A model generated the notes under the pieces. It worked only from the letters and a program-made list of their open reading frames with translations. It did no database searches and was not told where the DNA came from. The translations under genes were made by a program, and so were the position numbers. From the NCBI RefSeq assembly GCF_900112245.1, contig NZ_FOYX01000001.1, positions 793,856 to 857,855 on the forward strand: a stretch of DNA of 64,000 nucleotides. Direction: 5' to 3'. Numbering within the stretch: position 1 is the stretch's first letter; the number at the start of each line of letters is the position of its first letter. Origin of the DNA: Maribacter stanieri. Its GTDB lineage: Bacteria; Bacteroidota; Bacteroidia; Flavobacteriales; Flavobacteriaceae. This document shows positions 1 through 64,000 of the stretch, one piece after another.

Positions 1-2
1 CT

Positions 3-320
3 GTATTTTCCTTGGACAAAGAAGGCCTTTTGGATTTTGTATATGGAATGGCAGGATTTGAGGATATTGAACTAGAAAACCATCCGGATTTTAACAAGCG
101 TTTTTTCTTAAGCGGTGAGCATAAAACAGATATTCAAGATTTATTTACAGACGAGTTAATTCTCTTTTTAGAAAGTAACCCTTATTACCATATTGAAACC
201 AATGGTAATTCTATTCTGATCCTAAAGAAAGAGCGATTACTAAGCGTTAAGGAGATTAAGGCTATGCTTTACTTTGGAAAACAACTTAATCTACTATTAT
301 CTGAGAGTGTTTCTATATAA
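3..320 (+). CDS. C-terminal part of an unrecognised protein (5' end outside window)
   Basis: The reading frame is open from the first bases of the window to a TAA at 318-320, so this is the tail of a gene starting upstream; the TTG at 12 is an internal Leu rather than a credible start. The visible 105 or so residues are soluble and acidic, with no transmembrane segment and no catalytic motif I recognise. The phrase HPDFNKRFFLSG followed by a short beta-rich segment looks like a conserved flavobacterial hypothetical protein, but I cannot assign a function. It is followed by about 390 bp of AT-rich DNA before the sensor kinase, so the two are probably not one operon. Confidence 0.6.
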   Translation, partial: VFSLDKEGLLDFVYGMAGFEDIELENHPDFNKRFFLSGEHKTDIQDLFTDELILFLESNPYYHIETNGNSILILKKERLLSVKEIKAMLYFGKQLNLLLSESVSI

Positions 321-713
321 ATGTAGAACAAAATAAAAGCAATTATTTAAATGATTTTGAGTGCTTAAGAAGTACTTTATTAATATCAATTTATGAGTAT
401 TGAACAAGTGTCTAAACTTTATAAAATCATAACCCTCTAATATACAATTCTTAAGTGTTTTTCTTACACTACTTTTTTATCTTACAAAAGACGAAGAAAA
501 TACGCCATTTTAGACAATACTTATTTAACTTAGCATAGCTCCCCAAAGCTCAACCGAATATTGTTTTAGGTAAAATGATTTCAATTGTTATTTATTCTTC
601 TTTTATGGGGAAAGTATGTTGTTATCTACCAAAAACAGCCACACATCTTGTATGGTATAGTAGAATTAAATAATAAACCTAGTTAACCACAAGTATAATT
701 GAAAAAACCAAAA
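321..713. other. Intergenic region upstream of the sensor kinase
   Basis: This is roughly 390 bp of AT-rich DNA with stop codons in all frames. I see no hairpin terminator, RNA gene or convincing -33/-7 promoter. It presumably contains the kinase promoter, but no box can be defended by eye. Confidence 0.4.
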
Positions 714-3700
714 ATGTCTGAACCCGAAAAGAGTTCCGTCTTTAAAAACCCCTTATTATATGGTTTTTTAGCGTTTTTTCTTGTGCTCATTATTACCCAG
801 TTCATTGCCTTTCAAAAATACCAACTTCATCAAAAGACAGAAAGACAAGAAATAGAACAAAGAGTTGCTACCTTAAAGGTGGACTTACAGAATGTATTAA
901 GTCAAAGCTTTTACGCCACACAAACTTTATCCTTTATTGTTGGTCAATATGGAGTACCAAAAAATTTCGATAGCGTTGCACAATTACTTTTAAATAGTAA
1001 CAAAAGTATTGATGCTCTTGAGTTAGTAAATAGTGATGGAGTAATTACCCATGTTTATCCATTAGAAGGAAATGAAGTATTAGGTCTTAACATTTTAAAT
1101 GATCCAGACAATAAATTTGGAGCAAAGACCACTCTTGAAAAAGGAGATTATTACACCGCCGGACCTATATATTTAAGACAAGGTGGCTCTGGTATTATTG
1201 GAAGAAGACCTTTATATAAAGAAGGTGAATTTAATGGTTTTGTAGCAGCCGTTGTACGTTTAACAACCGTAGTTGATGAAATACAAATAGATACTATTAA
1301 AGAAGCTCCATTCGCTTATCAACTAGTTAAAATCAATCCAGATAATTCTGAAGAGACCTTTTACGCTTCTCAGGACATTAATAAGAATGAAGCAATATCT
1401 GTTCCACTTATAGCAAGCCAAGGAGAATGGAAACTATATGTTTTTTCAAATAACAACAGTTCGTATTCAACATCTATTCTATTTTCAGTGTTAGGCTTTT
1501 TATTATCTCTAGTTTGTGGAATTCTGTCTTGGTTTTTGATGAGGCAGCCGGCAAAATTAAACAAACTGGTAGATGAGAAAACAGCACTGTTAAAATCAAG
1601 TCAAGATAGATATCGCCTTTTAATAGAAGAGGCTTCCGACTGTATTATTTTAAGTGATTTTAGTGGTAATGTTTTAGACATCAACCCTTATGGGGTTCAA
1701 ATGTTTGGTTATACTAAAGAACAATTGTTGACCAAAAACTTAAAGGATCTTGTTTCTGCCGAAGACTCAATTCAACTTCCATCTCGTTTTTTTAAATTAA
1801 AAGAAGGCAACACCATTCGTTCAGAGCGAAATTTCATTAAAAAAGATGGCACACCATTTTATGGGGAGGTAAGCGCAAAAAAATTAAATGAAAATGCGGT
1901 TTTAGGTATTATAAGAGATATTACCGAAAGAAAAGAACTTGAACTAATTGCCGAAGAAAATTTAGCGAAATTCAGTAAAGCTTATAATAATCGTTTTGTA
2001 GGTATGGTCATTAAAGACCACAATAACCGTTTTGTAGATGCTAATTCTTATTTTTTAAATTTAACGGGTTACACGTTAGAGGAAGTAAGAGGTAAAACAA
2101 TTTCAGAATTAGGTTTAATGAATTTTGAAGAAGCACTTAAAAAGAATCCTAATCTAAATGTCTTTACAAATTCCAACCAAGTAGATAAAATAGAGGTTGA
2201 ATTTACGGCCAAGAACGGTAAAAAACTTCATTTAGTCACCTCTATAGAACCATATGAATATTTAGGCACAAAATTTAGCTTAAGAACTTATATAGACCAA
2301 ACGGAGGCTTATAATGCAAATTTAGCTACACTACAAAGCGAGAAAAAATATAAACAGTTTACAGAACGAATTTCAGATGCTTTTGTTGCTTTTGATAATG
2401 AATGGAATTTTGTTGACATCAATGCAAAGGCGGCCAAAATCGTTGGCATGGATGTTAATGAAATGCTAGGGAAGAATGTTTGGGACGAGTATCCAGATTT
2501 TAAAAACACAGAAGCTTATGCCATGTTCAAAGGTGCAATGGCAAGGCAGGTTTACACTTATTTTGAACAATATCATCCCAAAACAGATCGGTGGATTGAA
2601 AATCACATTTATCCCTCCACAAACGGATTATCGATATATTTTAGAGACATCACCCATAGAAAAAAAGAAGATCAGGAAAAACAAAAACTTATTTCTGTAA
2701 TAGAAAATAGCCCTGGGTTTATTGGTTTGGCCACTATAGATGGCAAACCCATTTTTTTAAATGATGCTGGTAAAAAACTGATTGACTTACCATGCGATTT
2801 CGATATAAAAAATGCCACAATACATGATTTCTTCGCAGAGGAGTATAAAGATGTTATAACGAATGAACACCTACCTACCATCATGAAAAAAGGATTGTGG
2901 ACCGGTGAAGTTCCCCTTAAAAATTTAAAATCTAAAAAAACAATTCCTCTAGAATTTTCGGGTTTCATAATAAAAGATAAAACTACTAATGAACCCATAG
3001 GTATTGGGTCTATAGGGTTTGATCTTACCGAACGTAAAAAATCACAAAAAGAAATTCTAGAACTGCAGGGCAAAATGAATGCAGCTATTAGAATTGGTAA
3101 AATTGGGTATTGGGATTTTGATGTAAAAACAGAAACATTTATTTGTTCCCCACTAATGTATACTATTTATGATATTGCTCCAGATAACGTACTAACAATT
3201 CCATTCTTAGAAACAATAATTCATCCAGATGATGTAGAAAAGCACCGCCAAAATGTTAGAGATTTAATAATAGAAAAAAGCACACATGCATTTACATACA
3301 GAATAATTGTTACTGATGGTTCTATAAAACATCTGATGGTGGAGGTTGAAGTTATTAGAGATCCAGAAAATATGGCCGTTAACTTTAGGGGTACCGTAAT
3401 TGATATTACTAAAGAAAAAGAAGCCGATTTTGAGATTATAGAGCTCAAGGACAAGATGGATATTGCCATGCGTATTGGTAAAATAGGGTATTGGGATTAT
3501 GATTTTTTTACAAAAATTCTTTATTGGTCTCCTAGGTTATTTGAAATATATGATGTTGATCCAGGAACAGAAATAACCTTGTCGTTCGTAGAAACTTTAA
3601 TACACCCTGATGATTTAGAGAAACACAGTGAAATAGTGTATAATATAAGTGAAGACATTGATAACTATTCCATGTCATATAGAATAATACACAGAGACGG

Positions 3701-5282
3701 CACAATAAAATATTTGCTTGCCGAAATGGAAGTTGTACGCAACAAAGAAAAATCACCCTTAAAATATAGAGGTACTATTGTAGATATTACTAAGCAGAAA
3801 GAGGCTGAAAATGAAATACTATCGCTACAATCCAAAATGAATGCGGCAGTACGAATTGGAAAATTTGGATATTGGCATTGGGAAATGGACACCAACGTTG
3901 TTGAATGGTCAAAAGAAATGTATGAAATACATGAAATTGATCCAAGTGTTGTAATGACACCAGAATTGGTACGGGAAACAATCTATTCTGAAGATGTAGG
4001 TCTCATGGAAGCTAAAATTGCACAAAAGAAAGACCAGGGCAATTCAACTCCAAGTTTTTATAGAATTCAGCTAAAAGACAAATCGTTTAAATACTTTTTA
4101 GCATATTCAGAATTGGTTTATAATGAGAATAACGAGCCTATAACATACCGTGGTACGGCAATGGATATTACCAAAAGTGTATTAGCTGAAGAAGCCCTCA
4201 AAGAAAGTCAAGAGAAATTCTCAAAGGCCTTTCAAACAAATTTAATAGGTATGCTAATGTTAGATAGTTCCAGAAGAGTTATTGAAGCAAATGAAATGGC
4301 ATACACTATTCTAAATACTACTAAAAGCAAGCTTATTGGTAAAACAATGCTGGAGAATAGAGACATTATTGTCAATGAAAATGAGCGTGAAAGATTATGG
4401 AAAAAGCTTAATATAGAAGGAGAAATTGTAAATGAAGAATACAAAATTGAATTAGAATGTGGTACCAAAAAAACTCTTTTACTATCTATGACTCCTCTGT
4501 ATCTTAATGGAAAGAGAAGTTATCTTGTAAATATTTTTGACGATTCTAAAAGAAGAGAAGCAGAGAGAAATTTAGAAAATCAATATTTTGAGCTTCAAAA
4601 AACCAACTCAGAACTTGATAGTTTTGTTTATAGTGCCTCTCATGAATTAAGGGCTCCATTATCTTCTGTTCTAGGTCTAATTCATTTAATACAAATGGAG
4701 GAAATAGACCCTAAACTTTTTCAGCATATGAACATGATGGAAAAATCAATTGAAAGGTTAGACAGCTTCATTAAAGATATAATTGAATATTCTCGAAATA
4801 AACATGTTCAGGTTAAGCTAGAATCCATAAATTTTACTAATTTAATTGAACAATCGCTTGAAAGCTTCTGGTATTTAGAAAACACCAGTAAAATAAATAT
4901 AGAAATTAGCGTAGATGAAATAATCGAATTTGTATCGGATAGTAAACGAATTTCAATTTTATTGAATAATTTTATATCAAACGCTATTAAATATCATGAT
5001 GTGAATAAGGTTTCACCTTCAATTTGGATTAGTGTAAAAACGACCAAAAAAGAGGCAATCATTGAAATTAAAGATAATGGTGTTGGTATGGCCAAAGATC
5101 AATTAGAAAAGATTTTTAAAATGTTTTACAGAGTCTCATCTAAAGTTATGGGGTCTGGTATAGGGCTATATATTGTTAAAGAAGTAATTGTAAAATTAAA
5201 TGGTAAAATAGAAGTAAAATCAAAGCTTGGAGAAGGTTCAACTTTTACTTTAAAAATACCAAATGAATCAAGTAGATTATAA
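714..5282 (+). CDS. CHASE/multi-PAS sensor histidine kinase
   Basis: Membrane-bound sensor kinase of about 1522 residues. An N-terminal membrane segment (about 15-33) and a second one (about 245-277) bracket an extracytoplasmic CHASE-like sensor. Eight PAS modules follow (starting near residues 297, 418, 545, 662, 785, 910, 1035 and 1165). The fifth to seventh are near-copies of each other, each opening with K-M-(N/D)-x-A-x-R-I-G-K. The transmitter has the H-box SHELRAPL with phospho-acceptor His near 1310, the N-box NNFISNAIKY, and DNGVGM and GSGIGLYIVK ATP-binding motifs. There is no receiver domain; the response regulator beginning 1 nt after the stop is the likely partner. The ATG at 714 is preferred over an in-frame TTG at 699. 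The ligand is unknown. Confidence 0.9.
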   Translation: MSEPEKSSVFKNPLLYGFLAFFLVLIITQFIAFQKYQLHQKTERQEIEQRVATLKVDLQNVLSQSFYATQTLSFIVGQYGVPKNFDSVAQLLLNSNKSIDALELVNSDGVITHVYPLEGNEVLGLNILNDPDNKFGAKTTLEKGDYYTAGPIYLRQGGSGIIGRRPLYKEGEFNGFVAAVVRLTTVVDEIQIDTIKEAPFAYQLVKINPDNSEETFYASQDINKNEAISVPLIASQGEWKLYVFSNNNSSYSTSILFSVLGFLLSLVCGILSWFLMRQPAKLNKLVDEKTALLKSSQDRYRLLIEEASDCIILSDFSGNVLDINPYGVQMFGYTKEQLLTKNLKDLVSAEDSIQLPSRFFKLKEGNTIRSERNFIKKDGTPFYGEVSAKKLNENAVLGIIRDITERKELELIAEENLAKFSKAYNNRFVGMVIKDHNNRFVDANSYFLNLTGYTLEEVRGKTISELGLMNFEEALKKNPNLNVFTNSNQVDKIEVEFTAKNGKKLHLVTSIEPYEYLGTKFSLRTYIDQTEAYNANLATLQSEKKYKQFTERISDAFVAFDNEWNFVDINAKAAKIVGMDVNEMLGKNVWDEYPDFKNTEAYAMFKGAMARQVYTYFEQYHPKTDRWIENHIYPSTNGLSIYFRDITHRKKEDQEKQKLISVIENSPGFIGLATIDGKPIFLNDAGKKLIDLPCDFDIKNATIHDFFAEEYKDVITNEHLPTIMKKGLWTGEVPLKNLKSKKTIPLEFSGFIIKDKTTNEPIGIGSIGFDLTERKKSQKEILELQGKMNAAIRIGKIGYWDFDVKTETFICSPLMYTIYDIAPDNVLTIPFLETIIHPDDVEKHRQNVRDLIIEKSTHAFTYRIIVTDGSIKHLMVEVEVIRDPENMAVNFRGTVIDITKEKEADFEIIELKDKMDIAMRIGKIGYWDYDFFTKILYWSPRLFEIYDVDPGTEITLSFVETLIHPDDLEKHSEIVYNISEDIDNYSMSYRIIHRDGTIKYLLAEMEVVRNKEKSPLKYRGTIVDITKQKEAENEILSLQSKMNAAVRIGKFGYWHWEMDTNVVEWSKEMYEIHEIDPSVVMTPELVRETIYSEDVGLMEAKIAQKKDQGNSTPSFYRIQLKDKSFKYFLAYSELVYNENNEPITYRGTAMDITKSVLAEEALKESQEKFSKAFQTNLIGMLMLDSSRRVIEANEMAYTILNTTKSKLIGKTMLENRDIIVNENERERLWKKLNIEGEIVNEEYKIELECGTKKTLLLSMTPLYLNGKRSYLVNIFDDSKRREAERNLENQYFELQKTNSELDSFVYSASHELRAPLSSVLGLIHLIQMEEIDPKLFQHMNMMEKSIERLDSFIKDIIEYSRNKHVQVKLESINFTNLIEQSLESFWYLENTSKINIEISVDEIIEFVSDSKRISILLNNFISNAIKYHDVNKVSPSIWISVKTTKKEAIIEIKDNGVGMAKDQLEKIFKMFYRVSSKVMGSGIGLYIVKEVIVKLNGKIEVKSKLGEGSTFTLKIPNESSRL

Positions 5283-5283
5283 T

Positions 5284-5682
5284 ATGACTAAGGATATAAA
5301 TATTTTATTGATAGACGATTCCGATGTGGATAATTTTATAAATAAAGCCATCATTTCAAAAGAGGATAATATTTCTCAAATTACCACTATGACCTCTGGT
5401 CAAGATGCCTTAGAATATTTAACAGGTATAGTTGAAAATACCGAAGCTTACCCAGATGTAATTTTTCTTGATATTAAAATGCCAGGCATGAATGGGTTCG
5501 AGTTTTTAGATGAATATCAAAAAATGCCCGATTCAATTACCAACCATTGTAAAATATATATTTTAAGTTCTTCTATAGATTCAATAGATTCAGACAAGGG
5601 AAAACAATACCCTGTCGTTAGAAAACATTTAACTAAACCATTGGCTCATCATCAAATAGGGAATTTACTTGCAGAAGACTAA
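5284..5682 (+). CDS. Single-domain response regulator (CheY-like)
   Basis: A stand-alone receiver domain of 132 residues with no output domain. The acidic pair is in LLIDDSD near the N-terminus, the phospho-acceptor Asp63 lies in VIFLDIKMPG, and the conserved Lys118 is in LTKPL. It starts 1 nt after the stop of the PAS kinase, so the two are almost certainly co-transcribed and form a phosphotransfer pair. An upstream in-frame ATG at 5263 would overlap the kinase by 20 nt; the ATG at 5284 gives the usual receiver N-terminus. Output presumably occurs by protein-protein interaction or phosphotransfer, which is inference. Confidence 0.88.
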   Translation: MTKDINILLIDDSDVDNFINKAIISKEDNISQITTMTSGQDALEYLTGIVENTEAYPDVIFLDIKMPGMNGFEFLDEYQKMPDSITNHCKIYILSSSIDSIDSDKGKQYPVVRKHLTKPLAHHQIGNLLAED

Positions 5683-5844
5683 TTACTTTAATGTAATTTG
5701 ACATTGAAGTCCACGTAGTCTTTTATCTTGTTAAATTCAGTTTAGTAAGTACAAAATTAAAATTGTCCTTATAATCTGATGGTTAAATGATAATATCTTC
5801 TTAATATTTCTAAGATTACATGCACTTTTATTATTTTGCCCTTT

Positions 5845-6705
5845 ATGAAAATTTATCCCGTTGAAACCGGTAATTTTAAACTAGATGGTGGCGCTATGTT
5901 TGGCGTAGTTCCAAAGACCATTTGGCAAAGAACAAACCCCGCAGACGATAATAATTTAATTGATATTGCAGCTAGAAGTCTTTTAATTGAAGACGGTGAT
6001 CGATTAATTTTAGTTGACACCGGAATGGGCAATAAACAATCTGACCAATTTTTTGGATACTACTACCGTTGGGGAGATTTCAATATTGACTCGTCATTAA
6101 AAAAGCACGGGTTTCATAGAGATGATATAACCGATGTTTTTTTAACTCACCTTCATTTCGATCATGTTGGTGGTGCCATTCAATGGAACAAGAATAGAAC
6201 AGGGTATGAACCTGCTTTTAAAAATGCCAAATTCTGGACCAATGAAAAGCATTGGAAATGGGCTACAGAACCAAACCCACGCGAAAAAGCATCATTTTTA
6301 AAAGAAAATCTAATGCCAATGAAGGAGAGTGGTCAATTAAACTTTATTGATCACACCAATGAAAGTTTCTTAAAAAATAGCCTCCTCGGTTTTGATATTC
6401 GTTTTGTTGATGGCCATACAGAAAAACAAATGCTACCCCAATTTTCTTATCAAGGAAAAACAATAGCTTACGTAGCAGACCTTATACCTACAGTAGGTCA
6501 TATTCCTTTGCCATATGTTATTGGTTATGATACAAGACCGTTGATAACTATGACAGAAAAAGAGCTGTTTCTAAACGAAGCTGTTGAAAATAACTATTAT
6601 CTATTCTTTGAACATGACGCACATAATCAACTTTGTACTTTAAAACATACAGAAAGAGGTGTGCGGTTAGATCAAGTTTTTACATTTGATCAACTCTTCA
6701 ATTAA
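5845..6705 (+). CDS. MBL-fold metallohydrolase
   Basis: A 286-residue metallo-beta-lactamase-fold hydrolase. The signature THLHFDH places metal ligands at His102, His104, Asp106 and His107; further ligands are His191 (VDGHTEKQ), Asp212 (VADLIP) and His257 (FEHDAH). This full dinuclear zinc set predicts an active hydrolase. Overall length and the AARSLLIEDG...VDTGMGNK opening resemble lactonase/YtnP-like members, but the substrate cannot be deduced. No signal peptide is visible, so it is cytoplasmic. The ATG at 5845 is chosen over a TTG at 5836 because the TTG lies in a TATTTTG stretch that looks like promoter sequence. Confidence 0.85.
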   Translation: MKIYPVETGNFKLDGGAMFGVVPKTIWQRTNPADDNNLIDIAARSLLIEDGDRLILVDTGMGNKQSDQFFGYYYRWGDFNIDSSLKKHGFHRDDITDVFLTHLHFDHVGGAIQWNKNRTGYEPAFKNAKFWTNEKHWKWATEPNPREKASFLKENLMPMKESGQLNFIDHTNESFLKNSLLGFDIRFVDGHTEKQMLPQFSYQGKTIAYVADLIPTVGHIPLPYVIGYDTRPLITMTEKELFLNEAVENNYYLFFEHDAHNQLCTLKHTERGVRLDQVFTFDQLFN

Positions 6706-6756
6706 CATTACACTAATAAACACAAACTATAAACATTTACTAAAAGTTACCCTCAT

Positions 6757-8406
6757 ATGACAAACACATATTTTAAATCAATTTTTGCCTTTTCTATTGC
6801 AGCAATATTAACTGGATGCGGAAGTACAAAAACTGCAGGTGGAAGCGGCTTGGTACTTACCCCTGTTGAAAACATTGATACAACACCTCTAAAAATTTCC
6901 GACTTAACCACAAGCGAGAAAAACAACTGGGGACATTTAGATTTGGTTACCGACACTATACCGGGTATGAGTGTTGATAAAGCATACTCAGAAATCATTA
7001 AAAACAAAAAAGGAACAAAAACTATTGTTGCTGTTTTGGATTCTGGTATTGATTTAAACCATGAAGACCTAGTAAATGTATTATGGACCAACACTAAGGA
7101 AAAAGCGGGTAATGGTATTGATGATGACGGAAATGGCTTTATAGATGATATACATGGGTATAACTTCTTAGGTGAATCTTACAATGAGCAATTAGAATAT
7201 GTTCGTATGCTTCGTTTAAATATTGGAGATGCAGCGACCTTGTCTAAAGCGAAAGCAAAACTAGACTCAAAATATAATGAAGCATTACAAGGTAAAGAGC
7301 AGTATGAATCTATATACCAAGCTGTAAAAAATGCAGATGCAGACGTTCAAAAGTATTTAAAGAAAGATGTTTATACCAAACAAGATTTGTCTAGCATAAA
7401 AGCAACAGATGAAGCTATGCAACGTAACGTTGCCATATTAAATCAAATGTTCGGAATTAAAGAAACTATTCCAGATGTACTTAAAGATTTAAAAAATGGG
7501 CTTACTTATTATACAGAACAACTTAATTATAATTTAAATAAAGATTTTAATGGTAGAGAGCCTGTAGGTGATGATGCCTATGATATTACCGATGTTAATT
7601 ACGGAAATGGAAACCCTATGAACAGGGTTGATGATGAAAGCCATGGTACCCACGTAGCGGGTATTATAGCCGCAGAACGTAATAACGGTAAGGGTGTAAA
7701 CGGGGTTGCCAATAACGTTGCAATTATGAGTATAAGAGCTGTACCTAATGGTGATGAATACGATAAAGATATTGCAAGAGGTATTAGATATGCTGTGGAT
7801 AATGGCGCTCGTGTAATAAATGGTAGTTTCGGAAAATCTTTTTCACCGAATGCAGAATGGGTTAATGAGGCTATAAAATATGCAGCAGATAACAATGTGC
7901 TTTTTGTTCATGCGGCTGGTAATGATGGCGCTAATTTAGATGATCCTATCAATGCAAATTTTCCTAATGATCAAATAAATAACGGACCAGAAATTGCCGA
8001 CAACGTAATAACAGTTGGTGCTTTAAATCCTAAATATGGTTCTGAATTGGTGGCTAGCTATTCTAACTACGGTAAAATAAATGTTGATGTTTTTGCCCCG
8101 GGTACAGATATCTATTCTACTTACCCAAATAATGAATATGAATATTCTCCTGGTACTTCTATGGCTGCTCCTGGTGTTGCCGGTATTGCCGCTTTAGTTA
8201 TGTCTCAATACCCAAGCCTAACGGCTGCTCAGGTTAAAAAAATAATTCTACAATCTGGTTTACCTATAAAGTCAAAAGTTGTTTTAGGCTCAGCGGGTAA
8301 CAAAAGCGATACATTAGATCAAATATCTACATCTGGTAAAATTGCAAACGCATACAATGCATTGGTTCTTGCAAGTAAAGTAGCTGCAGGACAGGTAAAA
8401 TTATAA
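6757..8406 (+). CDS. S8 family (subtilisin-like) serine protease, lipoprotein
   Basis: A 549-residue subtilase. The N-terminus is a lipoprotein signal with a lipobox ending in TGC near residue 21. The catalytic triad is Asp95 (VAVLDSGID), His296 (SHGTHVAG) and Ser468 (GTSMAAPG), with an oxyanion Asn in HAAGND. The gap between Asp95 and His296 is about 200 residues, much larger than in classical subtilisins, and is filled by a helical, Lys-rich insertion that follows an acidic GIDDDGNGFIDD segment. It is probably anchored in the outer or inner membrane as a housekeeping or nutritional protease. It lies 16 nt before an M1 peptidase gene on the same strand, suggesting co-transcription. Confidence 0.92.
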   Translation: MTNTYFKSIFAFSIAAILTGCGSTKTAGGSGLVLTPVENIDTTPLKISDLTTSEKNNWGHLDLVTDTIPGMSVDKAYSEIIKNKKGTKTIVAVLDSGIDLNHEDLVNVLWTNTKEKAGNGIDDDGNGFIDDIHGYNFLGESYNEQLEYVRMLRLNIGDAATLSKAKAKLDSKYNEALQGKEQYESIYQAVKNADADVQKYLKKDVYTKQDLSSIKATDEAMQRNVAILNQMFGIKETIPDVLKDLKNGLTYYTEQLNYNLNKDFNGREPVGDDAYDITDVNYGNGNPMNRVDDESHGTHVAGIIAAERNNGKGVNGVANNVAIMSIRAVPNGDEYDKDIARGIRYAVDNGARVINGSFGKSFSPNAEWVNEAIKYAADNNVLFVHAAGNDGANLDDPINANFPNDQINNGPEIADNVITVGALNPKYGSELVASYSNYGKINVDVFAPGTDIYSTYPNNEYEYSPGTSMAAPGVAGIAALVMSQYPSLTAAQVKKIILQSGLPIKSKVVLGSAGNKSDTLDQISTSGKIANAYNALVLASKVAAGQVKL

Positions 8407-8422
8407 TAATTACACAACTCAC

Positions 8423-10276
8423 ATGACTAAATCATTTTTTACATTATTTACGGTATTATTTACAGTTGGATTGTTTGCTCAGAATAAAACCGACTATTGG
8501 CAACAACATGTAGATTATACCATGGCTGTAGATATGGATGTTGACAATTTTCAATATACCGGTACGCAGACCTTGGTCTATACCAATAATTCTCCCGACG
8601 AGTTAAATCGCGTGTATTTCCATTTGTACTTTAATGCTTTTCAGCCAGGTAGTGAAATGGATATTCGTTTACAAACTATTGCAGATCCAGACGGACGAAT
8701 GATTACCGTAGACAAAAAAAGTAAAATCTCTTTACTTACCGAAAGTGAAATGGGTTACCTACATGCTACCTCATTAACACAAGATGGTAATAAAGTTTCT
8801 TATTCAGAAGAAGGTACCATTTTGGTTGTTGATTTAGCTAAGCCTATACCTGCAGGAGGAAAGTCTACTTTTAATATGGAATTTAAAGGGCAGGTACCAT
8901 TACAAATTAGACGTTCTGGTAGAAATAGTGAAGAAGGTGTTGCCTTATCAATGAGCCAGTGGTTTCCAAAATTGGCTGAATATGACTTTGAAGGTTGGCA
9001 TGCAGACCCTTATATAGCTCGTGAGTTTCAAGGTGTATGGGGTGATTTTGATGTAAAATTGACTATCGATAAAAATTATACAGTTGGTGGAACAGGTTAT
9101 TTACAAAACCCAAACGAAATTGGTCATGGCTATGAGACACCAGGTACTAAGGTTAAAAAGCAAAAAGGTAAAACGTTAACTTGGCATTTTAAAGCCCCAA
9201 TGGTACATGATTTTATGTGGGCTGCAGATCCAGAATACATTCATGATATTCAACAAGTACCTAATGGACCCGTGCTTCATTTTCTTTATAAGGACAATCC
9301 TAAAATCTTAGAAAACTGGAAAAAACTTCAGCCTAAAACAGTAGAGGCAATGGAGTTTTTCAATAAGAACATTGGTCAATATCCTTATGATCAATACTCG
9401 GTAATACAAGGTGGTGACGGTGGTATGGAGTATGCCATGTCAACACTTATAACCGGTGATCGTAAATTTGGAAGTCTAGTTGGTGTAATGGCGCATGAAA
9501 TGGCGCACTCTTGGTTTCAACATATCTTAGCAACAAATGAAGCTAAACACGAGTGGATGGATGAAGGGTTTACTTCTTTTATCTCAAAGCTTTGCATGAG
9601 CGAAATAATGGATTATGAAAAAGAAAATCCTTTTGAGAGTACGTACAAAGGCTATAGAAACTTAGCTCTTTCAGGTAAAGAACAACCTCAAGGTACATAT
9701 GCAGATCGTTACGCTCTTAATTTTGCATATGGCATTTCTGCATATAGCAAAGGTTCTATTTTTCTATCTCAACTAGGTTATGTTATTGGTCAAGATAAAT
9801 TAATGGAAACTATTCGTAGGTATTACGATGAGTTTAAGTTTAAACATCCAGTACCAAATGACGTTAAACGTGTTGCGGAAAAAGTATCTGGCTTTGAATT
9901 AGATTGGTATTTAACAGATTGGACACAGACAACAAATACTATTGACTATGCAATTAAAGAAGTTGCAACATCAGAAAATACTACCAAAGTTACCTTAGAG
10001 CGTGTTGGTTTAATGCCAATGCCTATGGATATTTTGGTTGTTTACAATGATGATACAAGAGAAACTTTTTATGCGCCGTTACGTATGATGCGCGGAGAAA
10101 AAGCAAACCCATATGATGGTATTGAAAGAACGGTTATAGAAGACTGGGCCTGGGCTTACCCTACCTACGATTTTGTAATCAATAAACCAATGTCTTCCAT
10201 AAAAGCAATTGTTTTAGATCCTTCTCAGTTAATGGCAGATGTGAATTTAGAAAATAATGTTTGGCAAGCAGAATAG
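8423..10276 (+). CDS. M1 family zinc aminopeptidase, exported
   Basis: A 617-residue peptidase with a cleavable signal peptide ending in FAQ around residue 20. The zinc motif HEMAH gives His358, Glu359 and His362, and the third ligand Glu381 is in WMDEGFTSF at the family's standard 18-residue spacing. The exopeptidase motif is visible as GGDGGMEYAM upstream, matching the GxMEN-like substrate-binding segment. It is likely a periplasmic aminopeptidase finishing peptides generated by the adjacent subtilase; that pairing is inference from the 16-nt spacing. A GC-rich hairpin directly downstream probably ends the transcript. Confidence 0.92.
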   Translation: MTKSFFTLFTVLFTVGLFAQNKTDYWQQHVDYTMAVDMDVDNFQYTGTQTLVYTNNSPDELNRVYFHLYFNAFQPGSEMDIRLQTIADPDGRMITVDKKSKISLLTESEMGYLHATSLTQDGNKVSYSEEGTILVVDLAKPIPAGGKSTFNMEFKGQVPLQIRRSGRNSEEGVALSMSQWFPKLAEYDFEGWHADPYIAREFQGVWGDFDVKLTIDKNYTVGGTGYLQNPNEIGHGYETPGTKVKKQKGKTLTWHFKAPMVHDFMWAADPEYIHDIQQVPNGPVLHFLYKDNPKILENWKKLQPKTVEAMEFFNKNIGQYPYDQYSVIQGGDGGMEYAMSTLITGDRKFGSLVGVMAHEMAHSWFQHILATNEAKHEWMDEGFTSFISKLCMSEIMDYEKENPFESTYKGYRNLALSGKEQPQGTYADRYALNFAYGISAYSKGSIFLSQLGYVIGQDKLMETIRRYYDEFKFKHPVPNDVKRVAEKVSGFELDWYLTDWTQTTNTIDYAIKEVATSENTTKVTLERVGLMPMPMDILVVYNDDTRETFYAPLRMMRGEKANPYDGIERTVIEDWAWAYPTYDFVINKPMSSIKAIVLDPSQLMADVNLENNVWQAE

Positions 10277-10304
10277 TATCTTCTTCTAAAGTTTTAGATA
10301 TTTA

Positions 10305-10323
10305 TGCCCCCTTATTGGGGGCA
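10305..10323 (+). terminator. Putative intrinsic terminator after the M1 peptidase gene
   Basis: A 7-bp perfect stem (TGCCCCC / GGGGGCA) with a 5-nt loop is followed by an AT-rich tract with a run of Ts. It lies between the M1 gene and rnpA, and it makes an in-frame upstream ATG at 10304 for rnpA implausible. Confidence 0.5.
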
Positions 10324-10348
10324 AATTCTTTTTAATATTTATTTTATA

Positions 10349-10732
10349 ATGGATAAATCCTTCGGAAAAAAGGAAAAACTTAAAAGCAAAACACTCATCA
10401 CACAATTGTTTGAAGAGGGTAGCGGTATTTCTGTATATCCGTTGAAATTAATTTATCTATCCGTAGAGAATATTGAAGTACCAATTAAAACCGGGGTTAC
10501 AGTTGCCAAACGTAATTTTAAAAGTGCAGTAGACAGAAACAAGATTAAACGTTTGCTTAGGGAGTCTTATAGACTTAATAAAGCACAGGTTTTTAACAAT
10601 ACAGATGCAAACTTTGCGTTTCTATTTTTATACCTTGGTAAGGATATGCCCACCTTTGAGCAGTTAGATCATAAAATGAAGCTCGTTTTAAACAAGTTTA
10701 AGCTACAGATTGATGAAAAAAATAATAAGTAA
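10349..10732 (+). CDS. rnpA: Ribonuclease P protein component
   Basis: A 127-residue basic protein, the protein subunit of RNase P that aids 5' maturation of pre-tRNA with the M1-type RNA. The diagnostic motif is AVDRNKIKRLLRESYR preceded by GVTVAKRNFKSA, matching the family RNR signature. The N-terminus FGKKEKLKSKTLITQLFEEG matches the usual RnpA start, supporting the ATG at 10349 rather than an upstream ATG within the hairpin. It is not next to rpmH here; instead it overlaps an S41 protease gene by 20 nt, an arrangement that implies translational coupling. Confidence 0.93.
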   Translation: MDKSFGKKEKLKSKTLITQLFEEGSGISVYPLKLIYLSVENIEVPIKTGVTVAKRNFKSAVDRNKIKRLLRESYRLNKAQVFNNTDANFAFLFLYLGKDMPTFEQLDHKMKLVLNKFKLQIDEKNNK

Positions 10733-12341
10733 AAAAGTACTTGTACCCATAATTGCCATTGCCTTTCTATTTATTGGAAGTAGTTATAAAAGTGACTTTT
10801 TTGAAATAGCTAAACAGATTGAAATCTTTACCACCCTGTTCAAGGAATTGAACATGAATTATGTGGATGAAACTAACCCGGCAGAATTAATGGATACAGC
10901 CATTAAAAATATGCTAGAGGAATTAGATCCTTATACCAAATTTTTAAACGAACAAGACGTAGAGACTTACCGAATAAATAATGCGGGAGAATACTCTGGT
11001 ATTGGCGCAATGGTACGTTCTTTTGACGATAAATTACTAATTATTGAACCACACCAAGGTTACCCGGCAGATAAAGCTGGTTTAAAGGCCGGTGACGAAA
11101 TAATACAGATTGGAGATATCAAGGTAGCCGATTTTGAAAATAATGCCAGTGAGCTTTTAAAAGGGGCTAATGGCTCTACGGTCAATGTAACATACAAAAG
11201 ACAAGGGAAAATTAATTCTACAAGTATTACCCGTGAAGGAATAGAGGTAGATGCAGTTCCTTTCTTTAAAATGATCGACAACAAAACCGGATACATTGTT
11301 TTGGCCAAGTTCAATGCCAAAGCTACAGAGCAAACAAAATCTGCCCTATTAGACTTAAAAGGAAAAGGTGCCGAGAAAATCATTTTAGATCTAAGAGGCA
11401 ACCCTGGCGGATTATTATCTGAAGCTATAAATGTTACTAATCTTTTTGTTCCAAAAGGAGAGTTAGTGGTTACCACAAAATCTAAGGTCAAGAAATTTAA
11501 TCGTGAGTATCATACCAACAATCAACCTGTAGATGAAGAAATTCCATTAGTTGTTTTAGTAAATGGTAGTAGTGCTTCTGCCAGTGAAATTGTTTCTGGT
11601 AGTTTACAAGATTTAGATAGAGCAGTAATTATGGGTGCCAGAAGTTTTGGAAAAGGCTTAGTACAACGCCCTCTTAAATTAACTTATGGTACACAATTAA
11701 AAGTTACTATTTCTAGATACTATACCTCCTCTGGTCGTTGCATACAATCGTTAGATTATTGGAACAGGGATGATAGTGGTAACGCCGTTCGCAATACTAC
11801 TTTTAATGATTTTACAACCCGTAACGGTAGAAAAGTACAAGATGGTGGTGGTATTTTACCAGACATAGAAGTAGCAACTTCCAAAACCAACGACCTTACT
11901 TTAGCATTGCTACAGAACAATGTCATATTCGATTATGCTACCAATTATCATTATGCTCATAATTTAAATAACGTAACAGATTTTAAATTCTCTGATTCTG
12001 ATTTTAATGAATTTAAAAATTATGTAAAGCAAAGTAGTTTCTCTTTTGAAACCAAGGCAGAGCAGGCAATTAAAAAGGCACTCTCAGGGGATGAAAACGA
12101 CTTTTTAGGTTCTGATGTAAAGGATAGTTACAAAACCTTGTTAGCGAACATTGAAAAAGGTAAAATAAATGCGTTAGATAAGTACCAGAGCGAAATACAA
12201 AAGAATCTAGAAGATGAAATCGTAAAACGTTATTTCTACAGAGACGGTCTTTATCAATATTACTTAAATAATGACGACGCTATTCTAGCGGCTACAGAAT
12301 TATTAAGCAACAATTCTAAGTATAGCGCTATTTTGAAATAG
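10713..12341 (+). CDS. S41 family C-terminal processing protease (CtpA/Prc type)
   Basis: A 542-residue periplasmic protease with an N-terminal signal/anchor segment (residues 6-22). A PDZ domain (about 85-165) is followed by the S41 catalytic core, with nucleophile Ser289 in SSASASEI and general base Lys314 in SFGKGLVQ, the family's 25-residue spacing. The C-terminal 150 residues are helical and without a known motif. These proteases trim the C-termini of exported or membrane proteins. The gene begins inside rnpA (20-nt overlap); the ATG at 10713 is chosen over the immediately preceding TTG at 10710. Confidence 0.92.
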   Translation: MKKIISKKVLVPIIAIAFLFIGSSYKSDFFEIAKQIEIFTTLFKELNMNYVDETNPAELMDTAIKNMLEELDPYTKFLNEQDVETYRINNAGEYSGIGAMVRSFDDKLLIIEPHQGYPADKAGLKAGDEIIQIGDIKVADFENNASELLKGANGSTVNVTYKRQGKINSTSITREGIEVDAVPFFKMIDNKTGYIVLAKFNAKATEQTKSALLDLKGKGAEKIILDLRGNPGGLLSEAINVTNLFVPKGELVVTTKSKVKKFNREYHTNNQPVDEEIPLVVLVNGSSASASEIVSGSLQDLDRAVIMGARSFGKGLVQRPLKLTYGTQLKVTISRYYTSSGRCIQSLDYWNRDDSGNAVRNTTFNDFTTRNGRKVQDGGGILPDIEVATSKTNDLTLALLQNNVIFDYATNYHYAHNLNNVTDFKFSDSDFNEFKNYVKQSSFSFETKAEQAIKKALSGDENDFLGSDVKDSYKTLLANIEKGKINALDKYQSEIQKNLEDEIVKRYFYRDGLYQYYLNNDDAILAATELLSNNSKYSAILK

Positions 12342-12371
12342 TTTACTTTACTTAATTCTTAAGTGACCGAT

Positions 12372-13247
12372 CTAATTATAGGTACATGCTTTTGTATCTG
12401 AAACCTGGTAATACTCCTTATAATTACTTGCTTTTGGATCAGTGCACCCCTTTAGATTCCTGATTTTAATATCTCTAAAATCAATTGGCTGACCTTCACT
12501 TTGTAAAGCAATAAAACCTTCTTTCAAAAGCTTACCATCTTGTTTCATTTTAGGATCATAACCATTTGCTACCTCACCCCCAATTTGTGGATTTGTGTAT
12601 TCTAACACTGTTTTACCATTAATGATGTGCTTAACTAACGAATCGTGATAAACTACTAACTCTGCTGTTACCCACTGATTCCCATAATACGTATCAGAAG
12701 TTGAATTGATACAATGTCTAGGATCAATTTTACCTTCAAAAACTACATCGGTACCTGGTGAACACATATTACCGGTTGGGCGTTCTTTACCCTCTTCTAT
12801 ACCTGCTAAAAACTGTATTTCTACACTTATAGGCCAATCTTGTTCTTTCAACATTGTCCGTGGGTCTTGCGAATGAAACATTACACCGCTATTCAAAATG
12901 GTATACTCTGGTGCGCCAGTATATAATTCCCCAACAAATCTATATTGTACCGTAAAATGAAAATCTGAAAAGGGTTTATCATAGTATAAATGTGAAAACC
13001 TATTATTAAAATCTCCCTCATATTTATCATATCTCACTTTCACCATATCATCTTCAGCGCGAAAGGTATCTGCATAATTATCCCCAACTTCATAGTGGTG
13101 AACTTTTGTTGTCCATCCGTTTAAATCATTTCCGTTATACATGGTTTCCCATCCATCATTTGTTTCTTGAGAATTGATAACTCCGCATCCTAATAACAAT
13201 AAAAGAGAAGCGCCTAGTACTTGCGATTTAAGTTGTTGTTTATTCAT
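12372..13247 (-). CDS. DUF1080 (3-keto-disaccharide hydrolase-like) lipoprotein
   Basis: A 291-residue exported protein with a lipobox (LLLLGCG) after a short signal sequence; the ATG at 13247 gives this signal, whereas a further upstream start would add an unrelated extension. The body shows the DUF1080 concanavalin-like pattern: LNGWTTK near the N-terminus, a central LNSGVMFHSQDP and the C-terminal EGFIALQSEGQPIDFRDIKIRNL. Family members bind or hydrolyse glycosidic substrates, including 3-keto-glycosides, at the cell surface; the substrate here is not deducible. It is convergent with the S41 gene, 30 nt away. The last 25 residues (CTDPKASNYKEYY) resemble a small Ca-binding-like tail found at the end of some flavobacterial proteins. 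Confidence 0.85.
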   Translation of the reverse strand: MNKQQLKSQVLGASLLLLLGCGVINSQETNDGWETMYNGNDLNGWTTKVHHYEVGDNYADTFRAEDDMVKVRYDKYEGDFNNRFSHLYYDKPFSDFHFTVQYRFVGELYTGAPEYTILNSGVMFHSQDPRTMLKEQDWPISVEIQFLAGIEEGKERPTGNMCSPGTDVVFEGKIDPRHCINSTSDTYYGNQWVTAELVVYHDSLVKHIINGKTVLEYTNPQIGGEVANGYDPKMKQDGKLLKEGFIALQSEGQPIDFRDIKIRNLKGCTDPKASNYKEYYQVSDTKACTYN

Positions 13248-13442
13248 GTTGATGGTGTTTAGTTGAATTATCAAGAAAGGGAACTGAGGTAAAAAATACA
13301 TATATAAATATACTCAATGTTCTGATATCTTAGATGAGGCGATTATTAAGATGTATTCCAATCAATACCAGAATATCCGTTCATATATTATCATTACTTT
13401 TAAAAGTACAAACTAACAATACCATCAATACTTTTACTCAAA

Positions 13443-14948
13443 ATGAGAAATCTACTATTATTAGCTACCAGCCTATTGTTTCTTCAATTTTCGCAAGCTC
13501 AAGAACCAAAAAAGGAAACTAAAAAGAAACCCATATCAGAAGCAAAATCTTTTATTACCAAGCACAAAGGGGTTTTTGGTGGTACAGCTATGGACTATAC
13601 TACAACAGCTAAAGAAACTTTTTTAACCAATAAGGATGGCGATTCTATTGCTACATTTTGGTCTGTGGCGTATACAAAATCCAATATAGGAGATGTTACC
13701 AAAAGACCAGTTACGTTTGTATTTAACGGTGGTCCGGGTTCTGCATCAATGTGGTTACATATGGGATTTTTTGGACCTAAAATTGTAAAAGTAGATTCTG
13801 ATGCTAAAAACGATGATGGTGCAGCACCTTACAATTTAGTAAACAATGAACATGGACTATTAGACATAACAGATTTGGTTTTTATAGATCCTGTAGGTAC
13901 AGGCTATAGCAGATTAGTTGGCAAGGGTAAAGGAAAAGATTTTTACGGTTTAAAAGAAGATGTAGATTCATTTGCACAATTTATAAGAAAGTGGGTTACC
14001 GAAAACGAACGTTGGTTTTCTCCTAAATACTTAGCGGGTGAAAGTTATGGAACTACACGTGCTGCTGCACTTGGAAAAACCTTAGAGGGTTCTGGGCAAA
14101 ATATGGCTTTAAATGGAATGATTTTAATTTCTCAAGCATTAGATTATGCCGGGTCTACTTCTGTAAAGAACAATATTACTTCATTCATTACTTATTTACC
14201 CAGCATGGCTGCTACTGCTTGGTATCATAAAAAAGCAGGTCAGGGCAAGTCTTTAGAAAGCTTTACACAAGAATGTAGAGATTTTACATACAACACCTAT
14301 ATACCTTCTTTGTATAAAGGCAATTCGTTAAGTGAAGTTGAAAAGAACACGATAGCAGAAAAACTATCTTATTTCACAGGGTTGGAAAAGAACTATATTC
14401 TACAATCTGATTTACGAATTTTAATGGGCCGTTTTCAAAAACAATTATTGTCTGACAAGGGTTTAGCCATTGGTAGATTAGATGGGCGGTTTATGGGTGA
14501 TGAAGCTGATAAACTATCAGAAAATCCTCATTTGGGCGATGCTGCAAGTTATCAAATAAGTGCTGCCTATACTGCTAGCTTAAATCATTATTTTGCTTCA
14601 GAATTAAAGGTTAAAATGGATAGACCCTATATAACTTCTGGTGGTGGGTCTAATTGGAGATGGAGAACAGTACCCGATGGTAAATATTGGGAACCTATGC
14701 CTGTAAATACTGCTCCAGATTTAGGTGAAACTATGCGTAGAAATACTGCAATGAAAATAATGGTTGCAAGTGGATATTATGATTTAATTACTCCGTTTTT
14801 TGATGCAGAATATACTTTTGATAGAAATGGTATAGTAAAAGAACGTGTTGATATGAAATATTATGAAGCGGGCCATATGATGTATACACATGAGCCAGAT
14901 TTAATAAAATTGAGCAAAGACATTCGTGAATTTATTGCTTCAGAATAG
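13443..14948 (+). CDS. S10 family serine carboxypeptidase-like protein, exported
   Basis: A 501-residue alpha/beta-hydrolase peptidase with a signal peptide ending in SQAQ near residue 20. The S10 hallmarks are NGGPGSASMW (oxyanion hole), Ser201 in GESYGTT, Asp447 in SGYYDLITP and His478 in AGHMMYTH, a complete triad. S10 enzymes remove C-terminal residues, usually at acidic pH; bacterial ones are periplasmic or secreted. It is divergent from the DUF1080 gene with about 195 bp between the starts. It adds to the cluster of exported peptidases in this region. Confidence 0.9.
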   Translation: MRNLLLLATSLLFLQFSQAQEPKKETKKKPISEAKSFITKHKGVFGGTAMDYTTTAKETFLTNKDGDSIATFWSVAYTKSNIGDVTKRPVTFVFNGGPGSASMWLHMGFFGPKIVKVDSDAKNDDGAAPYNLVNNEHGLLDITDLVFIDPVGTGYSRLVGKGKGKDFYGLKEDVDSFAQFIRKWVTENERWFSPKYLAGESYGTTRAAALGKTLEGSGQNMALNGMILISQALDYAGSTSVKNNITSFITYLPSMAATAWYHKKAGQGKSLESFTQECRDFTYNTYIPSLYKGNSLSEVEKNTIAEKLSYFTGLEKNYILQSDLRILMGRFQKQLLSDKGLAIGRLDGRFMGDEADKLSENPHLGDAASYQISAAYTASLNHYFASELKVKMDRPYITSGGGSNWRWRTVPDGKYWEPMPVNTAPDLGETMRRNTAMKIMVASGYYDLITPFFDAEYTFDRNGIVKERVDMKYYEAGHMMYTHEPDLIKLSKDIREFIASE

Positions 14949-14967
14949 ATAATTTAAAAAGGAATTA

Positions 14968-15603
14968 TTACTGGTTTTTCTTTAGGATAACCGCCTGCTG
15001 CTCATTACACTTAAGATTGTAAAAGTTGACTATGTCCTTAACATGTTTTTTCTTAAACTCTTTGTTCTGAATCTTAGTTACTAAAACAGGACAATCAGAA
15101 AAATATTCTGATGCTGCATTTTTAAAATTTTTGCTAAAAAGTTGATTTGAGCCTAAATGCGTAATTTCTCCACTGTTTCCTTTACTTACATATAAATTGT
15201 TTATGTCGTAAAAGTTGCTGTGCATCATATTCATTTGACTATTTGCACCACCCACATACATTGGTGCTGAATAACCTCTTTGTTCAAGAACATATAAACT
15301 TACAGGTCCTATTTCTAGTTCTCTAACAACATTAAAAAAACCTTTGCGAATTTCTAAATAGATATACGTGGAAGGTTCTTCCCTATCGTTGATAACTACC
15401 TGTGCTAAATCTTCAAAATGATATCGTTGGGCTTTCTCTCTTTTTGCGTTTCTAAACTTTACTTGATCGCCATTTATAAGCTTGGCAAGACCATGAAGTT
15501 TCCTACCATCCTTAAAATATAATGTACCAACATCGTTTTGAGCAATAGTTGTAAATGATCCTAAAAAACAGCAGATTAAAACAAAGAATAACGTTTTTTT
15601 CAT
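14968..15603 (-). CDS. Exported protein of unknown function
   Basis: A 211-residue protein with a clear signal peptide (MKKTLFFVLICCFLGSFTTIAQ). The mature part begins with a small beta-rich segment (VGTLYFKDGRKLHGLAKL) and is otherwise mixed, with a Cys-containing C-terminal half rich in Lys and Asn. The DGRKLHG...V(K)FR pattern resembles short SH3-like 'tell me where the metadata is' segments of flavobacterial exported proteins, but no family can be named. It is convergent with the S10 gene, 19 nt away, and lies 100 bp downstream of the NlpC/P60 gene on the same strand. Confidence 0.7.
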   Translation of the reverse strand: MKKTLFFVLICCFLGSFTTIAQNDVGTLYFKDGRKLHGLAKLINGDQVKFRNAKREKAQRYHFEDLAQVVINDREEPSTYIYLEIRKGFFNVVRELEIGPVSLYVLEQRGYSAPMYVGGANSQMNMMHSNFYDINNLYVSKGNSGEITHLGSNQLFSKNFKNAASEYFSDCPVLVTKIQNKEFKKKHVKDIVNFYNLKCNEQQAVILKKNQ

Positions 15604-15703
15604 AGCAAGTTATTGATAGTGAACTATCATAAAACGAGCTTAACATAACAATGTTATAATTTTTATCTTAAAAACGATGAACTACCAATTCTATAAACTT
15701 AGG

Positions 15704-16897
15704 TTAATCTTTTAGAGGTTTAGTGATATTTAAATTCTTTAGTAGCGGATCTTCTTGATTTAATAATCGTTGCGTTCTTAAATAACGTCCAACATTAAAT
15801 TCATCGTAATTTGGAGAATCTTTATCAACACTACTTATACGTACCATTTCAGATGCATGTATAAACTGATTATCACCAATCCACATACCAACATGAACTA
15901 CCTTCTCTGAAGTTGTTTCTGTTGCTTTTCTTCCAAAGAACAACAAATCGCCTTTTTCTAATTTACTAAAATCTGAAACTGAATCTATTGGCATACCAGC
16001 ATGTACTTGTTGTGATGCATCTCGTGGTATTACCATACCGTTTAAAAAGTAGATGGTTTTGGTATACCCACTACAATCAACTCCTTTGGTAGAAGTACCA
16101 CCCCATAAATAAGGAACACCTATTAGAGTTCTTGAAGTTTCTATAAGTGAATCTGCTTGGTAATCTATGTTTGATAACCAAGTGTTATATTCTAGAGCCT
16201 CTTCTTTAGAAACATAAGCTTTTCTTCTATCTGGAAATTCTACTTCAAAAAAATTATCATCACTATTCAAAACTTTTAATAAGCTTCCTGCAACTAGATC
16301 AGACACTCTATTTTTAGCATCTATAGATGTAAATGCATGCCCATATGTATTAGTATAAATAATCTTTTCTGATGCTGTCCATTGCGCTACATCCTCTTCT
16401 GTCATCAACTGTATTCCACCTGGATCTACCCATGCTAAATACATATCTGGTGTTTGAATCAAATACCAATCTCCTTCTTTCTTTAAAACATTAACAACAG
16501 TCCCCAAAGTAGCTTGTGTTGCCAACTCTGCAGAGTGTTTTGGATTGCTTCTAAGGTTTGCTGCAGAAATGTTGATAATTGCTTTTGTCATACCTTCTAA
16601 ATCATTAGCAGGTAATATTCTTACTTCATTCTTAGCTTTTATACCTTTTTCTTTTAAAACAATTTTCAATGAATCTATTGCTTTTGGCAAGTTGGTTTCG
16701 CCAACCAGAGTAAAACCTGATGGACCATCTAATACTTCTATATTAAAAAGAGCCGTTCGTTTATCTGGTGCAAATACATTCTTGACACCTTCAATTTCAT
16801 TTGCCATCATTTTTTTTTCGTCCATATGTACGCCACATGCAGTATTTAAAGCAATCAAAATCAACACAAAAGTCTTCTGTAACAGTATTCTCTTCAT
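15704..16897 (-). CDS. NlpC/P60 (C40) cell-wall peptidase lipoprotein with SH3 domains
   Basis: A 397-residue lipoprotein (lipobox ending in TAC at about residue 21). Two bacterial SH3-like segments (about 110-165 and 180-235) precede the NlpC/P60 domain with catalytic Cys275 in VDCSGYT and His335 in VVHVGMWIG. Such enzymes cleave gamma-D-Glu to diamino-acid bonds in peptidoglycan stem peptides, acting in the periplasm. It is divergent from the methyltransferase gene, with only 56 bp between the two starts, so both promoters must lie in that short space. Confidence 0.9.
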   Translation of the reverse strand: MKRILLQKTFVLILIALNTACGVHMDEKKMMANEIEGVKNVFAPDKRTALFNIEVLDGPSGFTLVGETNLPKAIDSLKIVLKEKGIKAKNEVRILPANDLEGMTKAIINISAANLRSNPKHSAELATQATLGTVVNVLKKEGDWYLIQTPDMYLAWVDPGGIQLMTEEDVAQWTASEKIIYTNTYGHAFTSIDAKNRVSDLVAGSLLKVLNSDDNFFEVEFPDRRKAYVSKEEALEYNTWLSNIDYQADSLIETSRTLIGVPYLWGGTSTKGVDCSGYTKTIYFLNGMVIPRDASQQVHAGMPIDSVSDFSKLEKGDLLFFGRKATETTSEKVVHVGMWIGDNQFIHASEMVRISSVDKDSPNYDEFNVGRYLRTQRLLNQEDPLLKNLNITKPLKD

Positions 16898-16953
16898 CTC
16901 TAAAATAATTTCTAGTAGTATTTACCATGTGAAATTATGTAATTTTATCGCAA

Positions 16954-18183
16954 ATGAAGAAACTAAAGGTCATAGAGCTTTTTGCAGGTGTTGGTGGATT
17001 TCGCTTAGGATTGGAGGATACTGATAGCTATGAGGTAGTTTGGAGCAATCAATGGGAACCCAGTACTAAAATACAGCATGCCTCAAAGGTTTATGAAGCT
17101 AGATTTGGACCCCAAAACCATCGCAATAAAGATATTTCTGAAGTGCCTACCAAGGATATTGCCGATGCAGATATTCTAGTTGGTGGTTTTCCCTGCCAAG
17201 ATTACTCGGTTGCATCAACACTAAATAATTCTAAAGGTCTTATTGGTAAAAAAGGGGTTTTATGGTGGAGTATTCATAGAATTTTATCGGAAAAAAAGAA
17301 CCCACCAAATTACCTATTTCTTGAAAATGTAGATCGATTACTAAAATCTCCTTCTAATCAACGCGGGAGAGATTTTGCCATAATGCTTAAAAGTTTAGAT
17401 GACTTAGGTTATGCAGTAGAATGGCGGGTTATTAATGCTGCAGATTACGGAATGCCGCAAAGAAGAAGACGTATTTTTTTCTTAGGATACCATAAATCTA
17501 CTCCGCTTTATAAACAATTTAAAAAAGCTACAGCCAAAGAGTGGATTTTTGAAAAGGGAACTATAGCAACCGCTTTTCCGATAACAAGCACTTCTTTAAA
17601 AATGACTTCTTTCGATATCACCGATAACTTAGTATCGCTATCTGAAAATTTTAATTTGGGTGAAAAATTATCTCCCTTTCAAAATACCGGCGTATTCATT
17701 AAAGGAAAAGTATACACCACTAAAACTACGGCTAGTTATATTGGTAAAAGAACAGTTTTAGCTGATGTTTTACAAAAAGGTCGTATACCTGAAGAATTCT
17801 ACATTCCTGAAGAAGAACATGATAAATGGTATTATTTAAAAGGATCAAAAAAAGAAACCCGAACTTCTAAATCTGGTTTTGCTTATCATTATAATGAAGG
17901 TAATATGATTTTTCCTGATGCTCTAGACAATGCTTCAAGAACAATTATTACAGGGGAAGGTGGTAAAAGCGCATCAAGATTTAAACACGTTATCAATACT
18001 AAAAAAGGACTGCGCAGATTAACACCTGTTGAATTGGAACGCTTAAATATGTTCCCTGATAATCACACATTACTAGATGGTATTTCAAATACAAAAAGAG
18101 CATTTTTTATGGGTAATGCACTAGTAGTTGGTGTTGTAAAAAAAATTGGTGAAACCCTTGCCGAAAAAATTAAAACAACCTAG
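16954..18183 (+). CDS. DNA (cytosine-5) methyltransferase
   Basis: A 409-residue C5 cytosine methyltransferase. Motif I is ELFAGVGGFRLG; motif IV is GGFPCQDYSVA with nucleophile Cys81; motif VI is LENVDRLL with Glu124; motif VIII is QRRRRIFF near 169. The variable target-recognition region lies between about 185 and 330, and the C-terminal motifs IX-X (GLRRLTPVELERLNMFPD, GNALVVGVV) are intact, so it is probably active. The target sequence is not predictable. No obvious restriction endonuclease is adjacent; a small protein with a degenerate nuclease-like pattern follows 140 nt downstream. Confidence 0.93.
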   Translation: MKKLKVIELFAGVGGFRLGLEDTDSYEVVWSNQWEPSTKIQHASKVYEARFGPQNHRNKDISEVPTKDIADADILVGGFPCQDYSVASTLNNSKGLIGKKGVLWWSIHRILSEKKNPPNYLFLENVDRLLKSPSNQRGRDFAIMLKSLDDLGYAVEWRVINAADYGMPQRRRRIFFLGYHKSTPLYKQFKKATAKEWIFEKGTIATAFPITSTSLKMTSFDITDNLVSLSENFNLGEKLSPFQNTGVFIKGKVYTTKTTASYIGKRTVLADVLQKGRIPEEFYIPEEEHDKWYYLKGSKKETRTSKSGFAYHYNEGNMIFPDALDNASRTIITGEGGKSASRFKHVINTKKGLRRLTPVELERLNMFPDNHTLLDGISNTKRAFFMGNALVVGVVKKIGETLAEKIKTT

Positions 18184-18323
18184 TTAATCTTCTTACTTTT
18201 CTTATTTTTTAGGATATACTTGTTTTTTAAAAAAACGTACTTCTTTTTAATTATTAACCACAACATATTGTTAATCAACGTTTAAAATTAGGAATTGTCC
18301 TTTTTTTTGTTATTTTATTAGGT

Positions 18324-18698
18324 ATGGTAAAAGTAGAAAAGTCAGAAAATATAGAATTTTTAGAAAAATCAATTCAACATCTAGAAGCCACTGGGTTCGA
18401 GAATATAAAAGCTGATATGGAGGGTTACGAAACTCCTAAATCTTATTCTAGAAAAGGAAAAGAGGATAATATTACACCAGACATAGTAGCTATTAAAAAT
18501 GGTAGAAAATATTATTTTGATATTAGTCTTAAATCTCCTAAAACGAGATTACTTAAATCTAAATGGCTCTTTTTAGATACCTTAAGTAGAATGAACTCTA
18601 ACAGATTTAGAATTATTACTACCAGGGGCCATTATAAATTTACAGATAGTATGTTAGAGGATATTAATCTAACCAACAAAACACCAATTAAAATTTAA
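18324..18698 (+). CDS. Small protein with degenerate PD-(D/E)xK-like motif
   Basis: A 124-residue soluble protein. The central segment TPDIVAIKNGRKYYFDISLK has the strand-turn-strand layout of restriction-nuclease-fold proteins (PD, then a hydrophobic strand ending in Lys), but the position two before the Lys is Ser, so a catalytic role is doubtful. The following RLLKSKWLFLDTLSR and RIITTRGHYKF segments look conserved. It lies downstream of the cytosine methyltransferase on the same strand, separated by 140 bp of T/A-rich sequence, and ends just before a bidirectional terminator. Function is unknown; a modification-linked role is only inference from position. Confidence 0.6.
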   Translation: MVKVEKSENIEFLEKSIQHLEATGFENIKADMEGYETPKSYSRKGKEDNITPDIVAIKNGRKYYFDISLKSPKTRLLKSKWLFLDTLSRMNSNRFRIITTRGHYKFTDSMLEDINLTNKTPIKI

Positions 18699-18722
18699 AT
18701 ATTCTATTTCAATAAAACTTAT

Positions 18723-18751
18723 AAAAAAGCCCGCAAGTTGCGGGCTTTTTT
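18723..18751. terminator. Bidirectional intrinsic terminator
   Basis: Perfect inverted repeat with 14-nt arms (18723-18736 and 18738-18751): A-tract, GCCCGCAA, then TTGCGGGC and a T-tract. It serves the rightward small gene and the leftward ElaA-like gene; the right arm includes part of the stop codon of the latter. Confidence 0.88.
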
Positions 18752-19193
18752 ATTTTTTGATCATTGCTATATGAGGTATACCGTCTTCTAAATACTCTTC
18801 TCCTGTTGCATTAAATCCTAAATCAGTATAAAATTTGGTAAGGTATTTTTGAGCTGAAATTTTTATTTCATTTTCACTAAAACGTTCTTCTACAGCTTTA
18901 ATAGAAGCTTCCATAATTACTTTACCATAACCAAACTTTCTATGTTGTTTATGTACAGCTACTCTACCAATACTAGCCATATCAAAATAGATACCCGATT
19001 TAAAAATACGTGTATAAGCAACTACCTCATTATCATTTAGTCCTATAACATGAAGGGCCCTATCATCTTTACCATCTATATCTTGATAAACACAATCTTG
19101 TTCCACTACAAAAATCTCACTTCGCAATTGTAGTACTTTGTAAAGCTCTTGAATATCTAATTCTTTAAATTCTTTAATCTTAATATCTAGCAT
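18750..19193 (-). CDS. GNAT family N-acetyltransferase (ElaA-like)
   Basis: A 147-residue acetyltransferase of the GNAT fold. The N-terminal block LYKVLQLRSEIFVVEQ followed by DIDGKDDRALHV is the ElaA subgroup hallmark, and the acetyl-CoA pocket is IGRVAVHKQHRKFGYGKVIME, matching the R/Q-x-x-G-x-G/A pattern. The acceptor substrate is unknown. The stop codon lies inside the terminator stem shared with the gene on the other strand. Rightward of it is rpiB on the same strand about 110 bp away, so an operon rpiB-elaA is possible. Confidence 0.88.
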   Translation of the reverse strand: MLDIKIKEFKELDIQELYKVLQLRSEIFVVEQDCVYQDIDGKDDRALHVIGLNDNEVVAYTRIFKSGIYFDMASIGRVAVHKQHRKFGYGKVIMEASIKAVEERFSENEIKISAQKYLTKFYTDLGFNATGEEYLEDGIPHIAMIKK

Positions 19194-19300
19194 TAATTTG
19201 TTTATTTAACCAGTTATGTTCATATCTATAAACTAATAACTATTTAAAAATGAAATAGTTAAATATCTAATTTCAGGTTATTAACAATGTTAACAACAGA

Positions 19301-19732
19301 TTATTGTAGTGGAATCTTTTCAATTCTGCGTTCATGCCTACCACCTTCAAAAGAAGTATTTAAAAAAGTAGAAACCATTTCAAGTGCTTGAGGTAGTGCT
19401 ATATATCTAGCTGGTAAACTTAAAACGTTAGCATCATTATGTTCTCTAGCTAATTTAGTTATCTCTTTTGTCCAACATAAAGCAGCTCTAACATTTTGTT
19501 GTTTGTTTGCGGTCATACAAGCTCCATTACCACTACCACAGATTAAAATACCAAAATCTGCGTTACCACTTTCAACATCTAATGCAACGGGGTGCGCAAA
19601 ATCAGGATAATCAACACTATTAGTGCCATCGGTACCATAATTTATAACTTCAACCTGTTTAGATTTTAATAGACCTATAATAGCTAACTTATATTCTGTA
19701 CCAGCGTGATCGTTTCCAATAGCTATTTTCAT
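19301..19732 (-). CDS. rpiB: Ribose-5-phosphate isomerase B
   Basis: A 143-residue enzyme interconverting ribose 5-phosphate and ribulose 5-phosphate in the pentose phosphate pathway. The RpiB/LacA family signature is complete: IGNDHAGTEYK at the N-terminus and the anion-hole loop ICGSGNGACMTANK with the active-site Cys. The C-terminal HNDANVLSLPARYIA block is also typical. It acts in the cytoplasm as a homodimer. The gene points left, with nearly 650 bp of non-coding DNA separating it from rnr. Confidence 0.95.
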   Translation of the reverse strand: MKIAIGNDHAGTEYKLAIIGLLKSKQVEVINYGTDGTNSVDYPDFAHPVALDVESGNADFGILICGSGNGACMTANKQQNVRAALCWTKEITKLAREHNDANVLSLPARYIALPQALEMVSTFLNTSFEGGRHERRIEKIPLQ

Positions 19733-20379
19733 ATGCGTAATATTTAAAGGTTAATTGTTCATGATTTATATCCAGTGGGGGTGGAACTAAACCATGCTAA
19801 AGGTACAATAATCAGCGTTTCACAACAAAATTAGAGGGGTTGACAACAATAGTTACCTAGTAAATAATAATAATTGTTAATTAGTATGTTATAAGCAAGA
19901 TTACTTCCTGCATAAATTGTTTAGAAAAAGTTGCTTAAAAATTTGGTTATTAAAGTTGACATCTGCTTACACTTTTAATCTACTTAACACGAATTTAAAT
20001 ATTATAAAGTGTTAGATGATTTTCATCAAATTAACAACCCTAGTTAACATTAAAATTACATTTAGTTATTAATAAATTCATGTTAATAGCAGTTATAAAC
20101 CACGTTTAATAACTTCTCAAAATACTGATTCTCAATTGTAGATTATAAAAATAGATCGTCAACAAGTATTAGTATCTCATAATGTCAAGTAATATCCAAA
20201 TAAGTTATTGCAGATATTAACAAGCTATAATAATCATTAATATTTAATTTAATTTAAAAGAAAAAATGCCATTTATGATATATATGTTAATAACAACTTA
20301 TTTACTTAACTTTTCAATAAGAAGTAGACTAACAGGTAGTGAATTATAATTCGTAATTTTCCAATAAATTAAAAGTTTA
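19733..20379. other. Long AT-rich divergent intergenic region between rpiB and rnr
   Basis: A 647-bp gap with no gene. It holds at least seven copies of TTAACA or its complement TGTTAA (19875, 19984, 20031, 20044, 20081, 20217, 20285), more than base composition would suggest by rough estimate. TTAACAT at 20044 and ATGTTAA at 20080 form a spaced inverted repeat. It presumably carries both divergent promoters; no DnaA-box-like TTATCCACA or RNA gene was seen. Confidence 0.45.
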
Positions 20380-22572
20380 ATGTCAAAAAGAAATAAGAAG
20401 GCGAATAATCATAAAAAGAACGAAATTACCAAGGGTATTTTTACCGTTCTAGAGAAGGACCCGAATAAAAGTTTCAACTATAAGCAGATTGCTGCTAAGA
20501 TTAATATTACAGAAGCTCAAGATAGAAATACCCTGATTAAAAGATTAACGGAGCTTAAAGAGAAAAAAAGAATTCAAGAAGTAGAAAGAGGTCAGTATAA
20601 AGTTTTAGAAAATACAAAATCTTACTACGAAGGCACAGTAGATGTTACAGGTAAAGGAAATGCCTATATTGTTGTTGATGGTATGGATGATGATATATTT
20701 ATCCCTGCCAATAAATTAAACAAAGCTTTTCATAAAGATAAAGTAGAAGTTTATATCTACCCGAGAAGTAAAAGTAAAAAACTTGAAGGTGAGATAGTTA
20801 AAGTACTTGAAAGATACAAAACCACCTTTGTTGGTATTGTTGATATGCAAAAGACTTTTGCTTTTGTAAGACCTTCTGACTTTAGAATGTATACCGATAT
20901 TTTTGTTTCTAAAGATAAATTAGGTGATGCAAAAGATGGTGAAAAAGTACTGGTAGAAATTACAGATTGGCCAGATGATGTTGATTCTCCCTTTGGTAAA
21001 GTAACAGAGGTCTTAGGTATACCTGGAGAACATGATACTGAAATTCATTCAATTCTGGCTGAATACGGTTTACCATATTCTTTTCCTGCAGATGTTCAGA
21101 ATTTTGCTGATGGATTAGATACAAGTATAAAAGAGGAAGATATTAAAAAACGTAGAGATGTACGTGATGTGCTCACATTTACTATAGATCCAAAAGATGC
21201 CAAGGATTTTGATGATGCATTATCTTTTCAAAAATTAGAAAATGGGAATTATGAGATAGGTATTCATATTGCCGATGTATCTCATTACTTACAAAAGAAT
21301 ACTATTTTAGATGATGAAGCTTATGAAAGAGCTACATCTGTATATTTAGTTGATCGTGTGGTACCTATGTTACCAGAGGTTCTTTCTAATAATGCATGTT
21401 CACTAAGACCTAATGAAGAGAAATATACCTTTTCGGCCATTTTTGAACTGGATACTAATGCAATAATAAGAAATCAATGGTTTGGTAGAACTGTAATTGA
21501 TTCTAACGAACGTTTTGCCTATGAAGAGGCTCAATATATCATTGAGACCGGTAGCGGCGATATACCGCAAGATATATCTATAAGAGATGCTGCTTATACA
21601 GTTTCTAAAGATGTTGTTGAGGCTACTTTGGAAATGGATAGATTAGCTAAAATTATGAGAGATAAACGTATGGATCAAGGAGCATTATCCTTTGATAAAG
21701 TTGAAGTACGTTTTAATTTAGATGAAAACAGTAATCCAATAGGTGTTTACTTCAAAGAATCTAAAGATGCTAATAAGCTTATAGAGGAGTTTATGCTGCT
21801 AGCGAATAGAAAAGTGGCAGAATTTATTGGAAAACAAAAACCTAAAAAGACTTTTGTTTATAGAATTCATGACGATCCAGACCCAGATAAATTAATGGCT
21901 TTGAATGGTATCGTCTCTAAATTTGGTCATAAATTAGATTTCAAGGATAAGAAATCTATAAGTTCTTCTTTAAACCAATTACTACAAGATGTAAAAGGCA
22001 AAAAAGAACAGAATATGGTAGATACGCTAACAATACGTAGTATGAGTAAAGCTATTTATACAATTGATAATATTGGTCATTATGGTTTAGCTTTTGATTA
22101 TTATACTCATTTTACTTCTCCTATTCGTAGGTATCCAGATGTGATGGTGCATAGATTATTACAGCATTATTTAGATGGTGGTAGTTCTGCCAATGCAGAG
22201 GAGTTTGAAAAGAAATGTAAGCATTCTTCAGATATGGAGTACTTGGCTTCTAGCGCAGAGAGAGATTCTATTAAGTACATGCAGATTAAATTCATGCAAG
22301 ATCATAAAGATGAAGAGTTCCGTGGTGTTATTAGTGGAGTTACCGAGTGGGGAATTTATGTGGAAATCATAGCTAACAAATGTGAGGGAATGATTCGTAT
22401 TAGAGACATAAAAGGAGATTATTATATCTTTGATGAGAAGCAATATGCTATTATTGGTGAACGTACCAAAAAGAAATATACTTTAGGTGACGAGATAACT
22501 GTTATGGTTAAGAGTACCGATTTAGTTAAAAGGCATTTAGATTTTGCTTTGATTCCGGATAGTAATAAATAG
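20380..22572 (+). CDS. rnr: Ribonuclease R
   Basis: A 730-residue processive 3'-5' exoribonuclease that degrades structured RNA. The order is an N-terminal winged-helix (about 10-70), two cold-shock OB domains (about 80-225), the RNB catalytic domain and a C-terminal S1 domain (about 640-725). The catalytic aspartates are in DPKDAKDFDDALS (Asp270, Asp276, Asp278, Asp279), and the RNB end motif HFTSPIRRYPDVMVHRLL is intact. Compared with E. coli RNase R (813 aa) it lacks the long basic tail, as is common in Bacteroidota. It is preceded by a long AT-rich leader region and followed 84 bp later by the head-GIN gene. Confidence 0.95.
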   Translation: MSKRNKKANNHKKNEITKGIFTVLEKDPNKSFNYKQIAAKINITEAQDRNTLIKRLTELKEKKRIQEVERGQYKVLENTKSYYEGTVDVTGKGNAYIVVDGMDDDIFIPANKLNKAFHKDKVEVYIYPRSKSKKLEGEIVKVLERYKTTFVGIVDMQKTFAFVRPSDFRMYTDIFVSKDKLGDAKDGEKVLVEITDWPDDVDSPFGKVTEVLGIPGEHDTEIHSILAEYGLPYSFPADVQNFADGLDTSIKEEDIKKRRDVRDVLTFTIDPKDAKDFDDALSFQKLENGNYEIGIHIADVSHYLQKNTILDDEAYERATSVYLVDRVVPMLPEVLSNNACSLRPNEEKYTFSAIFELDTNAIIRNQWFGRTVIDSNERFAYEEAQYIIETGSGDIPQDISIRDAAYTVSKDVVEATLEMDRLAKIMRDKRMDQGALSFDKVEVRFNLDENSNPIGVYFKESKDANKLIEEFMLLANRKVAEFIGKQKPKKTFVYRIHDDPDPDKLMALNGIVSKFGHKLDFKDKKSISSSLNQLLQDVKGKKEQNMVDTLTIRSMSKAIYTIDNIGHYGLAFDYYTHFTSPIRRYPDVMVHRLLQHYLDGGSSANAEEFEKKCKHSSDMEYLASSAERDSIKYMQIKFMQDHKDEEFRGVISGVTEWGIYVEIIANKCEGMIRIRDIKGDYYIFDEKQYAIIGERTKKKYTLGDEITVMVKSTDLVKRHLDFALIPDSNK

Positions 22573-22656
22573 TTTGGAATAGATTTTGGTATATGATGGC
22601 TGAATAGGAAAAACTATTGTTAAAAAAGTTTTTCTACAAAAATTACACGTAAAAGA

Positions 22657-23334
22657 ATGAAACAAGTTTTAGTAATAATGTTTCTCTTAGGATGTCTTTT
22701 GGTTACTGGCCAGGATAATAAGATTACCCAAAGTTTAGAACCTTTTAAAGAATTGAAAGGATTTGATGGGTTATCCATTAACTTAATAAAGTCTACAGAA
22801 AATAAAGTAATCATATCAGGTGAAAATACTGATAAGGTAGCTATCGTTAATAACGAAGGTGTTTTAAAAATCCGAATGCAAATCGGTAAAATCTTTAGTG
22901 GATATAAAACCTTTGTAGATTTATATTATGCTGGCGATATTTTGGTGATAGATGTCAATGAAGATGCTAGAATTGTAACTGAAGATTTAATTCAACAAGA
23001 TGTATTAGAGTTAAAAGCTCAAGAAGGTGGAGAATTAATAGTTAGTGCCAATGTTGAACAGATGTTAATAAAGTCCGTTTCTGGTGGAATAATAAGAACT
23101 ACTGGTACTTCTAATCTACAAGATGTTCAAATAAACACTGGTGGTGTTTATGAAGGTAAAAATTTTGAAACGAATTTTTCAACTATCAATGTAAATGCAG
23201 GATCACGGGCGGAGATTAATGCTAGGGATTATGTGAAGGCTACGGTTAAAGCTGGTGGTGAGGTATTAGTATTTGGTAATCCAAAAAAGTTAGAAGAAAA
23301 AACAGTTTTTGGTGGTACAATTAAAAGAATGTAA
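22657..23334 (+). CDS. Head-GIN (DUF2807) domain exported protein
   Basis: A 225-residue exported protein with a signal peptide (MKQVLVIMFLLGCLLVTGQ). The rest is a repetitive beta-solenoid-like sequence of the DUF2807 'putative auto-transporter adhesin, head GIN' family: FKELKGFDGLSINL, then VDLYYAGDI, and alternating short strands ending in GGEVLVFGNPKKLEEKTVFGGTIKRM. Such proteins are common in Bacteroidota and of unknown biochemical role. It is 6 nt upstream of the LysE-type transporter, so the two are probably an operon. Confidence 0.85.
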   Translation: MKQVLVIMFLLGCLLVTGQDNKITQSLEPFKELKGFDGLSINLIKSTENKVIISGENTDKVAIVNNEGVLKIRMQIGKIFSGYKTFVDLYYAGDILVIDVNEDARIVTEDLIQQDVLELKAQEGGELIVSANVEQMLIKSVSGGIIRTTGTSNLQDVQINTGGVYEGKNFETNFSTINVNAGSRAEINARDYVKATVKAGGEVLVFGNPKKLEEKTVFGGTIKRM

Positions 23335-23340
23335 TAGTAA

Positions 23341-24021
23341 ATGTTAGAAGATATACAGGCAGCAATTCCCTTAGGTTTTTTCTTAAGTTTTATGGTAGGT
23401 CCTGTATTCTTTGTTCTTTTACAAACAAGTGCTGTTAAAGGATTTAGAGCTGCTATAACTTTTGATTTAGGTGTTTTATTAGCTGATATTCTCTTTATAT
23501 TAGTTGCTTATTTTAGTAGTTTTCAACTTCTAGAAAACTTAAGTAACCAACCGGGTTTATATGTTTTTGGTGGTGTTATTCTTTTGATTTACGGACTTTT
23601 TACTTTTTTTAAAGTTGATAAAAAGGTTATACCGGTGGAGTCTAAAAAAATTAGAAAATCAGATTTTTTTAGTCTTTTTATAAAAGGTTTTTTGCTGAAC
23701 TTTATTAATATTGGAGTATTAGTATTTTGGTTAGGTATAATTATTATTGTTGGTCCCAGTTTAGATAATGAACCCAATCGTTTCTTTACTTTTTTCTCCA
23801 CGGTACTCCTATCCTATTTTGTAACTGACATTTTCAAAATACTCTTAGCAAAGCAATTAAAGCGTAAGTTAACTCCTGCTAGGATATTATTAGTTAAAAA
23901 AATTATAGGTATCATCCTTATTATATGTGGACTAGTTCTTGTCGTTAAAGGTTTTTTACCTAAGAATAAGTTTAATATTGAACATGAGTTGGAAAGATTT
24001 GAAACCAATATTATAGAATAA
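23341..24021 (+). CDS. LysE family translocator
   Basis: A 226-residue inner-membrane protein with about six hydrophobic segments and the LysE family opening IPLGFFLSFMVGPVFFVLLQTS, containing the conserved G-P. Family members export amino acids such as lysine, arginine, threonine or homoserine; the substrate cannot be read from sequence. A short cytoplasmic loop rich in Lys follows the third segment (VDKKVIPVESKKIRKSD). It is the last gene before a strong terminator. Confidence 0.85.
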   Translation: MLEDIQAAIPLGFFLSFMVGPVFFVLLQTSAVKGFRAAITFDLGVLLADILFILVAYFSSFQLLENLSNQPGLYVFGGVILLIYGLFTFFKVDKKVIPVESKKIRKSDFFSLFIKGFLLNFINIGVLVFWLGIIIIVGPSLDNEPNRFFTFFSTVLLSYFVTDIFKILLAKQLKRKLTPARILLVKKIIGIILIICGLVLVVKGFLPKNKFNIEHELERFETNIIE

Positions 24022-24050
24022 AAAAAGCCGGCTATTAACCGGCTTTTTTT
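24021..24050. terminator. Bidirectional intrinsic terminator
   Basis: Stem AAAAAAGCCGG / CCGGCTTTTTT with a 7-nt loop and a T-run on both strands, placed between the converging LysE and Skp-like genes. Confidence 0.9.
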
Positions 24051-24068
24051 ATTCTATATAAGTTTTTA

Positions 24069-24575
24069 TTATTTCTTGTATTTATCGTTAAGAAGCTTAA
24101 CAATATCAGCTGTAAGGTCATTGTCCTCTGTACCGTACAGTACACTACCACCATCTCCTCCACCTAAAATATAAGAGTATCCATTAGATTTTCCGTAAGC
24201 TTTAATTTCTTCTTTTACTTTAGAAACTATGCTGTCCATTTCAGTTTGACCTTCCATTTGTAATTGTTGGTCTTGCTGTTGAAGTTGTTGACCAATAATT
24301 TGTCCTTTCTGTTGCATAGCGGCATATTCCTCTTGAGCTTTTGATTGAGACATAGATTGTGCTTTTGTTTGGAATGCTTGCGCTTCCATTTGAAAAGCTT
24401 GAGATATACTATCTCGGGTTTTAGCTAAGGCATCTGCCTTTACTTTGAATTTAGATTCAACATCAATTTTTTGTTGATATTCATCCATCAATTTTACGTT
24501 ATCTACGTAACCAATTTTTTCTTGTTGACAAGAAGCTAATAATGCAATAGCTAAAATTACAATTAGGTTTTTCAT
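24069..24575 (-). CDS. OmpH/Skp-like periplasmic chaperone, lipoprotein
   Basis: A 168-residue protein with a lipoprotein signal (LLASC at residues 13-17) followed by the OmpH/Skp pattern: a short strand KIGYVDNVKLMDEYQ, a long Gln/Lys-rich coiled coil (about 35-120), and a final strand region SYILGGGDGGSVLYG with LTADIVKLLNDKYKK. Skp-type proteins hold unfolded outer-membrane proteins in the periplasm; the lipid anchor is a departure from soluble E. coli Skp and is common in Bacteroidota. It is a single gene between terminators or gaps. Confidence 0.85.
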   Translation of the reverse strand: MKNLIVILAIALLASCQQEKIGYVDNVKLMDEYQQKIDVESKFKVKADALAKTRDSISQAFQMEAQAFQTKAQSMSQSKAQEEYAAMQQKGQIIGQQLQQQDQQLQMEGQTEMDSIVSKVKEEIKAYGKSNGYSYILGGGDGGSVLYGTEDNDLTADIVKLLNDKYKK

Positions 24576-24813
24576 TTTTTTATTTTTGTGAGTTGCAAAA
24601 GTAATAAAGGTTTTAGAATGTAATTGTTTTAAAATTGATAATAGTAATGTGATTTTTGATTAAATAAGATATTCTTATATTAAATATTATTATAATAAAT
24701 AAATCTTATTTTAAGTAGCTATTTTAAGTTGTATTTAATAGCTTTTTATAAAATTTATGATTAAGAGTATGATAATGGATTCAAATCTCCTTAAATCGTT
24801 TTAAAATGGCTTT

Positions 24814-25650
24814 TTACTTCTTTTTAAGGATGTATATAAGAGAAGAATACTCACCATTTGATTTTGCCTTAATATTTGATATCAAACCTCTGTAAAATGC
24901 TTTTAGATAGTTTGACTTTCCATTTTTGTATTTCTCGGATAAAAGAGAAACATAAAAAGAATCAAAATACATAGGTAGTGTTTTAGTTACTTTGAAATTA
25001 TGTTTCTCAAATAGTATTTTAATTGCATCTTGTGAGAAGTGCCATAAATGTCTAGGCGTATCATATGCTGCCCAAAATTCTTTATAATGTTTTGCATCAT
25101 AGGATTTATAATTTGGTACCGCTATAATTAAAATTCCATTGTCATCTAACTTTGTTTTAATAAGAGATATTTTTTCGTTTAAATTAGGCAGGTGTTCTAG
25201 TACATGCCATAAACTTATTATATTAAATTGTCTGTTTGGTAAATCTTCTAAGCTCTTATATATTTTAAGGTTTTTATTTGATGCTTTATTTCTTGCATTC
25301 TGATTAACCTCTACCCCAACAGTATTCCAATTTTTATTTTTCGCATAAGCTAAGAATTCACCTGTACCACATCCAATATCTAAAAGGCTTTTCTCATCTA
25401 ATGAATATTGGTCGATTAGTTTTACCTTTTCGTTTAATGTTATTTTTTTTACTTGTTGATATACTTTTTCTATAACACTATTTTTATCATCTGAATGAGA
25501 AATATAGTTTTTAGGGTCGTAATATTTTTCTATATTTTCTGGTTGTGGTTCAGTTATTAGCATGTCGGATTCTTTATCAAAAATTAGATTGAAATATTCC
25601 TGGCTTACTAAATAGTCTTTTGTTTTGAATTTTATTTTTTTATCAAGCAT
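24814..25650 (-). CDS. Class I SAM-dependent methyltransferase
   Basis: A 278-residue methyltransferase. SAM motif I is LLDIGCGTGEFLAYAK, motif II ends in VGVEVN, and the post-I region has ISLWHVLEHLPN, typical of the UbiG/COQ3-like and sugar or lipid methyltransferases (Methyltransf_23). A short N-terminal part contains a KTKDYLVSQEYF segment with a possible zinc-less version of the sugar C-methyltransferase N-domain. The substrate is unknown. It is the last gene of the leftward mnmG cluster, separated from mnmG by 65 bp that contain a parS-like palindrome. Confidence 0.85.
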   Translation of the reverse strand: MLDKKIKFKTKDYLVSQEYFNLIFDKESDMLITEPQPENIEKYYDPKNYISHSDDKNSVIEKVYQQVKKITLNEKVKLIDQYSLDEKSLLDIGCGTGEFLAYAKNKNWNTVGVEVNQNARNKASNKNLKIYKSLEDLPNRQFNIISLWHVLEHLPNLNEKISLIKTKLDDNGILIIAVPNYKSYDAKHYKEFWAAYDTPRHLWHFSQDAIKILFEKHNFKVTKTLPMYFDSFYVSLLSEKYKNGKSNYLKAFYRGLISNIKAKSNGEYSSLIYILKKK

Positions 25651-25692
25651 ATTTGGCTTGGTTGATGTATTTGATATTGATTAAATTTTCAA

Positions 25693-25708
25693 TGTTCCAC
25701 GTGGAACA
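25693..25708. promoter_or_regulatory. parS: parS-like 16-bp palindrome (ParB site), copy 2
   Basis: The sequence TGTTCCACGTGGAACA is a perfect palindrome and matches the general bacterial parS consensus TGTTNCACGTGNAACA at every defined position. It sits between mnmG and the downstream methyltransferase. The identical site lies on the other side of mnmG, 1.9 kb away. ParB spreading and SMC loading at such sites organise the origin region; a function here is inferred from sequence identity only. Confidence 0.8.
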
Positions 25709-25715
25709 ATTTGTC

Positions 25716-27584
25716 CTACCTTCCGAGATATACTAAAAGAACACTGATGTCGCTTGGTGTAACTCCGCTAATTCTTGATGCTTGTGAAATTGTAACAGGT
25801 TGAATTTTTGTCATTTTTTCTCTTGCCTCAAATGACAAAGATTTCAATTTTGAGTAATCAAAATTGACTGGAATCTTTACAGCTTCTAGTCTATGTAGCT
25901 TGTCTGCATTTACTTTTTCCTTTGCTATATATCCTGAGTATTTAATTTGTACTTCTGCTTGTTCTAATATTTCGCTATCAAAATTGTTTTCTTTTACAAA
26001 GTTCGAAACATCTTCTAGTTGCAACATGTGGTCCATGGTAACGTTAGGTCTTGAAAATGCTTTGTACATTTTATCAGATTGTTTTACTAAAGAAGAATCA
26101 ACGCTTTCAAAAATGGGATTAATATCTTTAGGAAGTACACTAGTTTCTCTAAAGAAGTTAACTAATGCTTCAGATTGCTCTAATTTTTCTTCCATCCTTT
26201 TCATGCGAGTATCTGTGGCTAAACCTATAGAATGACTTAATGGTGTTAATCTTAAATCGGCATTATCTTGTCTTAACAATGTTCTATATTCTGCCCTAGA
26301 AGTAAACATTCTATATGGTTCTTCTGTGCCTTTGGTAATTAGGTCATCTATAAGAACACCAATGTAGGCTTCATCTCTTTTTAATATTAAAGCATCTTTT
26401 TCTTGCAGTTTTAAATGTGCATTTATCCCAGCCATTAAACCTTGAGAAGCTGCTTCTTCGTAACCTGTAGTTCCATTAATTTGACCAGCGAAATATAAAT
26501 TTTCAACTAGCTTAGTTTCTAAGGTATGTTTCAACTGAGTTGGTGGAAAGTAATCATATTCTATTGCATAACCTGGTCTAAAGAATTTTACGTTTTCAAA
26601 ACCAACAACAGATCTTAATGCTTTAAACTGTACATCTTCTGGTAAAGAAGTTGAAAATCCGTTCACATAGACTTCTACAGTTTCCCAACCTTCTGGTTCA
26701 ATAAACATTTGGTGACTGTCTTTATCTGCGAATCTGTTTATTTTATCTTCTATGGATGGACAATACCTTGGTCCTAAACTTTTAATTCTCCCATTGAACA
26801 TTGGTGATCTATCAAATCCTTCTCTCAATAAATCATGTACCATGGCACTGGTATGTGTCATGTAACAATCTCGTTGATGAGTTAATGGTTTTGTTTTGGT
26901 ATAAGAAAATTTTTCAGGGATAACATCTCCTGGTTGTACAATCATTTTAGAATAATCTAAGGATCTACCATCCACTCTTGGTGGTGTGCCGGTTTTCATT
27001 CTCCCACTTTCAAATCCTAATTCAACTAGTTGTTCGGTTATTCCTGTAGCTGCTCTTTCACCTGCTCTACCTCCACCAAATTGTTTTTCACCAATATGTA
27101 TCAATCCATTTAGGAATGTTCCGTTAGTTAAAACAACAGATTTTGATTTTATATTTATTCCTAAGGATGTTTTAACTCCAACAACTTTATTGTTTTCTAT
27201 TAACAATCCAGATACCATTTCCTGATAAAAATCTACGTTTTCCGTTCTTTCTAACATTAAACGCCATTCTTCTGCAAATCGCATTCTGTCATTTTGGGTT
27301 CTTGGACTCCACATTGCAGGACCCTTAGATTTGTTAAGCATCTTAAATTGTATAGCAGATTTGTCTGATACAATTCCGCTATAACCTCCTAGAGCGTCAA
27401 TCTCTCTAACAATTTGCCCTTTAGCAATTCCTCCCATGGCTGGGTTACATGACATCTGTCCAATATTTTGCAGATTCATGGTTACTAATAAGGTTTTTGA
27501 ACCCAAGTTTGCAGCTGCTGCTGCCGCTTCTGCACCGGCGTGTCCTCCGCCAACTACAATTACATCATATTCTTCTTCAAACAT
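25716..27584 (-). CDS. mnmG: tRNA uridine-5-carboxymethylaminomethyl modification enzyme
   Basis: A 622-residue FAD-dependent enzyme that, with MnmE, installs the 5-carboxymethylaminomethyl group at U34 of certain tRNAs. Visible signatures are the N-terminal dinucleotide-binding VVVGGGHAGAEAA, SCNPAMGGIAKG, the GTPPRVDGRS region, FAGQINGTTGYEEAASQG and the C-terminal SGYIAKE helical domain; length is normal. It starts 6 nt after the ybeY stop and is flanked on each side by an identical parS-like palindrome. In many bacteria mnmG lies near parAB and oriC, but here parAB is not visible. Confidence 0.97.
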   Translation of the reverse strand: MFEEEYDVIVVGGGHAGAEAAAAAANLGSKTLLVTMNLQNIGQMSCNPAMGGIAKGQIVREIDALGGYSGIVSDKSAIQFKMLNKSKGPAMWSPRTQNDRMRFAEEWRLMLERTENVDFYQEMVSGLLIENNKVVGVKTSLGINIKSKSVVLTNGTFLNGLIHIGEKQFGGGRAGERAATGITEQLVELGFESGRMKTGTPPRVDGRSLDYSKMIVQPGDVIPEKFSYTKTKPLTHQRDCYMTHTSAMVHDLLREGFDRSPMFNGRIKSLGPRYCPSIEDKINRFADKDSHQMFIEPEGWETVEVYVNGFSTSLPEDVQFKALRSVVGFENVKFFRPGYAIEYDYFPPTQLKHTLETKLVENLYFAGQINGTTGYEEAASQGLMAGINAHLKLQEKDALILKRDEAYIGVLIDDLITKGTEEPYRMFTSRAEYRTLLRQDNADLRLTPLSHSIGLATDTRMKRMEEKLEQSEALVNFFRETSVLPKDINPIFESVDSSLVKQSDKMYKAFSRPNVTMDHMLQLEDVSNFVKENNFDSEILEQAEVQIKYSGYIAKEKVNADKLHRLEAVKIPVNFDYSKLKSLSFEAREKMTKIQPVTISQASRISGVTPSDISVLLVYLGR

Positions 27585-27589
27585 ATCTT

Positions 27590-28009
27590 CTATTGTTCCA
27601 CGTGGAACAGCTTTATTTTTTCTTCTTCTTTAGCGCGCATTTCGGTAGTAGCTGTATCCGATTTATCCGAATAACCCATAAGATGTAAAACCCCATGGAT
27701 CATTACGCGCTTTAATTCGTTCTCAAAAGTTACATTAAATTCTGTTGCGTTCTCTTTAACTCGATCAATGGAAATGTATAAGTCTCCAGAAATATTTTTT
27801 CCAGATACATAGTCAAACGTAATAATGTCGGTTAAATAATCGTGTTGTAGGTAATCTTGGTTGATTTTAAGTAGATAATCATCGTCGCAAAAAATGTAAT
27901 TCAATTCTTGAATTTTATATCCTTCCGTTTGGCAAGATGCTGTTATCCATAAATTGAATTTCTCCTCTACATCTAATTTAAAATCGCTTAGGTAATTATA
28001 ATTAATCAT
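27590..28009 (-). CDS. ybeY: Endoribonuclease YbeY (rRNA maturation factor)
   Basis: A 139-residue metal-dependent endoribonuclease involved in 16S rRNA 3' maturation and ribosome quality control. The zinc motif reads HGVLHLMGYSDKSD; the usual third His of HGxLHxxGYDH is replaced by Asp two residues after Tyr, a variant common in this phylum. The gene overlaps the end of the DUF4175 gene by 8 nt. Its last residues LFHVEQ are encoded by the 16-bp parS-like palindrome, so coding and DNA-site constraints overlap. Confidence 0.94.
   Translation of the reverse strand: MINYNYLSDFKLDVEEKFNLWITASCQTEGYKIQELNYIFCDDDYLLKINQDYLQHDYLTDIITFDYVSGKNISGDLYISIDRVKENATEFNVTFENELKRVMIHGVLHLMGYSDKSDTATTEMRAKEEEKIKLFHVEQ
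27594..27609. promoter_or_regulatory. parS: parS-like 16-bp palindrome (ParB site), copy 1
   Basis: TGTTCCACGTGGAACA, identical to the copy at the other end of mnmG. It lies inside the 3' end of ybeY and encodes the final FHVE residues. The match to the parS consensus is complete. Confidence 0.8.
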
Positions 28010-31000
28010 TTGCTTTAAAATACTCTTTAACCTTTGTTTGAAAATTTTGCCGCAAAGGTAAGCTTTGCCTATTTAAAATTTCAACTTCATTATGATAATT
28101 ATCTAATAATGAGGGTTTAGTAGTAATGGGGTTTGTGAAATCTTTAGTATTTCTACTACTTTCTCTTTCAGATTTCTCCCCTTGTTTTAAAGCTGCGTTT
28201 TCTAATTTTAATAATTCGTATTGTATAGTGTTGACTTTGTTGATAGTACGTTGTGTAATTCCGTTTTCTAGCAAGTCGTTCTCAAAATCTTCCATTTGTT
28301 TAATAAGCTTTTGACCAAGTTTTTGATCACCGCTATTAATCATATTTTTTAATTGATTTTCTAATTCTTGTCTGATTTTTTGTTGACTTTGGTAGATTTC
28401 GTAAATTTCTTTTAACTCAGCTTCACTTATTGAACCTTGTCCCTCCCCACCATTTATACCGTTTTGTCCATTTCCTTTCCCATCATTTCCACCTTTTCCA
28501 TCTTTGCCGGCTTTTCCATTTCCCTTTCCTCCATTTTCACCTTCATTTTTTCCCTCGCCAGTTCCTTGCCCGCTCTTTCCATTAGCGCCTTGTTTTCCAC
28601 CATCTCCTTTCTCCCCATTTTCACCCTGTTTTCCTTCACCCTGTTTTCCTTCCTTGCCTTCTTTTCCGGAATCACCTTGCTGACCCATTTTTTCTCCCAA
28701 TTCCTGTTGACCTTTTATAATATCTGGTAATTGAAATCCACCTTCGCTTTGTCCAGAACCTTTTCCCATTTGCATACTTTCTTGCATATTATCCATAACT
28801 CCTGCTAGGAAATCCGCAAGACTATTTGCAGCTGTTAGAACATATTTTTGATGGGATATCCCTTGAAACATCTGTCCATCGGCCATTGTTTCTAATGATT
28901 TATCGATATTGTAATAGACTTCAGTAATTTGCTCGTTCACAAATTCAGAAAGTTCTGCCTGTCTAAGTGATAGCGCGAAAAGGCTGTCATCTACATGTTC
29001 AAAAAGACCCCTTAATTCATTTTGGTCACGAACTGTTTCTGAATATTGAGTAGCATCTTGGTCTTCTCGTGCAGTAAGTTTATCAAAGAGCGTCTCTTGT
29101 TTAAATGAAAATATGATAAGGTTATCAAGAATTTGTCGAAGCATTTCTGCATCTTCGGCAACAGATGAACCACCTCCACCTCCAGAAGAGGATTCTCCTA
29201 ATTGTTCACTCATTTCCTTCATTTTATCCGCAGCAGATTTTTGTTTTTTACTCGCGTCAGATTTTGATTTGGATTCTGATGATTCTTCAGAATCTTTTTC
29301 TTTTTCTAGTTGTTTAAGCGCATCGTTTAGGTCTTCCTTTACTGCTTCTTTCTTAGCATTATCTAATTTTAGATCAATCGGATTTTTTAGCTTTTCATTG
29401 TCTCTTTTTAGGTCATTCAATTCTTCTGAAATCTTTTGAAATTCATCATTTAATTTTTCTTGTTTTTCAGGAGTATTTTCTTCTTTATTTTTTTTAGATA
29501 ATTCTTCTTCCTTCTTAGCAATCTCTTCTAAATCTCTTGCTAATTGCGAAGCTTTTTCAGTAACATAATACCGTTTGGTCAATTCTAATAATTGCTCTAA
29601 ACTTCTTTCACTATTTTGTTGCTTCTTTCCCAGTTCTTCTAGGCGTTTAGTTAAATCTTCCTTTTTGATTTTATCAGCAACTTTATTTAATTCTTCTAGA
29701 AGTTTTTGATTCTTTTTGGCTTCTTGTTCTTGACGTTCTAATCGCTCTTGTAACAATTGGTTTAATTTGTTATCCTTATTTTCATTATTTAGATTTTCTT
29801 TTAATTCCCGACTAAATTTTTGCATCTGTTCTTCTTGACGCTCTTGCTTTTTTAAGTAGTCTTTTATTTGAGTTTTATCATTAAAATTTAGACTGGTTTT
29901 TTCTTTCTGATTTTGGTTAATTTCTTTCAAAGATTCTTTTTGTTCTTTAGAACGTTCTAGAGAATTATCTAAATCTTTAATTAATGATTGTTGAGACTCA
30001 AGTTCGTTGTTTTTAAGTTGATTTTCATCCAGCAATACTCGTTGGTATATTTGACTTTTTGTTTTCTTACCATTATGTATTGCATCATTGTCAGTTACTT
30101 GAAAATAGAAATCGTAATTTTTTCCGGCTTCTATTTCTAACCCAGATGGAAAGGTGTAATAAAATTGTTGGTAGTTATTATTTGGTTTGGTAAGACTAAT
30201 TGATTTTGACTCGTTTTCATTTCCAACCTCAAAATAAATTACATCTATATTAGTTAATCCGTAATCATCAGTTGCACTTCCTATATAGTATGATACATTC
30301 GGATTTATAGAATCCAAAACCTGATTCACTTTAATTGTAGGATAGCTATCTTTAATAACTTTAAAATCATAAGATAGTCGCTCATAATCTTGTGCGTTTT
30401 GGTTGGTGGTGGTTAATTCATAATTAAGGTTATTGTATACACGTTTTTCAATTGAAAACGTGTTTTCATCCTTATTAAATGGAATTATAGTGTCATTGGT
30501 TACTAGATTAATCTTATCGGTATTTTCTCCTAATATTTTCCAAGTAATTTTTGTCCCTTCTGGTATTACTGCGTTTCCGGTGCTTTTTATAGTTTCGTTT
30601 TTCTTTTTTAAATAGGAAGGATATGTTAAATCCATAATGAAATCTACAATAGAAGGAGTTTCTAATGCTATAAGGGAGTATTCTCTTGATGTAACTTCAT
30701 TTGCACTGAAATTGAAGTTTGTGGTAGTAAGTGGCGGTGAAAAAGTATACTCAAAAAATCCATTTTGTTGTTGTAATAAAATTGATTTTCCATCAATTAC
30801 AATAAATACATTTTCTGGTTTTACACTTCCTTTTGTAGCAACTTGAATAGTAAAAGATTCGTCTTGTAAAGTGCTTAGGTTATTTGTTAAAATTTCAAAC
30901 TGAAATGGTGCAGGTTTTTCGTAAGCCATTTCATAATTAACAACACGCTCATAGGTTCCAAAAAAGTTATTCCAATTCCCAGAGATATATAATACCCCAA

Positions 31001-31487
31001 TAATAAGAAGTGGGATAATTGCATACTTCAAATATTTTAATGAATCCTTAAAATTTATGGCACTAGAAAAAGGAATGGTATCCATTTGTTTGGACCGTTG
31101 AGCAATACTTGCCAATAAAAGTTCTGATTGTTGAGGATTTTCGGCTAGGTCTAATAAATTTTTAAGCTTATCTCCTACTTCTGGGAAGTGCTTGCCTATA
31201 ATTGTAGCGGCATCTTTTGGACCAATTCCCTTTTTTAATTTTAGAAGATAAAAAATAGGAGTAAGTATATATTTAAAGAGTAAAAAGAGTTCGACACCTA
31301 TAAAAATGGCAAATAATACCAATCGGCCTGTTGTATTTAACCATAGGTAGTACTCTATGCCTAATATTATCAGAAAAAACAACAATCCAAATGCAAAAAA
31401 CAATAATACTCCTTTTAAAAGTACTTGAGAATAATGCTTTTGAATGAACTGATTTAACCGGTCTAAAATGTGCTTATAGTCTTGCAA
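28002..31487 (-). CDS. DUF4175 family membrane protein with Gly/Lys/Gln-rich collagen-like tract
   Basis: A 1161-residue protein. Three hydrophobic segments occur in the first 175 residues (about 23-47, 50-75, 148-166), then an extracytoplasmic beta-rich region (about 190-490), then a very long charged coiled-coil region (about 500-760) rich in Glu, Lys and Gln. A low-complexity G-x-x tract follows (about 940-1015: GKEGKEGKQGEG and similar), then a helical C-terminus. This matches DUF4175 proteins of Bacteroidota, whose function is unknown. The only canonical start is TTG at 31487: an in-frame TAA lies 10 nt upstream of it and the first Met is far downstream of the membrane segments. It heads the ybeY-mnmG cluster. 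Confidence 0.82.
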   Translation of the reverse strand: MQDYKHILDRLNQFIQKHYSQVLLKGVLLFFAFGLLFFLIILGIEYYLWLNTTGRLVLFAIFIGVELFLLFKYILTPIFYLLKLKKGIGPKDAATIIGKHFPEVGDKLKNLLDLAENPQQSELLLASIAQRSKQMDTIPFSSAINFKDSLKYLKYAIIPLLIIGVLYISGNWNNFFGTYERVVNYEMAYEKPAPFQFEILTNNLSTLQDESFTIQVATKGSVKPENVFIVIDGKSILLQQQNGFFEYTFSPPLTTTNFNFSANEVTSREYSLIALETPSIVDFIMDLTYPSYLKKKNETIKSTGNAVIPEGTKITWKILGENTDKINLVTNDTIIPFNKDENTFSIEKRVYNNLNYELTTTNQNAQDYERLSYDFKVIKDSYPTIKVNQVLDSINPNVSYYIGSATDDYGLTNIDVIYFEVGNENESKSISLTKPNNNYQQFYYTFPSGLEIEAGKNYDFYFQVTDNDAIHNGKKTKSQIYQRVLLDENQLKNNELESQQSLIKDLDNSLERSKEQKESLKEINQNQKEKTSLNFNDKTQIKDYLKKQERQEEQMQKFSRELKENLNNENKDNKLNQLLQERLERQEQEAKKNQKLLEELNKVADKIKKEDLTKRLEELGKKQQNSERSLEQLLELTKRYYVTEKASQLARDLEEIAKKEEELSKKNKEENTPEKQEKLNDEFQKISEELNDLKRDNEKLKNPIDLKLDNAKKEAVKEDLNDALKQLEKEKDSEESSESKSKSDASKKQKSAADKMKEMSEQLGESSSGGGGGSSVAEDAEMLRQILDNLIIFSFKQETLFDKLTAREDQDATQYSETVRDQNELRGLFEHVDDSLFALSLRQAELSEFVNEQITEVYYNIDKSLETMADGQMFQGISHQKYVLTAANSLADFLAGVMDNMQESMQMGKGSGQSEGGFQLPDIIKGQQELGEKMGQQGDSGKEGKEGKQGEGKQGENGEKGDGGKQGANGKSGQGTGEGKNEGENGGKGNGKAGKDGKGGNDGKGNGQNGINGGEGQGSISEAELKEIYEIYQSQQKIRQELENQLKNMINSGDQKLGQKLIKQMEDFENDLLENGITQRTINKVNTIQYELLKLENAALKQGEKSERESSRNTKDFTNPITTKPSLLDNYHNEVEILNRQSLPLRQNFQTKVKEYFKAND

Positions 31488-31579
31488 TTGCGTTTTTTAT
31501 ACCAAGATAACGGATTAAAAGACTGATTAGTAGGAATTATTTGTTAAAAGGAATTTCTAATCATTAACTGTTTATAAGA

Positions 31580-31618
31580 AAAAGGTGCGATATATATTAA
31601 ATATACATAGCACCTTTT
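31580..31618 (-). terminator. Putative terminator downstream of the lipoprotein pseudogene
   Basis: Inverted arms AAAAGGTGC (31580-31588) and GCACCTTTT (31610-31618) enclose a loop of alternating A and T that can extend the stem. Its position just after the leftward pseudogene stop fits a terminator. Confidence 0.5.
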
Positions 31619-31641
31619 GTAGAAAATAATACTTGATAATT

Positions 31642-32691
31642 CTAATTAGTTTCCAAAATAACTTCATAATTAAGTTGGTTAACTACACCATTATCTTCAA
31701 TAAGAAAGTAACCTGTTTTATTAGCAGCTATTGCGTTGTAGTTTTCTTCACTTAGAACGCTACTTGATACTGAAGAATTATAAATACTGTAGTTAGTTAT
31801 TTCATAATTTACCGCAACCCATTTGTCAATATCAAAATTGACTAATTCTTCTGAGAAAGTAACGTTTAATTGCCCTGGAAAATACTGACTGTCCGGTGTA
31901 ATTAATTTTGCCTCCAATACTGTTATATCTGGATGTACTGGGTAATCGTTAGTGGTAGTGAAGGAAGCTGTAGATTCTTTGGTTTTATAAGTATTTTGTG
32001 CTCTTGCGGTAACTATGACTTCATAGTCAGTATTTCTTTCAAAATCTGTTGGTAACGGAAATGGCTCTTGAAAAAATGTAATTTCTTATTCTGTTTCTGC
32101 CCCGCTATAGCTAATAGCTATAACTTTAATAGAGTGTTCTTCGCCCTCAGGATTGTAAAACCTGTGGTTTCTGTTGTGTAAGAACCGTAGGTCTTATGAT
32201 ATTCACCGTCTGTAAAAAGTTTGTAATAATCATCAGAACCATCTTCAATAGTAGGTGTTTGCCAGTCAATACCAACTACGTCATAAGTAATAAAATCATA
32301 GGTAATAGGAAAAGCAGATGGTGGCGTACCCAAAGTATGAAGCTCCGATGTATTTATACTGTCTTCTGCATCTTCAGCGGTTGTAACCACCTTTACAGGA
32401 TAATTTCTAATTCCTCAACATTGTATTCTATTTCGCTAAGAATTTCTGCTAGTAATTCATCATCTAGAAACAAACTGTAACTTACAGTACTATTATTAGA
32501 TGCGGTAACTTTTGTCCACATAATTTTAGCACTAGTTTGTGATATGTCTTGAAACTCAATTTCTAAAGAAGTAGCGTAATTTCATCGTTTGTGTTATCTA
32601 CCTCAGTCATAGAATCGTCAGTAGAATCTGAGCTACAGCCTGTAACTAATAGAATTTAAAACACATAAAGGAAGTTCAAATAGTATTTCAT
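31642..32691 (-). pseudogene. Disrupted lipoprotein with fibronectin-III-like domains
   Basis: Reading leftward from an ATG at 32691 gives a lipoprotein signal (MKYYLNFLYVF, stop, ILLVTGCSSDS). A nearly continuous protein can then be reconstructed only by switching frame. I count at least five lesions: a TAA in the signal sequence, frameshifts near 32580, 32405 and 32160, and a TAA near 32090 (after SGAETE). The pieces include a FnIII-like segment (IMWTKVTASNNSTVSYSLFLDDELL), TYDVVGIDWQTPTIEDGSDDYY, then NTDYEVIVTARAQN and the C-terminal 91 residues ending in VILETN. The text between lesions is well preserved, so inactivation is recent or the lesions are sequencing errors. It resembles flavobacterial surface lipoproteins of unknown role. 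Confidence 0.82.
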
Positions 32692-32944
32692 TTTTCTTGG
32701 TTTAAGATTTTTAATTAACGTTGAACAAATTGTAATCGTATATGTTTTTACAATTTTATAAATCAGATATTTCATGTCGTTTTTATCTAGAATTTTCACT
32801 TGGTTTTTGGGGTCAAATATTCTTTTTTAATTCTAATCTGTACTAGATTATTGAATACTAGAGTTGTAAAGGGAATTTGTAAATATTTTTGATTTTCAGA
32901 AATTAATTAATGGACCGTAGATATATGGCTAAAGGTGTTTTTTA

Positions 32945-32952
32945 TACCTTTG
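32945..32952 (+). promoter_or_regulatory. Putative Bacteroidota -7 element of gltX
   Basis: TACCTTTG matches the Bacteroidota -7 consensus TAnnTTTG and ends 4 nt before the gltX ATG, which would give an extremely short leader. No convincing TTG-type -33 element is seen at the expected distance, so the call is tentative. Confidence 0.4.
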
Positions 32953-32956
32953 CCAA

Positions 32957-34465
32957 ATGACAAAGAAAGTTCGTGTTCGTTTTGCCCCTAGTCCTACTGG
33001 GCCTTTACATATTGGTGGTGTGCGCACTGCCCTATTTAATTATTTATTTGCCAAAAAACATGGTGGAGATTTTATTCTAAGAATAGAAGATACAGACCAA
33101 AATAGATATGTTGAAGGTGCCGAGCAGTATATTATTGATTCTTTGAATTGGTGCGGAATTCCTTTTGATGAAGGTATTGGTAAAGATGGCGGTTTTGGTC
33201 CGTATAGACAGAGCGAGCGTAAATCGTTGTATAAAAAATATGCAGATGATTTGGTTGATAGCGGTAATGCATATTATGCTTTTGATACTTCTGAAAGTCT
33301 AGATGGGCACAGAAAAGATCATGAAGAAAAAGGTAAAACCTTTATTTACAATTGGCATAATAGATTAAAGCTTGATAATTCATTGTCTTTAATGCCAGAA
33401 GAGGTTAAAGCAAAGTTAGATAATGGCGATGATTATGTTATTCGTTTTTTAACTCCGCCAGATGAAACTTTACACTTAAAAGATTTAATACGTGGATCAA
33501 TTAAAATTGATACCAACGTTTTAGACGATAAGGTTTTATTTAAGAGTGACGGTATGCCAACATACCATTTAGCAAATATTGTTGATGATCATTTAATGGA
33601 AATTAGCCATGTAATTCGTGGAGAAGAATGGTTGCCATCTATGGCGTTACACAAACAATTGTATGATGCTTTTGGTTGGGATTCTCCAGAATTTGCGCAT
33701 TTACCATTGATAATGAAACCTGTTGGAAAGGGTAAATTAAGTAAGAGAGATGGTGAAAAAATGGGCTTTCCGGTTTTCCCTCTTTCTTGGAACGAATCCG
33801 TTGGGTACAAAGAATCGGGTTATTTCCCAGAAGCAGTTATAAATTTCTTGGCTTTATTAGGATGGAATCCTGGTACGGAACAAGAATTATTTTCTTTAGA
33901 TGAATTGGTAGAAACCTTTAGTTTAGATCGTGTTAATAAATCTGGAGCGCGTTTTGACCCAGAAAAGACTAAATGGTACAATCAGCATTATCTTCAAGAA
34001 ACAGCTGACAATGAGTTGGCTAAGTTATTTTTACCGACAATAAAGGAGAACATTTCTGATGATGATAAACTGAATTTAGATTATGTTACCAAAGTGGTTA
34101 CGCTTATAAAAGAACGTGCAGTTTTCGTTTCTGACTTTTGGAATTTGAGCGATTATTTCTTTGTTGCTCCTACTGAATACAATGAGAAAGCAGCGAAAAA
34201 ACAATGGAAAGAAGATACCGCTTCAATCATGAACGATCTTATTTCAGTCTTAAAACCTGTAGAAGATTTTTCTTCAGAAAACACGGAAAGTATAGTAAAA
34301 GCTTGGATTGGTGAGAAAGAATTATCTTTTGGAAAAGTAATGCCTCCTTTACGCCTATTCTTAGTTGGTGATATGAAAGGACCTCATATTTTCGATATTA
34401 TGGCAATGATTGGAAAAGAGGAAAGTGTTTCTCGTATAAAAACAGCCCTAAATAAATTAGGTTAA
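32957..34465 (+). CDS. gltX: Glutamate--tRNA ligase
   Basis: A 502-residue class I aminoacyl-tRNA synthetase charging tRNA-Glu in the cytoplasm. The HIGH-type motif is in RFAPSPTGPLHIGGVRTALF and the KMSKS-type motif is KLSKRDG at about residue 260; the KKHGGDFILRIEDTDQNRY segment is also characteristic. The C-terminal anticodon-binding helical domain is complete. Length is normal for a non-discriminating or discriminating GluRS; a separate GlnRS is also encoded in this window, so a discriminating enzyme is expected. Confidence 0.97.
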   Translation: MTKKVRVRFAPSPTGPLHIGGVRTALFNYLFAKKHGGDFILRIEDTDQNRYVEGAEQYIIDSLNWCGIPFDEGIGKDGGFGPYRQSERKSLYKKYADDLVDSGNAYYAFDTSESLDGHRKDHEEKGKTFIYNWHNRLKLDNSLSLMPEEVKAKLDNGDDYVIRFLTPPDETLHLKDLIRGSIKIDTNVLDDKVLFKSDGMPTYHLANIVDDHLMEISHVIRGEEWLPSMALHKQLYDAFGWDSPEFAHLPLIMKPVGKGKLSKRDGEKMGFPVFPLSWNESVGYKESGYFPEAVINFLALLGWNPGTEQELFSLDELVETFSLDRVNKSGARFDPEKTKWYNQHYLQETADNELAKLFLPTIKENISDDDKLNLDYVTKVVTLIKERAVFVSDFWNLSDYFFVAPTEYNEKAAKKQWKEDTASIMNDLISVLKPVEDFSSENTESIVKAWIGEKELSFGKVMPPLRLFLVGDMKGPHIFDIMAMIGKEESVSRIKTALNKLG

Positions 34466-34470
34466 TTATT

Positions 34471-34511
34471 AATTTTCAAGGAAATAAAAATTGCTTATTT
34501 CCTTGAAAATT
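34471..34511. terminator. Hairpin terminator after gltX
   Basis: A perfect inverted repeat with 17-bp arms (AATTTTCAAGGAAATAA and its complement, 34471-34487 and 34495-34511) and a 7-nt loop begins 5 nt after the gltX stop. It is AT-rich but long, and is a good candidate for the end of the gltX transcript. Confidence 0.65.
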
Positions 34512-34765
34512 TACCTAAAACTTATTACTGTCTTATTCTATATTTTTAGATACAAAGATTTGATTAAGATAATTTGTTATAAATAGATTGTTGTTCTCTC
34601 TGCGCTACTTTAAATTATACGCTAAAGGAATTAGTGACACTTTAAAATCGGTTTCTGCTGCTGTAAGAACGATTTTGCGGGTTTAAAAAATAAAAATCGA
34701 CCCTTCGGGTCTTTTAATAATTTAGAACGGCTTAAAACACGGCTATTTTAAATCTATTAACGCTA
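34512..34765. other. Intergenic region between converging gltX and rlmF
   Basis: This roughly 250-bp stretch contains no gene. A short hairpin GACCC-TTC-GGGTC at 34699-34711 followed by TTTT may be a further terminator. Nothing else is recognisable. Confidence 0.4.
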
Positions 34766-35737
34766 TTATTTATTTTCCCAACGTTCATCTGCCCATACTT
34801 TCATTTCGGTTGGTGATAGAAAGGTCCAAGCAATTATTCTGCTCATTTTGTTTCCCTGTCCCATTGGTGTAGTCTTATGTTCTACAACGCCAACTTTTTC
34901 TAATCGGTCGTAGAATGAACGTAGATTTGATTGCTTAGACACCAATGTAGAAAACCAAGCGGAATTTTTTGAGAATTGTGTGCTTTCATTGATCATGTTT
35001 AAAACAAATCGTTTTTCTCCCCCATCTGTCCACAGTTCTCCACCTTGACCGCTAAAATTCAGTTCAGCTTTTTTAACCCTCTTTTTCTTTAGATTACTCA
35101 ACTTACGTAAAGTACCCGCCTCGGCTTCTGCTTGCGTAGCATGAAATGGAGGGTTGCAAATCGTTAAATCAACTTTATCGGATTCATTTAAAATTCCAGA
35201 AAAAATATGCTCAGGTTTTGACTGTAATCTAAATGCTACTTTACCGTGAAGAGAAGGGTTAGAGGTTACAATTTTTTGTGCAGCTTCAATTGCCTTTGCG
35301 TCAATGTCTGAACCAATAAAGGACCAACCGTATTCGTTATTTCCAATGATAGGGTACACACAATTAGCTCCTACCCCAATATCTAAACATTTTATGGCAT
35401 CCCCTTTTACTAAAACTCCGTCATTACTAGAGGCTAAAATATCAGAAATGTGGTGTATGTAATCTGCGCGCCCTGGTATTGGCGGACAAAGAAAACCATT
35501 AGGTATATCCCAAAAATCTAATCCGTATTGAGATATCAATAATGCTTTATTTAAAGCTTTTACAGCTTTCGGATTAAAGAAATCAACAGTAAAATTTCCG
35601 TATTTATTTTTGGTAACAAACTCCTTTAGTTCAGGATTTACCAGCTTTAATTGTTTTAGATCGTAACGACCGGTATGTTTGTTTCTAGGGTGTAAAGTTG
35701 GTTTTTCTAATTCCTCTTTCTTCTTTGAGTCTGCCAT
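34766..35737 (-). CDS. rlmF: 23S rRNA (adenine(1618)-N6)-methyltransferase
   Basis: A 323-residue methyltransferase modifying A1618 of 23S rRNA. The family opening LHPRNKHTGRYDLKQL and NKYGNFTVDFFNPKAVKALNKALL is diagnostic; SAM motif I is CLDIGVGANCVYPI and the N6-adenine catalytic motif is NPPF at 195-198. The segment WFSTLVSKQSNL in the C-terminal part is also typical. It is transcribed leftward; the next leftward gene on that strand (PepSY) ends 42 bp upstream of its start, so they may share a transcript. Confidence 0.94.
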   Translation of the reverse strand: MADSKKKEELEKPTLHPRNKHTGRYDLKQLKLVNPELKEFVTKNKYGNFTVDFFNPKAVKALNKALLISQYGLDFWDIPNGFLCPPIPGRADYIHHISDILASSNDGVLVKGDAIKCLDIGVGANCVYPIIGNNEYGWSFIGSDIDAKAIEAAQKIVTSNPSLHGKVAFRLQSKPEHIFSGILNESDKVDLTICNPPFHATQAEAEAGTLRKLSNLKKKRVKKAELNFSGQGGELWTDGGEKRFVLNMINESTQFSKNSAWFSTLVSKQSNLRSFYDRLEKVGVVEHKTTPMGQGNKMSRIIAWTFLSPTEMKVWADERWENK

Positions 35738-35779
35738 AATAATAATTGATTATTGAGACTTCAAAGCTAAAGCTAATTT

Positions 35780-36358
35780 TTAAGCAGTAGCTTTATTTCT
35801 TCGCATCCTCTTTGGTCCATACCAAAGCCAGAATCCAGTAATCGTAAAAACTAGAAGGGCCACACCCATAACCGTTGTGTAAAATACTTTTATTTGATTA
35901 TTGCTAGTACCTAAATAATCATCTAAAATAGAACCATCGTGTATTTGTTCGATAAGATCAGAGTACCTTCTTTCTACATGTAATATTTCACCTGTGGTGC
36001 CATCCAATTGCAGACTCCAAATGTGGTCGGTATAAATAAATTTTACCATCCCTTTTTCTTTTCTTATATCTATTCGGTCAATTTCTGTAGATAAATCAGC
36101 TGATATAGAATCTAAAAGATAAGTATTTGCAATGATGTGTAATTGGTCAACGGGCATCCAATCTTTTAAGTTAGTGGACACTCCCTCATATGATTTAGAT
36201 AAAATGATTCCGCCACTATGTTTTTTCCAACCTAAGAGAAGCCCGCTAATGGCAATAAAGAAAAAGAAGACAAATAATGCAGCTCCCGTAATCCTGTGTA
36301 CTTTTCTAAAATTACGCAACCATTTGGCCTGTGTCTTTCTTTTAGTGTCTTTATGCAT
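35780..36358 (-). CDS. PepSY-associated membrane protein
   Basis: A 192-residue inner-membrane protein with two transmembrane helices, one at the N-terminus (about 25-46) and one near the C-terminus (about 160-182), bracketing a periplasmic PepSY-like module (about 75-150). The opening FRKVHRITGAALFVFFFFIAISGLLLGW is the PepSY_TM pattern with a histidine that may bind haem. Short PepSY_TM proteins of this kind are often associated with iron uptake or ferric reduction, but no such genes are adjacent here, so its role is open. Confidence 0.82.
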   Translation of the reverse strand: MHKDTKRKTQAKWLRNFRKVHRITGAALFVFFFFIAISGLLLGWKKHSGGIILSKSYEGVSTNLKDWMPVDQLHIIANTYLLDSISADLSTEIDRIDIRKEKGMVKFIYTDHIWSLQLDGTTGEILHVERRYSDLIEQIHDGSILDDYLGTSNNQIKVFYTTVMGVALLVFTITGFWLWYGPKRMRRNKATA

Positions 36359-36476
36359 TAGTTTGGGTGGTTAACAGGCAATATAATCAGATTTAAAAAA
36401 GCGATATTAGAAGGAATTGTTAAAATATAATGTTTAACATTTTACAGCTCTTTAAGACCAATTGATTTAGTCTATT

Positions 36477-39233
36477 TTAATTGGAATTTTCGTTTGAAAG
36501 TTCTGGGTTTTCTTTAGTTATTGGTTCTTCGGTAGAATTCCACTCTTTTAAAGATTCATGGTTTTTTGCGATAGAATTTGTGTATAACAAAGCGTTGAAT
36601 AAAGCTCTATAGGTTCCCATAGATTGTCCTCGCCATTGGGGCTGAAATCCAAAAAGAATAACATGTCCATCTTTATAGCGAACATCTACAGCCGCAGCTT
36701 TGTCATTCATGTATTCTTCACCTACCAAATAACCAGATAGTAAAGGCGAACCTTTTTCTTGATATTTTGATAGTATTTCGCCATCAAAACCATCAAGTGT
36801 TTTAAAAACGGGACTACCAAAAACAAATACACCAGATTTTTCTGGCATACCCGCCATAATAGGATGTTGATTATTATTGGTCACTTCTAGTATTGAACCA
36901 CCCGTGAAAAATTGACTTTTTGTTAATTCTTGTACATTGTTTTCTATTGGTAAGTGAAGTTCATTTATTGCAAAATTTGTGCTTTTATTTAGGCAAACTA
37001 ATGTTCCGCCGGCACTTACAAACGAGTCAATGTTTCTAACGCCCAATCCTTTTAATCCTCCTGCATACTGTGGTGGAGCCATACCTTTTTGAAAGCCATC
37101 TTCAATGATTCCCGGTCTTTCCGAAGCCATTAAAACAACGTCAAACCTGTCATTTAGATTTCCGTTATTAATATCTGCATTTCTAATTATAACATATGGT
37201 ATATTAAAATTATCTAAGAGCCACCTTGTCCAGCCCATATCCATACTAGCCGTCCACGGATCATAAACTGCTATTCTAGAGTGCACATTAGTTTTAGGTT
37301 TGGTTGATGTAAGTCTAGCATTTACGGCATAATCTTTCACCCACTTTTGCATTTGTGATCTTGATGCATTACTTATAGCATACGTTTGTTGTTTTGGATT
37401 AAAACCAATAGCTAGATTTTGGTTCATTGCATCGCCAATAATTCGAAATGAATTGTTCTCTTTTGGGTCAATAACCATGGTACCACCACTACCCTTTAAA
37501 GTTCCGGGTAACGGCACTATTCCTGCAGCTACTTCATTAGTGTCAAAACCCGCTCCGCCTATAAAATCTGCTTTACTTAAATCTATACTGGTATCTGTGT
37601 TTTCCTCTAATGCTATTCCCTTAACCGGAATTAAAGATGAAGATATTGATTCTGGTAAAGGAGACATGGCTGCAACAACATCTACTTCCATTTGATATGG
37701 TAATGTCCAACCCGCAGCATCATAGGGTCGTTCTAAAGGACCGTCTGGTGATTCCCTTAAATCTGGATATTCTTGAATGTCTATTAGTTGTCTTGCCAAC
37801 TCTCCAAATTCCTGAGCCATAGGTATAACCCATGTCCCTTTCGGATAGGTATTCCCTTCGAAAAATGTTTCAGAATCTAATTGAGAAATTTTAATTCCGT
37901 TAAAAGCTAGTCTTTTCAAGAATTCTACCGGGCGTACGGGATCGCGTTGTTTTTGTTTTATAAAATAGGCATAAGGTGGTTCTTGCTTATATTTTTCAAT
38001 TGTGGTTACGCCTGCCTGATACTTGTTGAAAAGTAGGGTTTCTTTATATTTTGCGGCATAATCTAGAACGGCTATAGATGCTGTTTGCATATATTGAACA
38101 GCATCTCCTAGACGCCACCACCCACCTTTCCATGGGCTAGAGTACAGAGATTCAATACGTAAATCTGCTCGTTCTTTCGGAAAATCCTTAATGGTATAAA
38201 AGTGCGGAGTTGCAAATTTATAAAGGGATGTTTCTGTCCAGAACGATGGTATGTTCTGCATCATTGGCATGTAATCAATATAACCAGGGTACCAAGCATC
38301 AAAACCTTTACCCATATGTACAGCGCCTGGCAAGCCTTCCGTTTCTAATTCTTGTGCCATAGCCATACCAATCATATTTACTTCTCTGGCCATTAATGGC
38401 GGAGTTTGGGGAGCAACTGGTTCTGCAAAAGGTGGCAGCCAAATTCTAGTAGGAAATGGGGAAGATTGATGATGTACATGAATAATACTTGGTTCCCACT
38501 CACGCCAAGTGCTACCAACAACACGAGATTCAAGCTGATTTAGCATATAGGCATCACGATTATTATCGTGACCTACATATTTTTGATATAACCACGGTGT
38601 AGGCGCAGTTTCATAAGGGGTACCCACATTTCCTAAATACCAATTGGCAATGATATCTTGTCCATCAGGGTTTAAAGAGGGCCATAGAATAAGTATTACA
38701 TCTTCAAAAATGGTCTGGTACTTTTCTGTTTTGGCTTTATTTACCAATTCATAGGCCAAAGTTATAATGTGTTGTGCTCCGGCAACTTCTGAGGCGTGTA
38801 GACCACCACTAATATCCACAATTGCTTTTCCTTCTTTTGCCAATGCTTTTGCCATCTCTCTTGTTAAGTTTTCAGGATGCGCTAATTGCTGTGAAATAGA
38901 TTTATAGTGATCTATCTTTTGTAGATTTTCTGGTGTAGAGATTAATACATATTGCCATTCCCGTCCTTCAGATGTTTTTCCGGCATATCTCATCTCTACC
39001 ATATCACTTGTGGCAGCTAGTTTTTCAAAATAATTAATTGACTGATCGTAAGTTGCTAAATTAAAATCCGAACCTATTTCAAAGCCTATTACCTCGGTTG
39101 GATTAGGAACTGCTTGAGCATTCGATTGCTGTATGAAGGAAAGAATTAGGAATAAGGGTGATAATATCAGATGTATAAATGCCACTTTTATTTTTGTGAA
39201 TTTTGATAATATACTTTTATCAAATGATTTCAT
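36477..39233 (-). CDS. M14 family zinc carboxypeptidase, exported
   Basis: A 918-residue exported peptidase. A signal/anchor segment is at residues 17-40 (cleavage probably after SNAQA). The M14 motif is GGLHASE with zinc ligands His146 and Glu149, and the third His is in IIHVHHQSS near 252-255. The catalytic domain fills the first 400 residues; a long C-terminal part of about 500 residues contains a glutamine-amidotransferase-like fold segment (PYVIIRNADINNG ... VDVRYKDGHVILFGFQPQWRGQ). This two-part architecture is usual for large Bacteroidota M14 proteins. It is oriented away from katG, with about 260 bp between their starts. Confidence 0.9.
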   Translation of the reverse strand: MKSFDKSILSKFTKIKVAFIHLILSPLFLILSFIQQSNAQAVPNPTEVIGFEIGSDFNLATYDQSINYFEKLAATSDMVEMRYAGKTSEGREWQYVLISTPENLQKIDHYKSISQQLAHPENLTREMAKALAKEGKAIVDISGGLHASEVAGAQHIITLAYELVNKAKTEKYQTIFEDVILILWPSLNPDGQDIIANWYLGNVGTPYETAPTPWLYQKYVGHDNNRDAYMLNQLESRVVGSTWREWEPSIIHVHHQSSPFPTRIWLPPFAEPVAPQTPPLMAREVNMIGMAMAQELETEGLPGAVHMGKGFDAWYPGYIDYMPMMQNIPSFWTETSLYKFATPHFYTIKDFPKERADLRIESLYSSPWKGGWWRLGDAVQYMQTASIAVLDYAAKYKETLLFNKYQAGVTTIEKYKQEPPYAYFIKQKQRDPVRPVEFLKRLAFNGIKISQLDSETFFEGNTYPKGTWVIPMAQEFGELARQLIDIQEYPDLRESPDGPLERPYDAAGWTLPYQMEVDVVAAMSPLPESISSSLIPVKGIALEENTDTSIDLSKADFIGGAGFDTNEVAAGIVPLPGTLKGSGGTMVIDPKENNSFRIIGDAMNQNLAIGFNPKQQTYAISNASRSQMQKWVKDYAVNARLTSTKPKTNVHSRIAVYDPWTASMDMGWTRWLLDNFNIPYVIIRNADINNGNLNDRFDVVLMASERPGIIEDGFQKGMAPPQYAGGLKGLGVRNIDSFVSAGGTLVCLNKSTNFAINELHLPIENNVQELTKSQFFTGGSILEVTNNNQHPIMAGMPEKSGVFVFGSPVFKTLDGFDGEILSKYQEKGSPLLSGYLVGEEYMNDKAAAVDVRYKDGHVILFGFQPQWRGQSMGTYRALFNALLYTNSIAKNHESLKEWNSTEEPITKENPELSNENSN

Positions 39234-39432
39234 GAGGTTTGAATGTTAGTTTGTCTTACTAAATTATTAATTATGAGATAGCTAGTGTTATAAACAGGCT
39301 ATAAGTGATTATCTTTATGATATTCTAATATTTACGGTAATAATTAAGTCAGTTTGATAATCGAATTGGCGTGATGCAAAACAATTAAATATTATACAAT
39401 AGATTTTATCTATTTAAAACGAAATATTGATA

Positions 39433-39455
39433 AGTAAAATATTTATAATTTTACT
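39433..39455. promoter_or_regulatory. Inverted repeat upstream of katG
   Basis: Arms AGTAAAAT (39433-39440) and ATTTTACT (39448-39455) with a 7-nt spacer lie 37 nt before the katG ATG, where an operator for a peroxide-responsive regulator could act. It may equally be chance in AT-rich DNA. Confidence 0.3.
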
Positions 39456-39467
39456 ATTGAGAAGTAA

Positions 39468-41735
<2,268 letters not shown>

Positions 41736-41757
41736 ATATATTCACTTTATAAATATT

Positions 41758-41787
41758 AAAAAGACAGCTATAATTAGCTGCCTTTTT
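41758..41787. terminator. Terminator between katG and the VOC gene
   Basis: Stem AAAAAG-A-CAGCTA / TAGCTG-C-CTTTTT with one mismatch and a TAAT loop, A-run and T-run on either side, suiting both converging genes. Confidence 0.8.
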
Positions 41788-41801
41788 CTTTTTAATATCT
41801 A

Positions 41802-42164
41802 TCATTTGTTCAATGATTCTCCAAATGTCAGTAAGTTACTATCGGGGTCTAATAGAGCAAACTCCTTTTGTTTCCAAGGTTTAAGCTCTAGTTTTCCATT
41901 AGGGTGTATAGCTACATTGATATTTAATAACGATTGGTATAAGGTTTCTATATCGTTGGTGCGGATATAGACCTGTCCGTAGTTCTCTTTTGGATTTAGA
42001 GCTTCGAACAAAAAGAAATGTATTTCGATGTCATCCTTTTCTACCATCAAATACTCAGGATAATCTATTGTGCCTACTTTTTTAAACCCGAGTGAATTAA
42101 CATAATAATCTATGGTAGCACTTTTGTTTCGCATCGGTAACTTCGGATTTATAGAGACAAGCAT
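41802..42164 (-). CDS. VOC-superfamily protein (glyoxalase/bleomycin-resistance-like)
   Basis: A 120-residue protein with a single VOC repeat pair: an opening PKLPMRNKSATIDYYVNSLGFKKV, a central strand DIEIHFFLFEALNPKENYGQVYIR and a closing KEFALLDPDSNLLTFGE. It resembles bleomycin-binding-type proteins, which sequester the drug as dimers, but chromosomal relatives are often of unknown function. It is transcribed towards katG and shares the terminator between them. Confidence 0.85.
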   Translation of the reverse strand: MLVSINPKLPMRNKSATIDYYVNSLGFKKVGTIDYPEYLMVEKDDIEIHFFLFEALNPKENYGQVYIRTNDIETLYQSLLNINVAIHPNGKLELKPWKQKEFALLDPDSNLLTFGESLNK

Positions 42165-42380
42165 AGTTTGTGTGTTTTGATTAGCTCTAAATTAATCAAT
42201 CTAAACCTAAGTTATGAAAGTCAGAAGTTCATTGATATAGTTTGAAAACCTATCGTAATCACAAAGTAGATTGAAGATTATGTATTTCTAGGCGCTATTC
42301 TGTAACAAATATGAAATAAATGCTACTAATACTATGAAGGCATTTAGTATCTTTCAATATTAACCTTAAAAGAAATAATT

Positions 42381-43310
42381 ATGGGCTCATTTATTTGGAT
42401 TCCGATTGCGTTTTTAGTGATTGCCACTATTCTATCGGGTGTATTTATTGTAAAACAGCAAACAGCGGTATTAATTGAAACATTCGGAAAATTTACTAGT
42501 GTAAGACAATCTGGTATTCAATTTAAAATTCCTTTTGTGCAACGAATTGCCGCACGTATTGGTTTAAAAATTCAACAATTAGATGTTATTATAGAAACTA
42601 AAACCTTAGATGATGTTTTTGTGAAACTTAAAGTATCAGTACAATATGTGGTGATTAAGGAAAAAGTTTATGAAGCATATTACCAGTTAGAATATCCACA
42701 TGAACAAATTACTTCTTATGTATTTGATGTGGTTAGGGCTGAAGTACCTAAAATGAAATTGGATGATGTTTTTGTTAAAAAAGATGATATTGCCATAGCT
42801 GTAAAATCAGAATTGCAACAAGCAATGTTAGATTATGGATTTGATATTATTAAAACCTTGGTTACCGATATTGATCCAGATGCACAAGTAAAAGAAGCCA
42901 TGAACCGTATTAATGCTTCTGAGCGTCAAAAAACTGCTGCGCAGTTTGAAGGTGATGCTGCACGTATTTTAATTGTAGAGAAAGCAAAAGCTGAGGCTGA
43001 AAGCAAAAGATTACAAGGTCAGGGTATTGCAGATCAAAGAAGAGAAATAGCTCGTGGTCTAGAAGAGTCTGTAGAGGTATTGAATAAAGTTGGTATTAAT
43101 TCTCAAGAAGCTTCTGCATTAATTGTGGTAACACAACATTATGATACATTACAGAGCATAGGGGAAGCTACTAACACCAATTTAATATTATTACCGAATT
43201 CGCCTCAAGCAGGTAGTGATATGCTTAATAATATGGTTGCTAGTTTTACCGCTAGTAATATGATTGGTGAAACAATGAAAAAAACAAATAAACCTAAACT
43301 TAAAGAATAG
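42381..43310 (+). CDS. SPFH/band-7 domain membrane protein
   Basis: A 309-residue protein with one N-terminal transmembrane helix (about 4-26) followed by the SPFH domain (KQQTAVLIETFGKFTSVRQSG) and a coiled coil rich in Ala, Glu and Lys (about 175-235). The QFEGDAARILIVEKAKAEAESKRLQGQG segment is characteristic of stomatin/prohibitin-like proteins related to eukaryotic hypersensitive-induced-response proteins. Such proteins form large ring oligomers in membranes. It stands alone, with a strong terminator after it; no NfeD-type partner is adjacent. Confidence 0.9.
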   Translation: MGSFIWIPIAFLVIATILSGVFIVKQQTAVLIETFGKFTSVRQSGIQFKIPFVQRIAARIGLKIQQLDVIIETKTLDDVFVKLKVSVQYVVIKEKVYEAYYQLEYPHEQITSYVFDVVRAEVPKMKLDDVFVKKDDIAIAVKSELQQAMLDYGFDIIKTLVTDIDPDAQVKEAMNRINASERQKTAAQFEGDAARILIVEKAKAEAESKRLQGQGIADQRREIARGLEESVEVLNKVGINSQEASALIVVTQHYDTLQSIGEATNTNLILLPNSPQAGSDMLNNMVASFTASNMIGETMKKTNKPKLKE

Positions 43311-43337
43311 CTCATTTTAGGTTTGATTATTTTTAGG

Positions 43338-43370
43338 AAAACCCGAGAACAAATGTTCTTGGGTTTTTTT
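43338..43370 (+). terminator. Intrinsic terminator of the SPFH gene
   Basis: Stem AAAACCCGAGAAC / GTTCTTGGGTTTT (one G-U pair) with a 4-nt loop, followed by a T-run. Confidence 0.85.
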
Positions 43371-43478
43371 ATGCATTTTAAAAATTAGGACAAAGAAAGA
43401 TATAGCTTTAAAAATTCATTTTAAGAAGCTATTTAAGCATTTCACAACCTTTATGATACCAATGGGTTTGTAAATTGA

Positions 43479-43513
43479 AAGAGGCTCGTAGACATTACGT
43501 CTTCGAGCCTCTT
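43479..43513. terminator. Hairpin downstream of glnS
   Basis: Perfect 10-bp arms AAGAGGCTCG / CGAGCCTCTT, with an inner AGAC/GTCT pairing. It lies 50 nt beyond the leftward glnS stop and is a probable terminator. Confidence 0.65.
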
Positions 43514-43564
43514 CTTATAAGAATATTCAATACTATAGAATAGTAGTAATAGGTATAACTAATA

Positions 43565-45250
43565 CTATTTTTTCTCTTGAACTTTAGCCCAAGAATCTCT
43601 TAAACCAACAGTTCTATTAAAAACTAAATTATCTGCAGTGGTATCTGGATCAACACAGAAATAACCTATTCGTTGAAACTGAAAAGTATCTCCAGGTTGT
43701 GCATTTTTTAATGCAGGTTCTACATATCCGTTAATTACAGTTAATGAATCCGGATTAATAAAATCTAAGAAATCCTTGTCTTTATGTGTGTCTGGACTTT
43801 CATCTGTAAACAGGCGGTCATATAATCTAACTTCCGCTTTAACAGCATGCTCAATAGATATCCAGTGTAATGTTCCCTTAACTTTACGCAAACTTTCTTC
43901 TGTACCGCTTCCACTTTTACTTTTTGGGTCGTAAGTACACTGTACTTCAGTTATATTCCCTTCGGTATCTTTTGTACAGCTTTCAGCTTTAATAATGTAA
44001 CCGTTTTTTAAGCGAACTTCATTGCCCAATTTTAAACGGAAGAATTTTTTATTGGCAGCTTCTCTAAAATCTTCCTGTTCAATATATATTTCTCTAGAAA
44101 ATGGAACTTCTCTAGAACCTGCATTTTCATCTTCTGGAGAATTTTCTGCAACTAACCATTCCGTTTCACCTTCAGGGTAATTTGTAATTACCACCTTAAG
44201 TGGGTTCAGAACTCCCATTACCCTATGGGTTGTTTTATTTAAATGTTCCCTAACATTGAATTCAAGTAAAGAAACATCAATAAGGTTATCTCTTTTCGCA
44301 ATACCAATAGTATCTACAAAATTGCGAATAGATTCCGGTGTATATCCTCTTCTACGTAATCCTGATATTGTTGGCATTCTTGGGTCATCCCAACCATTTA
44401 CTACTCCCTTTTCAACCAATTGTGCCAACTTCCGCTTACTTACTACGGTATGGCTTAAGTTACGACGAGCAAACTCTCGTTGCTTAGGCCTTACTTTAGT
44501 TTCATCATATACTTGATCTAAAAACCAATTATATAACTCACGGTGCATTGCAAATTCTAGCGTACAGAAAGAATGTGATACTTGCTCTATATAATCACTT
44601 TCACCATGTGTCCAATCATACATCGGATAAATACACCAATCGGTATTTGTTCTGTGGTGCGCTTTATGTAATATACGGTACATGATAGGGTCTCTCATCA
44701 ACATGTTAGATGAGGTCATATCTATCTTAGCTCTTAATACGTGAGTTCCTTCTTTAAACTCTCCGTTTTTCATCTTTTCAAACAGCTCTAAATTTTCTTC
44801 TATAGATCTATTTCTATTTGGACTATCTGTACCCGGTTCAGTAGGAGTTCCTTTTTGGGCAGCCATTTCTTCAGAAGATTGATTGTCCACATATGCCTTT
44901 CCTTGTTTAACCAATTCTACCGCCCAATCATATAGTTGCTGAAAGTAATCAGACGCATACCGTTCGGTATCCCACTTGAAACCTAACCATTCTACATCTT
45001 TTTTGATAGCATCTACAAATTCTTGCTCTTCTTTTGCAGGGTTTGTATCATCAAATCTCAGATTTACAGGTGCATTATACCTTAGACCTAAACCAAAGTT
45101 TAAACAAATAGAGCTTGCATGCCCAATATGTAAATAACCATTAGGTTCTGGAGGAAAACGAAAACGTAATTCGTCTTTGGTATAACCATTTACCAAGTCC
45201 TCTTCAACAATTTGTTCAATAAAATTCAAAGACTTTGATGTCTCGCTCAT
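43565..45250 (-). CDS. glnS: Glutamine--tRNA ligase
   Basis: A 561-residue class I synthetase charging tRNA-Gln. The HIGH motif is in EPNGYLHIGHASSICLNFGL and the KMSKS-type motif is VVSKRKL; the block RFDDTNPAKEEQEFVDAI is diagnostic of GlnRS, as is the C-terminal two-barrel anticodon-binding region. The ATG at 45250 is chosen over one 15 nt upstream because MSETSKSLNFIEQIV matches the usual N-terminus. Its presence implies direct tRNA-Gln charging. Confidence 0.95.
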   Translation of the reverse strand: MSETSKSLNFIEQIVEEDLVNGYTKDELRFRFPPEPNGYLHIGHASSICLNFGLGLRYNAPVNLRFDDTNPAKEEQEFVDAIKKDVEWLGFKWDTERYASDYFQQLYDWAVELVKQGKAYVDNQSSEEMAAQKGTPTEPGTDSPNRNRSIEENLELFEKMKNGEFKEGTHVLRAKIDMTSSNMLMRDPIMYRILHKAHHRTNTDWCIYPMYDWTHGESDYIEQVSHSFCTLEFAMHRELYNWFLDQVYDETKVRPKQREFARRNLSHTVVSKRKLAQLVEKGVVNGWDDPRMPTISGLRRRGYTPESIRNFVDTIGIAKRDNLIDVSLLEFNVREHLNKTTHRVMGVLNPLKVVITNYPEGETEWLVAENSPEDENAGSREVPFSREIYIEQEDFREAANKKFFRLKLGNEVRLKNGYIIKAESCTKDTEGNITEVQCTYDPKSKSGSGTEESLRKVKGTLHWISIEHAVKAEVRLYDRLFTDESPDTHKDKDFLDFINPDSLTVINGYVEPALKNAQPGDTFQFQRIGYFCVDPDTTADNLVFNRTVGLRDSWAKVQEKK

Positions 45251-45476
45251 GTCATTATATTTCAAGCTACAAAAGTAGCAAAAATGGCTTAAAGGATAGG
45301 TTTAAATTGGATACACCTTACATAAAATGAGTTTCACAACATAAATCTTCCTTCCGACAACATAAAATTTCACTTCGTCGTATTAAATAACATATTTGTC
45401 TATGAAATGATGGTATAGTGAAATAATTTATTAACCAACTTTTCAACCGTAGTGGCCCCCATAACTACAAATACCT

Positions 45477-47723
45477 ATGAGAACTTTGAACAAACTTACC
45501 GTAATTACAGCACTATCCATGCTTTTCTGCGCTTTTCAATTATCTGCGCAAGCAATAGTAATTAATGCTCCAGAACCTGCAGACAATCCAAATCTGTCAG
45601 GAAGTACACCATGGTCTGCCGTTTGCGCAGGTAATGGTGGTTTTAACGAATACTATGTAAATGTTACATGGATTGGAACTGCGAACGCAGGTAACGAGTT
45701 TATTCTCGAATTATCTGACGCCAGCGGTAGTTTTGCCAATGCACAAACATTGCAAACTATTACCGATCAAAATGCCGTAAAGGATTTTGATACCAGTTTT
45801 GCCATACCTACAGATACACGTGGTGAAGGGTATAAGATGAGGGTTAGAAGTACTGACCCGGTAAAGATCGGTAGTGAATCTCCTGCATACAATATGTATT
45901 ACATGGATGTAACTTCTAATCTTAATATTAGTGAAAAAGGTGACGGAGTTCCCCCAGGTACTGTTTGTAGTACAGGACCGATTACTTTACAAGTTGATAA
46001 TATAGCAAACCCTGAAACCTATCAATATATCTGGTTTCGAAGTGGGACAGAATTAACGTCGGAAACCGGACATACTTTGAATGTAACCCAATCTGGTATG
46101 TACAATGTATATATTAATTATGGACCGCGTTGTACTGGTTCTGGTAATACAGATTCAAATATAGTTGATGTAACTATTGGAGGGTCTGGAACTGGTATTG
46201 CCGTTACCGCACCAAGCAAGACTTCTTTGTGTAGTACGGACACCGAAATTTTAAGTATAGATCAAACCAATGCTTCATGGAGCTACCAATGGTTTAAAGA
46301 TGACGCTGCAATTTTAGGAGCGACTGGAACAACTTATACAGTAAATGCTGCAAATGCAGGTTTTGAAGGAGATTATGCAGTTGAAATATCTGGTACTGGT
46401 ATCTGTAATGAAAGATCAGCAGTAGTTTCTATGAACAATGCAGAACTATATACTGTTACAGTAGAAAATGAAATTAATACGGTTTTATTACCTACACAAA
46501 CTCAATTGTTAAGTGTTAGCACAACTGCGAACACTCCAAGCTATAAGTGGTTTAGAAACAATGTTGAAATAAGCGGAGAAACAAGTAATTCAATAACGAT
46601 ATCTCAAGACGGTGAATATTACGCCGAGGTAACCCAAACAGGTGGTGCATGTGCTATCTCTTCAAAAAATTCGGAAACTACTACTGTAGTATCTCCTGCT
46701 TCTTTTGAGATGACTATAAATTATACTGATGCGTATACTTCTTGTGAATCTACAACTACAACTTTAGGTGTTGAGCAAATTAATGCTGTTGCAACAGATG
46801 GTACAAAAACAGATGTTACAAGTGCTTTAGTTGATGGGTTTACCTATCAATGGAGTAAAGATGGTGCAATTGTAAATGGTGCCACAAATAACGTTATTAG
46901 TTTAGCATCGAACTTAGAAAATGGGGACTATGAATTAAATGCGACCATTGATAGTTTTGATATAGATTCTAACTCGTTATCAATACAGCTTTTAACTAAC
47001 GAAACTATTTCTATTACCAGTTCTGGAACTGTTTTTTGTAGTGGCGGAGAAACTATTTCACTTAGCACCACCAGCAATTTAAGTTCATCTACTTACGAAT
47101 GGCAATTAGATGGTATTTCAATTAATACAACTGATGCTGTTTTGACGGTTTCTACAGCAGGTACCTATAGACTGACAATGGATAAGGATGGCTGTTCTTT
47201 GATCTCTAATGAGATTGTAGTTACACCGTTAGATGAGAATCTTATAACCCTTGACCCAGGTACTGAAGTTGTAATGCCAGAAGGCACTACTAAAACAGTA
47301 ACTGCAAGTGGAGGTACTGCTTATAGATGGTTAGATGCAAATGCCGCTGAATTAAGCAATTCTGACAGCGTAACTTTTACAGATGCAGGTACGTATACCT
47401 TGATAGCATCTATAGATAACTGTGAGATTGTTAGACAGGTAGAAGTATCTTACTTAGATACATTTAAAGTACCTAATGTAATAACAGTTAATGGAGATGG
47501 TATTAATGACCAATGGGTTATTCCAAACTCTTACTCTAATAAGGCCGATGTAAATGTTATTATTTACAACGAACAAGGTCAAGAGATCGTAAACGAATTT
47601 GATTATAAAAATAATTGGCCGCAGTCTACTACTGCATTCACTAAACAAAATATGGTATTCTACTATAAAATTAGAAATGCCAGTGAAGTACTTAAACAAG
47701 GTACGATCACAGTAATACGTTAA
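45477..47723 (+). CDS. Gliding-motility-associated C-terminal domain protein with Ig-like repeats (SprC-like)
   Basis: A 748-residue exported protein with a signal peptide ending in LSAQ near residue 25. The body holds about six Ig-like repeats, each with an invariant Trp in the pattern Y-x-W-(F/L), for example SYQWFKDDAAILGATG and YQWSKDGAIVNGA. The C-terminal 85 residues are the gliding-motility-associated domain (KVPNVITVNGDGINDQWVI), a type B secretion signal for the type IX system, so it is predicted to be exported to the cell surface. It is followed 7 nt later by a PorP/SprF-type gene, the arrangement of sprC-sprD in Flavobacterium johnsoniae. Confidence 0.85.
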   Translation: MRTLNKLTVITALSMLFCAFQLSAQAIVINAPEPADNPNLSGSTPWSAVCAGNGGFNEYYVNVTWIGTANAGNEFILELSDASGSFANAQTLQTITDQNAVKDFDTSFAIPTDTRGEGYKMRVRSTDPVKIGSESPAYNMYYMDVTSNLNISEKGDGVPPGTVCSTGPITLQVDNIANPETYQYIWFRSGTELTSETGHTLNVTQSGMYNVYINYGPRCTGSGNTDSNIVDVTIGGSGTGIAVTAPSKTSLCSTDTEILSIDQTNASWSYQWFKDDAAILGATGTTYTVNAANAGFEGDYAVEISGTGICNERSAVVSMNNAELYTVTVENEINTVLLPTQTQLLSVSTTANTPSYKWFRNNVEISGETSNSITISQDGEYYAEVTQTGGACAISSKNSETTTVVSPASFEMTINYTDAYTSCESTTTTLGVEQINAVATDGTKTDVTSALVDGFTYQWSKDGAIVNGATNNVISLASNLENGDYELNATIDSFDIDSNSLSIQLLTNETISITSSGTVFCSGGETISLSTTSNLSSSTYEWQLDGISINTTDAVLTVSTAGTYRLTMDKDGCSLISNEIVVTPLDENLITLDPGTEVVMPEGTTKTVTASGGTAYRWLDANAAELSNSDSVTFTDAGTYTLIASIDNCEIVRQVEVSYLDTFKVPNVITVNGDGINDQWVIPNSYSNKADVNVIIYNEQGQEIVNEFDYKNNWPQSTTAFTKQNMVFYYKIRNASEVLKQGTITVIR

Positions 47724-47730
47724 GCTCACC

Positions 47731-49908
47731 ATGCTAAAGAAAAGTGTTTTATATCTATTGTTATTTGTGTTAGCTATCATGAAGGTTAGCGGGCAAGAGG
47801 AGAATCCGTTTGTATCATACGACGTTCCTGCCCAGAATCTATTGAAGTATAACCGATTTTTAATCAACCCAACGTTTTCAACGGTTAGGGAAGACAAATC
47901 TTATATTAACTTGTTACACCGAAACCAATCGGTACAATTTGATGATAACAATCAGAACTATTTCTTAAGCTATAGTGGTCGTATTAGTGACAAAACAGGA
48001 CTTGGATTAAGCTTGTACTCACAAAGGGAAGGTATACTTAGTAACTTTGGTGTACTGGCAAATTATGCCTATGGTATTAAACTGAACGATAAGAGTAATT
48101 TTACGTTCGGTGCAAATGTATCGTATTACCAAAGTGGCTTTGATAATGGTAGGGCTTCAACAGTAGAGGAAGATCCTTTTTTATCTGGATTGCAAGATCA
48201 GAACTTGTTATCGTTTCAGCCAGGTTTCAACCTTTCTTATGGTAAGTTTGATGTTGGTATGTTCGCAGAAAACCTTTTCGATTATAACTTAAAAACAAGT
48301 GAATCGGTAACGGAGTTTAAAGACAAAACATATTCAGGTCACCTACAATATACCCATCAGTTTGAAAATCAAACAGGAATTTTTGAAGAGGGTAGGTTGA
48401 TGCCTTTGGCAAGAGTTAGAAAAGTAGGTGAAGAAGATGTAACCTTAGGCGGTAGTTTAATTCTTGATCTACCAAAATTAGGATGGATTCAAGGTGGTTA
48501 CGATAGCTTTTATGGTGCAGCTGCCGGTGTTGGTTTTAACTTAAACCAAAGGATTTCTTTAGGCTATACCATGGAAAAAGGATTGTCTAATAACTTCGAT
48601 AATTTTGGAGTTACACATGAAATATCATTTGCATACTCATTCTCGCCAAATCTTACTGAGGATAGGGTTATGTTAGAAGATGAATATGAAGATGATTTGG
48701 TACAGAATGATGAAGAGCCAGAGAATATTGCTACTAATGAGGAGATTGAAGAATTGAAGATGAAATTGGCAGAAAACGATGCCATTATTGAGGAGTTAAT
48801 GTTCCGTCAAGATTCATTAGAGGCTATTCGCCAATCTGATTTAGAAAGACGTTTTGCCATGGTAATGCGTATGGTTAGAAATGAAACCAACGGTGAAAGA
48901 CCAGATCTTGAGAATAAAGCAAAAGAGCTTTTTCTTGATGAGAATAGCAATACCGAAATTGCCTCTAACTATAACCCGAGTAATTCAGGTGAGGCAGTTA
49001 CAAATAATCAAGCAGCTAGTCAAACGCAAAAAGATAGGGTAGCAATACTAACAAGCGAAAGAAAAGACCCTGTTGCAGAAAGACAAGAAGTTGTCGAGTC
49101 TAGTTCAGATGATAATACTTCAGTTGATAACAGGTTTAATGAACAAGTTCAGCCAAAAGATGCCGTAGTTGCAAATAGACCTCGAAATACCGCTAAACCT
49201 GTTGCAAAAACAACAAGAGAGGTTGCGCAAGATGCTGTTAAAAGTAGAAGATTTAAAGATTTACCTGATGTTAACGATGGGTATTATGTAGTTGCAAATG
49301 TGTACAAAGGTGGTCAGTATATGAATAACTTTATTAATGACCTTAATGAGAAGGGTATTAATGCTGATTATATTGATAACCCTAATACTGGTTTAAAGTA
49401 TGTGTATTTGGACCGTTTTGAAACCTTTGAAGATGCTGTTGCCGCACATAATTCTAATCTAAATGGTAGATATGATGGTGCCATGTGGATTATGAATGTA
49501 GACAACAAATACACTAATGAAGCATATGCAAGTAATGTAAACAAGATTAAAGAAAAGAAATCTAAATATGATGCTGATGTGCTTACCTCAAATGTCATAG
49601 TTCGGGATAATGTTGCCTCTACAGATACTGATTCTAAGAATATAGTTATTGACGGAGCTGGATCTGGTTATTACTTAATTGCCAATGTATTTGCAAACCC
49701 AAACAATGCTAAGAAATTTGTAGCGCTATTAAATTCATTCGGTTTAAGCGCTAGTTATTTTATCAACCCCAAGAACAATTACAGATACGTATATCTAAAG
49801 AAGCACGACTCTTGGACCAATGCGTTAATCTCATATTACTCTAAGCTGAATGATGCTTATAATGATAAAATGTGGATTATGCGGGTTAATCAAGAACTCC
49901 TGGTATAG
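47731..49908 (+). CDS. PorP/SprF family outer-membrane protein with two C-terminal SPOR-like modules (SprD-like)
   Basis: A 725-residue protein with a signal peptide ending in VSGQ near residue 22. Residues about 25-305 are the PorP/SprF beta-barrel region (YNRFLINPTFSTVREDKSYI, GLSLYSQREGIL, GWIQGGYDSFYGAAAGVGF). An acidic coiled-coil linker and a low-complexity stretch follow, then two homologous modules of about 75 residues starting near 515 (YYVVANVYKGG) and 644 (YYLIANVFANP), each ending in MWIM. These look like SPOR-type domains, which elsewhere bind peptidoglycan. It would link an outer-membrane barrel to the wall and, with the preceding gene, assist surface adhesin presentation. Confidence 0.83.
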   Translation: MLKKSVLYLLLFVLAIMKVSGQEENPFVSYDVPAQNLLKYNRFLINPTFSTVREDKSYINLLHRNQSVQFDDNNQNYFLSYSGRISDKTGLGLSLYSQREGILSNFGVLANYAYGIKLNDKSNFTFGANVSYYQSGFDNGRASTVEEDPFLSGLQDQNLLSFQPGFNLSYGKFDVGMFAENLFDYNLKTSESVTEFKDKTYSGHLQYTHQFENQTGIFEEGRLMPLARVRKVGEEDVTLGGSLILDLPKLGWIQGGYDSFYGAAAGVGFNLNQRISLGYTMEKGLSNNFDNFGVTHEISFAYSFSPNLTEDRVMLEDEYEDDLVQNDEEPENIATNEEIEELKMKLAENDAIIEELMFRQDSLEAIRQSDLERRFAMVMRMVRNETNGERPDLENKAKELFLDENSNTEIASNYNPSNSGEAVTNNQAASQTQKDRVAILTSERKDPVAERQEVVESSSDDNTSVDNRFNEQVQPKDAVVANRPRNTAKPVAKTTREVAQDAVKSRRFKDLPDVNDGYYVVANVYKGGQYMNNFINDLNEKGINADYIDNPNTGLKYVYLDRFETFEDAVAAHNSNLNGRYDGAMWIMNVDNKYTNEAYASNVNKIKEKKSKYDADVLTSNVIVRDNVASTDTDSKNIVIDGAGSGYYLIANVFANPNNAKKFVALLNSFGLSASYFINPKNNYRYVYLKKHDSWTNALISYYSKLNDAYNDKMWIMRVNQELLV

Positions 49909-50284
49909 CGCGACTATTAACTAACTCAACGATTACACAAAGACCTTATCATCTCAGATGATAAGGTCTTTGTTGTTTCTACTGAATACAATTTCTAAGC
50001 TATACAAAATTGTATTTAATTTAATTCTAAATATACTCTTCATTATATTTTAATTGTTGTTGAATATTGATTCACTAACATTCATCAATAAAATTGAGTT
50101 GAAAAAAATAAAATACACATATAAAATATGATACCAATAAGTATTTTTATATATCACTTTTATTTGATTGTATTTTAAACCTAGATTGCATTTCTGCTCA
50201 AAGCGAAAATACCTTAAGTTTAAATTCATCATTTTCATAATTGCTAAATGCTATATATCGATTGAATATTGATTTCTTGATGCA
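49909..50284. other. Intergenic region after the SprD-like gene
   Basis: Besides a strong terminator at its left end this 376-bp AT-rich stretch contains no supported gene. Short open frames there are low-complexity and without start context. Confidence 0.45.
49941..49969 (+). terminator. Strong hairpin terminator after the sprC-sprD-like pair
   Basis: Perfect 14-bp arms AGACCTTATCATCT / AGATGATAAGGTCT, separated by one base, followed by TTTGTTGTTT. It ends the sprC/sprD-like transcript, so the downstream sprB-like gene needs its own promoter. Confidence 0.85.
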
Positions 50285-50677
50285 TTACTTCTTACTAATT
50301 CTTATCAAATGAATCGCAGTCAAATTACTAAGATGTAAAATCAACTTATATTCTTCAAAAGAGATTTTTGAACTATATATTTCTTGAGTATTCTTTAATT
50401 TTATAATAAGATGTTCATCTTCCAAATACCAACGTATCTCCTCTTCATTAGGTAGCTGAAACCAGTCACTATTTGAAGTAATCAATAGGCGCTGTTCTTC
50501 TTTAAATTTAAAAGTAGTCCCAATCATTTCGCTAAAGTCATTTTGTAGGCAAACTCCTGTTCTAGTAACTTGAACTTTTTCAATCTTCCATGTACCGATT
50601 AATTCTATCTTCAGTATAATATCAGACGCAACTTGACTTTTAATTAGTATAAGAAGTACTATTAGTATTCCTTTCAT
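50285..50677 (-). CDS. Small exported protein, lipocalin-like
   Basis: A 130-residue protein with a hydrophobic N-terminal signal segment (MKGILIVLLILIKSQVAS). The remainder is beta-rich, with the opening ELIGTWKIEKVQV and alternating strands (IGTTFKFKEEQRLLI, WYLEDEHLIIKL), in the manner of lipocalin-like domains of Bacteroidota. No active-site residues are identifiable. It is divergent from a second small exported protein (start 50814) with the same opening pattern (DRWKVDKTI), suggesting an ancient duplication. Confidence 0.6.
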   Translation of the reverse strand: MKGILIVLLILIKSQVASDIILKIELIGTWKIEKVQVTRTGVCLQNDFSEMIGTTFKFKEEQRLLITSNSDWFQLPNEEEIRWYLEDEHLIIKLKNTQEIYSSKISFEEYKLILHLSNLTAIHLIRISKK

Positions 50678-50813
50678 AAATTCAAGACGAATGAAATGAC
50701 CTTAGGTTACTTGAGATTAAAATTGAGGACCAACTTTGAAATACGAACTTATTATATTGCTAATTTGAAAGTACTTGTACATCGGTTGGAACGGTTCTTG
50801 TTTTTACCAATTT

Positions 50814-51233
50814 ATGAGAAAACCAATAATCTTGCTAATCCTCTTTTTTGCTCAATTATGTTTTGGTCAAGAGAAAGAAATATCTAAATCTTTTCTAATT
50901 GATCGTTGGAAGGTTGATAAGACTATAAAAGAAGGTGATACTGAAATTACAGTTTATAGGCGAAGTAGGACTTTGAAAATTGGTAACGAACTTCGTTTTT
51001 TGAGTACAGGCGAATATCGCATAACTTTTAATTCTGGAAGGAAAATAGGGCGGCGGTGCGGAAATGAAATTCGCTCGGGAGGGGTTAATGGATATTATCG
51101 TTTTAATTCCCAAGAACAATCAGTAACCCTTAAAAGCTACAATACTGATCCAATTATTAACTGGGATCTTGTGTGGATTGATGAGAATTCATTTGGAGTA
51201 AAAAAAGCAAAAGATAACATCACTTATAAATGA
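50814..51233 (+). CDS. Small exported protein, lipocalin-like
   Basis: A 139-residue protein with a clear signal peptide (MRKPIILLILFFAQLCFGQ). The mature part begins with SFLIDRWKVDKTIKEGD and is beta-rich, with one Cys in RRCGNEIRSG. It resembles small lipocalin-like proteins but no family is certain. The ATG at 50814 is chosen because it gives the signal peptide; an upstream in-frame ATG at 50775 would add 13 unlikely residues. A hairpin follows at 51292. Confidence 0.62.
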   Translation: MRKPIILLILFFAQLCFGQEKEISKSFLIDRWKVDKTIKEGDTEITVYRRSRTLKIGNELRFLSTGEYRITFNSGRKIGRRCGNEIRSGGVNGYYRFNSQEQSVTLKSYNTDPIINWDLVWIDENSFGVKKAKDNITYK

Positions 51234-51291
51234 GCAAGTCTTTTTACTGTTGGTATTTGCCAATCGATATTAAAAAAAATACTTAGCAAGT

Positions 51292-51318
51292 AACCGGAAA
51301 CCAAATAGATTTCCGGTT
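51292..51318 (+). terminator. Hairpin terminator after the lipocalin-like gene
   Basis: Arms AACCGGAAA and TTTCCGGTT with a 9-nt loop, followed by GTTATTTGTT. Confidence 0.6.
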
Positions 51319-51421
51319 GTTATTTGTTATATTAAATCATGATAATCAAGATTTTTATTTTTCCCATTTAAATTGAAGTCCGTTTTTTGAAAATCAACCT
51401 AGCCGATATTTATTTTCAATA

Positions 51422-51619
51422 TTATCTACGCTTTTTGTTTACAACGCTATACTTACAAACGTTCTTTCCCTCGTACCTAATTCTATGTTCAGATAATAGT
51501 TGTGCTATTATTTCTCTTGTTTCATCTTCATCCAGTTGAATTCTTTCTCCAAGATCTAGTTCATTTAATTGGCCGTTATTTTCAATCAGAGCTTTAATGT
51601 ATCTTTCTTTATTTTCCAT
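51422..51619 (-). CDS. Small putative winged-helix-like protein
   Basis: A 65-residue charged protein. The pattern ALIENNGQLNELDLGERI followed by ETREIIAQLLSEHRIRYEG and a short hairpin CKYSVV resembles a minimal winged-helix fold, but no family is certain. It overlaps the end of the methyltransferase gene by 11 nt and is probably co-translated with it. A DNA-binding role is only a suggestion from the predicted fold. Confidence 0.6.
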   Translation of the reverse strand: MENKERYIKALIENNGQLNELDLGERIQLDEDETREIIAQLLSEHRIRYEGKNVCKYSVVNKKRR

Positions 51620-52445
51620 TTTTAGTTTTTTTTACTGCTATCATCATATGTGGACTAAAAGGTAAAATGTAGCTGTCGTTTTCTGTAATTTGAATAAGAT
51701 CCATTAAATTTTTCTTCTTTTTATTATTTAGCATATTAGTGAAATAGTCTTTATCTAGCCAAGCCATTCCTTCAACGGCATAGGTATTTAGGTATGTTAA
51801 TTCCTGATTTATAAATTCATTTTTTAATTGTTCGGGTTTGTGATAATAAGCCTCAGCTAAAAGCCAAGGAAAATCATCTGGGGGATTGTGAATTCCTGTC
51901 GTCAATTCACTCTTACACATTTCAAAGAATGACTTTTTATGAATAAGACCATTTAATAGACCAACTAAAGTTGATGCCGTATAATTTATAGCAAAACCCA
52001 AAATGATTCCGTTATTTTTTAAAACACGTTTAGCTTCTTTAATACTTATATCTCTATCTTCCTTTTTTTGTAGGTGATAAAGTGGTCCATGAAGAATTAT
52101 GAGATCTGCAAATTTATTAGGAAAGTCTAATTCTTTAGATTCACCTGATTTAACTTGAAACTTATTCTTAAGTTTATTAGTTCTTTGTTTTGCTATTTGT
52201 AAATGTTTGAAAACAGGCTCAACCAAATAAACCTGATGTCCTTTTCGAGCTAGCCATTCTGAATATTTTCCTGTTCCTCCACCTATATCAATAATTTTTG
52301 AAGTTGTTGAAGGGATATACTTTTCAATGAGAGATTTAATTCTTTCAAATTCAATTATACCCATACCTTTTTCGAGTCTAGTTTCTTCAGATGCTTTATT
52401 ATAAAAGTCTTCTATATTTCTACTTATTAACTGTTTACTTTTCAT
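51609..52445 (-). CDS. Class I SAM-dependent methyltransferase
   Basis: A 278-residue methyltransferase. SAM motif I is IIDIGGGTGKYSEWLARKG, with the acidic end of strand 2 in VYLVEPVF and motif post-I DLIILHGPLYHL. The C-terminal part is helical, with an HNPPDDFPWLLAEAY segment typical of small-molecule methyltransferases of the Methyltransf_11/25 type. The substrate is unknown. Gene and small partner lie in the variable stretch between the sprD-like and sprB-like genes, on the opposite strand. Confidence 0.85.
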   Translation of the reverse strand: MKSKQLISRNIEDFYNKASEETRLEKGMGIIEFERIKSLIEKYIPSTTSKIIDIGGGTGKYSEWLARKGHQVYLVEPVFKHLQIAKQRTNKLKNKFQVKSGESKELDFPNKFADLIILHGPLYHLQKKEDRDISIKEAKRVLKNNGIILGFAINYTASTLVGLLNGLIHKKSFFEMCKSELTTGIHNPPDDFPWLLAEAYYHKPEQLKNEFINQELTYLNTYAVEGMAWLDKDYFTNMLNNKKKKNLMDLIQITENDSYILPFSPHMMIAVKKTKNGK

Positions 52446-52717
52446 TTTTAATTCATTGTAAGATTATCACAATTTGAAGAATTTAATATCATTCAAAGTG
52501 ATGATTCAACTGATTTTTAATCAATTGACTTTGTTTAAAATTTGATAATATAATTGGGTGTATTTACCTAGGCACTGGAAGATATCCATGCACTATTTAC
52601 TCGATTGTCGAGATCGTCTTTTTAGAAAGACTCAGATAATATGTAGAATTAGTATAACAGATTTTAAAGATAGAAATTCTTAATTAATATTCCTGAATTG
52701 ATTTACATAACAAGTAA

Positions 52718-53041
52718 TTAAAATATAAAGGCAATGTGGTCTTATTGGTAGGTGAGATATCTCATAGTCGAACAGAATTTATTGCAATGAGTCTTCAGGC
52801 AGGCGATAATGTAACTACTATTGGTAGCCAAACTTCAAGTGCTGATGGTAATGTTAGTCGATTTGAAATGATAGGTAGCTATAAAACCATGATAACTGGT
52901 GTAGGAATATTTTATCCGGATAATACCGAAACTCAAAGAAAAGGTGTCAAAATTGAAATGGTGTGTAAACCAACTATCGATGGTATTGTAGCAGAAAAAA
53001 ATGAAGTCTTAGAATGTGCTTTGAACTATATTAATAACTAA
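52718..53041 (+). pseudogene. C-terminal remnant of an S41 family peptidase
   Basis: The frame YKGNVVLLVGEISHSRTEF followed by GDNVTTIGSQTSSADGN and GVGIFYPDNTETQRKGVKIE closely follows the catalytic end of S41 peptidases (nucleophile Ser region and the QR-x-G closing block). Only about 107 residues remain; an in-frame TAA lies directly upstream at the truncation point, and no N-terminal part is found nearby. It is therefore a 5'-deleted fragment, not a functional gene. The source gene is not in this window; the intact S41 near 11 kb belongs to a different subgroup. Confidence 0.8.
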
Positions 53042-53789
53042 ATGCTGCCCATTTCAATTAAAAGGGTTTAGAAAATGATATTTGCTTACAACTACATTAT
53101 GCATTACTCGTAATAGGATAGCGCAACACTGTTTTTAAGCCAAAAGAAGTGTGTTTTTATAATTTCCCAGGAAGAACCACCCGAGTATATGAAAAGCCGC
53201 TAGAGCGGCTTATAATAATTCCTAAATCTTGTTTCTGTTGTGTGAAATTCTTGCCTAAAAAACCTTAAAAGCGCTTTATTTGGTAAACAATTAGCTTATA
53301 AATTGTAAAATAATCTGATTTCAAAAGCATTTTATTTTTCATTTCCTCTATAAAAAGCAAAGCGATTTCGCTAAAAATATAGTGTATTTATATGATTGTT
53401 TTGGCTGTTTAAAACAGTACTTTTCAAGTCAATATTATAGTATTTAATACTATAATAGAATAAAAAAAAGAGCGATTCTTTTAATCAAATTAGCTCTAGA
53501 AAACATGAAATTTTGCAACTCTTCAAAAATATTTTCATACTATATTTTTTTGAAATTACCTCAAACGATTAAATATTAAGATTGCGCTGCTAGGTGTATT
53601 ATCGTTGAAATGCACTGTTTTTTTAAAAAACAAACCCATTCAATTTGCTGTTTCACAACAGAAAACATCGTTACTACAACAATAAATTCTTCACGTAACT
53701 ACTAAGGTTAATATTTGTTATTGGAGAATTCCGCGTGGAACGATATGAAATTAATATTGCTTGAATGGATTCTTCAGAAATTATAGAAG
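53042..53789. other. Intergenic region upstream of the giant adhesin gene
   Basis: About 750 bp of AT-rich DNA without a supported gene. A small hairpin AAGCCGCT/AGCGGCTT occurs at 53194-53211. At 53727-53742 a sequence agrees with parS at 12 of 16 positions but lacks the CACGTG core. The adhesin promoter must lie here; no consensus box is convincing. Confidence 0.45.
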
Positions 53790-53837
53790 ATGACCAAACT
53801 GACTAGTTTTTTAGAATTTACCAAATACATTTCTCTT

Positions 53838-56800
53838 ATGGGAAAACATTACTCAAAATGTTTATTTTTCATTTTATTCTTGGCATTAGGTTTGCAAACT
53901 GCGGTATCGCAGGTTAAAGAGCCTTTTCAAGTGCGATATGAGGCTGATATTCGTGGAGAATTAACATTCATTGCAAACAACATTGTTAACAGATACATAC
54001 CAGAAAGTACAGGTGGTAGGTGGGTTAGAAATGGAAGAAGATGGAGATATGAAACATTTACAATTCCAGAGGTTTCTCCCAATGATCCGCTTAATGATAC
54101 CGGAAACTCTTCTGATTACAATGATAATTACGACATGCAATATATTGATGTCGATAGTGATAGCAGCACATTTAGTTCTAGTAGTGCATATTTAGAAATA
54201 CCCGATGTTGATTGTTCATTGGTACGTTATGCAGGATTGTATTGGTCTGCGGTTTATGTAAATTCTGATAGAAGTAACATTGATGATATTAAGTTTAGAA
54301 CTCCGGGAGGAGCCTATCAAGACATAACGGCAGATGAGGTTATTTTTGATGGTAATGGAGATGCAGATTTTGGTTATTATAGTCCATACGCAGCCTATAA
54401 AGATGTAACCTCTATAGTCTCTGGATTAGCAGATCCCAATGGAGATTATTTTGTTGCCAATGTAAGAGCTAGTACAGGAAACAGTATTTCTGGTGGTATT
54501 TCTGGTGGTTGGAAAATGGTTGTTGTTTATGAGAACCCAAACCTACCAGGCGATAAATTTATTACCACTTTTGATGGTTATGCAGGTGTAAAATCAGGCG
54601 AGAGTATTGATATACCAGTAAACGGATTTACTACTTTACCAGCTCCATTTCCGGTTTATGCAAACATGGGTGTTGCTGCTTTAGAGGGTGATAATAGAAT
54701 TGGTGGTGACGCATTACAAATAAATGCAAACGGGTCTTTTACAACATTATCAAACGGTCAAAACCCAGGAAACAATTTCTTTAATTCTAGTATAACTCAA
54801 TTTGATACGCAGTATACAACAAGAAACCCAAACAGTATAAATACATTAGGTTGGGATGTTGACCTTTTTGAGATACCTAATGGTGGTGCTAGCAATACAA
54901 TTATTCCTAACGGTTCAACTAGTGCTATTTTAAGGGCTAGTTCTTCTCAAGATAAGTACGATATCTTTTTTACTTCTTTTGATGTGGATATTATTGCTCC
55001 CAATATTGTATTGGAAAAAAGAGTACAGACTCCAGGAGGTGTAGATATTACAGGGCAAGGTGTACATTTAGGGCAAACATTAGATTATATTTTAACTTTT
55101 GAAAATATTGGTAACGATGATGGTGTAAATTATACGATTAGAGATGTATTACCAGTAAACGTTTCTCCTCCAGATGGCAGAAGTTTTTTCAACGCTACAG
55201 ATTTTACATTTCCCGCACCTATATGTGAAGGCTTTCCAAGAACTTGTCATGAGATTACATATACGTATGACCCAGCTACGAGGGAAATAGTATTCAATAT
55301 TCCAGATGTTTATGTTGATGATGAAGATGGTGAATATTCAATTGGTTTTAGAGTTCAAGTAGCTGAAAACTGTTTTGATTTCATAAATGCCTGTTCAGAT
55401 TTAATTGAAAATTTAGCGTATAGTTCGTATAGAGGAGAGAACAACTCTGCTCAAGTTACAGATGATCCAAGTGTTACTGATTTTAATACTTGTGGATTTG
55501 TTGTTCCAGGAGCTACCAACTTCCTTTTAGATGATCTTTCTGATTGTAATTTTGAAAGAACGATAGAACTATGTGGTACTAGTGCTATTTTAAATGCTGG
55601 TGATGGTTTCGATTCATATATATGGTATCGAGATACAAACAGTAATGGAGAAATAGATGCTACAGATATTGAAATTAATGATGGTGATCCAGATAATGAT
55701 CCAAGTACACAGGTTGTAACACTTGTTGGTCAATATATAGTAGATAAAATTGTTGCTGATCCTTGTAAAGGATTTAAAGAAATTATTAATGTAGAGCCAT
55801 TTGGTTCTGGTAATTTACCAAATCCGGTAACAGAGTATTTTAATGAGGTAAATGGAGATACTGACCCAAGTAACGATATTCCTGGTGAAATAGTTTTCTG
55901 TAGTGATGACAGCTCTTTTTTACCAAAAATATTTTTATGTGGTATTAACGATTCACAACCATTAGCAGTCAACATTGTTGATGCTCAAAGTGTTTCTTGG
56001 GAATTGTTAGATGAAGGTAGTTGTGGTATTAATGCTGTTGTAGGTGAAGATTGTGCCAACAAAGCACTTACATGTTCTTGGACAGAGGTAGGTACCGGTA
56101 GTAATTACTTATTGAATGCGCCTGGTGAGTATAGACTTTCTGTAGTTTACCAAAATGGGTGTACAAGCCGTTTCTATTTTAAAGGTTTCCAGAACAACCT
56201 AGATATTGAATTTAATAATAGAGATATCGTTTGCGATACTGACGGCAATATTACTATTACAAATCTTGGAAGTGGATATGGATATCAACTTGTAGATAAT
56301 GATACTAATGCTACTATCGTTCCATTTAGTGCAAACAACGGACCAAGTTTTGATTTTGCTTCTGGTGAAAATGGTTCTTATAGAGTAGAGGTCACTCAAC
56401 TTGATACTAGCGGTAATCCAATTCAAGATGCTTGTATTTTCACAACTCCTGTTATAGGTATTCGTGAGCGTGCAATAACATATGATGTTAACGTTACGCC
56501 AGAAACTTGTTTTAGTTTAGGGACTATTAATCTTCAAATTACAGATGCAGATGCACCATATGCATTTGAAATAAGAAGTAATGATGGTACAAATGGCGGA
56601 CTTGGAACTTTAATAGATAGCCAAAATGGTCATGGAGATAACAACTACACTTTTACAGATGTAAGTGCAGGTGATTATATCGCTTATATTTCAACAGATG
56701 ATGGTTGTTCTTATAGTGAGGAAATTACCATAATTGATGAAAATGATTTAGCGGTAACAGCAAGTGTTTCTCAAGCTATTACTTGTGAAGACGGTACTAT

Positions 56801-59800
56801 ATTAATGAATGCTACAGGTGGAAATCCAGAATATACATATGCCATTTGGACCTATGTTGATGAAGGCGGAACTACAGTTACTTCGTTCCCATCTTTTGCA
56901 GATATACCGGCAACCAACTTTCAAACTAGTCAAACATTTAATGTTTCGGCACCAGGTGATTATACATTCTTAGTATTGGATAGAAATGGGTGTTATGTAG
57001 AATCTAACACGGTTACAATAGAGTATCAACCAACTGCAGATTTCGATCCTACAACAGTTACAGATGTGCTTTGCTTTGGTGAAGCTACGGGTAGAATTCA
57101 ATATAATATTTCAAATGCTAACGGGTATACTTTACTATTTACATTGTTTGATTCGGCAGATCAACCTTTGGCAAATAATAGTTCTGGTAATTTTCCAAAC
57201 TTAGCGGCAGGTGATTATAGAGTTACCATAAATCAAACTAGAGGTGCTGCTTCTTGTGATTCAGAAGAGACATTTACGATTGCTGCTCCTTTAGCTGCAA
57301 TTAGTGGTGATGCAGTTTTAGTGCAAGATTATACTTGTTTGCAAGATGGTATCATTGAAGTGCAAAATGTTGCTGGTGGTACCGCTCCTTATTCGTATAG
57401 TATTGACGGAATTAACTTTGTTCCAGATACGACTGCCAATGCAAATCGTTTTGAAAATTTAACAGACGGTTCTTATACCCTTACCATAAGAGATGCTAAC
57501 GATTGTACTTTTGTTACTAATCAAATTGTAATAGATAGACCAAATCCACCAACGGATTTAACTGTTGTTGAGTCTCAAATTACATGTCCGGCGCAAACTG
57601 CTAATTTAACGGTGAATGCTATTAATGGTACTGCACCTTATGTGTATTCAATTATTGCTCCCGCTACAATTGCACCAACTAGCACAACAGGAAATGAAGC
57701 TGCTTTCAATGGTCTTGCTCCTGATACGTATACAGTAAGGGTTACTGATGCCGATGGTTGTTTTTATGATGAAAATTACACGATTAATGCTATTAATCCA
57801 ATGTCGGCAAGTGGTCAAACAACGCAACCGATTAGCTGTTTTGGTGCTGCAGACGGTATTATAAGTTTTAATGTAAATTTCCAGGCGGGTCAAAATTTCA
57901 CTTACACGGTTACAGGTCCAACAGGAATTGTTAGAACAGGAGGTACAGAAGCTGTTATTGATAATATTAATGGTTTAGTTGCAGGTAATTATACAATTGA
58001 TATTGTAGACACTGATACCAACTGTACATATACGGCTACCCATGAATTAGAAGGTCCGGCTTCGGCATTGGCAATTTCTAGTTTAACAGAAATACAACCA
58101 AGTTGTACTTCTGCCGGTAGTGTAAGTGTTCTTGCAACAGGTGGATGGGGTAGTTATGTTTACGAATTAAACAATCCAGACACTACAGTATTTGGTTCTA
58201 ATTCTACAGGTTCTTTTAATGGGTTATCCCAATCTGGAACATATAACGGTACTATTACCGATGCTAACAATTGTAGTATTCCGTTCACGTTTGACCTTAA
58301 TCCTGCAACAGCACCAGTTCTAGCTATAACCCCTAATCAAGAATGTTTTGATGATGCTGTTTTATTAACGCTGACAGCTAGTGTTTCTTCTGGTGGCGAT
58401 GGTACTTTTGAATATAGCTTAAACGGTGGTGCTTTTAGTAGCACAAACGTATTTGCTAACCTATCTGCAGGAACATATACTGTTGATGTTAGAGATGGTA
58501 ATAACTGTACGGACTCTGGTAGCATAACAATTGACCCTGCTTTAACGGTTACAGCAAGTGCCAGTACTATTACTGCTTGTGGCACAGATACCGATATAGA
58601 TATTTCTGCTGCTGGTGGAGATGGTAATTATGTATATGCAGTAGTAGGTGACGGAGTTACACCAACTGCGAGCGATTTCGGTGTAAACAGTACAATTTCA
58701 GTTACCGGTACAGGTGATTATGATGTGTATGTAAGGGATAATAGTGGAAATGTTGATTTCTGCGAAACACCATTCGATATTACAATTGATCAAGATGCAC
58801 CTTTAGCATTAGCGATTTCTAATTCTGATATACTTTGTAGTGGGGAAAACCAAGCGACTTTAACTATTGTTGCTACTGGTGGTGAAGCTCCAATTACTTA
58901 TAGCATTAATAATGGTACAACATACCAACCAGAAAACACTTTTAACAATCTAGGAGCAGGCTCTTATAACATTCGAGTAAGAGATGTAAATAACTGTGAG
59001 ATTGCTCAAACTTATACCATTTTAGAACCTTTCACACTTTCAGCATCTGCTGCGGTTACTCAATTAATAGAGTGTAATCCTAGCGATGGTGCTGAGGTTA
59101 GAGTAACAAATGCTCAAGGTGGTACTTCACCATATACTTATAGTTTTGATGGTGGTAGTACGTATGGTACAAGTGCAACAGGCTTTCTTTTGGCTGGTAC
59201 ACATACTATTTATATTCAAGATGCTAATAATTGTACATATCCAATGAGTGTTACAATTGATCAAGCACCAACTCCTCCAAATGTAGTGTTGACTCCAGAA
59301 GTTGATTATTCATGTGACGGAACTGGGATTGTAACCATTACACCAGATAATCCAAATTTAGATTATACCTATAATCTTAATGGTACAGCAAATACACCTG
59401 CAGATTCTAACGTTTTCACTAATGTACCAGTAGGTACACATACAATTACGGTTGATTATATTAGTAATACACCTCCTGCAAGAAGTGAATTATTAAGAGA
59501 AGATTTTGGAGTAGGACCAAATGTTTCGATAACACAAATTGATCCATTATTTTGTTATGAACCTCAAGATGGAACGCCAAGTTCTTGTGCCTCTTTTGGC
59601 ACAGATACTCATATTCAAGATGGAGAATATTCTGTTACTAATACTATTATTAATCCTTATAATTGGTTAGTTCCAAATGAGCAATCAGGTGTAGCAAATG
59701 GAAGATATTTAGCAATTAATATTGGTGGTGTAGCAGGTGTTAATGGAGTTGTTTATGCTAAAAGAGGTGTTGAGGTAATTCCAAATAGAGATATTACAAT

Positions 59801-62800
59801 TGCACTAGATATATTTAATTTAAAATACGTTGGTTCTACAGGTGCTAACGCTAATTTAGATATTCAACTTGTTGATTCTTCTGGAAATGTAATTACTAAT
59901 TTGGTGACTGGTGAGGTTCCTAAAAGTACTGACCCTGATGTTTGGGAAAATTATACATTAACTCTTAATCCTGGAGCAGAAACAAATATAGATATTGTAA
60001 TACGAACTATCGGTACGGCAACTCAAGGTAATGATGTTGTTATCGATAATATTCTTGCATTTCAAACTCCAGAACAATGTTCTCAAACCGTTTCTATTGA
60101 TGTAACGGTTGATGCAGGTAATGCTTTCGAAGCAGCAATGCTTTCTTCAGAAGATTTAGATTGTAATGCAGATAATTCTGGTTCAATCACATTTGAAGTA
60201 GATAATTATGGAACAAGCGGATTTGAATATAGTTTGGATAATTTTGTGAGTATTTTAGGTAGTACTACAGTTTCACCTCAAACAATATCAGGTCTTGCTG
60301 CCGGAAATTATACAGTGTATGTTAGAGATGCAGGTAGTACACTACCGGGTTGTTCAACTTCATTTGACCATACAATTTCAGAGCCAACGTTAGTAGTTGC
60401 CGATGCAGATCTTACACAAGATTTTACTTGTAACAATGGTGGTGCCGAAATAACGGCAAGTGCAACTGGTGGAACGCCAGGATATGAGTATCAATTAGAA
60501 GAAGATGTTCTAGGTATTGTGACTGCATACCAAACAAGTACCGTTTTTAGCGGATTGCCTGCTGGAACGTACAATGTGCGCGTTATGGATGCTAATGGAT
60601 GTATTGATTTAACCGATACGACGATTGTTATTACGGCTCCAGAAACACCGGTCTTCACTTTACAAGAAACGGTATGTTATAGCGGAAGTAATGATGCAAC
60701 CATTCTTGTAGATGTTACTGCAGGAAATGGCGATTACCAATTTAGAATCAATGGTGGTTCTTATGTAACCCCGGCTCCAGTAAATGCTACGACATATACG
60801 TTCACGGGACTTTCAAACGGTACATATACTGTTGAGGTTACCGATGCTTTTGGTTGTGATGCTCCGGCTCAAACAGTAACCATAGAACAAGAAGTTACGG
60901 TTAGCGCAAGCGCTAGTACAATAACGGCTTGTGGTACTGATAGTGAAATTAATATTACCGCTGCAGGTGGTGATGGTAATTATGTATATGCGGTAGTTGC
61001 CAATGGTTCAACTCCAACAGCTGGCGATTATGCAGCAACCAATCCAGTTACCGTTTCTGGTGCTGGAGATTATGATGTTTATGTTCTTGATAATAATGGA
61101 GGCACAGATGCGTGTTCTGCAATGTATGATATAAATATAGCTCAAGATGCTCCTGTAGCAGCAACACCAACGGTTGTTGATGTTACTTGTTTTGGTGGTA
61201 ACAACGGTAGTATTTCTTTAGTACCAAGTGGTGGTGAGGCTCCATATACCTATAGTATCAATGGCGGTACTTTTGGTACCGTAAGTTCATTCAATAACCT
61301 TACGGCAGGTACTTATGATGTTCGAGTAAGAGATGCAAATAATTGTGAGGCGGTATTATCACTTCCGGTAAGCGAGTTACCAGAAATAGTAGCAGAAAGC
61401 GTACAAACAGAAGCGTATACATGTAATCAATTAGCTGAAATTACAGTTGGTGGGGTAACACCTACAACTGGTGGTTCTGGTTCTTATCAATATAGCTTAA
61501 ATGGTGGTACTTGGACTGCAGCGAATACTGGTGGAACAGTTTTTACTGGTTTATCTGATGGTACATTTACGGTTCAAGTTAGGGATGCGAATAATATTTC
61601 TTGTGTAAATAGTCTTCCAAATATCATTATTGCACCTTTACCAACAGCTCCTTTATTAAGTAGTTCTGTAGATTATAGTTGTGATGGTACAGGTATTATT
61701 ACAATACTGCCAAATGATGCTTCTTATACCTACAGCATTGATGGAAATACACCACAAACTAGTAATGTATTTAACAACGCTACAGTTGGTCAACATACCA
61801 TTTCTGTAGATTACGGTAGTGATTGTACTACAGACATTATAGTTGATGTTCAAGATGGTAATGCTTTTGATGCTGCAATTTTATCTTATGAAGATTTAGA
61901 TTGTAATGCAGATGGTTCTGGTACGATAACTTTTGAAGTTGAGAATTTTGGAGCGGGAGGTTATGAATATAGCTATGATAGTGCTTTTGCTACTATCGAA
62001 GGTAGCGATACAGCACCTACCCATCAAATTACTGGGTTAGCTGCGGGTACTTATACTATTTATATTAGAGATGTTGACAATCCAATAGCTGGTTGTACTG
62101 AAATATTGACTCAAACAATTATTGAGCCAACCTTAGTGGTTGTCGATGCAGATCTTACACAAGATTTTACATGTAACAATGGCGGTGCAGAAATTACGGC
62201 TAGTGCAACAGGTGGTACTCCAGGTTATACGTATCAATTAGAAGAAGATGTACTCGGAATTATAACTGCATACCAAACAGAAACCGTTTTTAACGGACTG
62301 CCTGCCGGTACGTATTATGTTCGTGCGAGGGATGCAAATGGTTGTTCAGACTTAAGTGATACTCCAATTGTAGTCACTGCTCCATTAACTCCGGTATTTA
62401 CACTTCAAGAAACGGTATGTTATAGTGGTAGTAATGATGCAACTATTGTTGTAGATGTTACTGCAGGAAATGGTGATTACCAATTTAGAATTAATTCAGG
62501 ATCTTGGTTGACACCAACGCCAAGCAATGCATTAAGTTATACATTTAGCAATCTTACAAACGGAACCTACACTATAGATGTAAAAGATAGTTATGGCTGT
62601 CCTTCTGCTCAACAAAGTATTACCATAGAGCCACAATTGCAAGCTTTTGTTGATGTTGTGGATATAAGTAATTGTGCAGATGGTACTATTACGGTAACGC
62701 CTTCTGGAGGTGATGGCAATTATGCATATGCTTTTGTACCAACGACCACAAGCCCTACAGGCTTATTTGGGTCATCAAATTCATATATAGTAACCCCTGG

Positions 62801-64000
62801 CAATGAAGGTATTTATGATGTATATGTAAGAGACAATGCAGCGGGTACGCCTTTCTGTGAATATGTGGAAACTGTAGAGGTAGATCCAGCTGTAGCTTTA
62901 ACTTTTACAGCATCTGCTACAAATCCAATTTGTCATGATGGTTTAGGAAATATAGAAGTTAATGTCACTTCTGGTGAGAACCCGTTTACTATTGAAATTA
63001 TCGATTTAGATAATGGTGGAGCATCAAATCAGACTTTAACTAACGTTGTTACTTCAACAACAACATTTTACAATCTTTCTCCAGGAAATTATACTATTAA
63101 TGTAAGAGATAACGATGGTTGTTTAATTTCTGATACGCCTGTAGAAATTGATAACCCTGATGAATTAACAGCAGATTTTGACCCTATTTTACCTCCTGGA
63201 TGTGATCCTGATCCAAACCAGTACGGCTTTAGACTAATTAATTACCCTACTACTTTAGGAACTTTAGAATTTAGTGCAAATGGAGGGGCATCATGGCAAT
63301 CAGGCGATACTTTCGTAGGTGTGCCTTATGCTTCTGGAACGGAAGTGGAACCTGCTATTAGGGTGGTTGGAACTAATTGCCGTATTGATTTGCCAAGATA
63401 CACTATACCTTATCCTTTAGATAATCTTAATATTGATCTTACCGCTAATCTTATTAGCTGTAATAATCTTGAAGTTACTGTACAAGGAACGGCAGGTTTA
63501 GCGCCATACCAGTATACATACTCCGAAGATCCGGCAAATTTTGACTCTTCTACAGCTGTATGGACTGCTTATACACCAGGAAATCATGTATATTCTGGGT
63601 TAATACCTGGGCGAACGTATGTTTTTTATGTGCGGGATAGTAGTCCTTGTTTACGTCAAAGTAGTGTTAATGTAAATGACATTGCGCCTCCACCAGTGCA
63701 AATAGATGCCTTGGTAACCCCAACATGTGACGGGTTTAACAATGGGCAAATTACATACACTGTCACTGAAAATACATTGGGAGAACTAGGGGGTTCTTTC
63801 GATTGGGATTTTTACAGATTAGAACCTACTTTAGCACCAACCCTTGTTGATTCGGGTTCTATTCCTACATTTACTTCTGGAGATAGTTTTGTAGTACCTA
63901 CCCCAGCAAGTTTACCAGAAGGTGATTATTATGTAGAAATTAGAGGTAATGCTCCAAATAATTGCATTATTGGAGGTGAAAATATTCGTGTTAGAGAATT
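53838..64000 (+). CDS. Giant SprB-like repeat adhesin (3' end outside window)
   Basis: An open frame of more than 3,380 codons running off the window. The start gives a signal peptide (MGKHYSKCLFFILFLALGL...SQ); an in-frame ATG at 53790 would lengthen it by 16 residues. The N-terminal part (about 30-390) has the RYAGLYWSAVY block found in large flavobacterial surface proteins. A DUF11-like module (VLEKRVQTPGG...LDYILTFENIGND) follows near 390-550. From about residue 890 on there are some two dozen SprB-type repeats of about 80 residues, each starting near a Cys and ending in a D-(A/G)-(N/D)-x-C pattern. SprB is the mobile gliding adhesin exported by the type IX system. Repeat order and an inserted domain are described separately. 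Confidence 0.9.
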   Translation, partial: MGKHYSKCLFFILFLALGLQTAVSQVKEPFQVRYEADIRGELTFIANNIVNRYIPESTGGRWVRNGRRWRYETFTIPEVSPNDPLNDTGNSSDYNDNYDMQYIDVDSDSSTFSSSSAYLEIPDVDCSLVRYAGLYWSAVYVNSDRSNIDDIKFRTPGGAYQDITADEVIFDGNGDADFGYYSPYAAYKDVTSIVSGLADPNGDYFVANVRASTGNSISGGISGGWKMVVVYENPNLPGDKFITTFDGYAGVKSGESIDIPVNGFTTLPAPFPVYANMGVAALEGDNRIGGDALQINANGSFTTLSNGQNPGNNFFNSSITQFDTQYTTRNPNSINTLGWDVDLFEIPNGGASNTIIPNGSTSAILRASSSQDKYDIFFTSFDVDIIAPNIVLEKRVQTPGGVDITGQGVHLGQTLDYILTFENIGNDDGVNYTIRDVLPVNVSPPDGRSFFNATDFTFPAPICEGFPRTCHEITYTYDPATREIVFNIPDVYVDDEDGEYSIGFRVQVAENCFDFINACSDLIENLAYSSYRGENNSAQVTDDPSVTDFNTCGFVVPGATNFLLDDLSDCNFERTIELCGTSAILNAGDGFDSYIWYRDTNSNGEIDATDIEINDGDPDNDPSTQVVTLVGQYIVDKIVADPCKGFKEIINVEPFGSGNLPNPVTEYFNEVNGDTDPSNDIPGEIVFCSDDSSFLPKIFLCGINDSQPLAVNIVDAQSVSWELLDEGSCGINAVVGEDCANKALTCSWTEVGTGSNYLLNAPGEYRLSVVYQNGCTSRFYFKGFQNNLDIEFNNRDIVCDTDGNITITNLGSGYGYQLVDNDTNATIVPFSANNGPSFDFASGENGSYRVEVTQLDTSGNPIQDACIFTTPVIGIRERAITYDVNVTPETCFSLGTINLQITDADAPYAFEIRSNDGTNGGLGTLIDSQNGHGDNNYTFTDVSAGDYIAYISTDDGCSYSEEITIIDENDLAVTASVSQAITCEDGTILMNATGGNPEYTYAIWTYVDEGGTTVTSFPSFADIPATNFQTSQTFNVSAPGDYTFLVLDRNGCYVESNTVTIEYQPTADFDPTTVTDVLCFGEATGRIQYNISNANGYTLLFTLFDSADQPLANNSSGNFPNLAAGDYRVTINQTRGAASCDSEETFTIAAPLAAISGDAVLVQDYTCLQDGIIEVQNVAGGTAPYSYSIDGINFVPDTTANANRFENLTDGSYTLTIRDANDCTFVTNQIVIDRPNPPTDLTVVESQITCPAQTANLTVNAINGTAPYVYSIIAPATIAPTSTTGNEAAFNGLAPDTYTVRVTDADGCFYDENYTINAINPMSASGQTTQPISCFGAADGIISFNVNFQAGQNFTYTVTGPTGIVRTGGTEAVIDNINGLVAGNYTIDIVDTDTNCTYTATHELEGPASALAISSLTEIQPSCTSAGSVSVLATGGWGSYVYELNNPDTTVFGSNSTGSFNGLSQSGTYNGTITDANNCSIPFTFDLNPATAPVLAITPNQECFDDAVLLTLTASVSSGGDGTFEYSLNGGAFSSTNVFANLSAGTYTVDVRDGNNCTDSGSITIDPALTVTASASTITACGTDTDIDISAAGGDGNYVYAVVGDGVTPTASDFGVNSTISVTGTGDYDVYVRDNSGNVDFCETPFDITIDQDAPLALAISNSDILCSGENQATLTIVATGGEAPITYSINNGTTYQPENTFNNLGAGSYNIRVRDVNNCEIAQTYTILEPFTLSASAAVTQLIECNPSDGAEVRVTNAQGGTSPYTYSFDGGSTYGTSATGFLLAGTHTIYIQDANNCTYPMSVTIDQAPTPPNVVLTPEVDYSCDGTGIVTITPDNPNLDYTYNLNGTANTPADSNVFTNVPVGTHTITVDYISNTPPARSELLREDFGVGPNVSITQIDPLFCYEPQDGTPSSCASFGTDTHIQDGEYSVTNTIINPYNWLVPNEQSGVANGRYLAINIGGVAGVNGVVYAKRGVEVIPNRDITIALDIFNLKYVGSTGANANLDIQLVDSSGNVITNLVTGEVPKSTDPDVWENYTLTLNPGAETNIDIVIRTIGTATQGNDVVIDNILAFQTPEQCSQTVSIDVTVDAGNAFEAAMLSSEDLDCNADNSGSITFEVDNYGTSGFEYSLDNFVSILGSTTVSPQTISGLAAGNYTVYVRDAGSTLPGCSTSFDHTISEPTLVVADADLTQDFTCNNGGAEITASATGGTPGYEYQLEEDVLGIVTAYQTSTVFSGLPAGTYNVRVMDANGCIDLTDTTIVITAPETPVFTLQETVCYSGSNDATILVDVTAGNGDYQFRINGGSYVTPAPVNATTYTFTGLSNGTYTVEVTDAFGCDAPAQTVTIEQEVTVSASASTITACGTDSEINITAAGGDGNYVYAVVANGSTPTAGDYAATNPVTVSGAGDYDVYVLDNNGGTDACSAMYDINIAQDAPVAATPTVVDVTCFGGNNGSISLVPSGGEAPYTYSINGGTFGTVSSFNNLTAGTYDVRVRDANNCEAVLSLPVSELPEIVAESVQTEAYTCNQLAEITVGGVTPTTGGSGSYQYSLNGGTWTAANTGGTVFTGLSDGTFTVQVRDANNISCVNSLPNIIIAPLPTAPLLSSSVDYSCDGTGIITILPNDASYTYSIDGNTPQTSNVFNNATVGQHTISVDYGSDCTTDIIVDVQDGNAFDAAILSYEDLDCNADGSGTITFEVENFGAGGYEYSYDSAFATIEGSDTAPTHQITGLAAGTYTIYIRDVDNPIAGCTEILTQTIIEPTLVVVDADLTQDFTCNNGGAEITASATGGTPGYTYQLEEDVLGIITAYQTETVFNGLPAGTYYVRARDANGCSDLSDTPIVVTAPLTPVFTLQETVCYSGSNDATIVVDVTAGNGDYQFRINSGSWLTPTPSNALSYTFSNLTNGTYTIDVKDSYGCPSAQQSITIEPQLQAFVDVVDISNCADGTITVTPSGGDGNYAYAFVPTTTSPTGLFGSSNSYIVTPGNEGIYDVYVRDNAAGTPFCEYVETVEVDPAVALTFTASATNPICHDGLGNIEVNVTSGENPFTIEIIDLDNGGASNQTLTNVVTSTTTFYNLSPGNYTINVRDNDGCLISDTPVEIDNPDELTADFDPILPPGCDPDPNQYGFRLINYPTTLGTLEFSANGGASWQSGDTFVGVPYASGTEVEPAIRVVGTNCRIDLPRYTIPYPLDNLNIDLTANLISCNNLEVTVQGTAGLAPYQYTYSEDPANFDSSTAVWTAYTPGNHVYSGLIPGRTYVFYVRDSSPCLRQSSVNVNDIAPPPVQIDALVTPTCDGFNNGQITYTVTENTLGELGGSFDWDFYRLEPTLAPTLVDSGSIPTFTSGDSFVVPTPASLPEGDYYVEIRGNAPNNCIIGGENIRVRE
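58551..60902 (+). repeat. Higher-order repeat copy 1 in the adhesin gene (seven SprB repeats plus an inserted domain)
   Basis: It begins at TASASTITACGTDTD and contains seven SprB repeats whose key Cys phrases occur in the same order as in copy 2: ACGTD, LCSGE, ECNPS, YSCDG, LDCNA, FTCNN, VCYSG. Copy 2 is offset by 2352 bp at the first repeat and 1743 bp after the insertion, so the net extra length is 609 bp (203 codons). Confidence 0.85.
59463..60080 (+). other. Non-SprB domain inserted in repeat copy 1 (jelly-roll-like)
   Basis: Between HTITVDY and SIDVTVDAGNAF of copy 1 lies a segment of about 200 residues absent from copy 2, where HTISVDY is followed almost at once by DGNAF. It starts near SELLREDFGVGP and includes GRYLAINIGG, RDITIALDIFNLKYVG and VVIDNILAFQTP. 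The long paired beta strands suggest a carbohydrate-binding-like jelly roll; that assignment is inference. Confidence 0.7.
60903..62645 (+). repeat. Higher-order repeat copy 2 in the adhesin gene (1743 bp)
   Basis: Seven SprB repeats in the order ACGTD, TCFGG, YTCNQ, YSCDG, LDCNA, FTCNN, VCYSG. The FTCNN and VCYSG repeats are nearly identical to those of copy 1 in protein (for example ADLTQDFTCNNGGAE, FTLQETVCYSGSNDAT) but differ at many silent sites. Confidence 0.85.
62646..62880 (+). repeat. Start of a third, diverged higher-order repeat copy
   Basis: The repeat SNCADGTITV...GGDGNYAYAF...YDVYVRDN corresponds to the first repeat of copies 1 and 2, and its Cys codon lies exactly 1743 bp after that of copy 2. 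Later repeats no longer follow the order clearly. Confidence 0.65.

Follow-up and report, generated by a model that had tools for sequence, protein, structure and literature searches.

It is textbook knowledge that parS sites act as chromosomal centromeres. The main survey of these sites is said to be that of Livny et al. from 2007, which may list flavobacterial sites. In the Spo0J/parS system of Bacillus subtilis and the ParB/parS system of Caulobacter crescentus, the site is a 16-bp palindrome with a CACGTG centre that is present in few, origin-proximal copies, and the cognate ParB carries specificity and CTPase motifs. The parS consensus has been given as TGTTTCACGTGAAACA and that of NBS, the nucleoid-occlusion sites of Noc, as TATTTCCCGGGAAATA (PMC7383237). 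In Bacteroidetes it is common for oriC to be located far from dnaA (PMC4755523). A study of 12 species determined that dnaA was not a consistent marker of the origin, and in two of the species, Bacteroides caecimuris and Muribaculum intestinale, clusters of parS sites and the GC skew, backed by read coverage, placed the origin (PMC10197239). According to that study, both species lack known homologues of condensin. For two Flavobacteriaceae, Mariniflexile litorale and Algorimicrobium bowmanii, Ori-Finder and the GC skew put oriC at mnmG (PMC11278836, PMC12843772). In M. litorale dnaA did not fit the skew, and in the accessible part of the paper the labels of the figure legend are opposite to the text (PMC11278836). 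The words parS, ParB, and centromere are in neither main text of the latter two papers. The kind of site, dnaA-distant origins in Bacteroidetes, and mnmG-side origins in two flavobacteria are already known. The open-licence literature searched yielded no description of paired parS sites around mnmG that mark the origin throughout a family, or of dnaA and parAB both being distal.

In this report, a stretch of 64,000 nucleotides from Maribacter stanieri (the window) is examined for two copies of the 16-mer TGTTCCACGTGGAACA that bracket mnmG (gidA; 25716..27584, minus strand; TIGR00136 mnmG_gidA, 837.6 bits, cut-off 524.85), whose product is 95% identical to MnmG of Maribacter litoralis. Site 1 (25693..25708, no strand assigned) lies 7 bp past the mnmG stop codon and site 2 (27594..27609, likewise) precedes the start of the gene by 9 bp, so that the copies are 1.9 kb apart. 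Both are identical and perfectly palindromic, exactly as the initial annotation had described them. Site 2 overlaps the 3' end of ybeY (27590..28009, minus strand; TIGR00043, 106.2 bits, cut-off 45), whose stop codon is at 27590-27592, and because the site sits within the final ybeY codons the C-terminus of YbeY reads LFHVEQ. The names MnmG, YbeY, RNase R, RpiB, and DnaA are used here for proteins with NCBIfam scores above the curated cut-offs. We consider the two palindromes to be a putative chromosomal parS centromere, with a probability of roughly 0.95 on the sequence evidence described below.

The sites are few and clustered, with two copies and none dispersed in a genome of 4.46 Mb. When up to three mismatches were allowed, the two copies were the sole matches in the window (0.10 expected), and none of 100 shuffles reached two. 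Across all nine contigs of the genome they were again the sole matches at 0, 1, or 2 mismatches; at three mismatches seven extra places appeared, and the reversed control pattern gave 17 matches at the same setting. The composition-based expectation for the exact 16-mer is 0.0004 per genome. The initial annotation had judged a chance origin unlikely and had proposed a genome-wide scan for mismatch variants, and these counts bear out its judgement. Compared with the consensus TGTTTCACGTGAAACA, TGTTCCACGTGGAACA departs symmetrically at two positions, with C in place of T and G in place of A, and the pattern TGTTYCACGTGRAACA covers both forms. The parS-like identity that had been assigned to the palindromes gains support from the conservation of the sites and from a canonical ParB. 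The arrangement resembles those of B. subtilis and C. crescentus in the length of the palindrome, its CACGTG centre, the small number of origin-proximal copies, and the motifs of ParB. It differs from them in that Maribacter has the symmetric CC/GG variant, exactly two sites that bracket one gene, and a parAB operon and dnaA that are far off, and in that no ScpA was found.

The GC skew, used here as a proxy for the origin, places the pair at the origin and not at the terminus in the Maribacter contig and in four relatives. In 464 kb of contiguous sequence the cumulative skew minimum is at position 791,219 of contig C9, and the first parS site is at 819,548, 28 kb away. In coarse samples along the 2.39-Mb contig, six of the seven places left of the window had negative skew, and every place from the window to the right had positive skew. 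The four relatives were picked from 50 because their dnaA distances differ, and 20 stretches of 20 kb were sampled in each. The fitted skew origins were 55, 56, 119, and 66 kb from parS, with bin half-widths of 88-112 kb; in G134 the distance of 119 kb is greater than the half-width of 112 kb. The score of the two-arm fit was matched by 0, 0, 4, and 16 of 300 shuffles, the last two values being those of G134 and G131. The initial annotation had read the pair as an origin-proximal centromere and had suggested a comparison with dnaA and the skew minimum. The reading is supported, the skew speaks against a terminus location in the Maribacter contig, and dnaA is on a different contig from the sites and the nearby minimum.

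The positions of dnaA and parB relative to parS were determined in 49 complete genomes and expressed as fractions of a replichore, for which genome lengths were rounded to 0.1 Mb except in four genomes. The distance between parS and dnaA ranges from 0.39 to 0.98 of a replichore (median 0.73; at least 0.5 in 47/49), and that between parS and parB from 0.28 to 0.92 (median 0.65; at least 0.5 in 41/49). Neither gene was within 0.2 replichore of parS in any of the 49. In the Maribacter genome itself dnaA and parB are both on other contigs than parS and are therefore at least 819 kb from it, which agrees with the remark in the initial annotation that parA and parB are not next to the sites. The annotation had also invoked the textbook gidA-gidB-parAB-parS layout near the origin; here the adjacency of mnmG and parS stood, but parAB and dnaA are not within a few kb of parS and in most relatives are in the distal half of the replichore. 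The distance from dnaA to the fitted terminus was 177 kb in G019, 66 kb in G188, 682 kb in G134, and 1385 kb in G131. The numbering of many of the complete genomes examined starts at dnaA, distant from the origin.

A search of the Maribacter genome with ParB_N (E up to 0.001) returned a single match, a 302-aa ParB encoded beside a ParA-like protein. The ParB matched the NCBIfam model for the parB_part domain above the cut-off, and its neighbour matched ParA models below their cut-offs. When the protein was aligned to a solved ParB (7bnk) over 194 residues, the CTP motif GERR was found to be retained, and alignment with solved ParBs showed the helix-turn-helix residues GK-x-R..AN/GH-x-R to be retained as well. 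By our own mapping these residues would correspond to the parS-reading residues named in PMC7383237. Since ParB_N matched no other protein of the genome at E 0.001, we infer that the 302-aa protein is the cognate ParB of the pair. The ParB_N match of the Maribacter genome exceeds the cut-off, and 78 of 78 relatives searched likewise encode a ParB_N protein above it, the 35 that lack the exact site included. Several genomes (G019, G097, G102, G171, G183, G188, and others) encode a second ParB_N protein of ~600 aa besides the chromosomal ParB of 300 aa.

A search for ScpA, the presence of which would characterize a centromere that loads Smc-ScpAB, gave no hit in any of 53 genomes; the control search was positive in 9 of 14 control genomes, and Bacteroides ihuae was not among the nine. 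This result agrees with the two Bacteroidetes described, in the accessible part of PMC10197239, as lacking known condensins. As ScpA was not found, it is probable that loading of Smc-ScpAB by ParB-parS does not occur or that another complex carries out this step.

The site is widely conserved among relatives. The exact class TGTTYCACGTGRAACA occurs in 264 of 299 family genomes, at one to three copies per genome, and the reversed pattern occurs in one of the 299. Among genomes drawn from the phylum it was found in 292 of 392, own family counted in, where the reversed pattern matched at least two entries. Seven of the 35 family genomes without an exact site were re-scanned at one mismatch and six gained one. 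The surroundings of mnmG were compared in the best 80 of 589 loci, ranked by similarity to the mnmG of the window, which are mostly from Flavobacteriaceae and take in some Weeksellaceae and Cyclobacteriaceae. In these best 80 of 589 loci, the 14-bp core GTTYCACGTGRAAC is within 1 kb of mnmG in 79, on both sides in 66, upstream only in 10, downstream only in 3, and on neither side in 1; it occurs 0 times within mnmG and six times in the other 1.28 Mb. The exception, a Capnocytophaga locus (L108) read over 19.7 kb, has no parS core anywhere. With one mismatch allowed, a site was present in 49 of 50 single-contig genomes; across the same 50, the reversed control gave eight matches. At least one site is within 1 kb of mnmG in 48 of these 49 (both sides in 40, one side in 8; in one genome of the set, G284, the mnmG match spans residues 1-403 only), and 94 of the 111 sites in the 49 genomes are within 1 kb of mnmG, with 17 farther away. 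Since the loci share descent, these counts are not independent trials; the conservation signal is the fixed place of the site against its near absence elsewhere. The two copies of one genome can share lineage variants, as with TTTCAC/GTGAAA at both ends in Chryseobacterium, and three loci that are siteless at up to one mismatch (L093, L094, L110) retain the 14-bp core with altered end bases.

Could the palindromes instead be RNA hairpins, that is, intrinsic terminators or regulatory stems of a ybeY-mnmG transcription unit? A short hairpin (5 or 6 pairs with a 4-nt loop) is predicted at both sites, both have terminator-like matches, and the downstream site of a few relatives (L049 and L094, for example) is part of a longer stem with T after it. 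However, both terminator-like matches are on the plus strand, opposite to ybeY-mnmG, the region has 3 such matches compared with 1.8 in shuffles, and the folding of the transcribed strand is ordinary (z of -0.71 and -1.55). A terminator 9 bp ahead of mnmG would be expected to silence mnmG, and what is retained is the sequence rather than mere pairing, with the same 14-bp core in 79 of the best 80 of 589 loci. We regard the hairpin reading as very improbable. Coding constraint, in which the 16-mer recurs by way of the conserved YbeY-terminal peptide FHVEQ, would account for a minority of the loci: the nearest upstream core is in an open frame of at least 100 codons in 25 of 76 loci (from the best 80 of 589), and 24 of the 25 encode FHV[EK], in frames not each confirmed as ybeY. 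The core persists outside such frames in the other 51 of the 76, which places the selection on the DNA and not on the YbeY peptide. In addition, the downstream site comes after the mnmG stop, and the expectation by composition is too low for chance to explain an exact match, so the likelihood of coding constraint or chance is negligible.

Two further alternatives concern the protein that reads the sites. Instead of forming a centromere, they may be operators at which a local regulator controls mnmG or ybeY, as the presence of sites at both ends of mnmG in 66 of the best 80 of 589 loci would allow, and ParB complexes are reported to influence nearby promoters (PMC7022226). But the sequence fits the parS consensus of PMC7383237, the sites are at the skew origin, and in G020 they are still clustered though 278 kb from mnmG; a local operator is rated as extremely improbable. 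The other alternative is that they are NBS bound by Noc. NBS are dispersed sites, and the Maribacter genome has just two. The 302-aa ParB does score 235 bits on the NCBIfam Noc model, but this is below the cut-off of 315, and the NBS consensus differs from TGTTCCACGTGGAACA at the centre (PMC7383237). The protein also retains the R and the G that separate ParB from Noc, residues whose roles are described in PMC7383237, and almost no weight can be given to Noc.

Replication probably begins near the pair, and the proposed candidate for oriC is the gap between the divergent genes rpiB (ribose-5-phosphate isomerase B; 19301..19732, minus strand; TIGR01120, 145.8 bits, cut-off 138.65) and rnr (ribonuclease R; 20380..22572, plus strand; TIGR02063, 733.3 bits, cut-off 597.85). 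The gap (19733..20379, no strand assigned) is 647 bp long with 24% GC, contains three TATTAACA boxes, and is 5.3 kb from parS site 1. The candidate arose from a search and not from a prior hypothesis: TATTAACA is the most enriched 8-mer in ten divergent rpiB-rnr gaps (36 seen, 3.0 expected under a first-order model), which are not independent because three Tenacibaculum and two Maribacter are among them, and seven loci with co-oriented rpiB and rnr were left out of the choice. In the 464 kb of contiguous sequence TATTAACA is nowhere denser than in the gap (3 in 650 bp, 0.05 expected), which also contains the 600-bp stretch of lowest GC, by a small difference (0.225 compared with 0.227 at two other places). 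With the motif chosen post hoc and the skew minimum ~23 kb from the gap, its assignment as oriC is rated at even odds.

The enrichment of TATTAACA was also determined in ten loci outside the choice, seven of which are from Chryseobacterium or Kaistella. The 2-kb stretches before rnr contain 15 copies in 19.5 kb, compared with 11 in 183.6 kb outside them; a single locus (L090) contributes six of the 15, there are none in L063, L104, and L107, and there is one in L086, whose densest cluster is elsewhere. Two loci (L100, L106) were left out of this count because they end short of the pre-rnr stretch. The 3.5-kb dnaA locus contains no TATTAACA, and the canonical DnaA box TTATCCACA at up to one mismatch was found 0 times in the gap of the window and 0 times in that of L042. 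Clusters of at least four DnaA-box-like 9-mers per 400 bp occur in seven of the best 80 of 589 loci (L097, L103, L104, L105, L111, L119, and L121: four Chryseobacterium, one Kaistella, one Roseivirga, and one Algoriphagus), all of them 4.3-5.8 kb from the mnmG start on the downstream side, so that side and distance are alike in Weeksellaceae and Cyclobacteriaceae. Genes and boxes were read in five of the seven. In the Weeksellaceae L097, L104, and L111 a cluster of 4-7 boxes adjoins rpiB, with rnr beyond; in L097 and L104 it extends into rpiB. The clusters of L119 and L121 are between other genes and adjoin neither rpiB nor rnr.

A mechanism can be proposed in which ParB dimers from the distant parAB operon would load at each parS site as CTP-dependent clamps and slide across the mnmG region, after which the ParA ATPase would pull newly copied origin regions apart. 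Replication would begin close to the sites. Its likeliest start, with a probability of about one half, would be the rpiB-rnr gap at a distance of 5.3 kb, served in trans by DnaA from a distant gene. It is conceivable that Flavobacteriaceae as a family have split the replication and ParABS functions in this way, with a parS bracket and an rpiB-rnr origin within ~6 kb of it, DnaA acting through a shifted box near TATTAACA, distal dnaA and parAB, and no Smc-ScpAB, but we advance this combination tentatively and with more doubt than confidence. The gut Bacteroidia B. caecimuris and M. intestinale differ from Maribacter in having Hi-C data and, in the accessible part of PMC10197239, no link to mnmG; Mariniflexile and Algorimicrobium are like Maribacter in being Flavobacteriaceae with an origin predicted at or near mnmG, and differ in that each report covers one genome. 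Two parS sites around mnmG would give a one-line sequence marker of the replication origin for a large bacterial family, and the location of the origin bears on the comparison of genomes, on arguments from gene dosage, and on growth rates estimated from coverage. A natural ParB-parS centromere that is seemingly without ScpA and has a distant parAB would also allow tests of parAB-parS linkage and of condensin loading.

Several variants of the sites were observed among the relatives. The upstream copies in L063 (Kordia) and L086 are centred on CACATG, whereas another Kordia locus, L099, has CACGTG; parS-like sites with a CACATG centre are present in L063, L086, two Tenacibaculum loci (L092, L094), and a Flavobacterium locus (L065), and a change of ParB specificity is possible. 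Arrays of 4-10 parS-like sites are located upstream of mnmG in the Flavobacterium loci L065, L070, L071, and L073. In G020 a cluster of three parS sites (G020:C1:997143-998781) lies 278-280 kb from mnmG, so that centromere and mnmG are unlinked there. G107, a single-contig, 2.7-Mb genome from the family of the window, has ParB and DnaA but lacks both a parS site (one mismatch allowed) and an mnmG match (E 1e-100). Five of the best 80 of 589 loci (L059, L066, L076, L077, L080) have a recurrent third near-match, TCTTCCACGTGAAACA, at 4.5-5.6 kb downstream of mnmG. In these five it was not counted as parS because it is within a coding frame, LPRETAGY, a motif suggestive of an MltD-like protein. 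The same 16-mer is 5.4-8.9 kb away in six complete genomes, and these six are among the 17 far sites.

Two other places in the window were considered as oriC and rejected. DnaA boxes near mnmG are at chance level, with four matches to TTATNCACA in the window compared with 4.4 expected, and the four boxes at one mismatch within 3 kb of mnmG are scattered. A trio of DnaA boxes at 5000, 5325, and 7794 is 8-10 kb from the skew minimum, intragenic, and near chance. An open reading frame at 16954-18183, ~8 kb from the parS pair, resembles by eye a C5-cytosine DNA methyltransferase, and a small open reading frame (18324-18698) comes after it.
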